Assembly: GCA_001787535.1 (NCBI GenBank)
Contig: MFXP01000002.1
Span: 86,578 to 143,775 of the forward strand
Source: Candidatus Peribacteria bacterium RIFCSPHIGHO2_01_FULL_51_35
Lineage (GTDB): Bacteria > Patescibacteriota > Gracilibacteria > Peribacterales > Peribacteraceae
Direction of reading: 5' to 3'
Length of the DNA stretch: 57,198 bases
The notes under the pieces were generated by a model. It saw nothing but the letters and a program-made list of their open reading frames with translations, was not told where the DNA came from and ran no database searches. Position numbers and translations under genes: made by a program. Within the stretch, counting starts at the first letter, position 1, and each line of letters begins with the position of its first letter. Positions 1 to 57,198 of the stretch are shown one piece after another.

Positions 1-3000
1 TGAAGGTCGCATCACTGCTGGTGCCGGGGTCGGAAGGAGAAGAGGTGATTGTCGTGTCCGGTGCGATGGTATCCACTGTCCACGAAACGCCGGCCGGCGT
101 GGCATCCGTATTCCCCGCTCCGTCGGTCGCTTTCACCAGAAAGGTGTGGCCGCCATCCGCAAGTCCCGTGTACGCCTTTGGACTCGTGCAGGCGGAGAAC
201 GCCGCACCATCCAACGCGCATTCGAAGGTGCTCCCTGCTTCGGTCGAAGTGAAGCTGAACGAGGGATTCGGATTGTTACTGGGGTTCGATGGAGAGGCGG
301 TGATAGTCGTATCGGGCGGGGTGGTGTCGGGGCCCGTCGCGTACTCGATCGTTGCACTCGTCAGGGCCGGACTGTTGCTCACAGTCGTTGTGGAGAGCTG
401 CGCTTGGTACTGCAGATAACGCGACGACGCATTGACGGGACTGCCGGAAGCGGGAATGGACGTGAACGTCGTCCACGTGCCATCGGGTATGGGTGTACTG
501 CCGGTCCGCACGCTCATCGTCAGGCTCGCACCGGACGGCAGGTCATTCAACCAAGAGAAATTCCCCCAAGCCGTCGTTTGGCCGGCATCGAACACGCGGG
601 AGAGGAAGGTCGCCGGCGTGTTGTACGGCGTCATGCGCATCCAGTCGACTACCGTCGCGCCCCCGCCGACTGTGGCATCGCTGATGAGAGGACGGAGTTG
701 CGTGCCAATGGTAATGGGTTGCGAGGCAACTTGAATGCCATCGACGAAGTACACGACATTGTTTGCATTCCAATCGATGCGGTAACGGTGGAACCCGCCA
801 AGTAGTCCGCCATTCAGCGCAGTGGAGTTCGATTGCGCGCCATTGCTGGTCCTCGCGAAGAACCCTCCCCCGGCCTCGGTGCTGAAGATGGCATGGGAGG
901 AAGAACCGTTGAAATCAACACCAAAGCCAATGTGTTGCCACGGAGCGCCCGTGAATGTCCCGGAGAATTCTATGCTGCGCCCCGCGCTGTAATACGTGTT
1001 CGTTCCCACCAGGATGCCATCCGCCGTTACCGCACCTCCGCTGATGACGGCGTTGCCGCCGCTCTCCCACGGAGTGCCGAACCATCCGGCGGGAAGCGCC
1101 GATCCGTCGAATTCCGATCCCTCGGTCGGTCGCAGACCGACCTCGCCTCCGGTCGTCTGCGTGACGGCGGTGTTCGCATCGAGCGTGCCGGCCGTGAAGT
1201 CTGCTACCGTCGTGTCGGTGAGGAAAGGAGCGGGCGTGCTGAAACTTGCCGGCGGATCGGCCGTCACCGGCGATGTCACGCTGTTCCCCGCAGCGTCCAC
1301 GGAAGTGACACGGTAATAGTAGGTTGTACCGGGGGAGAGACCCGTGAGGACCGGGGTATGTGACGTGACGAGTGCGGCATCATTCATGTTTTGCGAGAGC
1401 GAGGACGCGGAGACGCCGTAGTCCACGTGCGATGTTGCTGGCTCGTTGGTCGTCCACGTGACGGTCGCGGTCGTTGGCAGAGGAGCAACCGAGACTCCGG
1501 AAATGACCGGCGGCGTTGTGTCCACCGCGTACGTCGCCTGATAATTCCCCGTTGTGGACGGGAAGAACGCGTACTCGATTCCCTTGATCGTCTGTGTCGT
1601 GTACTCAATCGGCGTGCCGCCGCGGGTGATACCCGTGAGAACGCCGACGGGCGCGAGCGTGGGAACCATTGCCTGGATATTGCGGGCGTTTGCATCGGCG
1701 GTCACCGAAAATCCGAGTACCGTTCCGTTCCAGGAGAAGGATCCGAATGACGACGCGTTGCGGCCGTCGGTCCAATCGAGCAATTGCTTGGAGGAGATCA
1801 CCGGAACATTCCGATTCTTTGCGGAGTTCACGACCGCATCGGACACGGAGGATGTCGGCTGATCCGTATGGGCATTCACAACGAAGGCACCGTAGTACCC
1901 TGCCGCGCCGAGAGCGTTATCCAGGAGTGTATCAACGGTGAAAGGATAGGTTTGATCCGACTCATCGGTCATCTGCGTCGTCGCTTGGTAGACGTCAATC
2001 ATGTTTCCGGCAAGATCAACAAAGCGTTGCGGAAAGCCGGACGCCGTAAAGAATCCGGGACGGTTCTGGATCCAACCGCTGGGGCCCCAATAGTAGTAAT
2101 TCGTGTCAAGGCGGATGCCGTTATTCAGCTCCACCTGGGGCTGGGTGGCGTAATCGCTCCAGGAGATACAGTGTGTCCGGACTGTGCTTGGCGAAGGCAG
2201 GCCGGTGTACTTTGCCGCCCAATCTGAGAGCTGGGTACTATAGAACGATGCCAGCGAACTCGGGGTCCAGTCGGCGCAGTTGGTATGGACATGCACCGCA
2301 ACCTCGAATCCTTGGTTGTGGTAACTCACCGCCTGAGCATTCGTGAGCGGGGTGCTTTCGTAGATGTACGACGTGCCGCGGATGCACTCCCAATCGGCAA
2401 CGGAACAGTTCGCGGGGCTTGCGCTGATGAATTGGTTAAAACGGCTGGCTGTCCCGCCGATGCCGTGATCGTCTCCGGTCATTACTACAGCGGCTTTAAG
2501 GCCTTTCGGCAAGTACCAGAAGCGAGGCAAGGGTTTCTTATCCAGGTTCATCTGGAGAATGAGATTCGCAAGCAGCCGCTGCTGTTCGTCTGCCTGGGGG
2601 ATCGACACTTTGTTCAGGTCAATCCAGTCCGGCTGTACATCTCCCGATGCCGCGCCGAAAAACAGGTCATCCGGGCGGACTGGCACAACGCCATCGCGCT
2701 CCTGCCCGTTCCATGCGGAGTTGCCTTGCCGCGACAGGATGACCGAGTGCGCGAGATCGTACGTGAACGCCGCCGCCTGTCCCCCGCTCGCTCCAACACT
2801 CCGCAGCGTCACTGCCGGTTTTCCGGCGGAGGTCGTTGCGTTCGAGTAGAGAGTGGCAACCGCTGTCGCGCCGCTGAGCGTGTAGAGATCGGCGGTTCCG
2901 TGATACTGGATGGTCTGGTTGACAATGCCTGCACCCGGCGGCGTTGCCGTGTCCACCAGGAGGTATGCGTTGGAAAGGGTTGCTGCGGCATCACTGATCC

Positions 3001-3352
3001 CGAGGAAACCGGAAAGTTGCTTATCGGGACGCATGGCGATCAGATTCCCTCCCCCCGTCACCCAATCGCTGAATATCGTCACCTGTGCGAGGCTGAGTGG
3101 CATCTCTCCAAGAAGAACGACATCGTACGTCTGGAGTAGAGCAACCGTGACCGTGGAGATGTCCGCGGTCGTAAATTCGTTGAGTCCCTCGGCACGGAGG
3201 ATTTCCGCGTAGTAGGTGTTGAAGGGATTCGCGCTACTGGTAACGACGAGGATCGGCCCGCCGGGCCCCTGAGCGGGATCCACGGCCAGTACCGGCATGA
3301 CGTAGGAGAGGAACAACGAAGCACCGATGATGTAACTCGCAACACGTTTCAT
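1..3352 (-). CDS. Secreted multidomain polysaccharide-deacetylase-like protein (3' end beyond window)
   Basis: The frame stays open without a stop from the ATG at 3352 to the window edge (1117 codons), so the gene is partial. Residues 1-23 form a signal peptide (cleavage after VLA). Residues 30-110 look like a Rossmann/ThuA-type region. Residues 285-530 resemble a NodB-type polysaccharide deacetylase: MTGDDHG at 291-297 fits the metal-binding first motif, and HVHTN at 354-358 fits the second His motif. A fibronectin III domain follows (615-705, ending in a TYYYRVTSVDAAGN stretch), then a LamG/concanavalin-like module (745-910), a further beta domain (910-1005) and one complete plus one started Ig-like repeat of the TPPDTTITASPS type. 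It probably acts outside the cell on a glycan. The motifs are seen, the family is inferred, and the substrate is unknown. Confidence 0.85.
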   Translation of the reverse strand, partial: MKRVASYIIGASLFLSYVMPVLAVDPAQGPGGPILVVTSSANPFNTYYAEILRAEGLNEFTTADISTVTVALLQTYDVVLLGEMPLSLAQVTIFSDWVTGGGNLIAMRPDKQLSGFLGISDAAATLSNAYLLVDTATPPGAGIVNQTIQYHGTADLYTLSGATAVATLYSNATTSAGKPAVTLRSVGASGGQAAAFTYDLAHSVILSRQGNSAWNGQERDGVVPVRPDDLFFGAASGDVQPDWIDLNKVSIPQADEQQRLLANLILQMNLDKKPLPRFWYLPKGLKAAVVMTGDDHGIGGTASRFNQFISASPANCSVADWECIRGTSYIYESTPLTNAQAVSYHNQGFEVAVHVHTNCADWTPSSLASFYSTQLSDWAAKYTGLPSPSTVRTHCISWSDYATQPQVELNNGIRLDTNYYYWGPSGWIQNRPGFFTASGFPQRFVDLAGNMIDVYQATTQMTDESDQTYPFTVDTLLDNALGAAGYYGAFVVNAHTDQPTSSVSDAVVNSAKNRNVPVISSKQLLDWTDGRNASSFGSFSWNGTVLGFSVTADANARNIQAMVPTLAPVGVLTGITRGGTPIEYTTQTIKGIEYAFFPSTTGNYQATYAVDTTPPVISGVSVAPLPTTATVTWTTNEPATSHVDYGVSASSLSQNMNDAALVTSHTPVLTGLSPGTTYYYRVTSVDAAGNSVTSPVTADPPASFSTPAPFLTDTTVADFTAGTLDANTAVTQTTGGEVGLRPTEGSEFDGSALPAGWFGTPWESGGNAVISGGAVTADGILVGTNTYYSAGRSIEFSGTFTGAPWQHIGFGVDFNGSSSHAIFSTEAGGGFFARTSNGAQSNSTALNGGLLGGFHRYRIDWNANNVVYFVDGIQVASQPITIGTQLRPLISDATVGGGATVVDWMRMTPYNTPATFLSRVFDAGQTTAWGNFSWLNDLPSGASLTMSVRTGSTPIPDGTWTTFTSIPASGSPVNASSRYLQYQAQLSTTTVSNSPALTSATIEYATGPDTTPPDTTITASPSNPSNNPNPSFSFTSTEAGSTFECALDGAAFSACTSPKAYTGLADGGHTFLVKATDGAGNTDATPAGVSWTVDTIAPDTTITSSPSDPGTSSDATF

Positions 3353-3602
3353 AAAAAAAAGGGGTGACAATAAAGGGGCGAATTCTATCCCCGTACCGTG
3401 GCGAGCGAAAAGGAGAGCTGCTTGACAAAGCAACACTTAATATGTCTGATGCGAATGCATACCGCCGTCTCGTATTTCCTCCAACCGTTGAGCATGTTCG
3501 TGCATCCGGAGCCGGCGACGGTACTGCGGCCTGATCGATCGTCACGTGCAGGATGGCCACCGGACAGGTTCGTTGTGCTGAAGACTCCGTGTTGCGATGT
3601 AC

Positions 3603-4592
3603 TCAGTAGTGCCGTCTCCCTGTGAGCATGATCGTGAGACCGGAGCCTGCAATAGTGCTTCCCACCTGATCGATGCTGACGCTCACGACTGTCCCCCCGG
3701 ATAGGTGCGTGAAAGCGAACGTTCCGTTCTTACTGTGCTTTGTATTCGCCACGATCCGCGGAGCCGTTGTGTAGATGCTTTGCCCATTCCGCGTGATATT
3801 GGCAATGACATCCGCCCCCGTCGGGGCGACGTTGATGCGGAGGCTCCCCGTGCTCACAGTCAGTCCGAACGGCATCGTGATGACCGCAGCTCCCGTGGCA
3901 GTCACGAACAAGGCGCCATCAATGAACCAGACCATGCTGGTCATGGGCTGTGCCCACTGCGGTGCGCTACCGGTGCGGGAAACGAGAATGCTGCCGGTCG
4001 TCGCGCTCTTCGACGCATTGAGATTGTATGTGTCAACAGCCGCCCCGCTCATAGTGCTGGAAACAGTGAGGTTTGCCTTTATCCGTGAGGCGGTGTTCAC
4101 GACAATACCGCCGGACGCGGTGATGTTCCCCGTTGCATGAAGATCATCGCTGAATTCGAAACGGTCTTCGAGATTCAAGAATTTCAAAGTTTCATTGGCG
4201 GTGTCACTCCCGAAGACAAGAACCGTGTCTCCGGCGGATTGATCGCTGTTGACCTTGAACGTCTCGGCTTTTATCGATCCCGTGCCGCTCACAATCAACG
4301 TGCCGGACGATGTAACGTTGCCTTCCACATGCACATCATCGGTAAATTGAAAAAGCGCCGATGCTCGATTCCAATAGACTTCCTCGCTAATGCTGCCTCC
4401 AAAGCGCAATTTTATGTCCGCAGTATCATTGGAATCGTCAATAATCTGGAAGGCCTCCGTATTCACCAGGAGTGTCGGGCTCCAGGAGCTTGCTGCAAAG
4501 GACGTGTCGACCCGCACCAGCGAGCAGAGAAAGAACAATACGATGACACTCGTTATAATGCGCAGCCTGCAGCTCTTTTTTTGTGTTTTCAC
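3603..4592 (-). CDS. Secreted tail-fibre-like repeat protein (paralogue A)
   Basis: This exported repeat protein has about 329 residues. The GTG at 4592 is preferred because a TGTTATAAT promoter element at 4614-4619 lies downstream of the ORF's first ATG (4637). The GTG start also gives a clean signal peptide: KTQKKSCRLR, then a hydrophobic stretch, then SFA. The body carries roughly 60-residue repeats of the type FGSDTANETLKFLNLEDRFE followed by DDLHATGNITASGG, shared with the two genes upstream. The C-terminal 90 residues (a TGADVIANITRNGQSIYT region ending in a GSTIAGSGLTIMLTG strand) resemble the C-terminal beta domains of phage tail fibres. It is likely a surface fibre or adhesin; its function is not established. 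Confidence 0.8.
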   Translation of the reverse strand: MKTQKKSCRLRIITSVIVLFFLCSLVRVDTSFAASSWSPTLLVNTEAFQIIDDSNDTADIKLRFGGSISEEVYWNRASALFQFTDDVHVEGNVTSSGTLIVSGTGSIKAETFKVNSDQSAGDTVLVFGSDTANETLKFLNLEDRFEFSDDLHATGNITASGGIVVNTASRIKANLTVSSTMSGAAVDTYNLNASKSATTGSILVSRTGSAPQWAQPMTSMVWFIDGALFVTATGAAVITMPFGLTVSTGSLRINVAPTGADVIANITRNGQSIYTTAPRIVANTKHSKNGTFAFTHLSGGTVVSVSIDQVGSTIAGSGLTIMLTGRRHY

Positions 4593-4613
4593 GGGTGTTG
4601 ATTGAATCCGTAT

Positions 4614-4619
4614 ATTATA
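4614..4619 (-). promoter_or_regulatory. -10 element of paralogue A
   Basis: On the minus strand this reads TG-T-TATAAT, a consensus extended -10 box. It lies inside the maximal ORF, so transcription would begin after the ORF's first ATG. That favours the GTG start at 4592. Confidence 0.6.
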
Positions 4620-4735
4620 ACAGAAAATTGCCTTCAAAGCCCCTCAGAGGGTTTGCGAGAACTGTAAATTAGTATGAAAATTCATCAAATACTGACCAAG
4701 AATGCAGATTTTGAACTACTTTCTCATACTCTCGA

Positions 4736-4993
4736 TTAGCTCAAGCTTTCTTGAATTCTTCGTAAGAGCGGAACCGAAATCGAACCACTTTTCTTTACGG
4801 ATGATTCTCGTTTTCGCGCTGCAAACTCAGAAATATATGCCTCATAATACGCTAAGCGAAATGGTGCATATGGCTTAGAAGAATCTACTTTCTTATCATT
4901 ATGATCTTTAAATCTTCTCCGCAAATCATTTGTGGAGCCCTTGTAGAAATATTTTGGATTCTTAAGGCTTTGTAATACATAGAAATACCACAT
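4736..4993 (-). CDS. GIY-YIG nuclease family protein (85 aa)
   Basis: This is a compact stand-alone GIY-YIG domain of the UPF0213/YhbQ type. WYFYVLQS at the N-terminus corresponds to the GIY strand and FYKGSTNDLRRRFKDH to the YIG strand plus the conserved Arg helix; a Glu is present in the later helix (AARKRESSVKKSG). The 85-residue length is normal for this class. The gene is more AT-rich than its neighbours and sits between a surface-protein gene and tRNA-Ser, which suggests acquisition by transfer. Proteins of this family are presumed DNA endonucleases, but the single-domain members are poorly characterised. The target is unknown. Confidence 0.85.
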   Translation of the reverse strand: MWYFYVLQSLKNPKYFYKGSTNDLRRRFKDHNDKKVDSSKPYAPFRLAYYEAYISEFAARKRESSVKKSGSISVPLLRRIQESLS

Positions 4994-5064
4994 ACGATAA
5001 GTCTATCATCCTTTTGAGGAAAGTGGCGGTGCCACGTCGTCTTGAGTTTCGAGTGGCGGTGGGT

Positions 5065-5090
5065 GCCACGTCGCTCGCGAGCGACGTGGC
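5065..5090. repeat. 26-bp perfect palindrome overlapping the tRNA-Ser 3' end
   Basis: The half-site is GCCACGTCGCTCG followed by its exact complement, centred on TCGCGA. Its last four bases are also the CCA end and discriminator of tRNA-Ser. A partial copy (GTGGCGGTGCCACGTCG) lies at about 5023-5039. A palindrome with the same architecture lies near tRNA-Leu at 31577-31602. Confidence 0.85.
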
Positions 5091-5176
5091 GGAGAGGGAG
5101 GGATTCGAACCCCCGAGGCCCTTGCGGGCCTAACGGTTTTCAAGACCGTCGCCATAGACCACTCGGCCACCTCTCC
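5087..5176 (-). tRNA. tRNA-Ser (UGA)
   Basis: The 90-nt gene folds as a type II tRNA. The acceptor stem is GGAGAGG paired with CCTCTCC, followed by G and an encoded CCA. The anticodon loop CTTGAAA gives UGA, the long variable arm is a GGCCCGCAAGGGCC-type hairpin, and the T-loop GGTTCGAATCC is canonical. It would read UCA and related serine codons. Confidence 0.97.
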
Positions 5177-5282
5177 ATACGTGTGATTGTACCAAAGCAG
5201 AGAAGAGAAAGCGTACTGGAAAGAGCCGTCTCGAGGAGTACGGCTGCTTCCAATATTTCACCTAACATTCATGCTCTGTGTT

Positions 5283-6746
5283 TTACTTCAAGTCGATGTT
5301 CAAGTTGATGAACGATGCATCCGCATACGCGCGGTCTGGCACCAGTGCGCCTGAGGAGACCATTTTTACCATGATGGTCATATAGCTGCCCGAGGCAAAT
5401 GTGCCGCTAACCTCCGGGCCCGTGATAGTCGCCGTCGTCCATGTGGTTGCCTTAAGATTTGTGTGGCCGGTGAGAGCAATATTGTTGTTGTTGGTATCCA
5501 ATGCTCTCACTTCCAGCCATGCACCGGATGCACGGTAGCGGAATTCAATGGGCTTGGCGGCCTCCCATCCTGTGAACTGCTCTGGAATGCGGACGCGCGA
5601 GACGATCCAGTACTGTTGGTTCGTGGTCCTCGTGCTTTGCCAACGATAGAAGTTTACCGCACTGCCGGAATCATAACGGAGCCCCAACGAGCCGACGGTT
5701 GCGGCACCACTGCTAACATACACGGCACCAGCATAATCCGGCGACAAAGAAATGGAACCGCTACTGCGGGAGTAAGACGTGCTTGTCGCATCGGTGCTCC
5801 ACGAGAGCTGACCTGCGCTGTTTGTTTTCAGCACTTTACCGGAAGCGGTACCATCGGAGAATGGGAACGTATACGTGACTCCATTCAACTTGAGAGTGGA
5901 TTTGAAGACGGCCGCACTATCGATAACGAGTCCGCCGGAAGAAAGGAGGTTACCTGTCGCCTTAAAATCATCATCTACTTCAAATCGGTCTTCTGCATTC
6001 AGGAACTTCAATGTCTGGTCCGCAGTGTCGGAGCCGAAGGTCAAGATGGCGTCTGCAGCACCGGAGTCGGAATTCAAGGTCAAATCACCCTTCACTTTGC
6101 CGAATCCACTGGCAATGAGGTTGCCGGAAGCCGTGAGGTTGCCGACGACGTTTGTATCGTCATCGAACTCGAAACGGTCTTCTGCATTCAGGAACTTGAA
6201 TGTCTGATCCGCTCCATCCGAACCGAAGGTAAGAACGGCATCCGCGGCGCCGGAGTCGGAGTTGATCGTGAGATCCGCCTTGGTCTTTACGTTACTGTCA
6301 ACCGTTAATGTGCCTGAGCCTGTGATGTTTCCTTCGCTATGAACATCATCCGTAAATTGGAAGCGCGCAGGCCCTCTGTTCCAGTAGACTTTCTCGTTCA
6401 CCGTGTCCCCAAAGCGGATTTCAATGTCCGTCGTGCTGTCTCCTTCATCGATGATCTGGAAGGATTCGGTGTTAACCAAGAGTGTCGGATCAAAACTGGA
6501 TGCAGCGCCCGTTTGTGGAAACGCCCATAGAAGGAGGGACGCGGCCACGGCCGTCGCGAGCATGCGCCTGCACAGTGCAAGCTTTGGGAAACGCCGTTGA
6601 AGGATGTTTGTTATGCGAATGGGAATGGATGTGTATTTCTTACTATTGTAGCTGATCTTCCTACTTTTTGCAATGCCCTTTCCCAGTAGGAATTCCTGGT
6701 GCATTGGCTGTTTCAGAGGGCTGTGGACTGGGCGTTTCGTTTCCAT
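5283..6746 (-). CDS. Secreted tail-fibre-like repeat protein (paralogue B)
   Basis: This protein has up to 487 residues. The hydrophobic export segment is near residues 62-82 (MLATAVAASLLLWAF, then QTGAAS), so the true start is probably well inside the ORF; a TACAAT element at 6645-6650 also lies inside it. After a TLLVNTESFQIIDEGDS opening shared with paralogue A, there are three repeats containing NSDSGAADAVLTFGSD and FKFLNAEDRFEFDDD, each followed by a GNLTASG turn. The C-terminal 150 residues (a RYDSGSAVNFYRWQSTR stretch through DTNNNNIALTGHT) match the C-terminal domain of the next gene upstream in position and sequence pattern. Such repeats suggest a fibrous beta structure. The role in adhesion is inferred. 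Confidence 0.82.
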   Translation of the reverse strand: METKRPVHSPLKQPMHQEFLLGKGIAKSRKISYNSKKYTSIPIRITNILQRRFPKLALCRRMLATAVAASLLLWAFPQTGAASSFDPTLLVNTESFQIIDEGDSTTDIEIRFGDTVNEKVYWNRGPARFQFTDDVHSEGNITGSGTLTVDSNVKTKADLTINSDSGAADAVLTFGSDGADQTFKFLNAEDRFEFDDDTNVVGNLTASGNLIASGFGKVKGDLTLNSDSGAADAILTFGSDTADQTLKFLNAEDRFEVDDDFKATGNLLSSGGLVIDSAAVFKSTLKLNGVTYTFPFSDGTASGKVLKTNSAGQLSWSTDATSTSYSRSSGSISLSPDYAGAVYVSSGAATVGSLGLRYDSGSAVNFYRWQSTRTTNQQYWIVSRVRIPEQFTGWEAAKPIEFRYRASGAWLEVRALDTNNNNIALTGHTNLKATTWTTATITGPEVSGTFASGSYMTIMVKMVSSGALVPDRAYADASFINLNIDLK

Positions 6747-6796
6747 GGGTAGGGGGGAGAAAAAAAGGGGGAAGATGTGAATGGGTTTATGAGGGG

Positions 6797-9694
6797 TTAT
6801 TCCCTCGGCAGGTCAACGTATTTCAGCCGAACGCTGCCAAGCTGCATCTGGAAGTTATCTTTGGCATGGAGCTTGAATTTGATGAGGAATTCCTGACCCG
6901 CAGTCCATGTCGGCGATCCCCCGAAGTTCAGCGTCGTCGTTGCCCAACCGGTGCTTGCAAAGTCGGTGGAGTCTCCCGTGATGGTCACAGGACTGCCATT
7001 CGTGTCGAAGACGGAAATGTCCATCTGGTTGTCGGCAGTGCTGGCAGAGGTGGAACGGAAGCGCACCACAATGGATCCTGTGCCCCACCGCACAAATTCC
7101 GATGAGAGAGTCTCGCGAAGAATGACGTCGTAGTCCTGCAGCGTGCTGAGGGAGCTTGTCCAAATGTAGAAGTTATGGAGGTTGGTGTTGTCATGGTCCA
7201 CTCTCAATTGTCCGACATTGCTTGTCGCGTCTCCCTGATAGGAGACGTGCTCGAATTCCGCATGATAGTTACTTTCCACGGTCTGTTCGCGGTCATCGGA
7301 ACTCAGTTGGCGGCGGTCGACAAGCGATGTAATGGCGCTGCCGTTGGTCACGGCTTCCGCCAAGCGGATATGGCTGTTTTTGGTTGGGAATTCACCGGGT
7401 GTGACGATGAGCCCTGTGGACGTGAAGAAGATGTAATTGGTCGCACTTGCGCGAAGCGCCACACTTCCCGATCCACCGAAGTGCGTACCTGAACCGCTGA
7501 TGCGGTAGGGACCCGCGGCGACGCTCACCGTCAGCCCCGCACCGGATGTCGTCTTCAAGTGCGTGGTGGCGCTGTCCGTGAGGTCCTCAATATTGATGCC
7601 ATTGATGAGGCCGGTCACCGTCAGGTTTCCCTGGATGCGGAGGTCGTCATTGAAATCAAAGCGGTCATTCGCAATGTCAAACGTAAGCGTTTGGTTAAGC
7701 GTAGTGCCGAACCGGAGCGTGACAGTGTCGACCCCCGTGTTGTTTGCATCAAGGGTGAAGCGGTCTTGGTCCGTGCCGCTGGGAACCTGCGATGTGCCAA
7801 GCAAGCCGCCGCTCTGCAGGAACGGAATGGCACCGCTTCCCGTGCCCACGTCCCTGCGGTCGACCATGTCGGCATTGAGGGCGGAAGGAACGGAAAGCAC
7901 GGGGGAACGGTCGACCGTGGGGTCATCGGCATTCCGATCCAGAATTTCGTAGGACGTATCCGATGCACCACTCGCCTTCACTTCCACTTGCAGGAAGAGG
8001 CTTGTGAGCGTGCTCACGGGCATGCTGTCGATGGTCGGAAGGGCGGTGCCGCTGCCAAGCTGTACCGAGAAATATCCGTTGCTGTCCGGCGTCACCGTGA
8101 ATACTTCGAACCACTGCGCGTAATTGCTGGCACCCGTATTGATGGACCCCGTTGCCGTCACATCGCCGGAAACGTAGTCGGCGCTCTTCCAGTAACTGAA
8201 ACGCACAAGATGCGCGGTGCTAATGGCTGTTCCGTTGCTGCTCAACAGATGCCCGTTATACACATGCTTGAGCGGCGCAGTGGTAGCGGCCAGCGTGTGC
8301 GGCAGCGTCCATGCACTCGCACTGAGTACCAGCGCAAACACCAGGAAGGCGATGAGGATGCGGCTGCGGCGCAGTATGTTTTTGCGAATGGAGGTATGGC
8401 GATGGCGTTTGGTTTTAGAGGTGTGCCGTATGGCGCGGGAAGCCCGCAGGAATTGCAGAACTCCTCGGCTCGACATCTGTTGCATCAGGCGATAGACCGA
8501 AACAATGAGGACAGAGAGTCCGAGCAACATGAGCATCCGGCTGATGATTTGCCGTGCCAAAGAAATGGGTTGCTCTTCGAACATCAAGAATGTTGCCGCA
8601 GGGTGCTGGACATCTTTTCTCAGGATAAAGCGGCCGAAAGAAATCCTCTTGGGTGCCTGCGGAATACTGACAATTGGCATCGGCTCCGGTTCTTGCACCT
8701 GTGGTTTTCCAGGTGTTTCAAACTCAAATTCATCCGGGACTTCGAACCGAGGTGGCTCTTTGGGTAAAATAGGCAATGTCGGTTTTTTCGGAGCAGAAGG
8801 ATGTTTTATTTCTCCTTCATTCGTTCGATTTCCCCGATGGCCGCCCGAATCCGTCCCTGCTCCACCGGCGGGTTCCGGTTCCACATCAGAATCGCCTGCC
8901 GCTGTTGCAGGCGGAGCAGAAACAATTTGGAAACTTGTGCTGGAAAGCGGCGCTTGATACCACGTCACATCGTTTTCATTCATGCGATAGCTGGTCGATG
9001 TCTGCGCTTGACCCGCTGCGTCGTTCGGGAATGACTCGTACAATGTGAACGAGGCGCTTTCCAGAGCGTAGGCCGGTTCAACGGAAAGCATCCATCCTGC
9101 AGCCGCGAACGCAACCAGAAGCAGAGCAGCCAGAGAGCCCGGGGGCGAAGGATTCTTGGACGAAGAGCCGCCGCCCTGTTCCTCGGTGGAATTGGGTGGC
9201 TGCACCTGGATTTGATGCTTCGGCGACGTTTCATTGTCTTGCAACTTATGCCGATGGGAAACCGTATCGGCGTAGTAAAAGCGCTCACGTTGAATGACGC
9301 GGCCAATGGTCGAACTCGATATTCTAATCCCGTGCGTATGCTCAAGTTCCAATTGTATCTTCTCTTTTCCCATCAGTGGGAATTTCGTTCGGTACTCTTT
9401 GATTAACCCAATAATGTGCGGCTCCACGTCCGACTCACGCACCGTGTGCGGACGGTGCGATTGTTCTTCGAGTGTGGAAAGGTCATTCGGGTCAAATCGT
9501 TTCAACCAGCGCCGAAACGTGGATTCGGAAATCCCAAACTGTTTGCCCACCGCCTTGGGGTCATTCCCATTCTCCAATGCAAAAAGAAACCACTGCAGCC
9601 GCTGCTGTGCCTGTGGGCTCAGGTTGGCACCCCCGGCTCGCTGGAGGAGTTGCTCTCTTGTCACCCGTTGCGAATTGAAATCCGGAGAACGCAC
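6797..9694 (-). CDS. Transposase-type HTH fused to membrane-spanning tail-fibre-like protein (paralogue C)
   Basis: This protein has 965 residues with a GTG start. Residues 15-140 match the DNA-binding half of IS481/IS3-type transposases: a first HTH with GKQFGISESTFRRWLKRF (50-67), then a second helical unit ending in ISSSTIGRVIQRERF. No DDE catalytic domain follows. A membrane segment lies at 187-207 and a STSFQIV module at 210-260, followed by a Pro/Glu-rich linker. A second membrane segment lies at 386-402, then a very basic stretch (RHTSKTKRHRHTSIRK), and a third membrane segment at 446-468. The remaining 500 residues are exported beta repeats like paralogues A and B, including NQTLTFDIANDRFDFNDDL. 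The fusion is continuous in one frame. It may be a domesticated DNA-binding domain in a membrane-anchored regulator, or an old gene fusion. Confidence 0.85.
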   Translation of the reverse strand: MRSPDFNSQRVTREQLLQRAGGANLSPQAQQRLQWFLFALENGNDPKAVGKQFGISESTFRRWLKRFDPNDLSTLEEQSHRPHTVRESDVEPHIIGLIKEYRTKFPLMGKEKIQLELEHTHGIRISSSTIGRVIQRERFYYADTVSHRHKLQDNETSPKHQIQVQPPNSTEEQGGGSSSKNPSPPGSLAALLLVAFAAAGWMLSVEPAYALESASFTLYESFPNDAAGQAQTSTSYRMNENDVTWYQAPLSSTSFQIVSAPPATAAGDSDVEPEPAGGAGTDSGGHRGNRTNEGEIKHPSAPKKPTLPILPKEPPRFEVPDEFEFETPGKPQVQEPEPMPIVSIPQAPKRISFGRFILRKDVQHPAATFLMFEEQPISLARQIISRMLMLLGLSVLIVSVYRLMQQMSSRGVLQFLRASRAIRHTSKTKRHRHTSIRKNILRRSRILIAFLVFALVLSASAWTLPHTLAATTAPLKHVYNGHLLSSNGTAISTAHLVRFSYWKSADYVSGDVTATGSINTGASNYAQWFEVFTVTPDSNGYFSVQLGSGTALPTIDSMPVSTLTSLFLQVEVKASGASDTSYEILDRNADDPTVDRSPVLSVPSALNADMVDRRDVGTGSGAIPFLQSGGLLGTSQVPSGTDQDRFTLDANNTGVDTVTLRFGTTLNQTLTFDIANDRFDFNDDLRIQGNLTVTGLINGINIEDLTDSATTHLKTTSGAGLTVSVAAGPYRISGSGTHFGGSGSVALRASATNYIFFTSTGLIVTPGEFPTKNSHIRLAEAVTNGSAITSLVDRRQLSSDDREQTVESNYHAEFEHVSYQGDATSNVGQLRVDHDNTNLHNFYIWTSSLSTLQDYDVILRETLSSEFVRWGTGSIVVRFRSTSASTADNQMDISVFDTNGSPVTITGDSTDFASTGWATTTLNFGGSPTWTAGQEFLIKFKLHAKDNFQMQLGSVRLKYVDLPRE

Positions 9695-10339
9695 AGGAGG
9701 TTGAAGTGGATGTTTGTGTAGGAGTTAATTAACTATTGACTATTGTACCTTAAAATCAGGTTCTTTACAAGATCTATCTGAACCCGCGGAGCCACCCGAT
9801 CTCCTCAAGCTCACTGAACCTGCAGAACTCCCTGATCTATCCGATCTCTCCGGGCTTCTTCGCATACGCGCCATATCCGCATAAAAGACGCGACCGGGCG
9901 AGGACTGTCTGGCCTACCGCATCCTGCAGATCATTCGGAGCTTCGTGATCATATGAGACCTGCAGATCCCGCAGATCTTTCTGATCTTTTGACATAAGCA
10001 CCGGTGTGCCTTCTCACAATCCTTCTCCAAAGCAATTTGTGTACGCATAGCTCCGTCCATGATTGCCTAAAAGGCAATTCCTATGAGGCACCAATCTTGG
10101 TTGGCGTGGGTAGGCTCGCTCTGCATTGTTTTTCTTGCAATAGGATCCTCATAACGAATGCAACACAAGATGAACTTATCCAGAGAACTTTCAAAACTAT
10201 TGCCCTACCAACTTCAAGCATTAAGACTGCACGAAAAAAATCGTAACGGCTTTGCGCTTTCTGCTCTCTGCTTTATGCTTTAACGTTTGCTTTTTGGCTC
10301 GCTCTGATACAATAAGATCCTCCATTCCCGTCCGTTGCC
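9695..10339. other. 645-bp spacer with 9-bp-period tracts and a small hairpin
   Basis: I see no convincing gene here. Minus-strand tracts at 9768-9853 and 9918-9990 show a rough 9-nt period (units such as GATCTGCGG, GATCTGCAG, GATAGATCA). A perfect hairpin, ATTGCCT-AAA-AGGCAAT, lies at 10062-10078. A TACAAT box for the minus-strand gene lies at 9742-9747, next to a TTAATTAA palindrome. The right end carries repeat copy A (10211-10282) and a TACAAT box near 10307 that could serve the SLH gene. Confidence 0.6.
10211..10282 (+). repeat. AAGACTGCACGAAAAAA / CTGCTCTCTGC repeat, copy A
   Basis: About 70 bp align closely with 13190-13260. Shared blocks include AAGACTGCACGAAAAAA, TCGTAA and TTTCTGCTCTCTGCTTTATG. 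In both copies the ACGA...TCGT segment can pair as a short hairpin, and its length and flanking bases vary between copies. Confidence 0.75.
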
Positions 10340-11377
10340 ATGATGCATGTACAAAAGCTAGGTCTCGCCGCTTTCGCTGCAGTCTGCATATTGAGCTATG
10401 CCGCACCCGCCTATGCACAAACTCCTTCATTTCAGGATGTGCCGCCGAAGCACCTGGCATTTGAAGCTGTGGAATACCTGAAACAACAGGGCATTATTGC
10501 GGGATATGCAGATGGCACATTCCGCCCCGACCAAAAGGTGAACAGGGCGGAAGCCGTAAAGATCCTCATCGCACCACTCGCGACTCCTCAGCAACTCGGC
10601 CAATTTGGCCCGACGACCGTGTACCAAGACATTCCATCCGGTGCATGGTATTTGCCATATGTGGAGGCGGCTCGGCAAGCATTTGGCATCGTCGACGGTC
10701 CTCCAAAAAAATCCATGTTCTACGGAGAACGAAATATCCAGAAAGCGGAGTTTTTAAAGATGCTTCTTATCGCAAACAAGGCCGATGCAGGCGCCTTCGG
10801 TGAAATCCGTTTGCCTCTCGCAACCGATGTAGCGAATCCCGATGAGTGGTATTACCCCTATATGCGTTACGCAATCTCTTCCTCACTGACGCTTGTCACG
10901 CAAAACGGTCTTTTGTCCCCCGGACGCGAACTGACTCGAGGAGACGTCGCACTCTTCATGCACCGCTATGCGATGTACAAAGAAGGCCGCCGCACGCAAG
11001 CGCTGCTGGATGAAGCGGAAACGGAGATCCATAACATCCTGTCTTCCCTTGACCTCAACGACATCGATCAAGCGGAATATGCCTCCGTCCGCAGCTTGCT
11101 GGCAGCGCGAGGCGCCCATGCCAGCAGGCCTGATGAAAGCATTGTGAAAGCGGCTGTCAAAACAACGGAAAGCTTCCGAGCCCTTGTTCGTGCATATCGC
11201 AGCGGCGTGAGCGGAGACTTGGATAACGTGATCACTCTTGCAGGGGAAGCCTGGAACTTGGCGGAACAGGCCAAAAAATTAGATATGGGGCTTGCGACGC
11301 TTGCAGATCAAGTGCAAGCAACCGCCAAGAACATGGCGGACAGCGCTCGTGCATTGAAGGCTGGAGGACAACCCTAG
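10340..11377 (+). CDS. S-layer homology (SLH) domain protein
   Basis: This exported protein has 345 residues with a signal peptide ending AYAQ near residue 26. Three SLH domains follow: FQDVPPKHLAFEAVEYL with GIIAGYADGTFRPDQKVNRA; a second starting VYQDIPSGAWYLPYVEAA and containing KAEFLKMLL; and a third with ATDVANPDEWYYPYMRYA and LTRGDVALFMHRYA. SLH triplets bind pyruvylated secondary cell-wall polymers in other bacteria. The C-terminal 130 residues are predicted helical and Ala-rich (SARALKAGGQP at the end) with no known domain. It probably anchors to the cell surface. It stands alone, between the periodic spacer and a hairpin repeat. Confidence 0.9.
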   Translation: MMHVQKLGLAAFAAVCILSYAAPAYAQTPSFQDVPPKHLAFEAVEYLKQQGIIAGYADGTFRPDQKVNRAEAVKILIAPLATPQQLGQFGPTTVYQDIPSGAWYLPYVEAARQAFGIVDGPPKKSMFYGERNIQKAEFLKMLLIANKADAGAFGEIRLPLATDVANPDEWYYPYMRYAISSSLTLVTQNGLLSPGRELTRGDVALFMHRYAMYKEGRRTQALLDEAETEIHNILSSLDLNDIDQAEYASVRSLLAARGAHASRPDESIVKAAVKTTESFRALVRAYRSGVSGDLDNVITLAGEAWNLAEQAKKLDMGLATLADQVQATAKNMADSARALKAGGQP

Positions 11378-11383
11378 CCATAA

Positions 11384-11481
11384 GCAGAGAGCAAATAGCG
11401 CAGAGCAGAGAACAAAAAAAATGTTCTGTGATACCATATAACTGCATTCTCTGCTCTCTGCTTTTTTGCTCTGCGCTTTCT
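11384..11481. repeat. Inverted AGCAGAGAGC-type repeat between SLH gene and riboflavin kinase
   Basis: The left arm carries AGCAGAGAGCAAATAGCGCA. The right arm carries the inverse, TCTGCTCTCTGCTTTTTTG followed by CTCTGCGCTTTCTGCT. Together they can form a long imperfect hairpin. The same sequence type occurs at 10250-10280, 13136-13170 and 13230-13260. Confidence 0.7.
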
Positions 11482-11489
11482 GCTACTCC

Positions 11490-11888
11490 ATGATCATGCA
11501 ACAACAATCAAAAATATTCACAGCGACTGTGGTGGCCGGCTCCGGACGCGGAAAAGAACTGCGTGTCCCCACGATCAATGTGGACATTTCTTCCGTTCCG
11601 AAAGAATGTGCTGAAGGTATTTATGCATGCTTCGTACGCATCGAAAATCACGTCTATAAAGCCGCAATGCATTACGGTCCTCGTCCGGTGTTCCGAGACA
11701 CGCCATCCTGCGAGGTGCACCTGATCGATGCAACGATTGCATCCTCTCCGACATTCGTAGACATTGAATCGATCAAGCGATTGCGTGACGTACAAACTTT
11801 CGATTCCGTTGAGAATTTAAAACACCAAATGATGCGGGATATCGCAGAGGCACGTGCTATTCTGGATACAACGACGGCGACTCTATGA
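11490..11888 (+). CDS. Stand-alone riboflavin kinase domain
   Basis: This is a flavokinase of about 132 residues, the C-terminal half of the usual RibF, which would phosphorylate riboflavin to FMN with ATP. The signature GKELRVPTINVD contains the PTxN motif for ATP and Mg binding. PKECAEGIYACFVRI, AMHYGPRPVF and CEVHLIDA follow in the order expected for the RFK beta barrel. No FAD synthetase domain precedes it, so FAD formation would need another enzyme. The ATG at 11490 is chosen because the upstream codons of the open frame come from the CTGC-rich repeat. Its stop overlaps the start of the next gene as ATGA, which suggests translational coupling. Confidence 0.85.
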   Translation: MIMQQQSKIFTATVVAGSGRGKELRVPTINVDISSVPKECAEGIYACFVRIENHVYKAAMHYGPRPVFRDTPSCEVHLIDATIASSPTFVDIESIKRLRDVQTFDSVENLKHQMMRDIAEARAILDTTTATL

Positions 11889-13225
11889 TCATGATCTTCA
11901 AAAAATTCTTTAAGCAACACAGCCTTGTGCGGTTGCTCTGGCATCGCTTGAAAGCAGACCTTGCTGCGTTATCGTACGGGTTTCCCGCGCGGAAATTGAC
12001 CGTCATCGGCATTACCGGCACAGACGGAAAAACGACGACCGTCGGCATGATCGTACATATTTTGAACGAATGCGGAATCCAAGCAGGTGCCCTCTCCACG
12101 GCGTTCTTCCAAGCCAAGGATCAGATTACATTCAATGCAACGCAGAAAACGTCGCCCTCGCCGTTCGCCATTCAAAAATTTCTGGCAGAACTCGTAAAAC
12201 ACGGATGCACCCATGCGGTCATCGAATGCTCCTCGCACGGACTTATTCAGGGCAGATTGAATCACACATATCCTCTGGTCGCGGGCATCACGAATATTTC
12301 GGAAGAGCACTTGGATTACCACGGAACGATGGACGAATATATTCGTGCAAAGGCTTTGCTTTTCCGAATGCTGCGGAAAAACGGAACAAAAGTCTTGAAT
12401 AGGGATGATCGGTCTTTTGCCTACCTCCGTACAGTTCCGACAAAGAATAGTGCCATCTATTCGCCTGCCCATCAATTGAAGGATGTGCGAGGAACATCTG
12501 CATCATGCAGAGCCGTTGCACACATCGATGGCACAGACCATGAACTTGCATTGTCCATTCCCGGCATCTTCAACCTGAACAATGCTCTCTGCGCCATTTG
12601 CTGCACCGTCGGCATTTTCGATCTGTCTCTTGAGCAGGCACTGCAGGCCTTGCAGCGCTACAAAGGCGTTCCGGGGCGGATGGAAAAAATTGATTGCGGA
12701 CAACCTTTTGATGTCTACGTAGATTTCACGGTCACGCCGCAAGCGTACCAAGCAACACTCACCGCACTTCGATCGACATTGCCGCATGGAAAGCGCCTTC
12801 TGACGCTCACCGGAAGTTGCGGAGACCGCATGCGCGAGAAGCGTCCCATGGTGGGGAAAATTTGCAGTGAACTCTCCGATGTCGTGGTGGTGACGAATGA
12901 AGATCCATACACGGAGGATCCGCAAAAAATCATTGACGAAGTTTGGGCAGGCGTTGATCAAAACAAAACGGAAGCGCACAAGATCTTCGACCGACGCGAT
13001 GCGATCAAATTCATCTTTTCAAAAGCACAGCCCGGTGATGCCGTCATCCTCTGCGCCAAAGGAAGCGACACGACAATGTGGACGGCGGAAGGACAAATTC
13101 CATGGAATGAACGCGAAATCGCTCGAGAACTTTTAAAGCAAATAGCGCAGAGCAGAGAGCAAAAAGCAAATGATGGAAATACCTTACTGACTTCAATCAT
13201 GAAGACTGCACGAAAAAATTCGTAA
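11885..13225 (+). CDS. MurE-like Mur ligase lacking the first domain
   Basis: This ATP-dependent amide ligase has 446 residues and the MurE pattern: GITGTDGKTTT (P-loop), ECSSHGL, HLDYHGTMDEYIRAKALLF with the Lys that is carbamylated in the family, and GRMEKIDCGQPFDVYVDF. The C-terminal domain carries LTGSCGDRMREKRP and NEDPYTEDP where the DNPR-type motif for the third amino acid lies. Only about 37 residues precede the P-loop, so the UMP-binding first domain of canonical MurE is missing. VDFTVTPQA also differs from the usual VDYAHTP. The last 29 residues, ending SIMKTARKNS, are encoded by the dispersed repeat at 13136-13225. It probably adds an amino acid to a peptidoglycan precursor; the substrate is uncertain. 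Confidence 0.83.
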   Translation: MIMIFKKFFKQHSLVRLLWHRLKADLAALSYGFPARKLTVIGITGTDGKTTTVGMIVHILNECGIQAGALSTAFFQAKDQITFNATQKTSPSPFAIQKFLAELVKHGCTHAVIECSSHGLIQGRLNHTYPLVAGITNISEEHLDYHGTMDEYIRAKALLFRMLRKNGTKVLNRDDRSFAYLRTVPTKNSAIYSPAHQLKDVRGTSASCRAVAHIDGTDHELALSIPGIFNLNNALCAICCTVGIFDLSLEQALQALQRYKGVPGRMEKIDCGQPFDVYVDFTVTPQAYQATLTALRSTLPHGKRLLTLTGSCGDRMREKRPMVGKICSELSDVVVVTNEDPYTEDPQKIIDEVWAGVDQNKTEAHKIFDRRDAIKFIFSKAQPGDAVILCAKGSDTTMWTAEGQIPWNEREIARELLKQIAQSREQKANDGNTLLTSIMKTARKNS

Positions 13226-13260
13226 GTGCTCTGCATTTTCTGCTCTCTGCTTTATGCTTA
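13190..13260 (+). repeat. AAGACTGCACGAAAAAA / CTGCTCTCTGC repeat, copy B
   Basis: This is the second copy of the 10211-10282 repeat. It overlaps the 3' end of the Mur ligase gene, whose TAA stop lies inside it, and reaches the start codon of rnhB. An inverse AGCAGAGAGC segment lies at about 13151-13160, so a hairpin is possible. Confidence 0.75.
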
Positions 13261-13961
13261 ATCCGATCATCGCGGGAATTGATGAAGCCGGCAGAGGAGC
13301 GCTCGCTGGTCCCGTGGTTGCCGCTGCTTGTGTGATTCGATCCTCCCTGATTCCTCGAAAAACTCCTTGTATCTCCTGGTCTCCGGTACGTACGAAAAGA
13401 CAGCAAGGATTTTGTTTGATTGCAGACAGCAAAAAATTGACACCGGAACAAAGGGAATCTTCTTTCTTGTGGATCAAAAAAAATTGTCTGTTTGGCATTG
13501 GAATGTCACCCGCAGATCACATCGATCAGCATGGAATTTTAGCTGCAACCGAGCGTGCCATGCAGGAAGCCATTCGATCTCTGGCGCAGATCATCACGCC
13601 AACCTATTTACTGGTGGATGGTCGTGATAAGTTCTGGTTCGATTATTCGCACACATCCATTATTCGCGGCGATGAATCGGAAGCATGCATAGCCGCTGCA
13701 TCCATCGTAGCCAAAGTAACCCGCGATCATCTGATGATTGAAGCATCGAAAGATTTTCCCGGCTTCGCATTCCATCAGCACAAGGGCTACGGAACGGAAG
13801 ACCACTTCCGATCGCTCGAAAAGCACGGGATGTGCTCACTCCATCGTCGGACTTTTCTTAAAAATACGCAGCTGATAGCTCACGCTCTTGAAGAAGAATC
13901 CTTGCCCAACCAGAACCAGAGTACGATGCCAACAATGAGCAGCGGAATCGTAAGCAATTGA
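13254..13961 (+). CDS. rnhB: Ribonuclease HII
   Basis: The enzyme cleaves the RNA strand of RNA-DNA hybrids and removes misincorporated ribonucleotides. The N-terminal GIDEAGRGALAGPVVAA holds the Asp-Glu metal ligands and the GRG substrate-sensing motif. LLVDGRDKF and ESEACIAAASIVAKVTRDHLM supply the further acidic residues and the family signature. HKGYGTEDHF is the usual C-terminal motif. At 235 residues it is slightly longer than typical. The last 25 codons or so overlap the 3' end of lgt on the other strand by 82 bp. The start lies at the edge of the dispersed repeat and has no Shine-Dalgarno motif. Confidence 0.95.
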   Translation: MLNPIIAGIDEAGRGALAGPVVAAACVIRSSLIPRKTPCISWSPVRTKRQQGFCLIADSKKLTPEQRESSFLWIKKNCLFGIGMSPADHIDQHGILAATERAMQEAIRSLAQIITPTYLLVDGRDKFWFDYSHTSIIRGDESEACIAAASIVAKVTRDHLMIEASKDFPGFAFHQHKGYGTEDHFRSLEKHGMCSLHRRTFLKNTQLIAHALEEESLPNQNQSTMPTMSSGIVSN

Positions 13962-14677
13962 CCGTAGCTGAGCTTCAAGACCAAAAGATCGATGAGCGGA
14001 TGCGTTTGATAGCGCAAATACTCGAGCAAGAACCGGAGCACACCATACAAAATAAGGAACAGTGCGAATGTTCTGCCAGGACGAATGGGACGGACATTGT
14101 GAAGATGCCAGAACGCAACGCCTGCAATCAGCAGATCTTTGAATACGGCATAGATCTGCGTGGGGTGACGCAGACCTTCGGCACCCGGTATTTCAATGCC
14201 CCAGGGGAGTGTGGTGACGATGCCGTAGAGTTCCTGGTTGATAAAGTTGCCGAAACGCCCGAATGCAAGACCAATGGCAACGGGGACGACGCCGACGTCG
14301 GCAAGCGCACGAAGGTCGACGTGGTGACGGCGACAGTAGAGAACAAGTGCAATCAAGACTCCCAAAAAACCTCCGTGCGAGGACATACCTCCGTTCCAAA
14401 CCGCAATGATGTCTTGAGGATGGGACAGAAAATACAGCGGCTCGTAGAAGAGGACGTAACCAAGCCTTCCGCCAATGATCACGCCAAGGACGGACACGGA
14501 AACGATGGATGCCCATTGGTCGCGGGAAAGATGCAGCCCACGCTCCTTCTGCAAGCGTGGAAGAAGGATGAGTGCAAGGACGAAAGCAAGCAAGTACATA
14601 ATGCCATACCAGTGGATGGCGAATCCAAACAGATCAAGAAAAACGGCGCGTGAGGGGAAGAAGGAAATCATAGACAT
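13880..14677 (-). CDS. lgt: Prolipoprotein diacylglyceryl transferase
   Basis: This integral membrane enzyme (265 residues) moves diacylglycerol from phosphatidylglycerol to the lipobox Cys of prolipoproteins. GLAFGRFGNFINQELYG contains the family signature, and HWYGIMYLLAF, GGRLGYVLFY and GGMSSHGGFLG are further conserved segments. About seven membrane segments are visible. Its start overlaps the end of the upstream membrane protein gene by 10 bp, so the two are probably co-transcribed. Likely substrates in this window are the lipoproteins at 21588-22574 and 27107-27622. Confidence 0.97.
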   Translation of the reverse strand: MSMISFFPSRAVFLDLFGFAIHWYGIMYLLAFVLALILLPRLQKERGLHLSRDQWASIVSVSVLGVIIGGRLGYVLFYEPLYFLSHPQDIIAVWNGGMSSHGGFLGVLIALVLYCRRHHVDLRALADVGVVPVAIGLAFGRFGNFINQELYGIVTTLPWGIEIPGAEGLRHPTQIYAVFKDLLIAGVAFWHLHNVRPIRPGRTFALFLILYGVLRFLLEYLRYQTHPLIDLLVLKLSYGQLLTIPLLIVGIVLWFWLGKDSSSRA

Positions 14678-16164
14678 GTTACGGAGAGAAGATAGGGAGA
14701 AGCGGTTTCTTTGAAGCAGGAATCATTCAAAAATTTCTCCGCGTAACTTTCATAGTACGTCGTAAAGAACGGCGTGACAAAGAGGTACATGGGAGCTTTT
14801 TTTCCCTTCAGCAAGGAAACGCGATCCGCATGGGTCCCGAGGAGAAATTTTTCCCAGCCTGCATAATCCCATGGCGAAGAAAAAATGCCCGGACCCGCTA
14901 TGGTGTGATACGGCAACCACCCGCGCAGCCAGGGAGCTATTTGCGGTTCCAGAGCCAATAGCAGCGCATCGACGGGGACAAATGCTCCTGCCTCTTGAAT
15001 GCCTGCGAGCATGTCGGAAGAAACATCCGGCTGCACCGAAATGGGAGGAAATGCTTCGCACCGCGTTCGATTGTACGTGCACCACAAAGGGAAACTATCC
15101 GGATGCACCGCATGCGCCGTTGCAATTGCTTGCACAAGAACGAGCACGATCAGCAATGCGCGAAATGCATACGCCTTTTTGATAAACCAAAGCTCCCGCA
15201 GTCCATACGCCGCGAAGGGGAGCAAGAAAAAATCAAATTGCAGAATGAAGCGTCGGTAAAAGAAGAAGCGAATAAGAATGAACAGAAGGCTAAGGAACGC
15301 CGCACATTGCCAAAGCGTTCCGCGTTCGTGACGAACATTCAAGAGCAGACCGAATATTCCAAAGGCAAAAAGAATGCCGGAATGGAACAGAAAAAAGGAA
15401 ATCGGTTCGAATGCTCCTGCCGGCAGCGAGGAGTACGAAGTGAGCAGAGTGTTGAGATGGCCGGAGACGACCCTATTCCAGACCGGAAGATACGTCAGCA
15501 AACCTCCTGCGATCATGCAGAGGAGTAACAGCGCGAGAATCGCATGCATTTTTTTTCGTTCTGCGAAGAGCTGAAAGAGAAACCACAGCGTAATCGTTGC
15601 AATGAACAAAAAACCCGTTTGTTGATGAATGGCGATCGTGAGAATGCCGAAGGGAAGGGCGATCCATGATTTTTTCTCCACGTAGTAAAAGGAGAAAATC
15701 ATGAACAGAAGTGAGACGAGCGTCTTCCAATACATCAACAGAAATCCGTGGTACTGCGCCACGGAAAGAAGTCCCATAAGGAGTACGAGTGCTCCCATCG
15801 TTCTTCCGTTGCGCTTGGCAATAATCCATGCGAGTGAAGCAACGAGAAGAACCGGAACGGCATTCCACAGAAAACCAAGGAATGGTTCGACAGAGAAGAG
15901 TTTTACGAGCGGTGCAAAGAGAAGAAACAGTCCCATCGGTTGCTCCTGCGCCCACACATCGAGCTCCGGAAGCGCCGGAAAGGCCTCGGCATAGCGAAGA
16001 AACAGGTATCGATACAGCCCGGGGTCGTACCCCAACGGCACATCGAACACCATCAACGGCCAGAAAAATTTAGCCACGAGCAATAGGAAGACGACTGCTG
16101 TCAGCACCGGGAGAAACCGTTTTTGCAGCGCATGAACCGTGTTCGAAGGTTGCATGACATGCAT
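14668..16164 (-). CDS. Polytopic membrane protein, GT-C-like
   Basis: This protein has 498 residues with roughly ten hydrophobic segments followed by a soluble C-terminal part of about 130 residues. The first extracytoplasmic loop carries DVPLGYDPGLYRYLF, where GT-C glycosyltransferases often place an acidic motif. Other recognisable segments include FYYVEKKSWIALPFG and FFFYRRFILQFDFFLLP. It lies between lgt and two glycosyltransferase genes (1 nt from the upstream one), which supports a role in envelope glycan or lipid-linked sugar handling. I do not recognise a specific family, and the assignment is structural inference only. Confidence 0.8.
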   Translation of the reverse strand: MHVMQPSNTVHALQKRFLPVLTAVVFLLLVAKFFWPLMVFDVPLGYDPGLYRYLFLRYAEAFPALPELDVWAQEQPMGLFLLFAPLVKLFSVEPFLGFLWNAVPVLLVASLAWIIAKRNGRTMGALVLLMGLLSVAQYHGFLLMYWKTLVSLLFMIFSFYYVEKKSWIALPFGILTIAIHQQTGFLFIATITLWFLFQLFAERKKMHAILALLLLCMIAGGLLTYLPVWNRVVSGHLNTLLTSYSSLPAGAFEPISFFLFHSGILFAFGIFGLLLNVRHERGTLWQCAAFLSLLFILIRFFFYRRFILQFDFFLLPFAAYGLRELWFIKKAYAFRALLIVLVLVQAIATAHAVHPDSFPLWCTYNRTRCEAFPPISVQPDVSSDMLAGIQEAGAFVPVDALLLALEPQIAPWLRGWLPYHTIAGPGIFSSPWDYAGWEKFLLGTHADRVSLLKGKKAPMYLFVTPFFTTYYESYAEKFLNDSCFKETASPYLLSVTCL

Positions 16165-16165
16165 C

Positions 16166-17242
16166 CTACCTTTCGATGATCGTTTTTAGAAGCGCTTCGC
16201 GTGCGCGCTCGGGAGAAAAGCGCATGCGGATGGATGCTCGCGCTTGTTCCCCCAGCATTCGTGTCCGCATGGGGTCATGCAGGAGCGAAAGAATGGTGAA
16301 GGCAAGAGCCTCCGCATCTCCCGTTGGGACAAGAAGTCCATTGCGACCGTGCTCGATGAAGAATGTGAGTCCATCGGCATCACTGGCAATTGGTGCGGCT
16401 CCTCTGCTCATGCCGCCGCCGCAAAACAGCGAAAATCCTTCCAGATGCGACGGACAGAGGATAATGTCGGAACGATCGTACAGAGCGAGCACTTCCGCAT
16501 ATGGCAAATGCAAGCGATGATCGATGGATGCTCGCACTGCGGGCGACAACCGGTCGAGCAGACGTTTATCTCGCCCATCACCGATCAAACACAATCGTGC
16601 GGAAGGAAATGCCGCATGGACTTTTTCCCATGCTCGCAGGAGGACAGGAATCCCCTTGCGCGCCGTGAGACGGGACACGCAGAGGCATGATCCCGGTTCT
16701 TTGGGAACGGACGGTGCATCGGAAAAAACAAAGGGCACAAAGACATCGGAAGGAACTCCGTAAAAGTGCATGACAGCATCGCGTGTATCGGGAGAAACAC
16801 ATGTCACTTGTGCCGCACGCATAAGCATGTGCCGCTCAAACGGAATGAATACTCTTTTCCACCATTCACCCGGAACAGAGCGACATTGCTGCACATAGAG
16901 GTGATCGACAATGGCATGGACAGACACCCCTTTTGGCCATCGCAAGAGAAAAACTCCACCGGGGCACACAGGAACAAGAATCCGCGTAATGTGCTCTCTC
17001 TTCACGATAGAACGTAGGGCGAACGGTAGGAGCAATGAAAAAACCAGGTGCGCACCATGAAAGCGAAGAAAACGAAAGATCCGAACATCCGCACCGGGGA
17101 AAGGAGAGACGACGATGAGGTTCATGCCGGCTGCTCTGCATTCATCGGCAATCCACTGCATTGCTCTGCCCAGCCCTCCGCCTACAGAGCCATATTCCCA
17201 CGTTAAGAGCATCGTGCGCCGGTTCTGATGGGCATTGCTCAT
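16166..17242 (-). CDS. Glycosyltransferase family 4-like protein with altered EX7E motif
   Basis: This GT-B fold glycosyltransferase has 358 residues. The N-terminal Gly-rich loop is GSVGGGLGRAMQWIADEC. The C-terminal nucleotide-sugar domain shows CVSRLTARKGIPVLLRAWEK, LCLIGDGRDKRLLDRL and YDRSDIILCPSHLEGFS. The normal EX7E pair is incomplete: after the first Glu in HLEGFSLFCGGGMSRG the second position is Gly. This could change donor binding or activity. It overlaps the neighbouring glycosyltransferase gene by 4 bp (ATGA), so the two are translationally coupled. It likely acts at the cytoplasmic membrane face; donor and acceptor are unknown. Confidence 0.88.
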   Translation of the reverse strand: MSNAHQNRRTMLLTWEYGSVGGGLGRAMQWIADECRAAGMNLIVVSPFPGADVRIFRFLRFHGAHLVFSLLLPFALRSIVKREHITRILVPVCPGGVFLLRWPKGVSVHAIVDHLYVQQCRSVPGEWWKRVFIPFERHMLMRAAQVTCVSPDTRDAVMHFYGVPSDVFVPFVFSDAPSVPKEPGSCLCVSRLTARKGIPVLLRAWEKVHAAFPSARLCLIGDGRDKRLLDRLSPAVRASIDHRLHLPYAEVLALYDRSDIILCPSHLEGFSLFCGGGMSRGAAPIASDADGLTFFIEHGRNGLLVPTGDAEALAFTILSLLHDPMRTRMLGEQARASIRMRFSPERAREALLKTIIER

Positions 17243-18285
17243 GCGTGAGGAGAAAATGCAAAAACTTCCGTGCAGTATCGATCAAATAATTTTTTCCAGT
17301 CAAAATGTTCAAGCGTTGCGGTCCGCACGGAATCGGGCGACAGAGAATGCGAGAGTGCTTGTTCGATGGCACGAACGGCATCCATGGAATCAAGCGGCGT
17401 GAAAAAAGTCCCCGTTCTTCCTTCGATGACGGCATCTTTTATTCCTTCCAACCGAGCGGCCACAACCGGCAGACCCCGTGCACTTGCTTCAATGCAGACA
17501 ATGCCGAATCCCTCCATGTCATGTTCGACGGGTATATTGGGCATAATGAAAAGCGTGGCTTCCACAAGGGCTCTTTCCTTTTCTTCATCCGTCACCTGTC
17601 CCAATATCTTCACCGACGAACGGAGATCAAGTGCATCGCACAGATGTTCGATCTGCACTCGCTCGGAACCATCGCCGATGATATGCAAACCTATCGTCGG
17701 ATGTCTTTGGCGGAGAATGGGGAAGACTTTTTCCAAGAACCACGCGACTCCTTTTCGCGGAACCAGTCGTCCAAGACAGAGCAGTACCGGTGTATTGTTT
17801 TGATGACGATCATGTGCCCGAAGATCATTCGCATGAATGCCACACGGAATGACGGAAATGTTTGCAGACGGCACTCCCCTCTTCCGTACTTCCTCCGCAG
17901 TCTTCGCACTGATGCAAACAACCGCATCTGCACGAGAAAGAAAACCGATAAGTATTTTCTGATAGAACCGATTCGAAAAAAGAACGTCCAGACCGCACGC
18001 CGTGATTGTCACACGCTTCGCTCCAAAAAAATGAAAGACCGGAATCAATGGGCAGAGAAGCGCATCTCCCAAATGGATGGTATGTCTGCGCAAGGCATGC
18101 GAAGCACCTGCGGTGATTGCACGGATCGGGAATGTGATATCGAGTGGAAGCCACCCATACGGATGGATGACAGAGAACGAACAATGCTCATCGGACGTTG
18201 CGGCGCGCATAAAATCGTGGCTTAAACGCTGCATACCGCCGATTCCCTTGGTTTTGCGCGTGATGTAGAGCAGAGACTCTTTCAT
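17239..18285 (-). CDS. Glycosyltransferase family 4 protein
   Basis: This GT-B glycosyltransferase has 348 residues. TKGIGGMQRLSHDFMRAA forms the N-terminal loop, and LCLGRLVPRKGVAWFLEKV and LHIIGDGSERVQIEHL are typical of family 4. MEGFGIVCIEASARGLPVV holds an intact EX7E motif, unlike its downstream neighbour. It is the first gene of a four-gene minus-strand unit ending in lgt. The ATG at 18285 is preceded by TACACT at 18292-18297 with 6 nt between, so a leaderless mRNA is likely. Donor and acceptor cannot be read from the sequence. Confidence 0.92.
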   Translation of the reverse strand: MKESLLYITRKTKGIGGMQRLSHDFMRAATSDEHCSFSVIHPYGWLPLDITFPIRAITAGASHALRRHTIHLGDALLCPLIPVFHFFGAKRVTITACGLDVLFSNRFYQKILIGFLSRADAVVCISAKTAEEVRKRGVPSANISVIPCGIHANDLRAHDRHQNNTPVLLCLGRLVPRKGVAWFLEKVFPILRQRHPTIGLHIIGDGSERVQIEHLCDALDLRSSVKILGQVTDEEKERALVEATLFIMPNIPVEHDMEGFGIVCIEASARGLPVVAARLEGIKDAVIEGRTGTFFTPLDSMDAVRAIEQALSHSLSPDSVRTATLEHFDWKKLFDRYCTEVFAFSPHA

Positions 18286-18311
18286 GGGAAAAGTGTAGCA
18301 TTCCGCCCGTT
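18286..18311. promoter_or_regulatory. 26-bp divergent promoter region between glycosyltransferase operon and tsaD
   Basis: Only 26 bp separate two divergent start codons. On the minus strand TG-C-TACACT ends 6 nt before the ATG at 18285. On the plus strand TAGCAT (18296-18301) lies 10 nt before the ATG at 18312. The two -10 boxes overlap, so both mRNAs must have almost no leader and transcription may be mutually exclusive. Confidence 0.6.
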
Positions 18312-19325
18312 ATGAGAATCCTTGGAATCGAAACCTCGTGCGATGAAACGTCCGTTGCGGTCGTTGAGGATGGCACTCACGTGCTCTGCAATGTCATTGC
18401 GAGTTCCAAGGAGGCATTTGAACAACATGCAGGAGTGATTCCGGAAGAAGCGGCGCGCATGCAAGTGGAATGCATGATTCCCGTCCTGGCTCAAGCACTC
18501 AAGCAATCGAAGAGCACTCCCGAATCGATTGATGCCATTGCCGTGACGAAAGGGCCCGGACTGTTGGGATCGCTTCTCGTCGGCGGTGTGACAGCTCGCG
18601 CACTGGCATCACTCTGGAAAAAACCATTGATCGGCGTGCACCACACATTGGGGCACTTGAGTTCGCCGTGGCTGGATCAAGAAGAAAAGCTTCAATTTCC
18701 GGTTCTGTGCCTCTCTGCGTCCGGCGGACACACGGACTTGTGGTGTCGATTGAGCCACACGAAAGGAATTTTGATCGGACGCACGCGCGATGATGCCGCC
18801 GGCGAAGCATTCGACAAGGGCGCAAGCATTCTGGGTCTCCCCTACCCCGGCGGTCCTTCCATTGCAAAAGCCGCGGAAGGAGGCGATGCGCAGGCATTCG
18901 ATTTTCCACTTCCGCTAAAGGAAGAATCACATTTGGATTTCAGTTTTTCGGGACTCAAAACATCGCTCAAGTACACGTTCCGCGATCTGAGAACGCATGA
19001 TGCCACGACCATACGCAATCTCGCAGCATCCTACCAGCACGCCATTTGCAATCATTTGATCGATCGGTTGAAGAAAGCACTCCATCAGTATCCGGGCACG
19101 AAAGAAATCCATGTTGTCGGCGGAGTGTCAGCAAATACTCATCTTCGATCTTTGCTTGGAACATTTCCTGTTCCTGTTCGCTTCCCTGTCAAACTTTCCT
19201 ACTGCACGGACAATGCAGCCATGATTGCGAGTGCAGGGTACTTCATGCATCAAGAATTAAAGAATGAAGCATTTCAATCCTTTGAAACGGAAGCTTCTCT
19301 TTCTTTAAATTTCACAAAAGCTTGA
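18312..19325 (+). CDS. tsaD: tRNA N6-adenosine threonylcarbamoyltransferase
   Basis: This is the catalytic subunit for t6A37 formation on ANN-decoding tRNAs, working with TsaB, TsaE and the product of TsaC. It has 337 residues, the normal length. ILGIETSCDETSVAVVEDG is the family N-terminus, GVHHTLGHLSS carries the two metal-binding His, and SASGGHTDLW and GRTRDDAAGEAFDKGA form the nucleotide site. The C-terminal VVGGVSANTHLR and YCTDNAAMIASAG are also present. The gene stands alone on the plus strand and ends in TGA. Confidence 0.97.
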   Translation: MRILGIETSCDETSVAVVEDGTHVLCNVIASSKEAFEQHAGVIPEEAARMQVECMIPVLAQALKQSKSTPESIDAIAVTKGPGLLGSLLVGGVTARALASLWKKPLIGVHHTLGHLSSPWLDQEEKLQFPVLCLSASGGHTDLWCRLSHTKGILIGRTRDDAAGEAFDKGASILGLPYPGGPSIAKAAEGGDAQAFDFPLPLKEESHLDFSFSGLKTSLKYTFRDLRTHDATTIRNLAASYQHAICNHLIDRLKKALHQYPGTKEIHVVGGVSANTHLRSLLGTFPVPVRFPVKLSYCTDNAAMIASAGYFMHQELKNEAFQSFETEASLSLNFTKA

Positions 19326-19354
19326 TTCTTTTGATCCTTGATCCTCTCTTGGTG

Positions 19355-19402
19355 TTTGGTGCAACTTCGGTTCTTTCGTAAGGCACTGTTACATGCACCA
19401 AA
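19355..19402. terminator. Inverted repeat between convergent genes
   Basis: Arms TTTGGTGCA (19355-19363) and TGCACCAAA (19394-19402) pair perfectly around a 30-nt loop. It lies between the ends of tsaD and the convergent 30-residue gene. No T-run follows, so a termination role is only possible. Confidence 0.35.
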
Positions 19403-19437
19403 GTTAAAGCTCATGAACAATGTCGCTCACAACCAAA

Positions 19438-19530
19438 TTACAGAGAGCTAAGGGTCGGAAGCAGAGCTCCAAGCACTATTGCAGCCACTCCCAGCAGAGC
19501 CACGATGCGAACAACTTTTTGAAACTTCAT
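19438..19530 (-). CDS. 30-residue membrane peptide coupled to the PKD gene
   Basis: A 30-codon frame starts at 19530 with ATG overlapping the TGA stop of the PKD gene as ATGA. The product begins MKFQKVVR, followed by one hydrophobic segment (IVALLGVAAIVLGALLP), and ends TLSSL. This is a plausible single-pass membrane peptide with basic residues on the inside. The overlap and amphipathic design support translation, but there is no homologue I can name. It could act as a small partner of the PKD protein. Confidence 0.55.
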   Translation of the reverse strand: MKFQKVVRIVALLGVAAIVLGALLPTLSSL

Positions 19531-21587
19531 GGGTTTTCAACGGTAATGGTGATGGTTTCTTTATTTTCATTGGCCAATGCATCTTTCACAGTGAGCGTGA
19601 CGGTGTATGTTCCCGCTTCTTCAAAAACATGCGGATAACTCTGCTCCGCACTCTGTGCAAGAACAACGGAAGGCCGTGATGCATCGCGAATATCCCACAA
19701 GAAGGATACCGGGGATCCCGTTGAACACAGAGGATCGAAGCGAATGCCTTCTCCTGCTCGTACCGTGAGCGGCCTGCTGGTTTGAATACATGCGTCCAGG
19801 AGAGGCTTTCGTACGACAATCGTTCGTTCCGCCGTATATTCGGAACCGGATTCCATGACGACGCGCAGTCGTATGATGTATTCGCCGGGCTTTTCGTATA
19901 TGTGTTCGATGCGCGCAGAACCCAATTCCGCGCCTGCGCCCGCCACCTCATCCCCAAACGACCATTCGAATCCGGCCACTTCTTCGCCGGGCGGAATGAA
20001 GGATTCGGATGCATCGAAAAGAACTTTGAGAGGGGCAACGCCTGCAGAGGGTTGCATGGAGATCGTGGGAGCCGCGGACGCGGGAGATACTTCCACAGTT
20101 AGAGTTTTACGCATCACTTTGCCCTCCGGGTCCTGCGCAACAAGCGTCAATGTGTAGGATCCTTCGGTCCGATAGATCGCGCGGAGCGCTGCTCCTGTTG
20201 CATGGAACGTCGTGGCATTCGGCGCTTCCCACAGGAACTCGACGAGTGGCAGCGATGTGACGGCCTTAAGATCCAACGTGACGGGCACTTCGCCGCGAAT
20301 CACGGCACCCTCCACTTTCGGTGTGCCATCGAACCGAAGATCTCCAATGGAGAGCGTCTCGGTCACGCGCACCAGCTGCGTCAGCTCTGCCAGTGATCCG
20401 CTTGCCGAACGCACTTTGACGCTCACGGGGTAAATCTTGGGACTGGCAAACGAATGCCCGATGCGTCGCAGGTCTGCACCGCGCTCTTCTTGACCATCAC
20501 CGAATGACCAGACGACTTCACGCAATGGTTCTTGCGTATCGATGCGGAAGATCGCTCCAAACGGAGCGGGACCCACGAGATTCTTCGGCTCCGTGATGAG
20601 TGTCACCGGGAAGGGCAACTGCCGAGGCTGTTCGATATCGACGTCGCGCTCGTAGGTCACTTGGCTTTGATTCACGAGCAGCACGACAACCGAAACGGGA
20701 ACGCGCTCGACGGCATAGTACGTGTGTTGCACATCGGTGTTCTTCGTCACCTCATCCACCACGCCATCGCCTTCAAAATCCCACCGTGCTTCGCGGATGT
20801 CTTCCGGTTTTGCGACAAGATGCGCAATGCTGAAACGGACGGGCTTCTCCACCACCGGTCGCAGCGGCGAAACGGAAAACACGGCGCGCGGGATCGTAAG
20901 ACGTCGCGTGACGCGGCGAAACGTTCCGTCATCCAGATTGATGCGCACCGCGGGAACAAACGCACCCTGCCGCTCATACACCGCCGTTGCCACGGGCAAA
21001 ACCGTTTCTTCATTCGGTTTGCCGTCGCCGTCAAAATCCCAGACGTACAGAATGGGTCGCAGTCCTCTCTTCTTCAAAACGTCCGTCGCATGCTCCGCGC
21101 TGAACGTGACGGACAGCGGGGCAACGAAATCTTCCGCACGCGTCGGATAGGTGATGGCAAGACCAAGGGACGGCTCTCGCATGATCAAAAACGGCGTGAC
21201 GCCGCTGAGGATAAGAAGCGGCAACAGCGGAAGAATCAATTTGATGAGGCTGCGGCGCCGTGTCGCCGTGGACACATTCGCTTTTGCAATTCTCTGCAGC
21301 ATAAACGCTCCCACAAGAAAGAGAAGAACGATACAGAGCAATGCCGACAGCGACCCCGCAGCCACGAGTCCCTTCAAGGATCCCGTGGGACTCGGCAAAA
21401 GCACCAGGAGGCTCAAAAACCAGAGCGTCAAAAGTCCGTAGACGATTCCCGCACCAAGAAGCAGCGCTCGTTTTGTTTTGTTGATGTCTCCGGATGGTGA
21501 AGAGGCTTTGGATGTCGGTGCCGCACGCGTTACGCCATCCACGGATGGAACATTGTTTTCGGAAGCCTGCGGCGAAGATGCTGGCAT
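19527..21587 (-). CDS. Membrane-anchored PKD-domain protein
   Basis: This protein has 686 residues. A hydrophilic Ser-rich N-terminus is followed by three membrane segments (about 40-64, 73-97 and 113-134). The rest is extracytoplasmic beta sandwich modules. PKD-type signatures repeat: YVWDFDGDGKPNEETV, ARWDFEGDGVVDEV, VVWSFGDGQEERGADL, FEWSFGDEVAGAG and SFLWDIRDASRP, each followed by an aromatic-rich Y/F-x-x-x-GxY strand such as YEKPGEYIIRLRV. PKD domains usually mediate protein or glycan contacts at the surface. It follows a lipoprotein gene with no gap and overlaps the 30-residue peptide gene, so an operon is clear. Confidence 0.9.
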   Translation of the reverse strand: MPASSPQASENNVPSVDGVTRAAPTSKASSPSGDINKTKRALLLGAGIVYGLLTLWFLSLLVLLPSPTGSLKGLVAAGSLSALLCIVLLFLVGAFMLQRIAKANVSTATRRRSLIKLILPLLPLLILSGVTPFLIMREPSLGLAITYPTRAEDFVAPLSVTFSAEHATDVLKKRGLRPILYVWDFDGDGKPNEETVLPVATAVYERQGAFVPAVRINLDDGTFRRVTRRLTIPRAVFSVSPLRPVVEKPVRFSIAHLVAKPEDIREARWDFEGDGVVDEVTKNTDVQHTYYAVERVPVSVVVLLVNQSQVTYERDVDIEQPRQLPFPVTLITEPKNLVGPAPFGAIFRIDTQEPLREVVWSFGDGQEERGADLRRIGHSFASPKIYPVSVKVRSASGSLAELTQLVRVTETLSIGDLRFDGTPKVEGAVIRGEVPVTLDLKAVTSLPLVEFLWEAPNATTFHATGAALRAIYRTEGSYTLTLVAQDPEGKVMRKTLTVEVSPASAAPTISMQPSAGVAPLKVLFDASESFIPPGEEVAGFEWSFGDEVAGAGAELGSARIEHIYEKPGEYIIRLRVVMESGSEYTAERTIVVRKPLLDACIQTSRPLTVRAGEGIRFDPLCSTGSPVSFLWDIRDASRPSVVLAQSAEQSYPHVFEEAGTYTVTLTVKDALANENKETITITVENP

Positions 21588-22574
21588 TTACGAAGACGGA
21601 AGATCAGGAGGCGCGGACAGAGGGTCATCGAGCCAGACTTCATCATACTCCGGCATCTCATCCGCCGAAACATCCCGGCTTGCCGGATCGAAAAGATCGG
21701 GATCGAACGCAGGCGGCAGACCGGTTCCTCCCTGCAACATCAACATCGGAGAAAAAAGTTCAAACTCCGCGGGCGGAGAAATCTGCGGTGCCGCATTATG
21801 ATCGAAGAAATCAACCTGAACACTGCCGCTCAGAGGTTCCGGTTCCTTGCGGGAAACATGCCAGAGCAGTCGATGCACCATGAAATTCTCGGCATCGATC
21901 CAAAGTTCGCCCGTTGGATCATAATCGGAAATCCACCGGAGCACGGCATCCGCATCCACCGGTTCCTCCGAACCTTCGGAAAGTTTTGCAAGGAATGCCG
22001 CCAGTTTTTCTTTGTCGACGGTCACGTCGTAGTGGTACACCGTCCGGCCATTCAGTGTTTTCAGTCCATGCGACTTACTGACATGCACAATCTCCGCCTG
22101 TGCCCGCAAGAGCGAAGGATCGGGCGTGACGGATGACGCGGGTGACAGGGGCTCCTCCTCTTGCATTTTCCACCAACGACCCGTGAGATTCGTGAGCATC
22201 TGCGTTTGCAGGAGCGGATGCGGCGGCTCGATGTTCAGTGCGTTCAGCTTCAAAAACAATTCATGTTCCAGTGCGACAAACACGGCAAAAGACCCGTTGA
22301 TGGCATGTGATGCGACACCTTGCGAAAAATTGCCGTTCACCGTCGCCGTAAATTCCGATTGCCTGCCGCCATTCTGCAACGTTCCGTCGAGTGTGATACG
22401 AAGAGCGCTGTCATCTGCGGAATCTATCTCACCCTTTGCCGTAAAACGCGCCGATTCCAGTTCTTGGCTTGCACGCGACGCATTTTGCAAGACTTCCTCG
22501 GGGGGAAGCTGGGGTCCTCGGATACATGCTGTCAAAACGAGAGCAAGAGATCCGTACAGAAGCAGACGTCGCAT
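21588..22574 (-). CDS. Lipoprotein, LppX/LolA-like fold suspected
   Basis: The ATG at 22574 gives a short type II signal peptide, MRRLLLYGSLALVLTAC, with the lipobox Cys at residue 17; the longer frame upstream runs through a repeat and is not used here. The mature part has alternating beta strands such as ALRITLDGTLQNGG and a YHYDVTVDKEKLAAFL segment, followed by TGELWIDAENFMVHRLLW. This pattern recalls the LppX/LprG or LolA-like half-barrel that binds lipids, which remains an inference. The C-terminal 60 residues are acidic and Pro-rich. Lgt encoded at 13880-14677 would lipidate it. It directly precedes the PKD gene. Confidence 0.85.
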   Translation of the reverse strand: MRRLLLYGSLALVLTACIRGPQLPPEEVLQNASRASQELESARFTAKGEIDSADDSALRITLDGTLQNGGRQSEFTATVNGNFSQGVASHAINGSFAVFVALEHELFLKLNALNIEPPHPLLQTQMLTNLTGRWWKMQEEEPLSPASSVTPDPSLLRAQAEIVHVSKSHGLKTLNGRTVYHYDVTVDKEKLAAFLAKLSEGSEEPVDADAVLRWISDYDPTGELWIDAENFMVHRLLWHVSRKEPEPLSGSVQVDFFDHNAAPQISPPAEFELFSPMLMLQGGTGLPPAFDPDLFDPASRDVSADEMPEYDEVWLDDPLSAPPDLPSS

Positions 22575-22645
22575 GAAGAAAAACGGAAAAGACCGGAGAT
22601 AAGTGTGCCTGAATGAGACGAAAAGTGCCAGATGCCATGTTCCAA

Positions 22646-22665
22646 GTGCCAAGTATGTTTGGCAC
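22646..22665. repeat. GTGCCAA hairpin within an AAGTGCC-rich tract
   Basis: GTGCCAA and TTGGCAC pair around a 6-nt loop. The tract from 22623 also holds AAGTGCCAGATGCCATG and CCAAGTGCC, giving a quasi-periodic spacer just upstream of the lipoprotein start. Confidence 0.6.
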
Positions 22666-22683
22666 ATCGCATTTGCTTCTCGA

Positions 22684-23601
22684 TCAGTATCCTCCGCCAT
22701 CTCGTCTCCTCGGCACAATTCTTCCCGTCCGCACCGAAGCTTCTATATCTCCGGGCTCTTCGATAAGAAATCGAATGGTTTGACGGCGGCTTGCGCGGAT
22801 ATCCGCGCGCACTTGAAAAACTTGGTTGTCATTTTTTCGAAGCAGGAAAGGTTTCTTCAGAACAAAACGGAGGGTGGAACCATCCATCGATGCACGCTCG
22901 GCGAGGATTGCTCCATTGCTTGCAAGCAGCGCAATTTTTTTCAAGTCGACATTCTTTGCTTTCCCATCATTCGTCAGCGTGATGGCATGGATATAATGGT
23001 CATCCGCAGAATCGGCCTGCAAGCGGAAACGGGACACAATTCTTTGCTTTCCAAAACTGAGCGTGCGCGGAAGATCCAAATACGTCACAGAGATGACACC
23101 ATACTTCTTCGGTGCAAGAGAAAGGGAGGAGGACGCTCTCAGATTGCCGGACACCGTTGCCGAAGTGGCAATGTCACTGAGAAGTTCAATGGTAAATTGG
23201 TGCGATGCCAATGCAGTTGCATCGGAGCTTATATCCACGGCAAATGTGAGGGTGCGCGTCCCGCACGCGGGAATCGCAAACGAACGAAAACGGACAGCAG
23301 CAGCAGTATCGGAACCGAATGTAGCCGTAAGAGACACGCGCTTGCCTTCTTCCAGCGCATAGATTCGAAGAATATCCGACCGGTGTCCTTGGCCTCCATG
23401 GACAACCGTCACTGCATCCAAGGATACTGATTCAGTACACGACGCAGTGAGTTTGAGCTGAAGCAGCGGCACACGCTGTGCTCCGCGTGCAACTGTTCCG
23501 ATTCGGTACGGACTGACATTCACCTGCAAATCCCCTCCTGCCGCATGCATTGCGATCGGACAGAGAAGGCTCAGAATAAATAATGTTGGAACAAATCTCA
23601 C
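22684..23601 (-). CDS. Secreted protein of unknown function (305 aa)
   Basis: The likely start is the GTG at 23601, because TATAAT at 23608-23613 is directly followed by the ORF's first ATG and the GTG lies exactly 6 nt after the box. A signal peptide (RFVPTLFILSLLCPIAMHA) precedes a Gly-Gly and a run of beta-rich segments, for example LDAVTVVHGGQGHRSDI and TRTLTFAVDISSDATA. Two similar halves suggest tandem Ig-like domains, the second containing HYIHAITLTNDGKAKNVDLK. The C-terminus is basic (RIVPRRRDGGGY). I recognise no family. It is upstream of the lipoprotein-PKD unit on the same strand. Confidence 0.8.
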   Translation of the reverse strand: MRFVPTLFILSLLCPIAMHAAGGDLQVNVSPYRIGTVARGAQRVPLLQLKLTASCTESVSLDAVTVVHGGQGHRSDILRIYALEEGKRVSLTATFGSDTAAAVRFRSFAIPACGTRTLTFAVDISSDATALASHQFTIELLSDIATSATVSGNLRASSSLSLAPKKYGVISVTYLDLPRTLSFGKQRIVSRFRLQADSADDHYIHAITLTNDGKAKNVDLKKIALLASNGAILAERASMDGSTLRFVLKKPFLLRKNDNQVFQVRADIRASRRQTIRFLIEEPGDIEASVRTGRIVPRRRDGGGY

Positions 23602-23622
23602 ATACATATTATAACAGACATG

Positions 23623-23772
23623 TTACCTTTTTCTTTTTGCAAATTTTAACAAATCCTTAATATTTTTTGGTACGAATCGTTTATCGTGGCTCCGATCCAA
23701 TATTTCCAATTCTTGCTCTTTTGTAAAACCATTGGCAGTAAGATGTTTTTCCTGCTTATCTCGAATTGGCAT
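23623..23772 (-). CDS. Small charged protein, 49 aa, hypothetical
   Basis: A 49-codon frame begins with ATG at 23772 (MPIRDKQEKHLTANG) and continues with a helical charged segment, FTKEQELEILDRSHDKRFVP, ending KFAKRKR. The composition looks protein-like, and the region is otherwise empty. There is no clear promoter or homologue, and a chance frame in an AT-rich spacer cannot be excluded. Confidence 0.35.
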   Translation of the reverse strand: MPIRDKQEKHLTANGFTKEQELEILDRSHDKRFVPKNIKDLLKFAKRKR

Positions 23773-23856
23773 GTATGGATTCTATCACGCAGATTAATCG
23801 TTGCGACACAAATTAAAAAAACCAGCGAAGGCAAGCTCTGCTTGCTTGGAACCGCA

Positions 23857-24705
23857 CTACCAGCTCCCTCCCGCTCCCCCGCCACCGAACGATCCTCCAC
23901 GGAAGCCGCCGAATCCCCCACCGCCTCCGCCACCCGGCCCCCATCCTCCGCCCGCCCACCACTTTGTTTTTCCACGGGATTTGTAATTTTTCGAGATGAC
24001 GTAATCCAGCAACAACCCGAGGAGGACAAGGATCGGTATCGCGAGCCAGAAGGAAATAATCACTGCCAGAAGGATGCCGAAGGCACCGCCGAAGATTCCT
24101 CCCATCCACCATGATTTCGTGCGCGCCATGATCGCTGCCAACCACTGGAGCATGATGAAGAGGAAGAAGAGCAGGAATCCCCACATGCCCGATGTGTCTT
24201 TCTCCTCCGCATACCGTTCTGCCGTGTATTCACCGCCGATGTGCATCCGGAGCGCCTGGACGCCCGCCAAGATTCCCGCTGCGTAGTTCCCGTCGCGGAA
24301 GTGCGGAACAATGTCTGTCTCGATGATGCCCTTCGCCACGATGTCGGGCACGGCTCCTTCCAAGCCATATCCCGTCGCGAGGAACAGTTTTCGTTCTTCA
24401 TGCGCAATGAGCAGCAGAATGCCATTGTCATTCTCACCTGTTCCTACCCCCCATGCGCGGCCTATCTCCACAGTTCTCTCGGCGATGTCCGCTCCGTCCA
24501 ACGATGGAATGATCAGGACTGCAATCTCGTTCGACGTTGCTTCACGATAATCGGACAATATCTTTTCGATGCCGGCTTCATCCTCCGCGGAAAGCACGCC
24601 TGCGGCATCCGTCATGAACCCGTCATTCACAGGAATGTCCAGTGCAAAGGCAGGCGCTGAGGAAAAGAGAAGGAAAGCCGCGAGGAGCAACCGCGATCGC
24701 ATCAT
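23857..24705 (-). CDS. TPM-domain membrane protein with Gly-rich tail
   Basis: This protein has 282 residues. A signal peptide ends at AFA near residue 21. Residues 25-150 form a TPM (YgcG-type) domain with NDGFMTDAAGVLSAEDEAGI, IAVLIIPSLDGADI, GRAWGVGTGENDNGILLLIA and RKLFLATGYGLEGAVPD. Two or three membrane segments follow (WGFLLFFLFIMLQWLAAIM and LLAVIISFWLAIPILVLLG). The C-terminus is the typical Gly-rich stretch, with FGGFRGGSFGGGGAGGSW at the end. TPM proteins occur widely next to LemA, as here, where the start overlaps the end of lemA. The joint role at the membrane is not firmly known. Confidence 0.93.
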   Translation of the reverse strand: MMRSRLLLAAFLLFSSAPAFALDIPVNDGFMTDAAGVLSAEDEAGIEKILSDYREATSNEIAVLIIPSLDGADIAERTVEIGRAWGVGTGENDNGILLLIAHEERKLFLATGYGLEGAVPDIVAKGIIETDIVPHFRDGNYAAGILAGVQALRMHIGGEYTAERYAEEKDTSGMWGFLLFFLFIMLQWLAAIMARTKSWWMGGIFGGAFGILLAVIISFWLAIPILVLLGLLLDYVISKNYKSRGKTKWWAGGGWGPGGGGGGGFGGFRGGSFGGGGAGGSW

Positions 24706-25277
24706 TAATCTTCGAAATTGACGGGTGGGGCGTTTTCGGAGCCTTCCGCACTTTCAAAATAACTCTCGGCGGCGAATCCAAACATTCCCGCAAGAATGTT
24801 CGTGGGGAAACGCCGCGTGCGGATGTTGTAGGCGCGCACGGCATCATTAAAATCCCTGCGTGCCGTGGAGATCCTGTTCTCAGTGCCCTCCAACTGCGTC
24901 ATAAAATCACGGAATGCTTGCGTGGCCTGGAGCTGTGGATAGTTTTCGACCGTCACCAGGAGCCGAGCCAACGCGGAATCAAAATCCTCCGCTGCGCCAA
25001 TCTGTTCGCCGCGGTTGTCCGCAGAGAGCCAATTCGTACGTGCTTGCGTGACTTGTGTGAGCGTCTCTTGCTCAAAATTTGCAGCGCCTTTCACCGTGCT
25101 CACAAGATTCGGAACCAGATCCATTCTGCGTTGATACTGTGTTTCCACCTGTGCCCAAGAACCATCGACAATTCCCTTGGCATTGATGAGGCCGTTGTAT
25201 CCCGTCCAGACCCAAACAAGGAGGACGGCAACAACACCGAGAACAATGAGAAGTGTGCGATTGCGTGCGAGAGGCAT
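24705..25277 (-). CDS. lemA: LemA family protein
   Basis: This protein has 190 residues with one N-terminal membrane segment (LLIVLGVVAVLLVWVW) and then a helical bundle. YNGLINAKGIVDGSWAQVE, QYQRRMDLVPNLVSTVKG and YNIRTRRFPTNILAGMFGF are the conserved LemA blocks. The gene overlaps the TPM gene start by one base, the common lemA-TPM arrangement. The protein is membrane-anchored with its bulk probably outside. Its biochemical role is not settled for the family. A TATACT box lies about 28 nt upstream of the ATG, so unlike many genes here it may have a short leader. Confidence 0.95.
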   Translation of the reverse strand: MPLARNRTLLIVLGVVAVLLVWVWTGYNGLINAKGIVDGSWAQVETQYQRRMDLVPNLVSTVKGAANFEQETLTQVTQARTNWLSADNRGEQIGAAEDFDSALARLLVTVENYPQLQATQAFRDFMTQLEGTENRISTARRDFNDAVRAYNIRTRRFPTNILAGMFGFAAESYFESAEGSENAPPVNFED

Positions 25278-25397
25278 ACGAAAGGGAGGGAGAAACAGTA
25301 CTGAGTATAGAAGTTTCCCTGCATTCTGGAAAGACTGACTGACTGATCCCCGAAAAGGAGCGGACTGCCCGCACCTTTCATTTTCAGGGCGCGATGG

Positions 25398-25631
25398 TTA
25401 GTACGAAGGATTTGAGGTGGTGTCCGTAGACTCGGGAACATTCATCTGTCCATCGATGCCAATATTGATACCGGAATCATCCGTAGCGGGCACTGCACCC
25501 GGGAGACCGTTCAACGCGAAGAACGCGAAGACTGCCAATGCCACAAGGGCAACCAGCAGCACAACCATTAACGCTGCACTGATACCTGCGGATTCGGCAT
25601 CCGAATGATGCACGTGGTGTACTTCTGCCAT
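25398..25631 (-). CDS. Small single-pass membrane protein (77 aa)
   Basis: The ATG at 25631 gives a protein starting MAEVHHVHHSDAESAG, a His-rich N-terminus, followed by one membrane helix (LMVVLLVALVALAVFAFFAL) and an acidic Gly/Asn-rich tail ending TTSNPSY. The longer frame upstream has no promoter support. The His cluster could bind metal, but this is speculation. It lies upstream of lemA on the same strand, separated by about 120 bp. No family recognised. Confidence 0.75.
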   Translation of the reverse strand: MAEVHHVHHSDAESAGISAALMVVLLVALVALAVFAFFALNGLPGAVPATDDSGINIGIDGQMNVPESTDTTSNPSY

Positions 25632-25761
25632 ATGCGAGAGGGGGAAAAATAAAGCGTTCTGCACTGTACGACGCTTCCGCGAACCTTTTCTTACATAAAC
25701 ATGCACTATTGCCTGCTCTATGGCTTACAAAAGCGAGTAGCTATACACTAAAAATACGAAT

Positions 25762-25838
25762 CGGGACGTAGCTCAGTTGGCTAGAGCGCACGGTTCGGGA
25801 CCGTGAGGTCGAAGGTTCGAGTCCTTTCGTCCCGACCA
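25762..25838 (+). tRNA. tRNA-Pro (CGG)
   Basis: This is a 77-nt cloverleaf: acceptor CGGGACG with CGTCCCG, discriminator A and an encoded CCA. The anticodon stem-loop CACGG-TTCGGGA-CCGTG gives CGG. The T-arm GGTTCGAGTCC is canonical. A 17-bp copy of its 3' end lies downstream at 25909-25925. Confidence 0.97.
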
Positions 25839-25841
25839 TTC

Positions 25842-25858
25842 GTCCCGCAAAGCGGGAC
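25842..25858. repeat. GTCCCGC hairpin, dispersed family
   Basis: GTCCCGC-AAA-GCGGGAC is a perfect 7-bp stem right after tRNA-Pro. Related hairpins occur at 25994-26009, 36051-36070 and 38370-38387, all with a (G)TCCCGC arm and its complement around 2-4 nt. Confidence 0.75.
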
Positions 25859-25908
25859 TCATGGCAAGCCACTCAATTGTTCGAGCTTGCCCTGAGCGCA
25901 GCGAAGGA

Positions 25909-25925
25909 TCCTTTCGTCCCGACCA
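25909..25925 (+). repeat. 17-bp duplicate of the tRNA-Pro 3' end
   Basis: TCCTTTCGTCCCGACCA is identical to the last 17 bases of tRNA-Pro (25822-25838). A weaker third copy (CATCCCGACCA) lies at about 26025-26035. Direct repeats of a tRNA 3' end are typical of attachment sites of integrating elements, though no integrase is present in the window. Confidence 0.8.
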
Positions 25926-26041
25926 GAGTAATCATTCCCAATACAATTGAATTGAAAGGAATTCTATCTGCGAACGACCTCGCCGTAGTCCCGTCCCGCA
26001 TGTGCGGGAGGACGAAGGCGGGTCATCCCGACCACTTCTCT

Positions 26042-26419
26042 ATGCAGGATCTCCAAAAAAGAATCTGGCGAACCGTAACCGGCATTCTGCTCGGTTTCAT
26101 ACTCTCCGCATTTATTGCTGCACTCTTTCCATGGAACCTGGGAATGGTTTTTCCATTTCCCGACCTAGCAGCCAAATTCGTATCTGCACCGGTTCTGGCT
26201 ATCCCCGTTCTGCTGGATTGGATTGTGCCTGCTCGATTTGAGGGCATTATCTATATCATTTTAATTTCCTTATTTTATCCCGCCCTTCTCGGCATCTATT
26301 TCTACTTTGGCGGGGAAAAGCAAACGTGGTCGACGGTCATGATAGAAGTACTGATCGTGCTTGGGCTGCTTGGACTGGGATTTGTAGGCTGGGGCGTCAT
26401 GTCCATTGGCATTGATTGA
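26042..26419 (+). CDS. Small multi-pass membrane protein (125 aa)
   Basis: The ATG at 26042 starts MQDLQKRIWRTVTG. The longer upstream frame runs through the tRNA-derived repeats and is rejected. Three to four membrane segments follow: ILLGFILSAFIAALFPW, VLAIPVLLDWIVP, IIYIILISLFYPALLGIYFY and a final VLIVLGLLGLGFVGWGV. The polar residues are few. I recognise no family; a small inner-membrane protein of unknown function is all that can be said. Confidence 0.65.
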   Translation: MQDLQKRIWRTVTGILLGFILSAFIAALFPWNLGMVFPFPDLAAKFVSAPVLAIPVLLDWIVPARFEGIIYIILISLFYPALLGIYFYFGGEKQTWSTVMIEVLIVLGLLGLGFVGWGVMSIGID

Positions 26420-27106
26420 ACGCAAAGCTCGATGAATGCTCAATAGCGAACTATGCCCAAGTACCTTCAAAAATAATATAAGAAAACATAACTAGCATTA
26501 TTCAATGCCCAACAGCCGTCCACCTACGGCATTCTTGTACACAAAATTTGTACAATATTTTATAGTATATCTAGGTCTCCAGGCATACCTATAGACCCTA
26601 ATACCCTCTTTAGAAGGATAGGATAGGTTACCTCACGAACAACTAATTGAATCAAGTAATGCTAGACATCAAAACCTGCATACGTAAACTGCCGCAGCCC
26701 TCCCAAGGGCACTACTATGAAAGACGTGAAGCCAATCTCACACCGCGCTTCACTCCCGCTCGTGTTTACGCACGCGCTTCTCATCACCTTCCTGGCACTG
26801 AACATGGTGATGAGCCTCCCTGCAGTTGGTTAAGGAGGATTACGGAGTGAATGCACCGGATCGCGCGAAGGAAGCAGTGCGACAAGCGAACCACATCAAC
26901 TCGGACGACCCCCTTACTGGGCGGCCGTCATTTTGAAATAGAGAAACGTTATTTGACTTTTTTTGCCCCGCCGCAGGGTGCAAAATCGCTTCATGGAGAG
27001 CGAAATCCCTCCAAAATTTGACTCAATGAAAGAGTGGCATTTCTTATACTTTAAAAAATCTGAAGGTCTGCTCTCAAAAATACATATGCAAGCGATCGGC
27101 TATTCC
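26420..27106. other. 687-bp spacer with operator-like inverted repeat and two doubtful small frames
   Basis: This is mostly AT-rich and empty. A perfect TTGTAC-N9-GTACAA inverted repeat lies at 26535-26555, with TATAGT at 26561-26566, which could be an operator and promoter. A 38-codon frame at 26717-26833 (MKDVKPISHRASLP, then a hydrophobic stretch) could encode a membrane peptide. It is followed by AGGAGG at 26834-26839 and a 29-codon GTG frame at 26847-26936. Neither is convincing without homologues. Confidence 0.4.
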
Positions 27107-27622
27107 TCAGCGTTTAATCTCCTTCAAAAGCCCTTCTGCTACCGTTTCGGATGGTGCAGGATTGCCATCATCCTTTTCCAGAGTGACCCGTACGGAGGTA
27201 TATGACCGAAGATCTGCGTCGCCAATGTGCTTCAACTGATGTCGCACGTCTCCGAAAGGCGTGCGCAAATGCCCCGTGGAGACGGGCTCGCCCCCGGACT
27301 TACTGAGCCATGCTTCATAGAAAAAGCCCTCCGGAGCACGTTCAATGTTCAATTGGATGGTATGAATGAAGGTTCCATCTTCCAAATAATGCGCCTGAGC
27401 AACGCCGTTTGCAGGTGTTCCGGGGACGCCTCCCATGGCCGTGAGTGCAAACCAGAGTTCCCTGCCGTGATCCGGCGTCGTGACAGGGCTTTGGCCTGGC
27501 ATCACTTGCTGCAGCACTTGCGTGCCAATGGTCGCATTGTCATCATTGCCAACCTTGACCGCCTCGGGAACGCATCCCGCAAGAAGCGCAAGCAGTCCGC
27601 TGAGAAAGAAGAAGTGTTTCAT
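27107..27622 (-). CDS. Lipoprotein with RskA-like (anti-sigma-K) domain
   Basis: The ATG at 27622 gives MKHFFFLSGLLALLAGC, a lipoprotein signal with the lipobox Cys at residue 17. The domain from about residue 55 (ELWFALTAMGGVPGTPANGV through APEGFFYEAWLSKSGGEP) and the end segment (VRVTLEKDDGNPAPSETVAE) resemble the extracytoplasmic RskA domain of anti-sigma-K factors. No sigma-binding part or membrane helix precedes it, so it would be a lipid-anchored extracellular version. TG-C-TATGCT at 27630-27635 lies 7 nt before the ATG, suggesting a leaderless mRNA. Function unknown. Confidence 0.8.
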   Translation of the reverse strand: MKHFFFLSGLLALLAGCVPEAVKVGNDDNATIGTQVLQQVMPGQSPVTTPDHGRELWFALTAMGGVPGTPANGVAQAHYLEDGTFIHTIQLNIERAPEGFFYEAWLSKSGGEPVSTGHLRTPFGDVRHQLKHIGDADLRSYTSVRVTLEKDDGNPAPSETVAEGLLKEIKR

Positions 27623-27654
27623 CGGAAGAAGCATAGCATGCACCACCATTATCA

Positions 27655-28065
27655 TCATCGCACTCCCGTAAAAGAAAGATTCTTGACCTGGCCGTCTGGG
27701 TTTTGGATCTTCTGCAGTGAACTTTGTACTTTTTCCAACGGGCAGGCGCCGGATGTGCGTTCGATGTGTGTCGGAAGCGTGAGAACGAATTTATAATGCT
27801 TGGAGGGCAAATGGGTGAGATCCTTCCCCTCTACCGCATCCAACGTTGAGAAATTACCGTTCATTTTTTTCTCGATGGAAAGAGTGCCCCCCAATTCTTC
27901 TGCCAACAGATTCGCAAGTTCCAGAAGCAAACCTGCCGTTCCACCAATGAGATCATTTTCATCGGAATGGAGAACGGGAAATACGAATGAAGAGAAAAAA
28001 CTGATACGACGAAGTGCAATGATGGAACAAGTCTTTCCTGTAGTGAGCGACGTCGAACTATTCAT
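27655..28065 (-). CDS. Hypothetical protein (136 aa)
   Basis: The frame encodes an apparently soluble protein with LHSDENDLIGGTAGLLLELA, LLAEELGGTLSIEKK and LPSKHYKFVLTLPTHIERTS. The stretch around the double-Gly helix looks conserved, but I cannot assign a family. It lies between the O-antigen-ligase-like gene and the lipoprotein gene on the same strand with spacers of about 30 bp, so it is probably part of that unit. The exact start is uncertain. Confidence 0.6.
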   Translation of the reverse strand: MNSSTSLTTGKTCSIIALRRISFFSSFVFPVLHSDENDLIGGTAGLLLELANLLAEELGGTLSIEKKMNGNFSTLDAVEGKDLTHLPSKHYKFVLTLPTHIERTSGACPLEKVQSSLQKIQNPDGQVKNLSFTGVR

Positions 28066-28096
28066 AAGGGATCAGTATTCGAAATAGTCCAGAGTT

Positions 28097-30133
28097 TTAC
28101 CACAAATACCCGGGCGGCCTGGCTTCCAACTTTGCACGCTCTTCTTTTGCATGCCGGTCGATGCGAGCGGCAAGGATCTGGTACTTGGGCGCCTCATCGG
28201 GATAGAGTTCTCCCAACGTATCCGTAACGGCGATGAATGCTTCCACATTGTGGCCGAGAGCGATGAAGTGCGTGTTCTCCACAATGGCAGTGGCATAGGC
28301 CAACAGGAGCTGATCGATCTCTGCCTTGCGCGCACCGATCGCTTGGCTGTTTCCGGATTGATTGAGTGCATCTAAAAGTCCGTACATCGTGGAAAGATCA
28401 TTGTATTTGGAGACGCTGTATGCCTGCTCGTAGGAACGCTCAGCTAATGAGAGATCGCGATGCTTCAACGCCAGATCGCCTTGCAGTTTCCATCCCCGCG
28501 CATCTTCCTGATTCATCGTAAGATAGGAATCCAGCGCATCCTGCGCCGCCGGGAAATTGCCGGCTGCGGAAAGTAGCTGCGTCCTGCTTAAGTGCATATC
28601 GCGGGAGAAAATTTCTCCGCGTGATCGCTCGTACCATGCCAGTGCTCGCTCACGATCACCTTGAATTTCTGCATGACGACCCAGCGAAGAAAGAATCAAA
28701 TAGCGTCCTTCGCTCACTGTAAGAATAAGAAGAACGCATGCAAGAAGCACTTCTGTACCTAACACCATCTTACGTGGCATTTCTGGTGTTCCTGAGGAAG
28801 AGCGCACGAGCAACCCGAGCATCAACCAGAACGGCAATGCAATGCCGACGAATTGGACATTGAAATCGATGAGATTATGCGCCAGCACCCCCAACACACT
28901 GATGCTGAGGATTATTGCCACGGGCGTGAGTGTCTTGCGCCGCGCTTTTAGGACAAGCGGCTTCGCGATGAAGAACAGCAGTGCCAGGAAGAAGAGTGCG
29001 GCTGGAATCCCCCGCTCCGCAGCGTATTTCAAGAAAATATTATGCGGATGGTCGGACGTTGCGAGGACATTCTTCTGCATCGAAGGCTGCACAAAACGGA
29101 AACTGTAGGGTCCGAATCCAAACAAAGGTTTTTTGAGCGTTAAGCGAATCGCTTGGGCGAAAAATTGACTTCGTTCGCTGACGGACGATCCCCCTTCATC
29201 AGAGGTAAAAGTAACTTTCTCTGTGACTGATGCAACCGGATAGAACTGCTGCCGCACGGAATTGACGAAGCCGAACGTGCAGAGAGAAACAATCAGAATG
29301 ATCCCGGAGGCGAAAAAGATCTTTCGCCACTGCAGATCACCCACGAAACGGAGAAGCGGATTCCCGGAAGAAATCGCGGGTGGATTCTTTGATGATGTGC
29401 CTGACACAAAGCGCGTCAGCAAAAAAAGGATGATCACCTGTCCGACAAACGCCAGCACCGCCCCGCGCGAATAACTCAAAAATAAGCATCCGACGACGAA
29501 GCCGAGCAGAAGCAGTCGCAGCAGATATGCGCGATGATTCTTTGTTTGAAATAAAAACCAGTAGAAGACAGGCCACGCGAGGAGCAGAAACTGCGCCCAC
29601 GCATTCGGCCAGTAATCGGTATGAAAGCGATGGTCAAAGAACGGACCGACGAAACGGTTCACCGGTTGCAGAATGTACACGGCGAACCCCAGCACACATG
29701 CTCCGATGGCGATGACGAGGAGCAGATAAAAGAAACGATCGTGAAACGTCATGCTCTGTTCGCCATCCTCCGGCAACCGCGCTGCCCAGAAAAAGAGCAG
29801 CACGAGCGAGGTATCGCGCAGCACTTCGTCCAATCCGTAATTTTTGGTCGTGGACAAAACGAAACTGATCATCGTCCACAGAACAAAGAGCACGGCAGGA
29901 ATCCACACGGCACGCGGAATGGTTCGTACAATCATCCTCTTCATCCGAATGCGCCACCATGTGAAGAGTGTGACGATTCCTGCGACACCCGTCAGCAGCC
30001 ACGTGCTCTCCAAACTTTTTCCTCCGCGAAAGAGAAGCACAAAAACCAGGAGTAGGAGGACGGCCCATTCATGCAAACGTTTCTGCACCGCCCATTCGCC
30101 GAAACGACCGAGTGCCTCAGCAGAGATTCTCAT
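28097..30133 (-). CDS. O-antigen ligase/polymerase-like membrane protein with TPR-like tail
   Basis: This protein has 678 residues. About twelve membrane segments span residues 20-460, with a long outer loop that carries ERSQFFAQAIRLTLKKPLFG, GFGPYSFRF and TSDHPHNIFLKYAAERG. The H-N motif in SDHPHNIFL is the Wzy_C/O-antigen-ligase (WaaL) signature. The C-terminal 200 residues are helical and TPR-like (GDRERALAWYERSRGEIF and AERSYEQAYSVSKYNDL). Such proteins join or polymerise lipid-linked glycans at the outer face of the membrane, and related enzymes glycosylate pilin. CATACT at 30140-30145 lies 6 nt before the ATG, so the mRNA may be leaderless. Confidence 0.9.
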   Translation of the reverse strand: MRISAEALGRFGEWAVQKRLHEWAVLLLLVFVLLFRGGKSLESTWLLTGVAGIVTLFTWWRIRMKRMIVRTIPRAVWIPAVLFVLWTMISFVLSTTKNYGLDEVLRDTSLVLLFFWAARLPEDGEQSMTFHDRFFYLLLVIAIGACVLGFAVYILQPVNRFVGPFFDHRFHTDYWPNAWAQFLLLAWPVFYWFLFQTKNHRAYLLRLLLLGFVVGCLFLSYSRGAVLAFVGQVIILFLLTRFVSGTSSKNPPAISSGNPLLRFVGDLQWRKIFFASGIILIVSLCTFGFVNSVRQQFYPVASVTEKVTFTSDEGGSSVSERSQFFAQAIRLTLKKPLFGFGPYSFRFVQPSMQKNVLATSDHPHNIFLKYAAERGIPAALFFLALLFFIAKPLVLKARRKTLTPVAIILSISVLGVLAHNLIDFNVQFVGIALPFWLMLGLLVRSSSGTPEMPRKMVLGTEVLLACVLLILTVSEGRYLILSSLGRHAEIQGDRERALAWYERSRGEIFSRDMHLSRTQLLSAAGNFPAAQDALDSYLTMNQEDARGWKLQGDLALKHRDLSLAERSYEQAYSVSKYNDLSTMYGLLDALNQSGNSQAIGARKAEIDQLLLAYATAIVENTHFIALGHNVEAFIAVTDTLGELYPDEAPKYQILAARIDRHAKEERAKLEARPPGYLW

Positions 30134-30216
30134 GACTGCAGTATGCCCCGAAAGAGAGATATTCGGAAGGCGGGAAAAGCTGTACGTCCAGCCAAAAATA
30201 CGCTATAATAGAGGGA

Positions 30217-30483
30217 ATGAAACACAAACTTACAGAGGTACGATTGTTCCTGCTGCAAGCGACGCTTGCGGTGATTGTCGTGCTCCTCTTCGTGTTTCTC
30301 ATGATGAAGATCACCGGACGTCTTCCTCCCATGAACGCCTCCGGCATCTACTCCCCCGCTCCCACCTACGGCATTCTTCGATTACCGAGCGGAGCCGAGT
30401 TCACGCGTGATATGTTCAAAAGTGCAGCGCCTGCAAAAACTAAAAAAGTGCCGCTGGTGAGGAGGGCGAAAGCTAAGAAATGA
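30217..30483 (+). CDS. Small membrane protein (88 aa)
   Basis: MKHKLTEVRLFLLQATL is followed by a single membrane helix (AVIVVLLFVFLMMKI), a Pro-rich extracytoplasmic part (GRLPPMNASGIYSPAPTYG), and a very basic end (KTKKVPLVRRAKAKK). TATAAT at 30204-30209 lies 7 nt from the ATG, fitting a leaderless transcript. It is divergent from the O-antigen-ligase-like gene. There is no recognisable family. Confidence 0.65.
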   Translation: MKHKLTEVRLFLLQATLAVIVVLLFVFLMMKITGRLPPMNASGIYSPAPTYGILRLPSGAEFTRDMFKSAAPAKTKKVPLVRRAKAKK

Positions 30484-30487
30484 ACTA

Positions 30488-31005
30488 CCGCCAGCTTACG
30501 CAGGCGGTGTCCTTACAGGGCAAGCTTCGCTTGTCCGGCATCCTCTCTGCCTTGGTGTTCGATATACCTCTTGATCGTTTGCTCATTGATGCCAACCGTG
30601 GACACAAAATATCCACCTGACCAGATGCCTCCACCGTCATAGTAGACCTCGCTGAGGAACGTGAATTTGTTCTTGAGGTGACGGGCAGTATTGGATTTAA
30701 GAATGGTCACAGCTCTACCTACAGGCATTTTTGGTGGAATCCAGAGCAGAAGATGGATGTGATCCTCATCGTGATTTACCTCCACAATCTCCATCTCCGG
30801 ATAGTGCCCAGCAAGCTCTTTTAGTGTTGCTTTCATGTAATTGAAGACACCATCGTTAAAGATCTTGCGACGGTACCGAGTGACCAGAACAAGATGGTAG
30901 AGACAATGATAGACGCAATTGGATTGGCGTTTGCACTCCATGCCAATATCTTAGGCCAACCGTGAGGATGCCGGAACCTCTGCATCCGCCAGCTTACGCA
31001 GGCGG
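30488..31005. mobile_element. IS200-type element bounded by identical short palindromes
   Basis: A Y1 transposase gene (30513-30941) is flanked in the same orientation by two identical 20-nt sequences (CCGCC-AGCTTACGCA-GGCGG) at 30488-30507 and 30986-31005. Each is a 5-bp hairpin with a 10-nt loop. IS200/IS605 elements carry subterminal hairpins recognised by TnpA. These copies may be those ends, or REP-like units. Exact element ends cannot be fixed here. Confidence 0.6.
30513..30941 (-). CDS. tnpA: IS200/IS605-family Y1 transposase (TnpA)
   Basis: This HUH single-strand transposase has 142 residues. CVYHCLYHLVLVTRYRRKIF is the family N-terminus, DEDHIHLLLWIPP holds the His-x-His metal motif, and the catalytic Tyr lies near SGGYFVSTVGINEQTIKRY. 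It lacks the TnpB/IscB partner. The C-terminus (IEHQGREDAGQAKLAL) reaches the flanking palindrome. The gene is intact and potentially active; it would cut and join single-stranded DNA at hairpin-tagged ends. Confidence 0.95.
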   Translation of the reverse strand: MECKRQSNCVYHCLYHLVLVTRYRRKIFNDGVFNYMKATLKELAGHYPEMEIVEVNHDEDHIHLLLWIPPKMPVGRAVTILKSNTARHLKNKFTFLSEVYYDGGGIWSGGYFVSTVGINEQTIKRYIEHQGREDAGQAKLAL

Positions 31006-31157
31006 TTTTTCGGCGGAACTATAAAGAACCGTCAGTCAGGCTTCGGGACGGCTCGCTGTGTCATACTGAGGAGTCCTGAACGAAGTGAAGGACTTCTCAA
31101 AGAAGACCAGCGAGCCTCCTCAGCCTGACAAGGACGAGGCATGGTAGATTATTCGCT

Positions 31158-31508
31158 ATGCGGAAATATTATGTCTATATCCTGCTCTGCAGCGATGACA
31201 GTTACTACACAGGAGTAACAAACGATTTCGAGCGTCGCCTGCGGGAACATACCTATGGGCGCGATGAAAATTGCTACACCTACTACAAACGACCTGTAAA
31301 ACTGGTCTATGTGGCGACTTACCAATATATTTTGGATGCGATCGCACGTGAGAAACAAATCAAAGGCTGGAGCAGACAAAAGAAAGAGGCACTTATCACC
31401 AAGAATACAAAAGCACTGATTGAATTTTCGAAACGAAGAAAACCTTTCAAAAAACCTCAGTCTGTCAGGCTGAGGAGCCCGGAGCCCTTCGAAGGCTCTA
31501 AGGATTAA
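31158..31508 (+). CDS. GIY-YIG nuclease family protein (116 aa)
   Basis: MRKYYVYILLCSDDSYYTGV contains the GIY-like and YIG-like strands, and NDFERRLREH carries the conserved Arg. AREKQIKGWSRQKKEALI completes the compact nuclease. Residues past about 97 (QSVRLRSPEPFEGSKD) are encoded by the TCAGGCTGAGGAGCC-type repeat downstream and probably are not part of the original domain. TG-G-TAGATT at 31145-31150 lies 7 nt from the ATG. The gene is framed by TCAGGCTTCGGGACG and CCCGAAGCCTGACAGGC repeats (about 31036 and 31527), so it may move or coevolve with them. Confidence 0.88.
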   Translation: MRKYYVYILLCSDDSYYTGVTNDFERRLREHTYGRDENCYTYYKRPVKLVYVATYQYILDAIAREKQIKGWSRQKKEALITKNTKALIEFSKRRKPFKKPQSVRLRSPEPFEGSKD

Positions 31509-31576
31509 CTCCGCGGAGGGCGTCCCGAAGCCTGACAGGCGGCACTGCGAGTGTTACCATAATGACAAGCCGACGT

Positions 31577-31602
31577 GGTACGTCATTCGCGAATGACGTA
31601 CC
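31577..31602. repeat. 26-bp perfect palindrome upstream of tRNA-Leu
   Basis: The half-site is GGTACGTCATTCG plus its exact complement, centred on TCGCGA. It is inserted between GCCGACGTGG (31569-31578) and CCGTGGCGGAAT, which repeat the 5' end of the tRNA-Leu starting at 31632. It has the same length, centre and ACGTC arms as the palindrome at tRNA-Ser. Confidence 0.85.
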
Positions 31603-31631
31603 GTGGCGGAATTGATCCTTCGTTATTTCGT

Positions 31632-31717
31632 GCCGACGTGGCGGAATGGTAGACGCGCACGCTTCAGGAGCGTGTATCCTCACGGATGTGAGAGTTCGAG
31701 TCTCTCCGTCGGCACCA
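31632..31717 (+). tRNA. tRNA-Leu (CAG)
   Basis: This is an 86-nt type II tRNA: acceptor GCCGACG with CGTCGGC, then A and an encoded CCA. The anticodon stem-loop CACGC-TTCAGGA-GCGTG gives CAG, with a long variable arm and a GAGTTCGAGTCTC T-arm. Confidence 0.97.
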
Positions 31718-31722
31718 GAACA

Positions 31723-32466
31723 TCAATCCTCAATCCTCACGAGATACACACGCGAAAGCGGCGAGGAACTCCTGCCTCCCGATGCACGGACGGTGCGAAA
31801 CGAGACGGCTGTGTTTCCTTCTTGGCGAGCGCGGAATGTGAATGCCTGCGAAGAGGGGTTCATGTTGCGCCACCAAGAGTAGCCGCCTGTCGTGCGCTCC
31901 AACGTGAGATAATCGTTGTCATACGAGACACTCCAGAACTCATCGTTCTTGCGTCCTCCGTAGACATTGATGCTGAAAGTCTCTCCTTCATCTGCACTGA
32001 TGAAATGCACCAGTCCTTCGTCCTGGAGTTCCTCCAGGAAATCCTCCAATTCCCTGCGCTCGTCGCTGCGTCGGAAGAACCCTTCGTCGATGAACTCTTG
32101 GATCCTTTCCAAATAGTCTCGTTCCATATCTAAAAAGCGATCGCATTCGCGTGTCGTCCTGGGCCAGCAGAGAGCATCGCGAATGGCGTCCAGTTCTTCT
32201 TCATAATCCGCAACTGATCCATTGCGACGAAAAAAATCGTTGTCATCATTGTAATCGTCATAATCATCATAACGGTCGTCATTATCGAAGTAGCGGCCAT
32301 TGAAAATGTCATAGTCACGATCGTCGTACCGATTGTAGTCATCGTAATAATCGTCATAGTACCGATCGTTGTAGTCATCATTATAATCGTTGTGCATGCC
32401 GTATCCCACAGTGGGAAGCAACAACGATGCAATTGTTAAGCCGGTGAGGAAAAATCGAGTGTGCAT
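31723..32466 (-). CDS. Secreted Asp/Tyr/Asn-rich protein with chagasin-like C-terminal domain
   Basis: With the ATG at 32466 the product has 247 residues and a signal peptide (MHTRFFLTGLTIASLLLP). Residues 25-80 are an extreme low-complexity stretch of Asp, Tyr, Asn and Arg (DYNDDYNDRYYDDYYDDY and similar). A helical middle part with many Glu/Arg follows (RRELEDFLEELQDEG). The C-terminal 95 residues (EGETFSINVYGGRKNDEFWS, then SSQAFTFRARQEGNTAVSF) have the strand order of chagasin-type cysteine protease inhibitors (I42), but the NPTTGY loop is not conserved. The acidic region may bind calcium or cell wall. Its 3' end abuts tRNA-Leu by 5 bp. Confidence 0.8.
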   Translation of the reverse strand: MHTRFFLTGLTIASLLLPTVGYGMHNDYNDDYNDRYYDDYYDDYNRYDDRDYDIFNGRYFDNDDRYDDYDDYNDDNDFFRRNGSVADYEEELDAIRDALCWPRTTRECDRFLDMERDYLERIQEFIDEGFFRRSDERRELEDFLEELQDEGLVHFISADEGETFSINVYGGRKNDEFWSVSYDNDYLTLERTTGGYSWWRNMNPSSQAFTFRARQEGNTAVSFRTVRASGGRSSSPLSRVYLVRIED

Positions 32467-32544
32467 CATGCACATGGAATACATGATCTTTCCGAAGAAC
32501 GCCAAAGATCATATTTGACATTCGCTATTTTCTGTTTCATTTTA

Positions 32545-34197
32545 TTAACGCAATTCATTGAGGCGTGATTTCGCAAGAATGTGATCGGGATCCAAGCGAA
32601 CAACCTGTTCATATGATGCGATGGCAAGAGAGACCTTTCCTGCTTGTTCGTATGCATCCGCAAGGGAAAGATGTGCCTGGAGCAACGAAGGATTCAAGAC
32701 GGTCGCTTCTTTTAAGTGCGTGATCGCCTCGTCGACGTCTCCTTGTTCAGACAGGAGCGCTCCCAAATACAATTGTGCATCGGCATCTGCGGGACTCGCC
32801 GCAACGGCGGAGCGGAAGGAATCGATGGCAAGATTCACCTCTCCATTCATCAAATGAATCTGACCGATGTTGTAGTGCGCCGTGCCGTCTTCGCGAATGG
32901 CGAGTGCCGCTTCATATTCCGCAAGCGCACCCTCGACATCACCTTTATGGAAGAGATCGGTGCCGATGTTCGTGTGTGCGACGTACGAATCCGGATAGTA
33001 TTTGAGAACGTTTCCAAAGAGCGATGCAGAGTCCTTCCACACAAGGGATTGCAAGAATGTGAGCACGCTCAGCGCAAGGATGATGAGAGCACCAACAATC
33101 ATCGCCGGAAACTTCCATCGCGTGCGCGCTTCGTCGAATAATAAACTCACGAGGAAAAAGAAACCGATGGATGGAAGATACGCGTAGCGATCGGAAGCGA
33201 AATAGACATCCAAGAGTTCATTCCTTCCCTTGGCGACGTTCGTCATGCTCGGGAGCAGGAAGAGGAGGAAAAATACCCACGCAAGAAGCGGCAGTTTGCT
33301 CTTCTGGACGGCAAAAAACACGGCAAACGAAATGGCGATCACAAGCAGGACAGAGATGAGCAAATCCGGCGTGAAGAGAGAGATCGGTTTCGTGTACGGA
33401 TAGAGCACGGAAAGACCTGTGGGAATGAGCAGTTTCCACAGAAAAAAAATGATCGTCTTGCATCCGATGAGAAATTTTTCCAAGAAAAACGACGTGTTGG
33501 CGATTTTTCCGAACATCGCGATGACACCGAACAGTATCGCAACGCCGAAGTATGGAATTTTTTCGATCCAGAGTTCTTTCGTCATTGCCCGCCCGCGATA
33601 CCAATCCAGAAGAACAAGTGCGAGCGGTGCCAAAATCACGGTGACTTTGGAGAGCAGCGCCAGAACGAAGAGCGCGATGCTCACATAATAAAATTTACGA
33701 TCCCCCGTTTCGCGATATCGCAAATACGCAATGAGCATCGGCAATGCGAAGAACGCCATGAGCACGTCTTTGCGGCCGCTTACCCACGCCACTGCCTCCG
33801 TGTTCAGCGGATGCACGGCAAAGAGAAGTGCGGTTGCGACGGCCACCCATCCGCGCTTGAAGAGGAGATACGCAAAGCCCGCAACGAACAGGCTGTTTGC
33901 CATGTGCAGCAGCAAATTCGTCGTGTGATAGATCCATGGACTTAAACCCGCGAACAGATGATTGAGTTGAAACGTGAAGAGCGTGAGGGGAATGTAGAGT
34001 TCGGGATCATATGAGGTGAATACTTGGAAGATCGATCGAAACGAAAACTCCTGGACGAGAGCATTATCCAGAACCAGGAGTCCGTCATCCCACCCGACGA
34101 ATCCGTTGCCCAGCGACCGTGCGTAGACTGCTATGCATGCAAGCACAATCAAGCCTCCGCTTAAAAGAAGATCGCGGCGCGCAAGGGAGTCAAACAT
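32545..34197 (-). CDS. TMTC-like membrane protein with TPRs (copy 1)
   Basis: This protein has 550 residues. About ten membrane segments are followed by four TPRs. The first outer loop holds GNGFVGWDDGLLVLDNALV, with the acidic pair typical of GT-C enzymes, and VHPLNTEAVAWVSGRKDVLM is the TMTC-family signature (in eukaryotes these are O-mannosyltransferases of cadherins). TPR units include GDVEGALAEYEAALAIREDG and GEVNLAIDSFRSAVAASPAD. It probably transfers a sugar from a lipid donor to exported proteins. TACACT at 34204-34209 lies 6 nt from the ATG. The gene directly downstream on the map (34290-35942) is a same-length paralogue. Confidence 0.9.
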   Translation of the reverse strand: MFDSLARRDLLLSGGLIVLACIAVYARSLGNGFVGWDDGLLVLDNALVQEFSFRSIFQVFTSYDPELYIPLTLFTFQLNHLFAGLSPWIYHTTNLLLHMANSLFVAGFAYLLFKRGWVAVATALLFAVHPLNTEAVAWVSGRKDVLMAFFALPMLIAYLRYRETGDRKFYYVSIALFVLALLSKVTVILAPLALVLLDWYRGRAMTKELWIEKIPYFGVAILFGVIAMFGKIANTSFFLEKFLIGCKTIIFFLWKLLIPTGLSVLYPYTKPISLFTPDLLISVLLVIAISFAVFFAVQKSKLPLLAWVFFLLFLLPSMTNVAKGRNELLDVYFASDRYAYLPSIGFFFLVSLLFDEARTRWKFPAMIVGALIILALSVLTFLQSLVWKDSASLFGNVLKYYPDSYVAHTNIGTDLFHKGDVEGALAEYEAALAIREDGTAHYNIGQIHLMNGEVNLAIDSFRSAVAASPADADAQLYLGALLSEQGDVDEAITHLKEATVLNPSLLQAHLSLADAYEQAGKVSLAIASYEQVVRLDPDHILAKSRLNELR

Positions 34198-34224
34198 ACG
34201 AGAAGTGTACAGGGATGCGGCATC

Positions 34225-34300
34225 ATGACCAATAACCGGTGATGTTGGTAGGGGGGAGGCATGCCTCGCCCCTACGGAACGAATGTCGGTTATTGGTCAT
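34225..34300. repeat. Nested palindromes between the two TMTC-like genes
   Basis: The outer arms ATGACCAATAACCG (34225-34238) and CGGTTATTGGTCAT (34287-34300) are exact inverse copies. They enclose a 28-nt near-palindrome (34248-34275) with GTAGGGG, GAGGCATGCCTC and CCCCTAC and one G:G mismatch. The right arm overlaps the last codons and stop of copy 2. Confidence 0.85.
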
Positions 34301-35942
34301 TTTTCAAATCCGAGAGATGTTCCCGCGCCTCCGCATCCGATGGATCTATTTCCAATGTCCTCTCAAACGCCGCAATCGCCTCCTCTCTTCTGCTCAATTT
34401 CTCGTACGCGATGCCCAGATTAAAATGAATGAGCGAAAGATTCGGCTTTTGTTTTGCGGCTGCCTGGAAGAGTGGGATGGCTTCCGCAGGATCACTCTCC
34501 AGGAGGAGCGCACCGAGATTAATATTCGCTTCGAGATCATTGGGATTCGCAGTGAGTGCTTTTCGATACAAATCGACGGCTTGTACGCGATCCCCTTTGG
34601 CCGACGCAATCTGCGCAAGATTGTAATAGGCGGCCGCATTCGGACGGATGGCAAGTGATGCTTCAAATTCTTCGATCGCACCTGCGGTATCGCCACGCTG
34701 TTCCAAGATGCTCCCGATGTTCGTGTGCGCCACATGGGAATTCGGATAATGCACCAAAACATTGCGGAACAATGTTTCCGTATTTTTCCAAACGAGCGAT
34801 TGTCGATATGAGAGAAACGCGAGCATCAGAATGACGATAATGCAGACAGCATCGATCACTTTCGATCGGTATCGATACAGAATCGATGCAAGGAGAAAGA
34901 AGATCGCCGCAGAGCCGATGTAGGCATAACGATCGGAGGCAAAATACACATCATGCAAAAGATCGCGTCCTTTAGCGAAATTTGCGAATGTCGGCGCTGT
35001 GAACAGCAGAAAAAATCCGAGTGTGAAGAGCGGCTCACGCGTGCGCTTCCAGAGTGCAATCGAAACGATCACCAACACGAGCAAAATCACAAAAGAGATC
35101 GCAAGATCGGGCGATGAGAATGCAATGGGCTTGGTGTACGGATACAAAACGGAGAATCCGTACGGAAGAAATACTTTCGTGAGATAAAAGATTGCGGCTT
35201 TCGAACCGATGAGAATTTTTTCGACGAGCAGCGTCGCATTCCCCTCTTTGCCGAACATCGCAATGATGCCGAAGACAATACTCAGGAAAAAAAACGGAAT
35301 CTTGTCAAGAATCATCCGGCGATCGATGCGACGATGATTCCGTAAATCCGCGAGAATCAAAACGAGTGGAAAAAAGATCACCGTGACCTTGGAGAGGAGC
35401 GCCAGCAAAAACCCAATGACGGATGCGCCATACCATCGCTTCGATCCGTTTTGGGAATAGTTCAAATAGAGTGCAAATGACGGAAGAATGAAAAATGCGC
35501 TCAGCAAATCTTTTCGGGAACTTGCCCATACCACTGCTTCCGTATTTAAAGGATGCACGGCAAACAGAAACGCTGCGAGAGCCGCAATCCATTTATTCTT
35601 AAAGAGGAGCCACCCGATCCACGCAACGCTCACTGCATTCAGCGCATGGAGAATCAAATTCGTCAGATGATAATAGAAAGGATTCAGTCCCCCAATCAGA
35701 TGATCCATCTGATAACTCAAAAGTGTCAGCGGAATGTAGAGCTCAGGATCGTACGACGTGAATGCTTTGTAGATCGATCGAAATGAAAATTCCTGCACGA
35801 TGGGATTTTCGAAGATCAAAAGTCCATCATCCCAATGCACAAACTCATTCCCAAGCGAATAACCGTATACGCCAAAGAGCAATGCAAAGATGCAGGCGCA
35901 AAAAATAAGAAGTTCACGCCGGGAAACAGTGGAGACATCCAT
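34290..35942 (-). CDS. TMTC-like membrane protein with TPRs (copy 2)
   Basis: This protein has 550 residues, the same length and architecture as the gene at 32545-34197. Closely similar blocks include EFVHWDDGLLIFENPIVQEF, SYDPELYIPLTLLSYQMDHL, VHPLNTEAVVWASSRKDLLS and LLSKVTVIFFPLVLILAD. TPR units such as GDTAGAIEEFEASLAIRPNA and GDRVQAVDLYRKALTANPND follow, then EEAIAAFERTLEIDPSDAEA. The pair clearly arose by tandem duplication and has diverged at many positions, so both copies are probably under selection. It may glycosylate surface proteins. The final three codons (NDQ) come from the inverted repeat that separates the copies. Confidence 0.9.
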   Translation of the reverse strand: MDVSTVSRRELLIFCACIFALLFGVYGYSLGNEFVHWDDGLLIFENPIVQEFSFRSIYKAFTSYDPELYIPLTLLSYQMDHLIGGLNPFYYHLTNLILHALNAVSVAWIGWLLFKNKWIAALAAFLFAVHPLNTEAVVWASSRKDLLSAFFILPSFALYLNYSQNGSKRWYGASVIGFLLALLSKVTVIFFPLVLILADLRNHRRIDRRMILDKIPFFFLSIVFGIIAMFGKEGNATLLVEKILIGSKAAIFYLTKVFLPYGFSVLYPYTKPIAFSSPDLAISFVILLVLVIVSIALWKRTREPLFTLGFFLLFTAPTFANFAKGRDLLHDVYFASDRYAYIGSAAIFFLLASILYRYRSKVIDAVCIIVILMLAFLSYRQSLVWKNTETLFRNVLVHYPNSHVAHTNIGSILEQRGDTAGAIEEFEASLAIRPNAAAYYNLAQIASAKGDRVQAVDLYRKALTANPNDLEANINLGALLLESDPAEAIPLFQAAAKQKPNLSLIHFNLGIAYEKLSRREEAIAAFERTLEIDPSDAEAREHLSDLKNDQ

Positions 35943-36218
35943 TATTCCTCAATGTAGCGAAGGCTCAATGTAGCAACAACTGCCAAATGAATTTGATGTC
36001 GCCGGAGGGGTGGCGCGCCACGGGGGGTGAAGGGGAAGCCCCTGTTTGTTCGTCCCGCATGCGCGGGACGAACGTCGAACGAGCCGAGCCGAAGCCCTGG
36101 AGGCTCGGCGAGGAGACACAGGGGCGGGTGGAGGAGCTATTGGCGCGCCGGCGTTTTGGCTCCACCTTTGTCGCCGGACAAAGGTGGAAAAGATCAGTTC
36201 TTATCAATGGCATCACTC
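35943..36218. other. GC-rich spacer full of hairpins upstream of groES
   Basis: No gene is visible. Structures include GTGGCGCGCCAC (36010-36021), the dispersed CGTCCCGC-ATGC-GCGGGACG hairpin (36051-36070), a GCCGAGCC...GGCTCGGC stem (about 36078-36105), and a perfect 12-bp stem TCCACCTTTGTC-GCCG-GACAAAGGTGGA (36161-36188). Such stacks may act as terminators or be mobile palindromes. Confidence 0.6.
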
Positions 36219-36246
36219 TTGACGATGAAAATTATCACTCTATACT
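36219..36246 (+). promoter_or_regulatory. groESL promoter
   Basis: TTGACG (36219-36224) and TATACT (36241-36246) are separated by 16 bp, a near-consensus housekeeping promoter. Transcription would start near 36253, leaving a leader of about 57 nt before groES, in contrast to the many leaderless genes around it. Confidence 0.7.
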
Positions 36247-36254
36247 TCCGACTG

Positions 36255-36279
36255 CTAGCGCTCGCACTGCGGTCGCTAA
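36255..36279. promoter_or_regulatory. CIRCE-like inverted repeat
   Basis: CTAGCGCTC-N7-GGTCGCTAA resembles the HrcA operator TTAGCACTC-N9-GAGTGCTAA (7 of 9 and 6 of 9 matches) and sits at the predicted transcription start. The spacer is 7 rather than 9 nt, so the assignment is tentative. Confidence 0.35.
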
Positions 36280-36309
36280 AGATACTTTCAACTCTCTTCC
36301 TTCTTCTCT

Positions 36310-36642
36310 ATGCCAAAAGATGATGTGCAGCTCGCAGTGCAAATTCAACCGATTGGAGATCGCGTTGTGGTTCGACCGCTCGAGAAAGAACAGGTGACCA
36401 AGTCCGGCATCGTGATACCGGACACCGCCTCCGGCGAGAAACCGCAGGAAGGAGTTGTCTTGGCTCTTGGCAAAGGCGGCATTGGCAAAGACAGCGTGAA
36501 TCCCAGTGAGTTTTTGAAAGTCGGCGACAAAGTGCTCTTCGGCAAATACGCCGGCGATGATGTGAAGTTGAAATCGAAAGATGGTAAGGATGTTGAAGTG
36601 AAGATTCTCCACATCGATTCCATCCTTGGTTTGGTGAAATAA
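36310..36642 (+). CDS. groES: Co-chaperonin GroES
   Basis: This 10-kDa co-chaperonin caps the GroEL cavity. [20 protein letters not shown] starts the domain, [20 protein letters not shown] is the mobile loop with the GroEL-binding Ile/Val triplet, and [14 protein letters not shown] is the conserved strand. It has 110 residues, about 12 more than usual, because of an N-terminal extension ([11 protein letters not shown]). It is separated from groEL by 43 bp in the same unit, with the promoter at 36219-36246. Confidence 0.97.
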
Positions 36643-36685
36643 TTTTTTAAAGTACAATTTTCAATTTTCTCTTCCCCCAGATTCT

Positions 36686-38320
36686 ATGGCAAAGCAATTG
36701 ATCTTCGGAAATGAAGCTCGTGATCGCCTCCTGAAAGGTGTTGCCATTCTCGCAAAAGCAGTCTCCGCCACCATGGGACCCCTCGGTCGCAATGTGTGCA
36801 TCGAACGCAAGTACGGCGGCCCTATGGTCACGAAAGACGGCGTCTCCGTCGCGAAAGAGATCGAGCTTACGGATCCGTTCGAGAATATGGGCGCACAACT
36901 CGTAAAAGAAGCAGCGACGAAAACGAACGACGCTGCCGGTGATGGTACGACGACGGCAACGGTCTTGGCCTACGCCATCATGCAGGAAGGGCTCAAGCAC
37001 TTGGGTTCCGGAAAAAATGCCATTTCCATCAAGAACGGAATCTTGAAAGCAGTGGAAGCCGTTTCGAAGCATTTGGAAACGCAGAAGAAAACTGTTTCGA
37101 AGAAAGAAGAGTATGCAGCCGTCGCGACCATCTCCGCACAAGATGAAGAGATCGGCCAAGTGATTGCGGGTGTCATCGATGAAGTTGGCAAGGACGGTGT
37201 CGTCACGGTGGAAGCCGGCCAAACGCTCGGCATCGAAAAGGAATTTGTGGAAGGCATGCAATTCGACCAGGGCTACATCTCCGCGTATTTCGTCACGGAA
37301 CCGCAAGGCATGAAAGCAGTGTTCGAGAAGCCGTACATTTTGATCACGGACAAGAAAATAAGTTCGATTCAGGAAATTCTTCCGCTGCTGGAAGCAGTCG
37401 CGCAGCGCGGCCGTAAGGAGATCGTCATCATTGCAGAGAGCGTGGAAGGAGAAGCGCTGGCAACACTCGTCGTGAATAAACTTCGCGGAACGTTTTCCGC
37501 GCTCGCGGTGAAAGCTCCGGCCTTTGGCGATCGCCGCAAGGAAATCCTCAAAGATATCGCCGTTCTTACCGGAGGCCGTGTCATCAGCGAAGAAGTCGGC
37601 TTGAAACTGGAAAATGCAACGATCGATGATCTCGGCACGGCGCGCCGCGTGGTCGCGACGAAGGATGACTGCGTCATCATCGACGGTGGCGGCAGAAAAT
37701 CCGAGATCCAAGGCCGCGTGAGCGAAATCAAAGCTGCAATCGAAGACACGAAATCCGACTTCGACCGTGAGAAGCTCCAGGAGCGCCTTGCCAAGATGAC
37801 CGGCGGCGTTGCGGTTGTGAAAGTGGGCGCCGCAACGGAGATCGAACAGAAAGAAAAGCAGCACCGCGTGGAAGACGCCATCTCCGCAACGCGCGCAGCA
37901 GCAGACGAAGGAATTGTTCCGGGTGGAGGCACGGCGTACATCCGCGCCATCGAGGCATTGGAAAAACTGAAAGGTGACAATGCGGATGAGCAAATCGGCA
38001 TCCAGATTGTGAAAGGTGCCCTGGTCGCTCCGACACAGCACATCGCGAACAATGCGGGTGCGGAAGGAAAAGTGGTCGTGGAGAAAGTGAAAGGCTTGAA
38101 AGGCAACATGGGTTACAACGCGATGACGGGCAAGTATGAAGACTTGGTGAAAGCCATGATCATCGACCCGAAGAAAGTCACACGCACGGCGCTGGAAAAT
38201 GCAGCCTCCGTCGCCGCGATGTTCCTGACACTGGAAGTTTCCGTCACCGAGATCCCGAAGAAAGACGAACCCGCCATGCCGGGTGGAGGCGGAATGCCGG
38301 GAATGGGAGATGAGTTTTAA
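36686..38320 (+). CDS. groEL: Chaperonin GroEL
   Basis: This ATP-driven folding chaperonin of 544 residues assembles in double heptameric rings. The N-terminal equatorial region has [19 protein letters not shown] and [18 protein letters not shown] (ATP binding, including the DGTTT motif). The apical domain carries [39 protein letters not shown] and the C-terminal [12 protein letters not shown] tail are typical. Being full-length and intact with groES supports an essential folding role for cytosolic proteins. Confidence 0.98.
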
Positions 38321-38337
38321 GAAATAATCATTCGTTT

Positions 38338-38413
38338 GTTGTAGAGACGTCCCGGTTTACCCGTCCGCAGTCCCGCACATGCGGGACGAAGGAGGGCGGG
38401 GCATCTCTACAAC
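38338..38413. repeat. Palindromic element downstream of groEL
   Basis: The outer arms GTTGTAGAGA (38338-38347) and TCTCTACAAC (38404-38413) are exact inverse copies. They enclose a nested GTCCCGCA-CA-TGCGGGAC hairpin at 38370-38387, a member of the dispersed GTCCCGC family. It could terminate groESL transcription, although no T-run follows. Confidence 0.75.
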
Positions 38414-38470
38414 GACCGATCTTAAAAGGGTAATTGCTCGGATCGAATCACACTGCTACGATTTCCCGCT

Positions 38471-38983
38471 ATGAACCTTCCACCTGCTTCGGCACATCCC
38501 CTGGAATCCGACGATGAGCTTCTGGCACTCATCAATGCGACGCTGGAAGCATTTCGTTCTCGCCAAAGATACAATGTGATCCGGGCAATCGAAGGTACGG
38601 AAAATTTGCGAGGGCGCAGAATAGTCCATGCGGATGACGACCTGTTTGTTATGGAACAACTTACGGAAGCGCTGCTGACGGCAACAAGAGGCACGTCATC
38701 GTTCGTGCTTCACAATAAAGAAGAACCTGCGCTGTTCGCGGGAAACATCATCGCGCATGCGCCGGAGGTTGTCCTCATGGATTACCAACTGAGAGGTTTT
38801 GTAGGCCCTCAGGTTGTGGAAGAAATTGCCCGGCTGGGACCGAATGTGAAATGCGTTGGTTTCTCTGCGCGGCCGGTACACAACAAAGAATTTACGCACG
38901 TCATCGGTACCGTCGTAAAAAATACAACGGCACCGTACGAATCCTTGCAAGAACTTTCGCATCTTCTCAGGAAACAGGCATAG
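38471..38983 (+). CDS. Stand-alone response-regulator receiver domain
   Basis: This cytoplasmic protein has 170 residues with an N-terminal helical extension and a receiver fold: RRIVHADDDLFVMEQLTEAL gives the acidic pair, EVVLMDYQLRGFVGPQVVEE holds the phospho-acceptor Asp, VKCVGFSARP the switch Ser, and GTVVKNTTAPYESL the conserved Lys. No output domain follows, so it may act by protein contact or in a phosphorelay. No histidine kinase is encoded nearby. TG-C-TACGAT at 38457-38462 lies 8 nt from the ATG, suggesting a leaderless mRNA. Confidence 0.82.
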   Translation: MNLPPASAHPLESDDELLALINATLEAFRSRQRYNVIRAIEGTENLRGRRIVHADDDLFVMEQLTEALLTATRGTSSFVLHNKEEPALFAGNIIAHAPEVVLMDYQLRGFVGPQVVEEIARLGPNVKCVGFSARPVHNKEFTHVIGTVVKNTTAPYESLQELSHLLRKQA

Positions 38984-39075
38984 GGAATGCCTCTGTAAGA
39001 TTCTGCTCATTCGCCCGTCTTATATGCGAACAGCTATACTGGGCTGCCTTTCTATCTCTTTTTTCTCTCATTGTT

Positions 39076-41583
39076 ATGAAGTCTCCGGCTTTCTTCCGTT
39101 TCTCTGCAGTGGCAACACTGTTGACGATTTCCGCTGCTCTCCTTCCGTCAGCAGCTATCGGATTCTCCGACGTCAAAAGCTTCACGGAATACCGTACCGC
39201 CATCGATACACTCGAAAAAAAGGGCATCATTGAGGGCTACGCCGATGGAACATTCAAAGGAAGCAGCCGCATCAACCGTGCGGAATTTTTGAAGATCATT
39301 CTGGAATCGCGCGGTGCGGTGGATGCCGATGATGGATCCTGCTTCCCGGATGTGGACGATGAGTGGTTCGCCAAGTACGTGTGTACAGCGAAGGCGGAGG
39401 GCATCATAGAAGGATACCCGGACGGAACATTCAAGCCGGAGCGCGAAATCAACTTCGTGGAAGCATCCAAGATTCTGTCCCTGGCATACGACCAAGAAAC
39501 GACGATGTACTCGCCCGATTGGTACGAACCGTTTGTCCGCGCACTGGAATCTTCCAAAGCCATTCCACCGAGCATCAATACGCTTGATCGTAAAATAACG
39601 CGCGGAGAAATGGTGGAGATGATGTGGCGTTTGACGGAAAACGTGACAGATCAGCCGACGAAGGCATACCTCAACGTCAAATATCCGGAAGTCGCCATCA
39701 ATCTTGCTTCCGATGCTCCGCAGAACGCCAAATCCTGCGTGGATCTCCGCGCATTTGCGGAAGAAGGGGCGCGCCAAGGAGGCGGGCGTGGCGGCGAAAT
39801 ATTGATGATGGATAGTATGATGCCGGAAGAAGGCGCATCACCCGCCATGGAAAAATCTTCCAATGCTCCTCAAATGGGAGGAGGCGCGGGCGATGATTAT
39901 TCCCAGACGAACGTGCAGGTGGAAGGTGTGGACGAAGGCGACATCGTAAAGACCGATGGTACGTATCTGTACATTGTCAGCGGCCAGATAGTGCGCATTG
40001 TGAATGCAACATCATCGGGCAACCCGACGGAAGTCGCAAAGATTGATTTGGAAGAAGTGAGTTTCAGCCCAACGGATCTCTACATCGAGGGTAATCGCTT
40101 GATCGTCCTTGGATCGAGATGGTCGGATGGCGGGCCGATTCATATCATGGATAAACGGATGATGCCTGAGTCCATGATCTGGCCGGGCTACAACATGCAG
40201 AAAGCCGAAGTGCGCATTTATGATGTCACTGATCGCAGCAAGCCCTCACTGGAGCGTAAAATCGCGTTTGACGGTTCCGCGGTTTCTTCTCGAAAAATCG
40301 ATGACAAATTGTACGTGGTGATCAACCAGCCCGTGCGTTATCAGCCCATGCCGTATCCCAATGTTCGGGAGGGCGATGTTGTACCGCTGTTTCAAGATTC
40401 CAAAGCAGGCGATGCCGAAGTCGCCGTCGCACGCTGCGCAGACGTGATGATTTTGCCGCACGTTCCTTCTCCGCAATATCTGACGGTCGGCGTGATTCCT
40501 CTGACGAATCCGAATGCGGATATAAAACGCGAAGTGGTACTCGGCAGTGCGGAGAATATCTACGCATCGCTGGAAAATCTGTACGTCGCAACGACCGAAT
40601 ACAACTACACATGGGACACGGAAGCGGACATCGGTCCTCAACAGAAAACGAATCTGTATCGCTTTGAATTTGTGGATAACGGCGTGACATTGGAGGCGCA
40701 AGGTTCCGTCCCGGGCCGTGCATTGAACCAATTCTCCATGGATGAACACGAAGGAAACTTCCGTATCGCAACCACAGAGGAAGCAGTGTGGATGGGTGAC
40801 GGCGAGCAGTCGCCATCGACGAACAACTTCTACGTGCTGAACAGCGGGCTGGAAACCGTCGGCAGCATCGAAGACATTGCTCCGGGCGAGCGCATCTACT
40901 CCGTCCGTTTCATGGGCGACCGCACCTACATGGTCACGTTCAAGCAGGTCGATCCCCTCTTCGTCATCGATGCGAGCAACCCGCGCAGTCCAAGGATCCT
41001 TGGAAAATTGAAGATCCCGGGCGTCAGCCAGTATCTGCATCCGTATGATGAGAACCACATCATCGGATTCGGCCAGGAAGCCGTGGAAGCAAAAGAAGGC
41101 GACTTCGCATGGTTCCAAGGCATGAAAGTGTCCGTGTTTGATGTCACCGATGTCGAGAATCCCAAGGAGATGCACACGCTCGTCTTGGGTGATCGCGGAA
41201 CGTCCAGTCCCCTGCTCTACAACCACAAGGCATTGCTCTTCGAAAAAGGTCGCGACCTCATGGCTTTCCCGGTGCATCTCTATGCCATTCCGGAAAGCCA
41301 AAAGAAAGCAGGTGATCCGTCCGCGTACGGCACGCAAGTGTTCCAGGGCGCATACGTCTACGACTTTAATCTTGATGACGGCTTCACGCTCCGCGGTCGT
41401 ATTACGCACTACAGTGAAGAGGATCAATTGAAAGCCGGCGACACGTGGTACGCGTACGGCAAAGATGTCGAGCGCATCGTGCGCATCGGCGAGAAACTCT
41501 TCACCATTTCGCAAGGTTCCGTACACCGCAATGATCTTGCGGACTTGGATCGCGACGGAGCAGTGGACTTCAAACAAGAGTAG
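39076..41583 (+). CDS. SLH-anchored beta-propeller protein
   Basis: With the ATG at 39076 the product has 835 residues: a signal peptide (MKSPAFFRFSAVATLL and onward), then three SLH units (GFSDVKSFTEYRTAIDTLEK; FPDVDDEWFAKYVCTAKAEG with YPDGTFKPEREI; SPDWYEPFVRAL with KITRGEMVEMMWRL). After a Gly/Met-rich linker the remaining 550 residues are a beta-propeller domain (TNVQVEGVDEGDIVKTDGTY, VRIVNATSSGNPTEVAKIDL, SRPIYSVRFMGDRTY-like blades) of the bacterial Beta_propel family. The long upstream frame in the maximal ORF overlaps the previous gene and is rejected. It probably binds the cell wall through SLH and displays the propeller outside. Confidence 0.9.
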   Translation: MKSPAFFRFSAVATLLTISAALLPSAAIGFSDVKSFTEYRTAIDTLEKKGIIEGYADGTFKGSSRINRAEFLKIILESRGAVDADDGSCFPDVDDEWFAKYVCTAKAEGIIEGYPDGTFKPEREINFVEASKILSLAYDQETTMYSPDWYEPFVRALESSKAIPPSINTLDRKITRGEMVEMMWRLTENVTDQPTKAYLNVKYPEVAINLASDAPQNAKSCVDLRAFAEEGARQGGGRGGEILMMDSMMPEEGASPAMEKSSNAPQMGGGAGDDYSQTNVQVEGVDEGDIVKTDGTYLYIVSGQIVRIVNATSSGNPTEVAKIDLEEVSFSPTDLYIEGNRLIVLGSRWSDGGPIHIMDKRMMPESMIWPGYNMQKAEVRIYDVTDRSKPSLERKIAFDGSAVSSRKIDDKLYVVINQPVRYQPMPYPNVREGDVVPLFQDSKAGDAEVAVARCADVMILPHVPSPQYLTVGVIPLTNPNADIKREVVLGSAENIYASLENLYVATTEYNYTWDTEADIGPQQKTNLYRFEFVDNGVTLEAQGSVPGRALNQFSMDEHEGNFRIATTEEAVWMGDGEQSPSTNNFYVLNSGLETVGSIEDIAPGERIYSVRFMGDRTYMVTFKQVDPLFVIDASNPRSPRILGKLKIPGVSQYLHPYDENHIIGFGQEAVEAKEGDFAWFQGMKVSVFDVTDVENPKEMHTLVLGDRGTSSPLLYNHKALLFEKGRDLMAFPVHLYAIPESQKKAGDPSAYGTQVFQGAYVYDFNLDDGFTLRGRITHYSEEDQLKAGDTWYAYGKDVERIVRIGEKLFTISQGSVHRNDLADLDRDGAVDFKQE

Positions 41584-41613
41584 TAAGAAACCTGCAGCAT
41601 ATCTTGTAGTGAA

Positions 41614-41682
41614 AAATGACCATAGACCAATGACCAATGACCAAAATCTTCCTGGTCATTGGTCATTGGTCTATGGTCATTT
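41614..41682. repeat. 30-bp perfect inverted repeat upstream of tmk
   Basis: Arms 41614-41643 and 41653-41682 are exact inverse copies with a 9-nt loop. Each arm is itself quasi-periodic, built from ATGACCA/AATGACC units (ATAGACCAATGACCAATGAC). The stem is strong enough to act as a terminator-like structure between the SLH/propeller gene and tmk. Confidence 0.9.
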
Positions 41683-41723
41683 CTAGCGTGGAAATTCTCT
41701 TTAGAAGACGCTATGCTCGGCCA

Positions 41724-42332
41724 ATGCAAGGTCAATTCATCGTCTTCGAAGGTCCCGACGGCGCGGGAACAACCACGCACAGCGTTCTGCTTGCGGAAAC
41801 CCTCAAGCGCGAAGGAAAGCCCGTTCTCCTCACAGCCGAACCGACCGATGGGCTGATTGGACGCGGCATCCGTGAACTGTTGAAAGTCGGCGGCATTAGC
41901 GGCTCGGCACTGCAGCTTTTGTTCTGCGCTGACAGAGCCGATCATCAGGATGCGATCGAACAGGCACTGGAACGCGGCGACACCGTAATCTGCGACCGCT
42001 ACATTCCTTCGACCATCGCATATGGCTCTGCGTTGGGGTTGGATGTCCTCTGGCTCCGCGATGTGAACAGAAAATTCCGGACGCCGGACATCACTTTCGT
42101 GCTTCTTCCACCGCTGCAAGTCTGCATTGACCGCTTGAAATTACGATCATCCTCGGATGCGCTGGAACACGACTCTCTCCGCGAACATGTCTACGACGCG
42201 TACCAAAGACTCGCGGAAGCAGACCCTCTGCTCACGGTCATCGACACATCGGAAAGCAGCAAAGATGTTGCGAAGAAGATTCGCGTCCACATCAATCTAG
42301 TTCCCCAACCAAGCGGGTTACAGCTGCTTTGA
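41724..42332 (+). CDS. tmk: Thymidylate kinase with non-canonical P-loop
   Basis: This enzyme phosphorylates dTMP to dTDP. The ATG at 41724 (202 residues, normal size) is chosen because TATGCT at 41712-41717 lies 6 nt before it and the upstream frame runs through the inverted repeat. FIVFEGPDGAGTTTHSVLL is the P-loop region, with Thr where the catalytic Lys of GKS/T normally is. TVICDRYIPSTIAYGSALG is the DRY(H)-type motif, and SSSDALEHDSLREHVYDAY is the LID region. Its 3' end overlaps a small gene on the other strand. Confidence 0.93.
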   Translation: MQGQFIVFEGPDGAGTTTHSVLLAETLKREGKPVLLTAEPTDGLIGRGIRELLKVGGISGSALQLLFCADRADHQDAIEQALERGDTVICDRYIPSTIAYGSALGLDVLWLRDVNRKFRTPDITFVLLPPLQVCIDRLKLRSSSDALEHDSLREHVYDAYQRLAEADPLLTVIDTSESSKDVAKKIRVHINLVPQPSGLQLL

Positions 42333-42492
42333 TTCCGGGCTGTATCGCTTCCGGATCGTCCGACGAAAGCGAATCCAAAGGAAGCGTTCCTGTATTTTTT
42401 CTAAACTGTTTTCGAAAACCTGGATTATCGGTGACTAATCTGCGTGCTGTGATCAGATCTTTTTCCGGTGTTGTGGAAGAATTGGATTCCAT
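42292..42492 (-). CDS. Hypothetical small protein (66 aa)
   Basis: Reading from the ATG at 42492 the product begins MESNSSTTPEKDLITARRLV and has TDNPGFRKQFRKNTGTLPLD and an end segment IKAAVTRLVGELD. It is hydrophilic and mainly helical. The 3' end overlaps tmk by 41 bp tail to tail. No family recognised; composition and a plausible domain-like order support it moderately. Confidence 0.45.
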   Translation of the reverse strand: MESNSSTTPEKDLITARRLVTDNPGFRKQFRKNTGTLPLDSLSSDDPEAIQPGIKAAVTRLVGELD

Positions 42493-42570
42493 AAGGGCGG
42501 CACTGTAAGCCAAAGATATTGGCCTGACAAGTAATTAGGAAAGAGGATGAAATCTCAGTAGTATGGAGCC

Positions 42571-43419
42571 ATGTCAGCCCAAATCCTCTCCGGCCGGGAA
42601 GCTGCGGATGCACTGCTCGCTAAGCTGAAACCGGAAGTGAAAAAATTGGATCCCAAGCTTGTGATTGTCCAAGTGGGTGACCATCCTGCAAGCGCCAGTT
42701 ACATCAAACAGAAACTCAAAAGCTGCGATGCCGTCGGCATGCGCCATGAACACATGCATTTGGATGCGAAGATCTCTTTGGATAAACTGATGCAGACGAT
42801 CGACAAACTGAATACCGATGCCGATGTCACAGGCTTCATTGTGCAATTGCCGCTTCCAAAACATCTGGAAGCTTCCGTGCCGCAGATCATCAAAGCCATT
42901 GATCCCAAGAAAGATGTGGATGGTTTCGGTGCGTACAACTTGGGAAAAACATTTCTCTCCGTGGATTTCGAACATCTTCCGCCGGCAACACCTGCGGGAG
43001 TCATCGAACTGCTTTCGTATTACAAGATTCCCATCGAAGGAAAGCACGCTGTCATTGTCGGACGCAGCAACATCGTCGGGAAACCCCTGGCTGTCATGCT
43101 TCTGAACCGTGGCGCTACGATCACCGTCTGCCATAGCCGCACGAAGGATCTCACGAGTATCACAAAACAAGCGGACATCCTCTGCGCAGCCGTAGGCAAA
43201 GCCAAAATGATTACAAAAGATATGGTGAAACCGGGTGCCGTGATCATCGACATCGGCGTCAGCCGCGATGAAGAAGGCTTAAAAGGTGATGTCGATTTCG
43301 AAGCAGTCCAAGAAATCGCCTCAGCAATCACTCCTGTTCCGGGCGGCGTCGGCCCCATGACCGTGGCAAGCTTGATTCGGAATTGCGTTCGAGCAAAAGA
43401 ACGGCAACTATCTCATTGA
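42571..43419 (+). CDS. folD: Bifunctional methylene-THF dehydrogenase/cyclohydrolase
   Basis: This enzyme interconverts 5,10-methylene-THF and 10-formyl-THF using NADP(+), feeding purine synthesis (purF and purD lie close by). SYIKQKLKSCDAVG has the catalytic Tyr and Lys. GFIVQLPLPKHL, DPKKDVDGFGAYNLG, GRSNIVGKPLAVML and TPVPGGVGPMTVASL are the family blocks. The usual PCTPxG motif reads PATPAG. The length, 282 residues, is normal. TAGTAT at 42559-42564 lies 6 nt before the ATG, so it is probably leaderless. Confidence 0.97.
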   Translation: MSAQILSGREAADALLAKLKPEVKKLDPKLVIVQVGDHPASASYIKQKLKSCDAVGMRHEHMHLDAKISLDKLMQTIDKLNTDADVTGFIVQLPLPKHLEASVPQIIKAIDPKKDVDGFGAYNLGKTFLSVDFEHLPPATPAGVIELLSYYKIPIEGKHAVIVGRSNIVGKPLAVMLLNRGATITVCHSRTKDLTSITKQADILCAAVGKAKMITKDMVKPGAVIIDIGVSRDEEGLKGDVDFEAVQEIASAITPVPGGVGPMTVASLIRNCVRAKERQLSH

Positions 43420-43422
43420 AGA

Positions 43423-43779
43423 TCAATCGATTTCTGTTGCTGTTTCCTGCAGCAGACCGGGATCCACCAGTCGTATCGAACATTCGTCAAACCGATACTT
43501 TCCTCCTACTTGCCGGTACACAGCCGCCTGAGTTTTCCCGCAAGCAACCATGGTATCACCATGATGCGCAACCCACCGTCCGGGATACCGCTTGAGCAAT
43601 ACAGGAAGACGACGAAAAAAGGTGCTCTCGGATTCTTCGAATTTTGGATGCGAGTTAGGAGAAAGTGCATAAGCCAGCATTTGCTCCCACTGAGCTTGAT
43701 GGCTGGCAATATCACTGCATCCGGAAACCTGCCCCTCGGAAGGAAGCGTTGGCTCCGGCGTTGGAACCTCACCTGACAT
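43423..43779 (-). CDS. DUF5678-like small protein (118 aa)
   Basis: The central part (LKRYPGRWVAHHGDTMVACG, followed by KTQAAVYRQVG) resembles the DUF5678 pattern of a Trp-Val-Ala, Gly-Asp and a gap of conserved small residues, ending in CSIRLVDPG. The N-terminal 40 residues are Pro/Ser-rich. DUF5678 proteins are common small proteins of unknown function. The 3' end lies 3 bp from the convergent folD stop. Confidence 0.65.
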   Translation of the reverse strand: MSGEVPTPEPTLPSEGQVSGCSDIASHQAQWEQMLAYALSPNSHPKFEESESTFFRRLPVLLKRYPGRWVAHHGDTMVACGKTQAAVYRQVGGKYRFDECSIRLVDPGLLQETATEID

Positions 43780-43821
43780 AGGTTCCCGATTTAACTCCTA
43801 CATTCTAAGAAAATCAACTCA

Positions 43822-44289
43822 TTAGAAAAAATGCTCGACTCCACCGGTTCTTCCGCCTGAGCGGCCAACGCGACTGCGATTTCCTCGAATGCTTTCTCTT
43901 ACTTTGTACTGATGATAGCGTTGTACTTCTCCAATGCTTTCTTCCACAGGCGGAGGCGGCAGATCTTCCGTCACTCTGTGAAGCCGGATAACTTCATTGA
44001 AGTAATCATTGAGTTCTGTAAGAGCTTTGGTGGTCAAAGGAGCACCGATGAAATCAACCGCATGAGAAATGCATTGCTTGAATATATTCGTACTTGGATC
44101 AAAGGGATCCCATCCCGCAAGCTTCAATGTTTTAGCGACTTCCAAGAGTCCCTCCCTGCAATGCTCGCTCTTTACTGCATCAAATTTCGTTCCACGTAAA
44201 CGGTGCTGGTCATGCAACATTCTCTCTATGCCGCGCCAGAGTTGATCCTCTTCATGCTCGCGATGTTCGGATTTTGTGTAGTATTTCAC
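43822..44289 (-). CDS. Hypothetical protein (155 aa), leaderless GTG start
   Basis: A GTG at 44289 follows TATAAT (44296-44301) by 6 nt. The product starts MKYYTKSEHREHEEDQLWRG and is hydrophilic and helical (FDAVKSEHCREGLLEVAKTL and LTELNDYFNEVIRLHRVTED), with a basic tail GNRSRVGRSGGRTGG. I recognise no domain. It shares strand and spacing with the DUF5678-like gene and may form a unit with it. Confidence 0.7.
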   Translation of the reverse strand: MKYYTKSEHREHEEDQLWRGIERMLHDQHRLRGTKFDAVKSEHCREGLLEVAKTLKLAGWDPFDPSTNIFKQCISHAVDFIGAPLTTKALTELNDYFNEVIRLHRVTEDLPPPPVEESIGEVQRYHQYKVRESIRGNRSRVGRSGGRTGGVEHFF

Positions 44290-44469
44290 AGTATTATTAT
44301 ACTATATTTTGTACTTATAAGCAAATATGAAGGATTTTGGAGACCAGGGCTTGCGCGGCGCGAATTTCTCATTAAAATGCATACGTGGATATCAGCTTCA
44401 TGTCTCTTTTCGGCTCCCCATACAAACAGGGGGCCTGCTTGAGCGATTTTTTCCAAATCCAACCCTGAT

Positions 44470-45981
44470 ATGTGTGGGATCCTTGCTGTCTCCGGCTACC
44501 GAGACGTCATCCAGGATCTCTACGATGGACTCATCGTCCTCCAGCATCGCGGACAAGATGCGGCGGGTATTGTGACGTATAACAGCCAATTTCATTTGAA
44601 GAAATCCACGGGCATGGTGAGCGAAGTGTTCCATGCACATTCATTGGAGCGTTTGAAAGGTCCCATGGGAATAGGGCATGTGCGCTATCCGACGGCAGGA
44701 TGTTCCAGTGAATTCGAGGCGCAGCCGTTCTTCGTGAATTCACCGTTCGGTATTGCGCTAGCGCATAACGGCAACCTGACAAACGCTGTTCAACTTGCAA
44801 AGGAAATCAAAGAGCAAGACTACCGACACTTGAACACGAATTCGGATTCCGAAGTATTGCTGAATGTGTTTTCGCTCGCGCTGCGAAAGCAGAAGCCTCG
44901 GAATTTGACGCCCGATCACGTCTTCCGAGCCGTGCGTTCCGTGCATCGTCGTTGCAAAGGTGCGTACTCCGCAGTTGCGCTGATCGGTGGGCACGGCATC
45001 GTTGGCTTCCGCGATCCGCACGGCATTCGCCCACTGCAGCTCGGTAAGCGCCGCTACGGCATGAAGGAGGAATACATGATCGCCTCCGAGAGCACCGTCT
45101 TTAAGGCGTTGGATTATGAGTTTGTCCGCGACATCAAGCCAGGCGAGGCCGTCTTCATCGACCGACACAATAAATTGCATTCCAGAATCTGCCGCCAAGG
45201 GGAACTGAATCCTTGCATCTTCGAATGGGTCTACCTCGCCGCGCCGGATTCGACGATCGACGGCGTGAACGTCTACAAAGCACGTGTCCGCATGGGCGAG
45301 GCACTGGCGAAGCAGATCAAAGCCGCAGGTATTCACATCGACTCCGTCATTCCGATCCCGGATACGGGACGCCCTGCTGCTGCCGGTTTGGCTGATAAGC
45401 TCAAAGTCCGCTACCGCGAGGGCTTCGTGAAGAACCGCTATATCGGCAGAACATTTATTATGCCGGGACAAGAGATGCGCAAGCGCAGCCTGAACTTCAA
45501 GCTCCACCCCATCGAACTGGAATTCAAGAACAACTGCGTGCTGCTTGTTGATGACTCCATTGTCCGCGGCAACACGAGCAGAAAGATCGTGGAAATGGCA
45601 CGCAAAGCAGGAGCAAAGAAAGTCTACTTCGCGTCCGCTTCGCCGCCGATTATCGGACCCGATCCCTACGGCATTGATCTCCCGACAACCACGGAACTGA
45701 TCGCGGCGAACCACAGCATCGAAGAAATTCGCAAAGCAATCGGTGCGGACGGCCTCTTCTACACGACCATCAAAGATCTGCACAATTCCGTGCGTGTGGG
45801 TAACCATAAGATCAAGCGTTTCAGCGACGGCTGCTTCACCGGAAAGTACCCAACACCCGAAATCACGCCGAAGCTGCTCCGTGACTTGGGTTGCGGCCGC
45901 AACGTCACGCGCGAAGATTTCAACAAAAAACAGGAAGAAGAGGAAGCATCGGAACAGTTTAAGATGATGTCTTTGGTTTAG
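44470..45981 (+). CDS. purF: Amidophosphoribosyltransferase
   Basis: This enzyme starts de novo purine synthesis: PRPP plus glutamine gives phosphoribosylamine. The protein starts MCGILAVSGYRDVIQ, so Cys2 is the N-terminal nucleophile of the glutaminase domain. LQHRGQDAAGIVTYN, GIGHVRYPTAG and AHNGNLTNA are conserved there. The phosphoribosyltransferase domain has SVIPIPDTGRPAAAG and VLLVDDSIVRGNTSRKIVE. It has 503 residues, normal. PurD is encoded 100 bp downstream. The ATG at 44470 is fixed by the required Met-Cys; no nearby -10 box was found. Confidence 0.97.
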   Translation: MCGILAVSGYRDVIQDLYDGLIVLQHRGQDAAGIVTYNSQFHLKKSTGMVSEVFHAHSLERLKGPMGIGHVRYPTAGCSSEFEAQPFFVNSPFGIALAHNGNLTNAVQLAKEIKEQDYRHLNTNSDSEVLLNVFSLALRKQKPRNLTPDHVFRAVRSVHRRCKGAYSAVALIGGHGIVGFRDPHGIRPLQLGKRRYGMKEEYMIASESTVFKALDYEFVRDIKPGEAVFIDRHNKLHSRICRQGELNPCIFEWVYLAAPDSTIDGVNVYKARVRMGEALAKQIKAAGIHIDSVIPIPDTGRPAAAGLADKLKVRYREGFVKNRYIGRTFIMPGQEMRKRSLNFKLHPIELEFKNNCVLLVDDSIVRGNTSRKIVEMARKAGAKKVYFASASPPIIGPDPYGIDLPTTTELIAANHSIEEIRKAIGADGLFYTTIKDLHNSVRVGNHKIKRFSDGCFTGKYPTPEITPKLLRDLGCGRNVTREDFNKKQEEEEASEQFKMMSLV

Positions 45982-45988
45982 GTTCTTT

Positions 45989-46044
45989 GTTTCGAGTTAC
46001 GGGTTTCGGGTTATTTCATAATTCGTAAACCCGAAACTCGAAAC
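45989..46044. repeat. Imperfect inverted repeat between purF and purD
   Basis: Arms GTTTCGAGTTACGGGTTT (45989-46006) and AAACCCGAAACTCGAAAC (46027-46044) pair over 18 bp with one mismatch. The loop contains a partial extra CGGGTTA unit, a sign of slippage-like growth. Confidence 0.8.
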
Positions 46045-46081
46045 CATCACGGATCATCATAATCTCCGCTATACTCCAGCC

Positions 46082-47431
46082 ATGAAGATCCTTTTAGTCG
46101 CTTCATCTGCCCGAGAACACGCCATCGCAGAGGCGCTTGCACGTAGTCCACAAAAGCCGGAGATTATCGCAATTTCGCATAATCGAAATCCGGGGCTCCG
46201 AGCGGTGGCGACGGAACACTTTCAAGCAAACATCATGGATTTTCCTGCAGTGCTGGACATCGCAAAAAACGAAAAGCCGAACTTTGCTGTGATCGGCCCC
46301 GATGATCCTATCGGCAGCGGCCTTGCGGATGCCCTGGAAGGTATTGGCATCAAGAGTGTGGCTCCGAAAAAGCAGCTGGCGCAGATAGAAACGAGCAAAG
46401 GCTTTGCCAGAAATCTTTTGAAGAAGCATGGCATAGATGCGTCACCGAAATTCAAAGCTATTTCCATCGACCCTAATTTGGCTTCAGCCCTAAAGGAAGC
46501 CAAAAAAGAGATACATTCGTATTTGGAAGATGAGCTGCAAGGTTCCTACGTCGTAAAGTACGATGCTCTGAAAGGCGGCAAAGGCGTAAAACTTTCCGGC
46601 GAGCATCTTTCTACTATTGAAGAAGGCGTGGAGTATGCAGTGGAATGCTTGAAGGAATGCGGGCGCGTCGTCTTAGAGGAAAAACTTGAGGGCGTGGAGT
46701 TCAGTCTCCTCTCTTTCGTTTCCGGCACGCAAGTCATAGATATGCCGACGGTGCAAGACCATAAGCGCGCCTATGAAGGCGATACAGGACCGAACACCGG
46801 TGGCATGGGAACATATACGGATGCGAATCACTCACTCCCCTTTCTGAGTTCTGCCGATCTTGCGCGCGCAAAAGAACTCAATCGATTAACTGCAGCTGCG
46901 TTGCAAAAAGAATGCGGCGAACCGTACAAAGGAATCCTGTACGGAGGATTCATCGCCGTGAAAGATGGCATCCGCTTGATCGAGTACAACGCTCGCTTTG
47001 GGGATCCCGAAGCACTGAATATCTTGCCGCTTCTCAGCTCCGACTTCGTTGCCATCTGCCAAGCAATCATTGATGGCGAATTGTCAGATTCACTCGTCCA
47101 ATTCGAAAAGAAGGCAACGGTCTGCAAATACATCACGCCGCACGGCTATCCGGAGAATAAAGATCAGAAAGGACAGGAAGTGCGATTTCCGGAGATGCCC
47201 GCCAATGCCCGCCTCTACTTTGGCGACATCAACGAGGAACATGACGGAAGATTACTCCTGGGCGGCTCGCGTACTGCAGGCATCGTCGGTATTGGTAAAA
47301 CAATCGATGAAGCAGAGAAGATTGCGGAAGATCTCTGTGAAAAAGTGGAAGGACCTGTGCGGTTCAGATCGGATATTGGTAAGAAACAATTGATCGATAA
47401 AAGGATAAAAATGATGCAAGAACTTCGTTAA
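46082..47431 (+). CDS. purD: Phosphoribosylamine-glycine ligase
   Basis: This ATP-grasp enzyme makes glycinamide ribonucleotide, the step after PurF. LLVASSAREHAIAEALARSP starts the N domain. VIGPDDPIGSGLADALEGIG, VVKYDALKGGKGVKLSG and LEEKLEGVEFSLLSFV form the ATP-grasp blocks. TGPNTGGMGTYTDANHSLPF and YGGFIAVKDGIRLIEYNARFGDPE carry the metal ligands. The protein is 449 residues, about 20 longer than usual. TATACT at 46070-46075 lies 6 nt from the ATG, so its transcript is probably leaderless and independent of purF. Confidence 0.97.
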   Translation: MKILLVASSAREHAIAEALARSPQKPEIIAISHNRNPGLRAVATEHFQANIMDFPAVLDIAKNEKPNFAVIGPDDPIGSGLADALEGIGIKSVAPKKQLAQIETSKGFARNLLKKHGIDASPKFKAISIDPNLASALKEAKKEIHSYLEDELQGSYVVKYDALKGGKGVKLSGEHLSTIEEGVEYAVECLKECGRVVLEEKLEGVEFSLLSFVSGTQVIDMPTVQDHKRAYEGDTGPNTGGMGTYTDANHSLPFLSSADLARAKELNRLTAAALQKECGEPYKGILYGGFIAVKDGIRLIEYNARFGDPEALNILPLLSSDFVAICQAIIDGELSDSLVQFEKKATVCKYITPHGYPENKDQKGQEVRFPEMPANARLYFGDINEEHDGRLLLGGSRTAGIVGIGKTIDEAEKIAEDLCEKVEGPVRFRSDIGKKQLIDKRIKMMQELR

Positions 47432-47436
47432 TCGTA

Positions 47437-47457
47437 GACGGGACGCCGCGTCCCGTC
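47437..47457 (+). terminator. Hairpin downstream of purD
   Basis: GACGGGACG-CCG-CGTCCCGTC is a perfect 9-bp stem 6 bp after the purD stop, followed by TGTAAAA. The U-tract is poor, so it may be a REP-like palindrome with terminator function rather than a classical one. Confidence 0.55.
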
Positions 47458-47472
47458 TGTAAAATCCGAATG

Positions 47473-47976
47473 ATGTCTCAAAGACATTCGACCATAGATG
47501 GCACCTTCCACGTAACAACAAATGCTCATGGAAAGATTCCATGGTGCACATTGCCTGGTGTACCCGAAATACTGATCGATAATTTAATTATGACCCGAAA
47601 TGTCTATGGAGCAATTCTTAGTGCGTTTTGCATACTACCCGACCACATGCACATGATTGTTTGGCCAGGCGAGAAAGGGTTGGCAAAATTTGTTCAGTCG
47701 TTTAAATCCCATAGCTCACATGATGTGAAAGCAATTTTAACTCGTAGCAGCGAGCCATGGCTCGCTGCTGCGGAAGGAAGCACATTGAAATTCACAGGAT
47801 GGCAAAAGGGCTATCACGATGAACGCCTGCGCGACAATGAACAACGAACGAATGCACTGCGTTACGTTACAATGAATCCTGTAAAACATAATCTAGTGAA
47901 TCAAATCGAAGACTGGCCATGGACATCGCTTCACTTCGAACATTTACTTGATCCTCTGGAAATATGGCTGGATTGA
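47473..47976 (+). CDS. RAYT-type Y1 transposase carrying its own palindrome
   Basis: This REP-associated tyrosine transposase-like protein has about 167 residues. Landmarks: STIDGTFHVTTNAHGKIPWC, FCILPDHMHMIVWPGEKGLA with the His-x-His metal motif, QSFKSHSSHDVKAIL, and the Tyr-bearing ALRYVTMNPVKHNLVNQ plus EDWPWTSLHF. Residues around RSSEPWLAAAEG are encoded by a perfect 24-bp palindrome (47746-47769) lying in a normally variable loop. A second copy of its 22-bp core lies at 48297-48318. TAAAAT at 47460-47465 lies 7 nt before the chosen ATG. RAYTs process REP palindromes, so the linkage is meaningful. Confidence 0.9.
   Translation: MSQRHSTIDGTFHVTTNAHGKIPWCTLPGVPEILIDNLIMTRNVYGAILSAFCILPDHMHMIVWPGEKGLAKFVQSFKSHSSHDVKAILTRSSEPWLAAAEGSTLKFTGWQKGYHDERLRDNEQRTNALRYVTMNPVKHNLVNQIEDWPWTSLHFEHLLDPLEIWLD
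47746..47769. repeat. 24-bp perfect palindrome inside the RAYT gene
   Basis: The half-site is AGCAGCGAGCCA plus its exact complement. It is in frame within the transposase gene. The inner 22 bp recur exactly at 48297-48318. Confidence 0.9.
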
Positions 47977-47995
47977 TTTTTACACAGTGACATCC

Positions 47996-48271
47996 ATGGA
48001 AAATAACCTCAGTGATAAATTGGCATTTCTTGGAAGACCTTTGCAATCGCGCCACGCAAGGGGGCCAAGAAATGAATCGAACATCAAAGAACTGGAACTT
48101 GCAATTATAGTTTTACTCAGTGACGGAATAAGAAGAAATATCCGAGAAATAGTAGAAGAGCTTCCTTGCAGCAGAGACAGAATTTATACGACATTAAAAA
48201 AATTGTGGCTGCGCGGAGTGGTTATTGAAAGCAGAGATATGAACCGTCTTTGCTACGAATCAGCATTGTAA
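47996..48271 (+). CDS. Small winged-helix-like protein (91 aa)
   Basis: With the ATG at 47996 the product starts MENNLSDKLAFLGRPLQSRH. A winged-helix pattern follows: KELELAIIVLLSDGIRRN, IREIVEELPCSRDRIYTTLK and KLWLRGVVIESRD, the last being a wing-like hairpin. It would be a small DNA-binding regulator. It sits 19 bp after the RAYT gene and just before the second palindrome copy, so it may control or accompany that unit. This link is inferred from position only. Confidence 0.65.
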   Translation: MENNLSDKLAFLGRPLQSRHARGPRNESNIKELELAIIVLLSDGIRRNIREIVEELPCSRDRIYTTLKKLWLRGVVIESRDMNRLCYESAL

Positions 48272-48296
48272 GCTGACTTTGATCAAGGATTATATG

Positions 48297-48318
48297 GCAG
48301 CGAGCCATGGCTCGCTGC
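48297..48318. repeat. 22-bp palindrome, second copy
   Basis: GCAGCGAGCCA plus its complement, identical to the core of 47746-47769. It lies between the winged-helix gene and the end of prfA and could also serve as a bidirectional terminator. Confidence 0.9.
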
Positions 48319-48353
48319 TACGGTTTTGAATATCTGATCAATTTTTGTGTACA

Positions 48354-49418
48354 TTATTTAGTGCTAGCCTTTGCCAATTTTTGATCCTGATCTGCTTTCT
48401 TTAATGCTTCGATAATATCATCCAAATCCCCTTCCATGATGGCGGGAAGATTGCTGAAGTTTTGCCCAATGCGGTGATCCGTCAGTCTATCTTGCGGGAA
48501 GTTGTATGTGCGAATTTTTTCACTGCGGTCACCTGTACCAATTTGCCCGGAACGGAGGTCACCGCGTTCTTTGGCAAGACGTTCCTGCTCGGCTGCATAC
48601 AAACGGCTGCGCAGCAAACTCATCGCAAGCATGCGGTTGCGCAACTGCGATCGTTCCGTTTGGCAGGCAACGACCACGCCCGTGGGAATGTGCGTGAGAC
48701 GAATGGCGCTCTCTACTTTGTTCACGTTCTGTCCGCCTGCGCCGCCGCTGCGGAACGTATCGATGCGGAGATCCTCCGATCGAATTTCGATATCGACTTC
48801 CTCCGCTTCGGGGAGAATGGCGACGGTGGCCGTGGATGTGTGGACGCGGCCTTTCGCTTCCGTCTCCGGAATGCGCTGCACTCTGTGCACGCCGGATTCG
48901 TATTTCAGTTTGCCGTAGACTCCTGAACCCTCGATACGGACAGATGCATCTTTGATGCCGCCGGCATCCGCATTCGACATATCCATGACCTCCGTCTTCC
49001 AGTGCTGGTCTTCCGCATAGCGCAGGTACATGCGCACCAGTTCGCCTGCGAACAGCGCGGCTTCGTCGCCACCTGCGCCGGCACGCACTTCCACGATGAC
49101 GTTCTTGTCATCATCGGGATCTTTGGGGACCAAAAATGACCGCATACTTTCCAGAAGTTCAGGAATCTTTTTCCGTGCCGCTGCAGCCTCTTCCTCGGCT
49201 AGTGCAGACATATCCGCGTCCCCTTTTACCTCAGCCGCGTATGACACTGCACGCTCGGCAGCATCATATTCAGCCAGCATTGCGATGAGCGGCTCCAGCT
49301 CCGCAGATCGTTTGCCGATGCGGGCAAGTTCCTTGGGATTCGAAAAATTATCCGGATTCTGCAACGCTTTCTGCAAATCGTCGTATTCCGTAGCCAATGT
49401 TCGGAGCTTCTCAATCAC
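48354..49418 (-). CDS. prfA: Peptide chain release factor 1
   Basis: RF1 ends translation at UAA and UAG. The start is a GTG at 49418, 6 nt after TG-A-TATCAT (49425-49430), so the mRNA is probably leaderless. EVRAGAGGDEAALFAGELVR starts domain 2, GVHRVQRIPETEAKGR contains the PxT-type codon-reading tripeptide (PET) of RF1, and DTFRSGGAGGQNVNKVESAI has the GGQ motif for peptidyl-tRNA hydrolysis. The C-terminal RSEKIRTYNFPQDRLTDHRI is typical. It has 354 residues, normal. Since UGA is also a stop here, RF2 must be encoded elsewhere. Confidence 0.97.
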   Translation of the reverse strand: MIEKLRTLATEYDDLQKALQNPDNFSNPKELARIGKRSAELEPLIAMLAEYDAAERAVSYAAEVKGDADMSALAEEEAAAARKKIPELLESMRSFLVPKDPDDDKNVIVEVRAGAGGDEAALFAGELVRMYLRYAEDQHWKTEVMDMSNADAGGIKDASVRIEGSGVYGKLKYESGVHRVQRIPETEAKGRVHTSTATVAILPEAEEVDIEIRSEDLRIDTFRSGGAGGQNVNKVESAIRLTHIPTGVVVACQTERSQLRNRMLAMSLLRSRLYAAEQERLAKERGDLRSGQIGTGDRSEKIRTYNFPQDRLTDHRIGQNFSNLPAIMEGDLDDIIEALKKADQDQKLAKASTK

Positions 49419-49438
49419 CTGGGAATGATATCACAAAG

Positions 49439-49613
49439 TGGGGTAGCATCGCCTTCCCCGCCCGTACCGAGCGGTACGTTCGGGCGGGCAGGCGATCTGG
49501 TGGGCACCGAGGAACATTTTAAACAAATCTTTGTAGAGATCGACCGCTGGTCGATCTTTTTTGTGATTTCAGTCATCCTGCCCACCCATCGGCAGGATGC
49601 CGATGCTACCCCA
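49439..49613. mobile_element. 175-bp MITE-like element with 13-bp terminal inverted repeats
   Basis: TGGGGTAGCATCG (49439-49451) and CGATGCTACCCCA (49601-49613) are exact inverse copies bounding a 175-bp segment without a gene. Inside are an ATCGCCT...AGGCGAT stem enclosing CCCGCCCG...CGGGCGGG, and a terminator-like hairpin at 49537-49562. It lies in the spacer between prfA and the GDYXXLXY gene. No transposase is linked. Confidence 0.55.
49537..49562 (+). terminator. Rho-independent terminator-like hairpin on the plus strand
   Basis: AGATCGACC-GCT-GGTCGATCT is a perfect 9-bp stem followed by a run of T (49557-49562). Both neighbouring genes are on the minus strand, so this points to an unseen plus-strand transcript or is part of the mobile element. 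Confidence 0.6.
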
Positions 49614-49614
49614 T

Positions 49615-50190
49615 CTATTGAACCGGCGCAGGCATCGGTTTCACCGGCCGCTCCCCTTCCGGAAAGGCGGGAATACGCATCCACTCGGGCAGTTCATCTT
49701 GCGGCACCTCGGGACCGAGCCGAAGCCCTTTGATGGCTGCTTTGCAATCCTCATTCACGACGGCATCCACCAAGAGACGATGCGCGTTCCGTGCTTGCTC
49801 CCATTCCGTTCCCGTTCCCTCCTGCACAAAATACTGCGCAATGTCCGGGAACGTCGCACGTTGGTATTCCGTTCGTCCAAGGAGACAAATCTGGCCTGCG
49901 CTCAGTTCGGGCTTCGTATCCGAAAAGCGCACACGCTCGTAGACATCGCCAATCTTCTCCAGCACGACGTAGACCGGTTGGCCGTAGGTGTCGCTCATCG
50001 GGAGCCCTTCCCCCGCTTCATAGCCAAGGATGACGTAGTCACCGCGGAAGATGGAGCGAGGATCGATGGGCACCGTGCGCAGTGTCACCTCCGTACCATT
50101 CCGGAGCAGCAACACATACGGCAGGAAGAGACCGAACACTGCGATGAGTTCGAAGAGAAGACCGGCAAGGAAGAGTGTGCGGCGGTTCAT
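49615..50190 (-). CDS. GDYXXLXY domain membrane protein
   Basis: This protein has 191 residues with one N-terminal membrane segment (LFLAGLLFELIAVFGLFLPY). PIDPRSIFRGDYVILGYEAG contains the namesake GDYVILGY motif. The remainder is extracytoplasmic. In many bacteria this domain follows a DUF2157 protein, as here, and the two overlap by 4 bp (ATGA). The pair is thought to work together in the membrane, but the activity is unknown. The C-terminus is Pro-rich (GERPVKPMPAPVQ). Confidence 0.93.
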   Translation of the reverse strand: MNRRTLFLAGLLFELIAVFGLFLPYVLLLRNGTEVTLRTVPIDPRSIFRGDYVILGYEAGEGLPMSDTYGQPVYVVLEKIGDVYERVRFSDTKPELSAGQICLLGRTEYQRATFPDIAQYFVQEGTGTEWEQARNAHRLLVDAVVNEDCKAAIKGLRLGPEVPQDELPEWMRIPAFPEGERPVKPMPAPVQ

Positions 50191-51419
50191 TTCTTGGTGG
50201 AGGAAACCAGCTGCCTGCGTTTGCGCTCCAAGATGGCACTGAGCGCGAGGATCAATATGCCGCCGAGGATGAACGCGACGGAGCGATCCAACATTTCAAA
50301 TGCCCAGGAGAAGTACTGAATCAAAATGGTGACGGCAAGCCCAAGCATTCCCAAGTTGATCATCGCAGGAAGTTTGAGCAGCGTGCCGTACCAGACGACG
50401 GTGAGGAGCAGCACAAAGACAAGAACAACATGGATGACAAACAATCCCTCAAGAGCTCCAAAGCCCGCACCCATATACCCCACATAACCATTCATCATGG
50501 GGTATCCCATCCATTCCGGGACTTGCGCAATAATATGAATGAATGCCAAGTAGAGCGCGAGACCCAGGAGTCCCCATCGGCCTTGATCCGTGACGAAATT
50601 GCCAAAGCTGACTGCTGCAAGTACGGCCACGATGCCGCCGGCAACAATTGTCAGACTGAGCGGATCTTGTGGAAGACGCAGGAAATTGAAGAGCATATGT
50701 TTATCCGCCGTGGAAACGACGATGATAAGCAGCGTCAGAAAGACGCCCCAATGGAAGAGCGTATTCTCTCCAAACCGAAGAAAGGGGTGTTTCCGATGCA
50801 GAACACCCACGCTCAGAACACCTGCGCCAATCACGGGGAGCAGTGGCAGCAAGCTGTCACGACCATTCGTCAAAAAATCCAGTTCGGAAGCGAATCCCGT
50901 GACACCGTATGTCCGCAGCCAACCGAGGAAGAGGAGCAAGAGCGGCACAGCCAGCCACAGGTGCATGCGCGATTGCAGAATGTACGCGAACGCAGCGGCG
51001 GCAAGGAACCAGAGCAGTGCACCCCACCAGAAGGTGAGTGGCAGATGGTAGATCTGCGCCACCAGGAAGATGCTGGCGCCAAAGAGGAGGATATTCACGA
51101 AGAGCAGCGCGAGTCCCACGATTTCATAGGATTTTCGCTCGTAGGCCAAATAATATCCCGCGGCAGCCGTTCCCAACATGCCGACCATGAGAATTCCGGT
51201 TTTAAGCGTCGCGCTCATCTCCGCCCAATTGCTGGCTATAAAGAGGATCACACCGAGCCCGATGAGGATCGCACCCACGCCGGAAAAAATAAGGATGGCA
51301 CGATGCGGCACCTGTGCGGCGCTTCCCTCCAAACTATCCTCCAATTCGGCGGCTTTTTGCTTCGTGAGAAGACCTTCTTTCTGCCAAAATTCCAGTGCTT
51401 GCTTGGCTGTGAAGAACAT
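50187..51419 (-). CDS. DUF2157 membrane protein
   Basis: With the ATG at 51419 the product has 410 residues. The N-terminal soluble part, MFFTAKQALEFWQKEGLLTK followed by QKAAELEDSLEG, is the DUF2157 opening. About twelve membrane helices follow, for example ILIFSGVGAILIGLGVILFI and IVGLALLFVNILLFGASIFL. The maximal frame extends 18 codons upstream through the inverted repeat and is rejected; TACACT at 51428-51433 lies 8 nt before the chosen ATG. The 3' end is translationally coupled to the GDYXXLXY gene. Function unknown. Confidence 0.93.
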   Translation of the reverse strand: MFFTAKQALEFWQKEGLLTKQKAAELEDSLEGSAAQVPHRAILIFSGVGAILIGLGVILFIASNWAEMSATLKTGILMVGMLGTAAAGYYLAYERKSYEIVGLALLFVNILLFGASIFLVAQIYHLPLTFWWGALLWFLAAAAFAYILQSRMHLWLAVPLLLLFLGWLRTYGVTGFASELDFLTNGRDSLLPLLPVIGAGVLSVGVLHRKHPFLRFGENTLFHWGVFLTLLIIVVSTADKHMLFNFLRLPQDPLSLTIVAGGIVAVLAAVSFGNFVTDQGRWGLLGLALYLAFIHIIAQVPEWMGYPMMNGYVGYMGAGFGALEGLFVIHVVLVFVLLLTVVWYGTLLKLPAMINLGMLGLAVTILIQYFSWAFEMLDRSVAFILGGILILALSAILERKRRQLVSSTKK

Positions 51420-51448
51420 CGTAGCGAAGTGTACACCTCGCTCAAAAA

Positions 51449-51522
51449 ATACTCCAGGAAATGGATACTCCAAATCCTAAGCTCCTAACTCCTAACATCC
51501 TCGTTTCCATTTCCTGGAGTAT
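51449..51522. repeat. 17-bp inverted repeat between DUF2157 gene and mnmA
   Basis: ATACTCCAGGAAATGGA (51449-51465) and TCCATTTCCTGGAGTAT (51506-51522) are exact inverse copies. The loop holds quasi-periodic CTCCTAA units (CCTAAGCTCCTAACTCCTAA). The two genes are divergent, so it lies in their shared promoter region. Confidence 0.88.
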
Positions 51523-51542
51523 CCGCCATACTTCTCGTCCGT

Positions 51543-52640
51543 ATGAAAATCCTCGTAGCCCTCTCCGGCGGAATCGACTCTTCCACCATGGCACACATGC
51601 TGGCTGCCGAAGGCCATGAATTGATCGGAGTTCGCTTTACGCTCTGGACGGATCCTCTCGCACCCGCCATCGCAAAGATTTTGCCCAGCAAATGCTGCAA
51701 TGCACAAACAGCCTCACGTGCCAAAGCAACTGCAATGCAACTCGGCATCCCCTACCACATCGTGGATCTGGAAGAAGAGTTCAAGCGCGAAGTGGTGGAT
51801 CCGTTTTTGGAAGGATACAAAAAAGGCCTGACGCCGAACCCGTGCATCCGCTGCAACCGGACAATCAAATTCGGAAAATTGCTGGAGCTCATGGACGAAT
51901 TCAGTTGTGATGCGCTCGCGACCGGCCATTACGCGCGCGTGGCCAAAGAAACATTGAGTGATGGATCGGAAAGGATGTTGCTTTTGGAAGCGATCGACCA
52001 AGCAAAAGACCAAAGTTACTACCTCTATGGGCTCTCCCAGGAACAACTCAAGCGCGTGCTCTTTCCCTTGGGCGCAATGCAGAAGAGCGATGTCTACGAA
52101 CTCGCGAAACACTTCGGCGTGCCCTATGAAGAGCAATCGTATCGCGAGAGCCAAGACCTTTGTTTCTTTCCGGAAAAATCTCCACAAGATTTTTTGAAGC
52201 GGCATTTGAAGGATGCGCTCACGCCCGGGCAGATAGTGCGCCCTGATGGAACCGTCATTGGGAAACATGATGGTCTGCCCCTGTATACGCCCGGGCAACG
52301 CAAAGGACTTGGCATCGGCGGACTTAAAATTCCTCTGGAGGTTGTCGGAAAAAATGCCGCCACCAATCACTTGATCGTGGAAGAGAAAGGAAAGGAACGC
52401 ACGCAGTCACTCACACTCCATGATCTTCGATGGATTTCCTGGAAGCCGAACGACGGCGAAGAAATTCCCTTCGAGTGTCGCACGCGAGCACTCTCCGACC
52501 GTCGACGCGGGATGCTCTTCGTAGAAGGATCACACGGCCGTTTCACGTTCGAATCCCCCACGGGAACGGAAGCGCCCGGACAATCGTTGGTGCTCTACCG
52601 AAGCGAGGAAGTTGTGGGAGGAGGAGTAATCGCAGAATAG
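51543..52640 (+). CDS. mnmA: tRNA-specific 2-thiouridylase
   Basis: This enzyme thiolates U34 of Lys, Glu and Gln tRNAs. ILVALSGGIDSSTMAHMLAA is the PP-loop for ATP. LTPNPCIRCNRTIKFGKLLE carries the first catalytic Cys. DQAKDQSYYLYGL and YRESQDLCFFPEKS (second Cys) follow, and the C-terminal barrel contains TPGQRKGLGIGGLK. It has 365 residues, normal. The divergent DUF2157 gene shares the upstream region with a 17-bp inverted repeat. A sulfur donor (IscS type) is not in the window. Confidence 0.97.
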   Translation: MKILVALSGGIDSSTMAHMLAAEGHELIGVRFTLWTDPLAPAIAKILPSKCCNAQTASRAKATAMQLGIPYHIVDLEEEFKREVVDPFLEGYKKGLTPNPCIRCNRTIKFGKLLELMDEFSCDALATGHYARVAKETLSDGSERMLLLEAIDQAKDQSYYLYGLSQEQLKRVLFPLGAMQKSDVYELAKHFGVPYEEQSYRESQDLCFFPEKSPQDFLKRHLKDALTPGQIVRPDGTVIGKHDGLPLYTPGQRKGLGIGGLKIPLEVVGKNAATNHLIVEEKGKERTQSLTLHDLRWISWKPNDGEEIPFECRTRALSDRRRGMLFVEGSHGRFTFESPTGTEAPGQSLVLYRSEEVVGGGVIAE

Positions 52641-52658
52641 GCGAAACGGCCCTCATTT

Positions 52659-53861
52659 TTGATCGGAAGTGTGCTATCCTTCCACCCTTTAAGACGTGCG
52701 ATCCTAGCCATTTCCTGCTATAATACTTTGATCTCTTCGAGCCCACATCCGCACCGCGCTTCGTACGATTCCGATGGCAATATTATTGTGCCATGGAGCG
52801 AATCTACTGAGCCCGAACCAATGCCAGTGCGTATGCCACGAAAACAAGCATCCGTCGTATTGGTAGGAATCCAAAAAGATCTTTCACGATCAATGGTCGA
52901 TCTTTTTTCGGAAGGAGCCAGACAGTACGGCGCAAGTTTGAGTGATGGAAAAACATTTTCCAAACGATTCCTCTTGTTCTCCAAAAATGGGTTGATCGTT
53001 TTCAAGGAATTTTTGCTGCAGCCCGTGTGGGTGCCGGGAAGAAAATCCGTAAAACAGTACAGCCGCGGCACGCTCTTCATGCTCGACATCGTGCGCTTTG
53101 GAACGACCTTCACGTGCATCTTCTTGCTGCTCTTCGTCACACTGAATTATCAAAGTTTCTGGCAGATTCTGCAGTCCAACATGGAGCCGCTCAAGTTTGC
53201 AAGCATCGGCGGCGAGGACGATGTTTCTGCAGCTCTGCGTGAGAAGTTGAAACACGCGCCCGGCTTGTCCGTTGCCGGCGCGGAACGCGGCGATCTACTA
53301 AGCTATTTGCCGGATGTCGGTCCGCCGGTAGACCGCATCATCATTCCCAAGCTGAACCTGAATATTCCGCTCGTTGCACCCTCCTACACGGCGCTCCTAA
53401 AAGAAGATTGGCCGCAAGTGGAGCATGACATCCAAGAAGCGCTGCAGGACGGCGTGGTGCACTACCCGGGGACTGCAAAGCCGGGGCAAGCAGGCAACTT
53501 CTTCGTCACAGGGCACAGCTCGTACTACCCGTGGGCACCCGGTGCGTACAAAACCGTCTTCGCGCGTCTGCATCAATTGGCCGTGGGCGACGAATACTGG
53601 GTCTACTACGGCGGCGACAAGCACCGCTACGTAGTCGCAGAGAAGAAAGAAGTGAGCCCTTCGGATATCTCCGTGCTGGATCAACCGACGGATCTGCGCC
53701 TTGCGACGCTCATGACCTGCACGCCCGTCGGCACCACACTGCGCCGCTTGATCATCGTTTCCGAAGAAGTGGATCCCACCACGGGCGAAAGAATGGCTGT
53801 GGGTGAGAAAGGCGGACGCACCAAGACCGCGACTGTGCCTTTAGAAGCGCTGCCTATATAA
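52659..53861 (+). CDS. Sortase family protein
   Basis: This is a sortase with a long N-terminal cytoplasmic part, one membrane segment (TTFTCIFLLLFVTLNY near residues 148-164) and a C-terminal catalytic domain: PPVDRIIIPKLNLNIPLVAP, GNFFVTGHSSYYPWAPGAYK with the His, and ATLMTCTPVGTTLRRLIIV with the Cys and Arg. It would cleave a sorting signal and join proteins to the cell wall or to each other. The start is unsure: TG-C-TATAAT (52716-52724) lies inside the ORF, and conserved-looking residues (YDSDGNIIVPWSES) precede the first in-frame ATG (52821) after it. The only frame positions right after the box are TTG (52728) and ATC (52731). Confidence 0.9.
   Translation: MIGSVLSFHPLRRAILAISCYNTLISSSPHPHRASYDSDGNIIVPWSESTEPEPMPVRMPRKQASVVLVGIQKDLSRSMVDLFSEGARQYGASLSDGKTFSKRFLLFSKNGLIVFKEFLLQPVWVPGRKSVKQYSRGTLFMLDIVRFGTTFTCIFLLLFVTLNYQSFWQILQSNMEPLKFASIGGEDDVSAALREKLKHAPGLSVAGAERGDLLSYLPDVGPPVDRIIIPKLNLNIPLVAPSYTALLKEDWPQVEHDIQEALQDGVVHYPGTAKPGQAGNFFVTGHSSYYPWAPGAYKTVFARLHQLAVGDEYWVYYGGDKHRYVVAEKKEVSPSDISVLDQPTDLRLATLMTCTPVGTTLRRLIIVSEEVDPTTGERMAVGEKGGRTKTATVPLEALPI
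52716..52724 (+). promoter_or_regulatory. Extended -10 box in front of the sortase
   Basis: TG-C-TATAAT is a full consensus extended -10. It implies a transcript starting near 52731, inside the maximal ORF, so the annotated upstream ATG (52659) is unlikely to be translated from this promoter. Confidence 0.65.
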
Positions 53862-53883
53862 GTAAACGCGCAGCAACCGTAAT

Positions 53884-53911
53884 TTGATATTATTTAAATT
53901 TGTAGTATAAT
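53884..53911 (+). promoter_or_regulatory. Promoter of the Myb-like gene
   Basis: TTGATA (53884-53889) and TATAAT (53906-53911) are separated by 16 bp. The GTG start at 53919 lies 7 nt after the -10 box, which predicts a leaderless mRNA. Confidence 0.75.
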
Positions 53912-53918
53912 AATAAAC

Positions 53919-54776
53919 GTGTCTTCTCCCGGTCATAAAGGCGGTCAGTCTTCCCATGAAATTGCCCGAAATCTTGCATATGTGGAAAGACTGAAAGATG
54001 AGCTGATTCGAGAACACGGAGAAACGCTCGTGGAAATGTACCGAACGATGAAACGAGAAAGAATGGCGGAAATTCTCCTGCCCAAAGTTAAAATCAATTC
54101 TGCAAAGTCAGCGCTGCGTGAAGCTCTTAATGAGTTGATGACCTACGAAGAACGCATGCAAATTGCAAGACAACGCTGGGCAGATGTGCGAGGAAAACAT
54201 GGACATACATTCACGCCTGCGGAGCGCGCACGTGGAAACAAAAACAAAGTTGTTTCAAAGGAACACATGAAACATATGATTGAATCGCGCGGAGATGCCA
54301 TTTGGAAACCGACAGAGGAAACATTACTCGTTGCGATGATGAAGGCTGGAGATGATTTGCAATCCATTGCAGACGCCGTAAGTAAGGTAGCAGGAAATAC
54401 TAGATCTATCTCGGCATGCAGAGACCGATGGCTGAAAACAAAACTTATTTCCAATAAAATGAGAAAAAAAGTTACACAAGCCCGCTTTGTTGCAGCAGGA
54501 CGTGGCTTTACGGCGGAAGAGCGCGCCCGGGGTCATACATTTGATGATGAGGATAGGAAAAGAGCGAAAGAAGTACTCGGTGTCGTGATCTGGAGTCCCG
54601 AAGAAGACAAAGCACTTATTGAACTTCGAGATAGCAGAAAGAAGTTTCGAGAGATTGCAGAAATCCTAACACAAAGATTTGGCATCAAACGCACTACAGC
54701 GGGCTGCATAAGTCGTTTTTATACTTCTCTTAAGATGGGAACACGCAAAAGAAAAAGGAAATCGGCGGAAGAATGA
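53919..54776 (+). CDS. Bacterial protein with two Myb/SANT-like domains
   Basis: This protein has 285 residues with a leaderless GTG start. The N-terminal 110 residues are helical and charged (RLKDELIREHGETLVEMYRT). Two similar units follow. Each begins with an ERARG motif (GHTFTPAERARG; GRGFTAEERARG) and continues into a Myb-like fold: IWKPTEETLLVAMMKAGDDL to ISACRDRW, and VIWSPEEDKALIELRDSRKK to TTAGCISRFYTSL. The Trp-x-Pro-x-Glu-Glu openings and spaced aromatic residues match SANT/Myb helices. The C-terminus is basic (GTRKRKRKS). It is probably a DNA-binding protein, but no known bacterial family comes to mind. The base composition is more AT-rich than its neighbours. Confidence 0.8.
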   Translation: MSSPGHKGGQSSHEIARNLAYVERLKDELIREHGETLVEMYRTMKRERMAEILLPKVKINSAKSALREALNELMTYEERMQIARQRWADVRGKHGHTFTPAERARGNKNKVVSKEHMKHMIESRGDAIWKPTEETLLVAMMKAGDDLQSIADAVSKVAGNTRSISACRDRWLKTKLISNKMRKKVTQARFVAAGRGFTAEERARGHTFDDEDRKRAKEVLGVVIWSPEEDKALIELRDSRKKFREIAEILTQRFGIKRTTAGCISRFYTSLKMGTRKRKRKSAEE

Positions 54777-54780
54777 TGGG

Positions 54781-54868
54781 TGGTGCCGCCGGCTGGAATC
54801 GAACCAGCATGCCCGGTAAGGGGCAAGGGATTTTAAGTCCCTCGTGTCTACCATTTCACCACAGCGGC
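54781..54868 (-). tRNA. tRNA-Leu (UAA)
   Basis: This is an 88-nt type II tRNA: acceptor GCCGCTG with CGGCGGC (one G:U pair), then A and an encoded CCA. The anticodon stem-loop AGGGA-CTTAAAA-TCCCT gives UAA, with a long variable arm and a GGTTCGATTCC T-arm. Its 3' end lies 4 bp from the Myb-like gene's stop, tail to tail. Confidence 0.97.
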
Positions 54869-54929
54869 TTAGGTTTTTAGTATATCTGTTCTCTCGTTTC
54901 TCTACACGTTGGAGGTTTTTTGAGAGCAT

Positions 54930-54958
54930 TTGATCAAATTTTGATTTTATGATATAAT
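54930..54958 (+). promoter_or_regulatory. Promoter of the Cys-rich SLH gene
   Basis: TTGATC (54930-54935) and TATAAT (54953-54958) are spaced by 17 bp, a near-ideal housekeeping promoter. The ATG at 54965 lies 6 nt after the -10 box, so the transcript is predicted to be leaderless. Confidence 0.8.
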
Positions 54959-54964
54959 ATCACT

Positions 54965-56971
54965 ATGAATACAAACACAAAGACACTCTGTATTTTCGCA
55001 ATCAGCGTTGCCGTTGGGGCTTCTTGCTATGCCATGATTTTCTTTGCAACGGCGACGTCGTTTCACTTGGCAGCGCAATCTACAGCACTCTCCTGCACAG
55101 ACACGGACGGCGGAAGGAATTTGGCAGAGAGAGGATGGCTGACTTTTTCGACACCAGGTATTCCATGGGGGCAAGTGAATGATAACTGCGTTCTTATAAC
55201 GGGAAAAACGGGATTCCCTACATACGAAAGTCTTGAGGAATGTTCGGGAGCAAACTGTTTCTTGGTTGAAGAATCGTGCAACGGAAATCGCCGGCAAGAA
55301 GAATATATTCCTTGTCCGCATGGCTGTAGCAATGCTACATGCGGCGAACCTGCTGAAGGAACATGCACCGATTCCGACAACGCAAATGATTTTACAAAAG
55401 GAACAAGACGCTACTCCTCGGGAGATACGGGCGTTATTGATGACGATGTATGCATGTGGGATGGAACTATGCACGAGCACTACTGCAATTCCTCACGCTA
55501 CGCGGTCGGAGAAGGGCGTACGTGTGAATTCGGCTGCGCGAACGGCGCGTGCATAGGACAAGCTCCTACGCCGGTGACATGCAGTGACTCGGACGGCGGC
55601 AAGAACGAATTCGTAAAGGGCATCGCGAAGTCTTCGACGCGCGGCTCCAGCGAAGATTTCTGCGATGGGAATAGCGTGTACGAAAAATACTGCGAAGGAA
55701 GCGAATATTCGTTCACCAAGATCCCATGCGCGAACGGCTGCAAGGATGGCGCATGTTTGCCGGCACCGAATGAAGGAACAAAAACCTGCGGCAACCATAA
55801 GGTCGGCGAGACGTGGGCAGTAGGCTGTCAAACCTGCTCTTGCGTAGAAGTCGGCGGCGAAGCTCAGGAAATCTGCTCGATGAACCCCTGTGAGCCAAAG
55901 CCTGTTTGCGGCAACAATATTTGTGAAAAGGGAGAAGAAGGTAGTTCTTGCTATACGACGTCTGATGGGCTGAGCATCTGCTCAGCCACTGCCGGCTGCC
56001 CAAGTGACTGTCCCAAAAAAGAAAACACCTGCGGCAACAATATCTGTGAAGAAGGAGAAGATCCTTGTCACATTGACTCTGATGGGAACTACGTCTGCGT
56101 AGCTGATGACGGCTGCCCAAGTGACTGTCCCAAAATAAAAAATATTTGCGGTAACGGCCTTTGTGAAGGCAAAGAATCCGCATACGGATGCGATCCCTCT
56201 CGCGCAGAACCCAGAGCATGCGAAGGGTATATCCTTTGCCGTATCGATTGTTCCTGGTCACTAGCGTGCGGCAATGGCATCGTTGACTGGGATGAAGACT
56301 GTGATGATGGCAACACTATAAAAGGAGACGGATGTTCGCCAGATTGTCGCAGAGAAATACAATTATTCCCAGAAGGACTGCCTCCGGCGGGATACGAAGA
56401 GGAAGTGCGCGTCATCAATACTGCCGGCTCAACACAGAACTGGTTCCTGGATGTTTCACCGGAAACACCGGTCGGCCGTGCTGCAAACTTCCTTGCAGAA
56501 AACGGGATCATTGGCGGATTCCCGGATAAAACATTCCGGGAAGGAAATCTTGTGAACCGAGCAGAAACTGCAAAATTCATGATGCTTGCTCGATTCAAAA
56601 CAGTTGAGGAACGCAGCAACAATGGCAGGTTCTGGGATGTTCTGGAGGGACAATGGTATGTGAAGTTCGTGATGAAGGCAGCCGAACTGGGAGTGATCAA
56701 TGGACATGCGGATGGCTCCTTCAAACCGCAAGATCCGGTGACGACCGCAGAATTCCTGAAAATGGCTGCGGAAACATTTGGTTTGGAGAAGGATCTTCCG
56801 TTCATGTACACCGATGTTCGTACGGATGATTGGTTCAGTTCCTATGTAGGCATTCCCCAGAAATTCAATCTCTTCCCTGAGAGAGCCAGTGATCAATTGG
56901 AACCGCACAGGCAGCTGACGCGCGGCGAAGTGGCAGTGGCGCTGTTTAAGATCCTCGCGCCTCAAAACTGA
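54965..56971 (+). CDS. Secreted Cys-rich SLH-domain protein
   Basis: This protein has 668 residues. A signal anchor (FAISVAVGASCYAMIFFATA) precedes three related Cys modules (CTDTDGGRNLAERG; CTDSDNANDFTKGTRR; CSDSDGGKNEFVKGI). A CGNHKVGETWAVGCQTCSC unit follows, then three CGNNICEKGEEG-type repeats ending CPSDCPK, and a DUF4215-like segment with CDDGNTIKGDGCSPDCRRE. Three SLH domains close the protein: NWFLDVSPETPVGRAANFLA, RFWDVLEGQWYVKFVMKAAE with GHADGSFKPQDPVT, and MYTDVRTDDWFSSYV with QLTRGEVAVALF. The high Cys content implies disulfide-rich surface modules, perhaps for binding partners; SLH would anchor it. Confidence 0.9.
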   Translation: MNTNTKTLCIFAISVAVGASCYAMIFFATATSFHLAAQSTALSCTDTDGGRNLAERGWLTFSTPGIPWGQVNDNCVLITGKTGFPTYESLEECSGANCFLVEESCNGNRRQEEYIPCPHGCSNATCGEPAEGTCTDSDNANDFTKGTRRYSSGDTGVIDDDVCMWDGTMHEHYCNSSRYAVGEGRTCEFGCANGACIGQAPTPVTCSDSDGGKNEFVKGIAKSSTRGSSEDFCDGNSVYEKYCEGSEYSFTKIPCANGCKDGACLPAPNEGTKTCGNHKVGETWAVGCQTCSCVEVGGEAQEICSMNPCEPKPVCGNNICEKGEEGSSCYTTSDGLSICSATAGCPSDCPKKENTCGNNICEEGEDPCHIDSDGNYVCVADDGCPSDCPKIKNICGNGLCEGKESAYGCDPSRAEPRACEGYILCRIDCSWSLACGNGIVDWDEDCDDGNTIKGDGCSPDCRREIQLFPEGLPPAGYEEEVRVINTAGSTQNWFLDVSPETPVGRAANFLAENGIIGGFPDKTFREGNLVNRAETAKFMMLARFKTVEERSNNGRFWDVLEGQWYVKFVMKAAELGVINGHADGSFKPQDPVTTAEFLKMAAETFGLEKDLPFMYTDVRTDDWFSSYVGIPQKFNLFPERASDQLEPHRQLTRGEVAVALFKILAPQN

Positions 56972-57027
56972 TCCGAAACAGATCACTGAAATGATGGAGA
57001 TAGATTGTTTTTATGAACAAAATATGT

Positions 57028-57033
57028 TATAAT
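57028..57033 (+). promoter_or_regulatory. -10 element before the last gene
   Basis: TG-T-TATAAT, consensus extended -10. The TTG at 57041 lies 7 nt downstream, the same spacing as other leaderless genes in the window. Confidence 0.55.
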
Positions 57034-57040
57034 TACATGA

Positions 57041-57198
57041 TTGTTAGAGCTACAACTTAAGCACTGGCCATTCATTCGTTTCCGCTCCAGTTCCCCGTCC
57101 TCGGAGGCACTGGGCTATATCGCGCTCGCGACATTGGTCCTCTCCAGCTCGACCTATAACTCCTTTGGAAAGCAGCTGACGGGAGCACTGTCGCCACT
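57041..57198 (+). CDS. EamA-like transporter, N-terminal fragment (cut by window end)
   Basis: A frame open to the window edge starts at TTG 57041, right after the TATAAT box. It reads MLELQLKHWPFIRFRS and then a membrane segment, EALGYIALATLVLSSSTYNS, followed by FGKQLTGALSPL. The first helix ending in Asn-x-Phe-Gly-Lys-x-Leu followed by a Ser-Pro turn is typical of EamA/DMT drug/metabolite transporters. Only about 52 residues are visible, so the family call is tentative and the start depends on the leaderless model. Confidence 0.5.
   Translation, partial: MLELQLKHWPFIRFRSSSPSSEALGYIALATLVLSSSTYNSFGKQLTGALSP

Follow-up and report, generated by a model that had tools for sequence, protein, structure and literature searches.

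Why should a gene for a surface fibre begin with a DNA-binding domain? The question is raised by a single open frame of 965 aa in the window, by which we mean the whole 57,198-nucleotide stretch of Candidatus Peribacteria DNA analysed here. Peribacteria are tiny and uncultured. In this frame an HTH head of transposase type is followed by three hydrophobic segments and a long exported fibre of host-gripping type. No description of such an HTH–fibre fusion was found in the part of the literature that our search covered. The head very probably binds the promoter of its own gene, and this points to a membrane-tethered switch that controls itself and is produced along with the fibre it governs. The parts, in window coordinates, are as follows.

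6797–9694, minus: HTH–TM–fibre fusion gene, 965 aa, GTG start
9236–9694, minus: bipartite paired-like DNA-binding domain, aa 1–153, IS481/IS630-type, transposase-derived
9137–9235, minus: polar cytoplasmic linker, aa 154–186, conserved less than the HTH
9065–9136, minus: TM1, signal-peptide-like segment, aa 187–210, with AYA at its end; signal peptidase I predicted to cut after Ala210
8555–9064, minus: exported B region, aa 211–380, with an SFTLYESF motif and then a Pro-rich stalk
8480–8548, minus: TM2, aa 383–405, from hydropathy
8360–8479, minus: basic cytoplasmic loop, aa 406–445, K/R-rich
8288–8359, minus: TM3, signal-peptide-like segment, aa 446–469, with an HTLA/A end; second predicted cleavage site
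7799–8287, minus: conserved fibre head D, aa 470–632, weakly like the N-terminal domain of Bdellovibrio MAT
7595–7777, minus: beta repeat common to the neighbouring fibres, aa 640–700
7304–7561, minus: module resembling the tail fibre of cyanophage A-1(L) (8kec), aa 712–797, by sequence profile and structure
6809–7291, minus: jelly-roll tip, aa 802–962, with a fold like that of carbohydrate-binding modules
9742–9770, minus: promoter-like TTGTAA-N17-TACAAT, directly 5' of the HTH frame, 48 bp before the GTG
9771–9989, minus (the gene's strand): operator-like array of AAAGATCA sites, at 9771, 9834/9843, 9920/9929 and 9965/9974
5283–6746, minus: downstream fibre gene, sharing repeats and the tip domain with 6797–9694
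3603–4637, minus: further fibre gene, sharing repeats with 6797–9694
10340–11377, plus: divergent SLH-like gene (SLH from reading of the sequence), a conserved neighbour in many genomes

The DNA-binding head

Residues 27–153 of the window protein match HTH_23, HTH_28 and HTH_32 above the Pfam cut-offs, and two HTH units lie there, at approximately aa 27–76 and 92–153. The match to the IS481 transposase model covers positions 1–108 of 284 only, so the protein is without the DDE domain, as the preliminary description of this locus had proposed. An AlphaFold model of the HTH part (pLDDT 84) has two HTH units, and its best structural neighbours are TnsB, the paired domains of Pax5 and Pax6, and Tc3. 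With Foldseek E-values above 0.02 and Z scores of 7.2 or less, the paired-like transposase fold is a resemblance, not a proof, but it is credible because the HTH sequence also matches transposases.

Three known families bear comparison. IS481 transposases have the N-terminal HTH in common with the window protein, but carry the DDE integrase core that it lacks. TnsB (Tn7/CAST) has a related bipartite fold and multiple binding sites near its own gene, which in the window's case are predicted ones; TnsB also autoregulates Tn7 genes. It differs in that transposase activity is not possible for the window protein. The Pax paired domain, thought to derive from a Tc1-type transposase, is alike in its bipartite fold (Z 7.2) and in having been turned from transposition to regulation, whereas Pax proteins are eukaryotic and soluble, and were domesticated independently.

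The HTH is under purifying selection. Its dN/dS lies between 0.09 and 0.20 in most close pairs with usable dS, and is 0.215 in one, while that of the adjoining linker is as a rule higher; the HTH core is among the invariant residues. Intact IS481-like transposases are present elsewhere in the family. The clean cut before the DDE domain, conservation across the family, purifying selection and the intact relatives together support the earlier suggestion that the head is a piece of transposase domesticated for another role. We rejected the idea of a still-active mobile element, since there are one to three copies per genome, no DDE domain, and an occurrence in nearly one family only; no element ends were found. 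One genome (G265) has nine matches, among them many near-identical open frames of 92–93 aa that match the end of the IS481 model and are perhaps a multiplied transposase fragment.

The fibre

Approximately 500 residues of exported beta structure follow the third hydrophobic segment, and the repeats in them recur, as described earlier, in the two neighbouring genes at 5283–6746 and 3603–4637. The single-chain model of this part is weaker than that of the head (pLDDT 68, pTM 0.39), but several modules can be recognized. Residues 712–797 resemble the tail fibre of cyanophage A-1(L) both in sequence profile (E 4e-6) and in structure (8kec: Z 10.4, rmsd 2.1, 80 residues aligned, 26% identity). The tip, aa 802–962, resembles both CBM4-2 (Z 12.0) and the tip of the phage K2-2 tailspike (Z 10.6), and, going by this modelled fold, presumably binds a glycan.

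Bdellovibrio builds mosaic adhesive trimer (MAT) fibres, phage-tail-like chimeras with beta-sandwich tips that serve in prey recognition (PMC10769870). Fibre head D resembles the MAT N-terminal family (NF053851) weakly: 14 of 22 homologues match, the best at 2.5e-5, below the cut-off, and the window member at 0.017. The MAT fibre is a trimeric beta-helix with an adhesive tip; the window protein has a tail-fibre module and a CBM-like tip. No DNA-binding head has been described in the Bdellovibrio fibres.

Within the fibre gene cluster, the window also has a tRNA-Ser gene (TGA anticodon, 5087–5176), followed by a short ORF of GIY-YIG-type appearance.

Fused and split loci

A profile of the HTH, searched in 74 genomes of the window's family (Ca. 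Peribacteria), found 45 loci in 35 of them, one to three per genome; homologues do not consistently lack the HTH. Outside the family, weaker matches occur in six genomes of the class, and the relatives recovered with the fibre head belong to Candidatus Peribacteria/Peribacteraceae. We read the surroundings of all 45 loci. In 25, HTH and exported fibre share one frame: the HTH is joined either to a fibre with head D, as in the window (11 loci), or via one TM segment to other fibre repeats (14 loci). In the other 20 it is a separate gene, encoding an HTH-TM protein in 11 loci and a soluble HTH in nine. The window's order of domains in one frame recurs in G005, G008, G018 and other genomes.

Downstream of each of the 20 separate HTH genes, and in the same orientation, an exported gene of the cluster overlaps it or begins after a gap of 2 bp or less, if start codons are allowed to shift; for the soluble forms, in nine genomes, the two genes overlap by 1–4 bp or lie 2 bp apart. 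The B region, part of the long frame in the window, is a separate SP-B-TM gene in split genomes. The exported gene tied to the HTH is a recognised fibre or B gene in 43 of the 45 loci. The two exceptions, at loci L050 and L066 from the same genus, are very large ORFs of 2464+ and 3066 aa, each in a 4-bp overlap with a separate HTH gene; they have a hydrophobic start, and our profiles detected no fibre domain in them.

In the tree, fused forms are intermixed with split ones, and fusion and fission have therefore probably occurred more than once, which argues for a functional link between HTH and fibre. The HTH is optional as a module at the window's own locus, which in other genomes carries the fibre genes but no HTH. 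The window's genome encodes a second HTH-TM gene just outside the window, of 188 aa, that overlaps a fibre gene by 37 bp (G000:C2:82031-83631, or L031:5032-6632).

Operator-like sites

The promoter-like sequence lies upstream of the GTG, and the HTH part is thus within the transcript, which bears on the earlier proviso that the true start might be found downstream of the HTH. Translation may nonetheless begin at TTG Leu151 or GTG Val164, just before TM1, and this counts against reading the protein as an autoregulator.

Upstream of the promoter lies the array listed above. For the window's clade the motif AAAGATCAGAAACATC was suggested by reading the upstream regions, and the seeds of the matrices were picked by eye from these same upstreams; the matrices were then trained without the genus tested. 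Sites resembling AAAGATCAGAAACATC number 45 on the gene's strand, against 2 on the opposite strand and 3.05 in shuffles. Arrays accompany all 19 HTH-bearing loci compared, with only a single site among 19 orthologous loci that lack the HTH; within the 130 bp nearest the promoter the counts are 14 of 19 and 0 of 19. Successive sites are 64–77 bp apart in 20 of 46 intervals (null expectation, 3.3), and long arrays, all on one strand, extend up to ~850 bp upstream. Three sites of the window's own array are left under the matrix trained without its genus. Clade II has few sites.

The phasing in clade I is unusual: in upstreams such as L043, L081 and L077 sites recur at 67–76 bp, and a 69-105-69 pattern occurs in two genera. 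Four related genera have 9-bp periodic repeats of AGATC type within the operator region (L033, L037, L071 and window 9770–9990).

Some candidates did not survive. The strict pattern AAAGNTCANNNAMAT was abandoned as a specific marker when, in a search of 22 genomes, it turned up also in ones without a clade I HTH; arrays alone are informative, and single sites are not, for this reason. A site at 4894 is probably due to chance and is inside apparent coding sequence. The repeat at 10203–10280 was dropped as an operator on finding it elsewhere in the genome; it and 13182–13259 are copies, 86% identical, of a 78-bp intergenic repeat, shorter pieces of which occur on contigs C4 and C12.

In the sister clade a palindrome, TGTNNCGNNACA, lies beside the -10. 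Dyads upstream of its HTH genes were counted with no prior motif, and the best occur in 12–13 of 22 upstreams against 4–5 of 275 control upstreams (p ~1e-16; the best of matched control sets, ~3e-4). The motif, TGTAGCGCTACA-like, sits next to the -10 and precedes the start codon; often there is another copy 90–180 bp upstream. Exact copies of the palindrome number 33 in 638 kb, and 19 of these lie in upstreams that total ~6 kb. The second HTH-TM gene of the window's genome also has a palindromic operator-like sequence, TGTTGCGCGACA, at G000:C2:83665.

A regulatory role for the HTH is supported, at the level of sequence, because operator-like arrays accompany the HTH and are absent without it, and because the sister clade has its palindrome.

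Membrane segments and predicted cleavage

Hydropathy places three segments in the window protein, at approximately aa 187–205, 383–401 and 446–464, in agreement with the three membrane crossings first described, and the positive-inside pattern fits a course of N-in, out, in, out. Whether the genes are fused or split, A-x-A motifs are found exactly where TM1 meets B and where TM3 meets head D; in the sister clade they are found where TM meets fibre. All of the fused proteins examined have them, and nearly all of the split ones, in which the motif ends an ordinary signal peptide. The window protein has the A-x-A box of signal peptidase I substrates at both places (AYA/L and HTLA/A); by reading of the sequence, TM2 (aa 383–405) contains no such motif. 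The window's genome encodes a type I signal peptidase (LepB-type), and M50 proteases. Since the motifs are at the first and third hydrophobic segments, the mature product is likely not one continuous chain, and cutting would probably leave a membrane-anchored HTH without its fibre. One point counts against cleavage: a long N-terminal extension before a signal peptide can also produce an uncleaved signal anchor. Read most simply, fused and split genes give rise to identical products but for the HTH, which in the fused case retains TM1.

An Asn in mid-TM is kept in 22 of 25 HTH-TM proteins, fused or split. This exceeds what a plain signal peptide needs, and dimerization of the TM segments is a likely reason. 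For the fused and HTH-TM forms, membrane binding of the HTH is thus likely. Nine split genomes, however, have a soluble HTH, and its function therefore does not depend on tethering. The membrane-bound regulator first envisaged for this gene accordingly stands in part: operator-like arrays, the palindrome and the TM Asn speak for it, and the soluble forms against its generality.

A probable tethered autoregulator, and the alternatives

On balance we think it probable that the domesticated transposase domain is an autogenous regulator of its own fibre gene cluster, tethered to the membrane after cleavage of a polyprotein. The HTH would bind the operator array that immediately precedes its own promoter, and would be made together with the fibre, as one polyprotein in the window and from overlapping genes elsewhere. 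In the fused form, export would be begun by the first signal-peptide-like segment, and signal peptidase I would most likely cut twice, behind AYA (aa 210) and behind the third segment (approximately aa 469). Three products would result: the HTH, held by TM1 at the inner face of the membrane; a membrane hairpin bearing the B region; and the fibre, with its CBM-like, presumably glycan-binding tip. Regulator output would in this way be coupled one-to-one to fibre export, and tethering would keep the regulator at the membrane. In the sister clade, where the site is between the -10 and the start codon, binding likely represses; at the window gene, where the sites are upstream of the -35, it possibly activates.

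The 965-aa chain might instead remain whole and act as a transmembrane sensor of ToxR or MyRF type, its tip binding a host surface and the signal passing to the HTH. A single frame with N-in topology, a CBM-like tip on a tail-fibre module and the conserved TM Asn would all suit such a sensor, and surface sensing by the fibre was part of the preliminary description. The A-x-A motifs at both junctions, in fused and split forms, suggest rather that the fibre is cut off, and in split genomes HTH and fibre are separate chains from the start; we regard the sensor as unlikely. ToxR-like receptors (ToxR, CadC, TcpP, PsaE) do have an N-terminal cytoplasmic DNA-binding domain, a TM segment and an extracytoplasmic part, and PsaE controls a fimbria (PMC8407435, PMC5430869). 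The window protein is like them in this order, but its domain is paired-like and transposase-derived (HTH_23/28/32 and IS481 matches) where theirs is an OmpR-type winged HTH, and it has three hydrophobic segments where they have one TM, as the split HTH-TM proteins also do. Unlike these receptors, it has signal-peptide-like TM segments, A-x-A sites and a fibre in frame. ToxR-like receptors regulate transcription in response to an outside signal; what the window protein has to set beside this is operator-like sites. MyRF is a eukaryotic membrane-bound factor with a DNA-binding domain, a phage-fibre-type domain and a TM segment in one precursor, which is cut. That combination is the likeness; the DNA-binding fold and the domain order are different, and MyRF relies on S74 autoproteolysis. 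MyRF has been named as S74-containing (PMC10769870), and no S74 family is among the matches of the window protein in general Pfam, NCBIfam and PHROGs scans.

The HTH could also be a plain autoregulator of soluble type, joined to the fibre by loss of a stop; cutting by signal peptidase would make the fusion tolerable, and the tethering would have no function. The nine genomes with soluble HTH and the intermixing of forms in the tree agree with this, but 36 of the 45 loci, in many genera, have retained fusion or a TM segment of the HTH's own, and the conserved Asn suggests that the membrane segment is under selection. We regard this reading, too, as unlikely.

More adventurous is a form of transertion, in which the nascent HTH, translated first, binds its own operator array in cis during translation and export of the remaining chain, and so pins gene, polysome and translocon together at the membrane. 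The HTH is always N-terminal, or encoded by the first gene; the arrays are long and on one strand, reaching ~850 bp upstream at a spacing of ~70 bp; and membrane capture of a target locus has a precedent in VtrA/VtrC (PMC9977878). The scarcity of sites in clade II and the existence of soluble forms tell against it, and we consider it improbable. Were it true, the fibre would be made and assembled at one membrane spot by a built-in transertion device that combines the head of a transposase with a phage-like fibre.

Chance, a decaying transposase remnant or an assembly artefact we give almost no weight: intact IS481-like transposases do occur in the family, but conservation across many genera, low dN/dS, coupling at 45 of 45 loci and the operators speak against all three, and family-wide conservation with dN/dS rules out a chance fusion or pseudogene.

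Significance

Little is known about fibre control in the ultrasmall, probably host-dependent Patescibacteria, which may use their fibres to grip other cells. Regulator, likely operator and fibre here form one heritable unit that has been fused and split repeatedly across genera, with a predicted DNA site and predicted cleavage sites explicit enough for laboratory testing. In the head of this unit, a transposase DNA-binding domain would have become a regulator, which parallels in bacteria the way in which Pax proteins arose.
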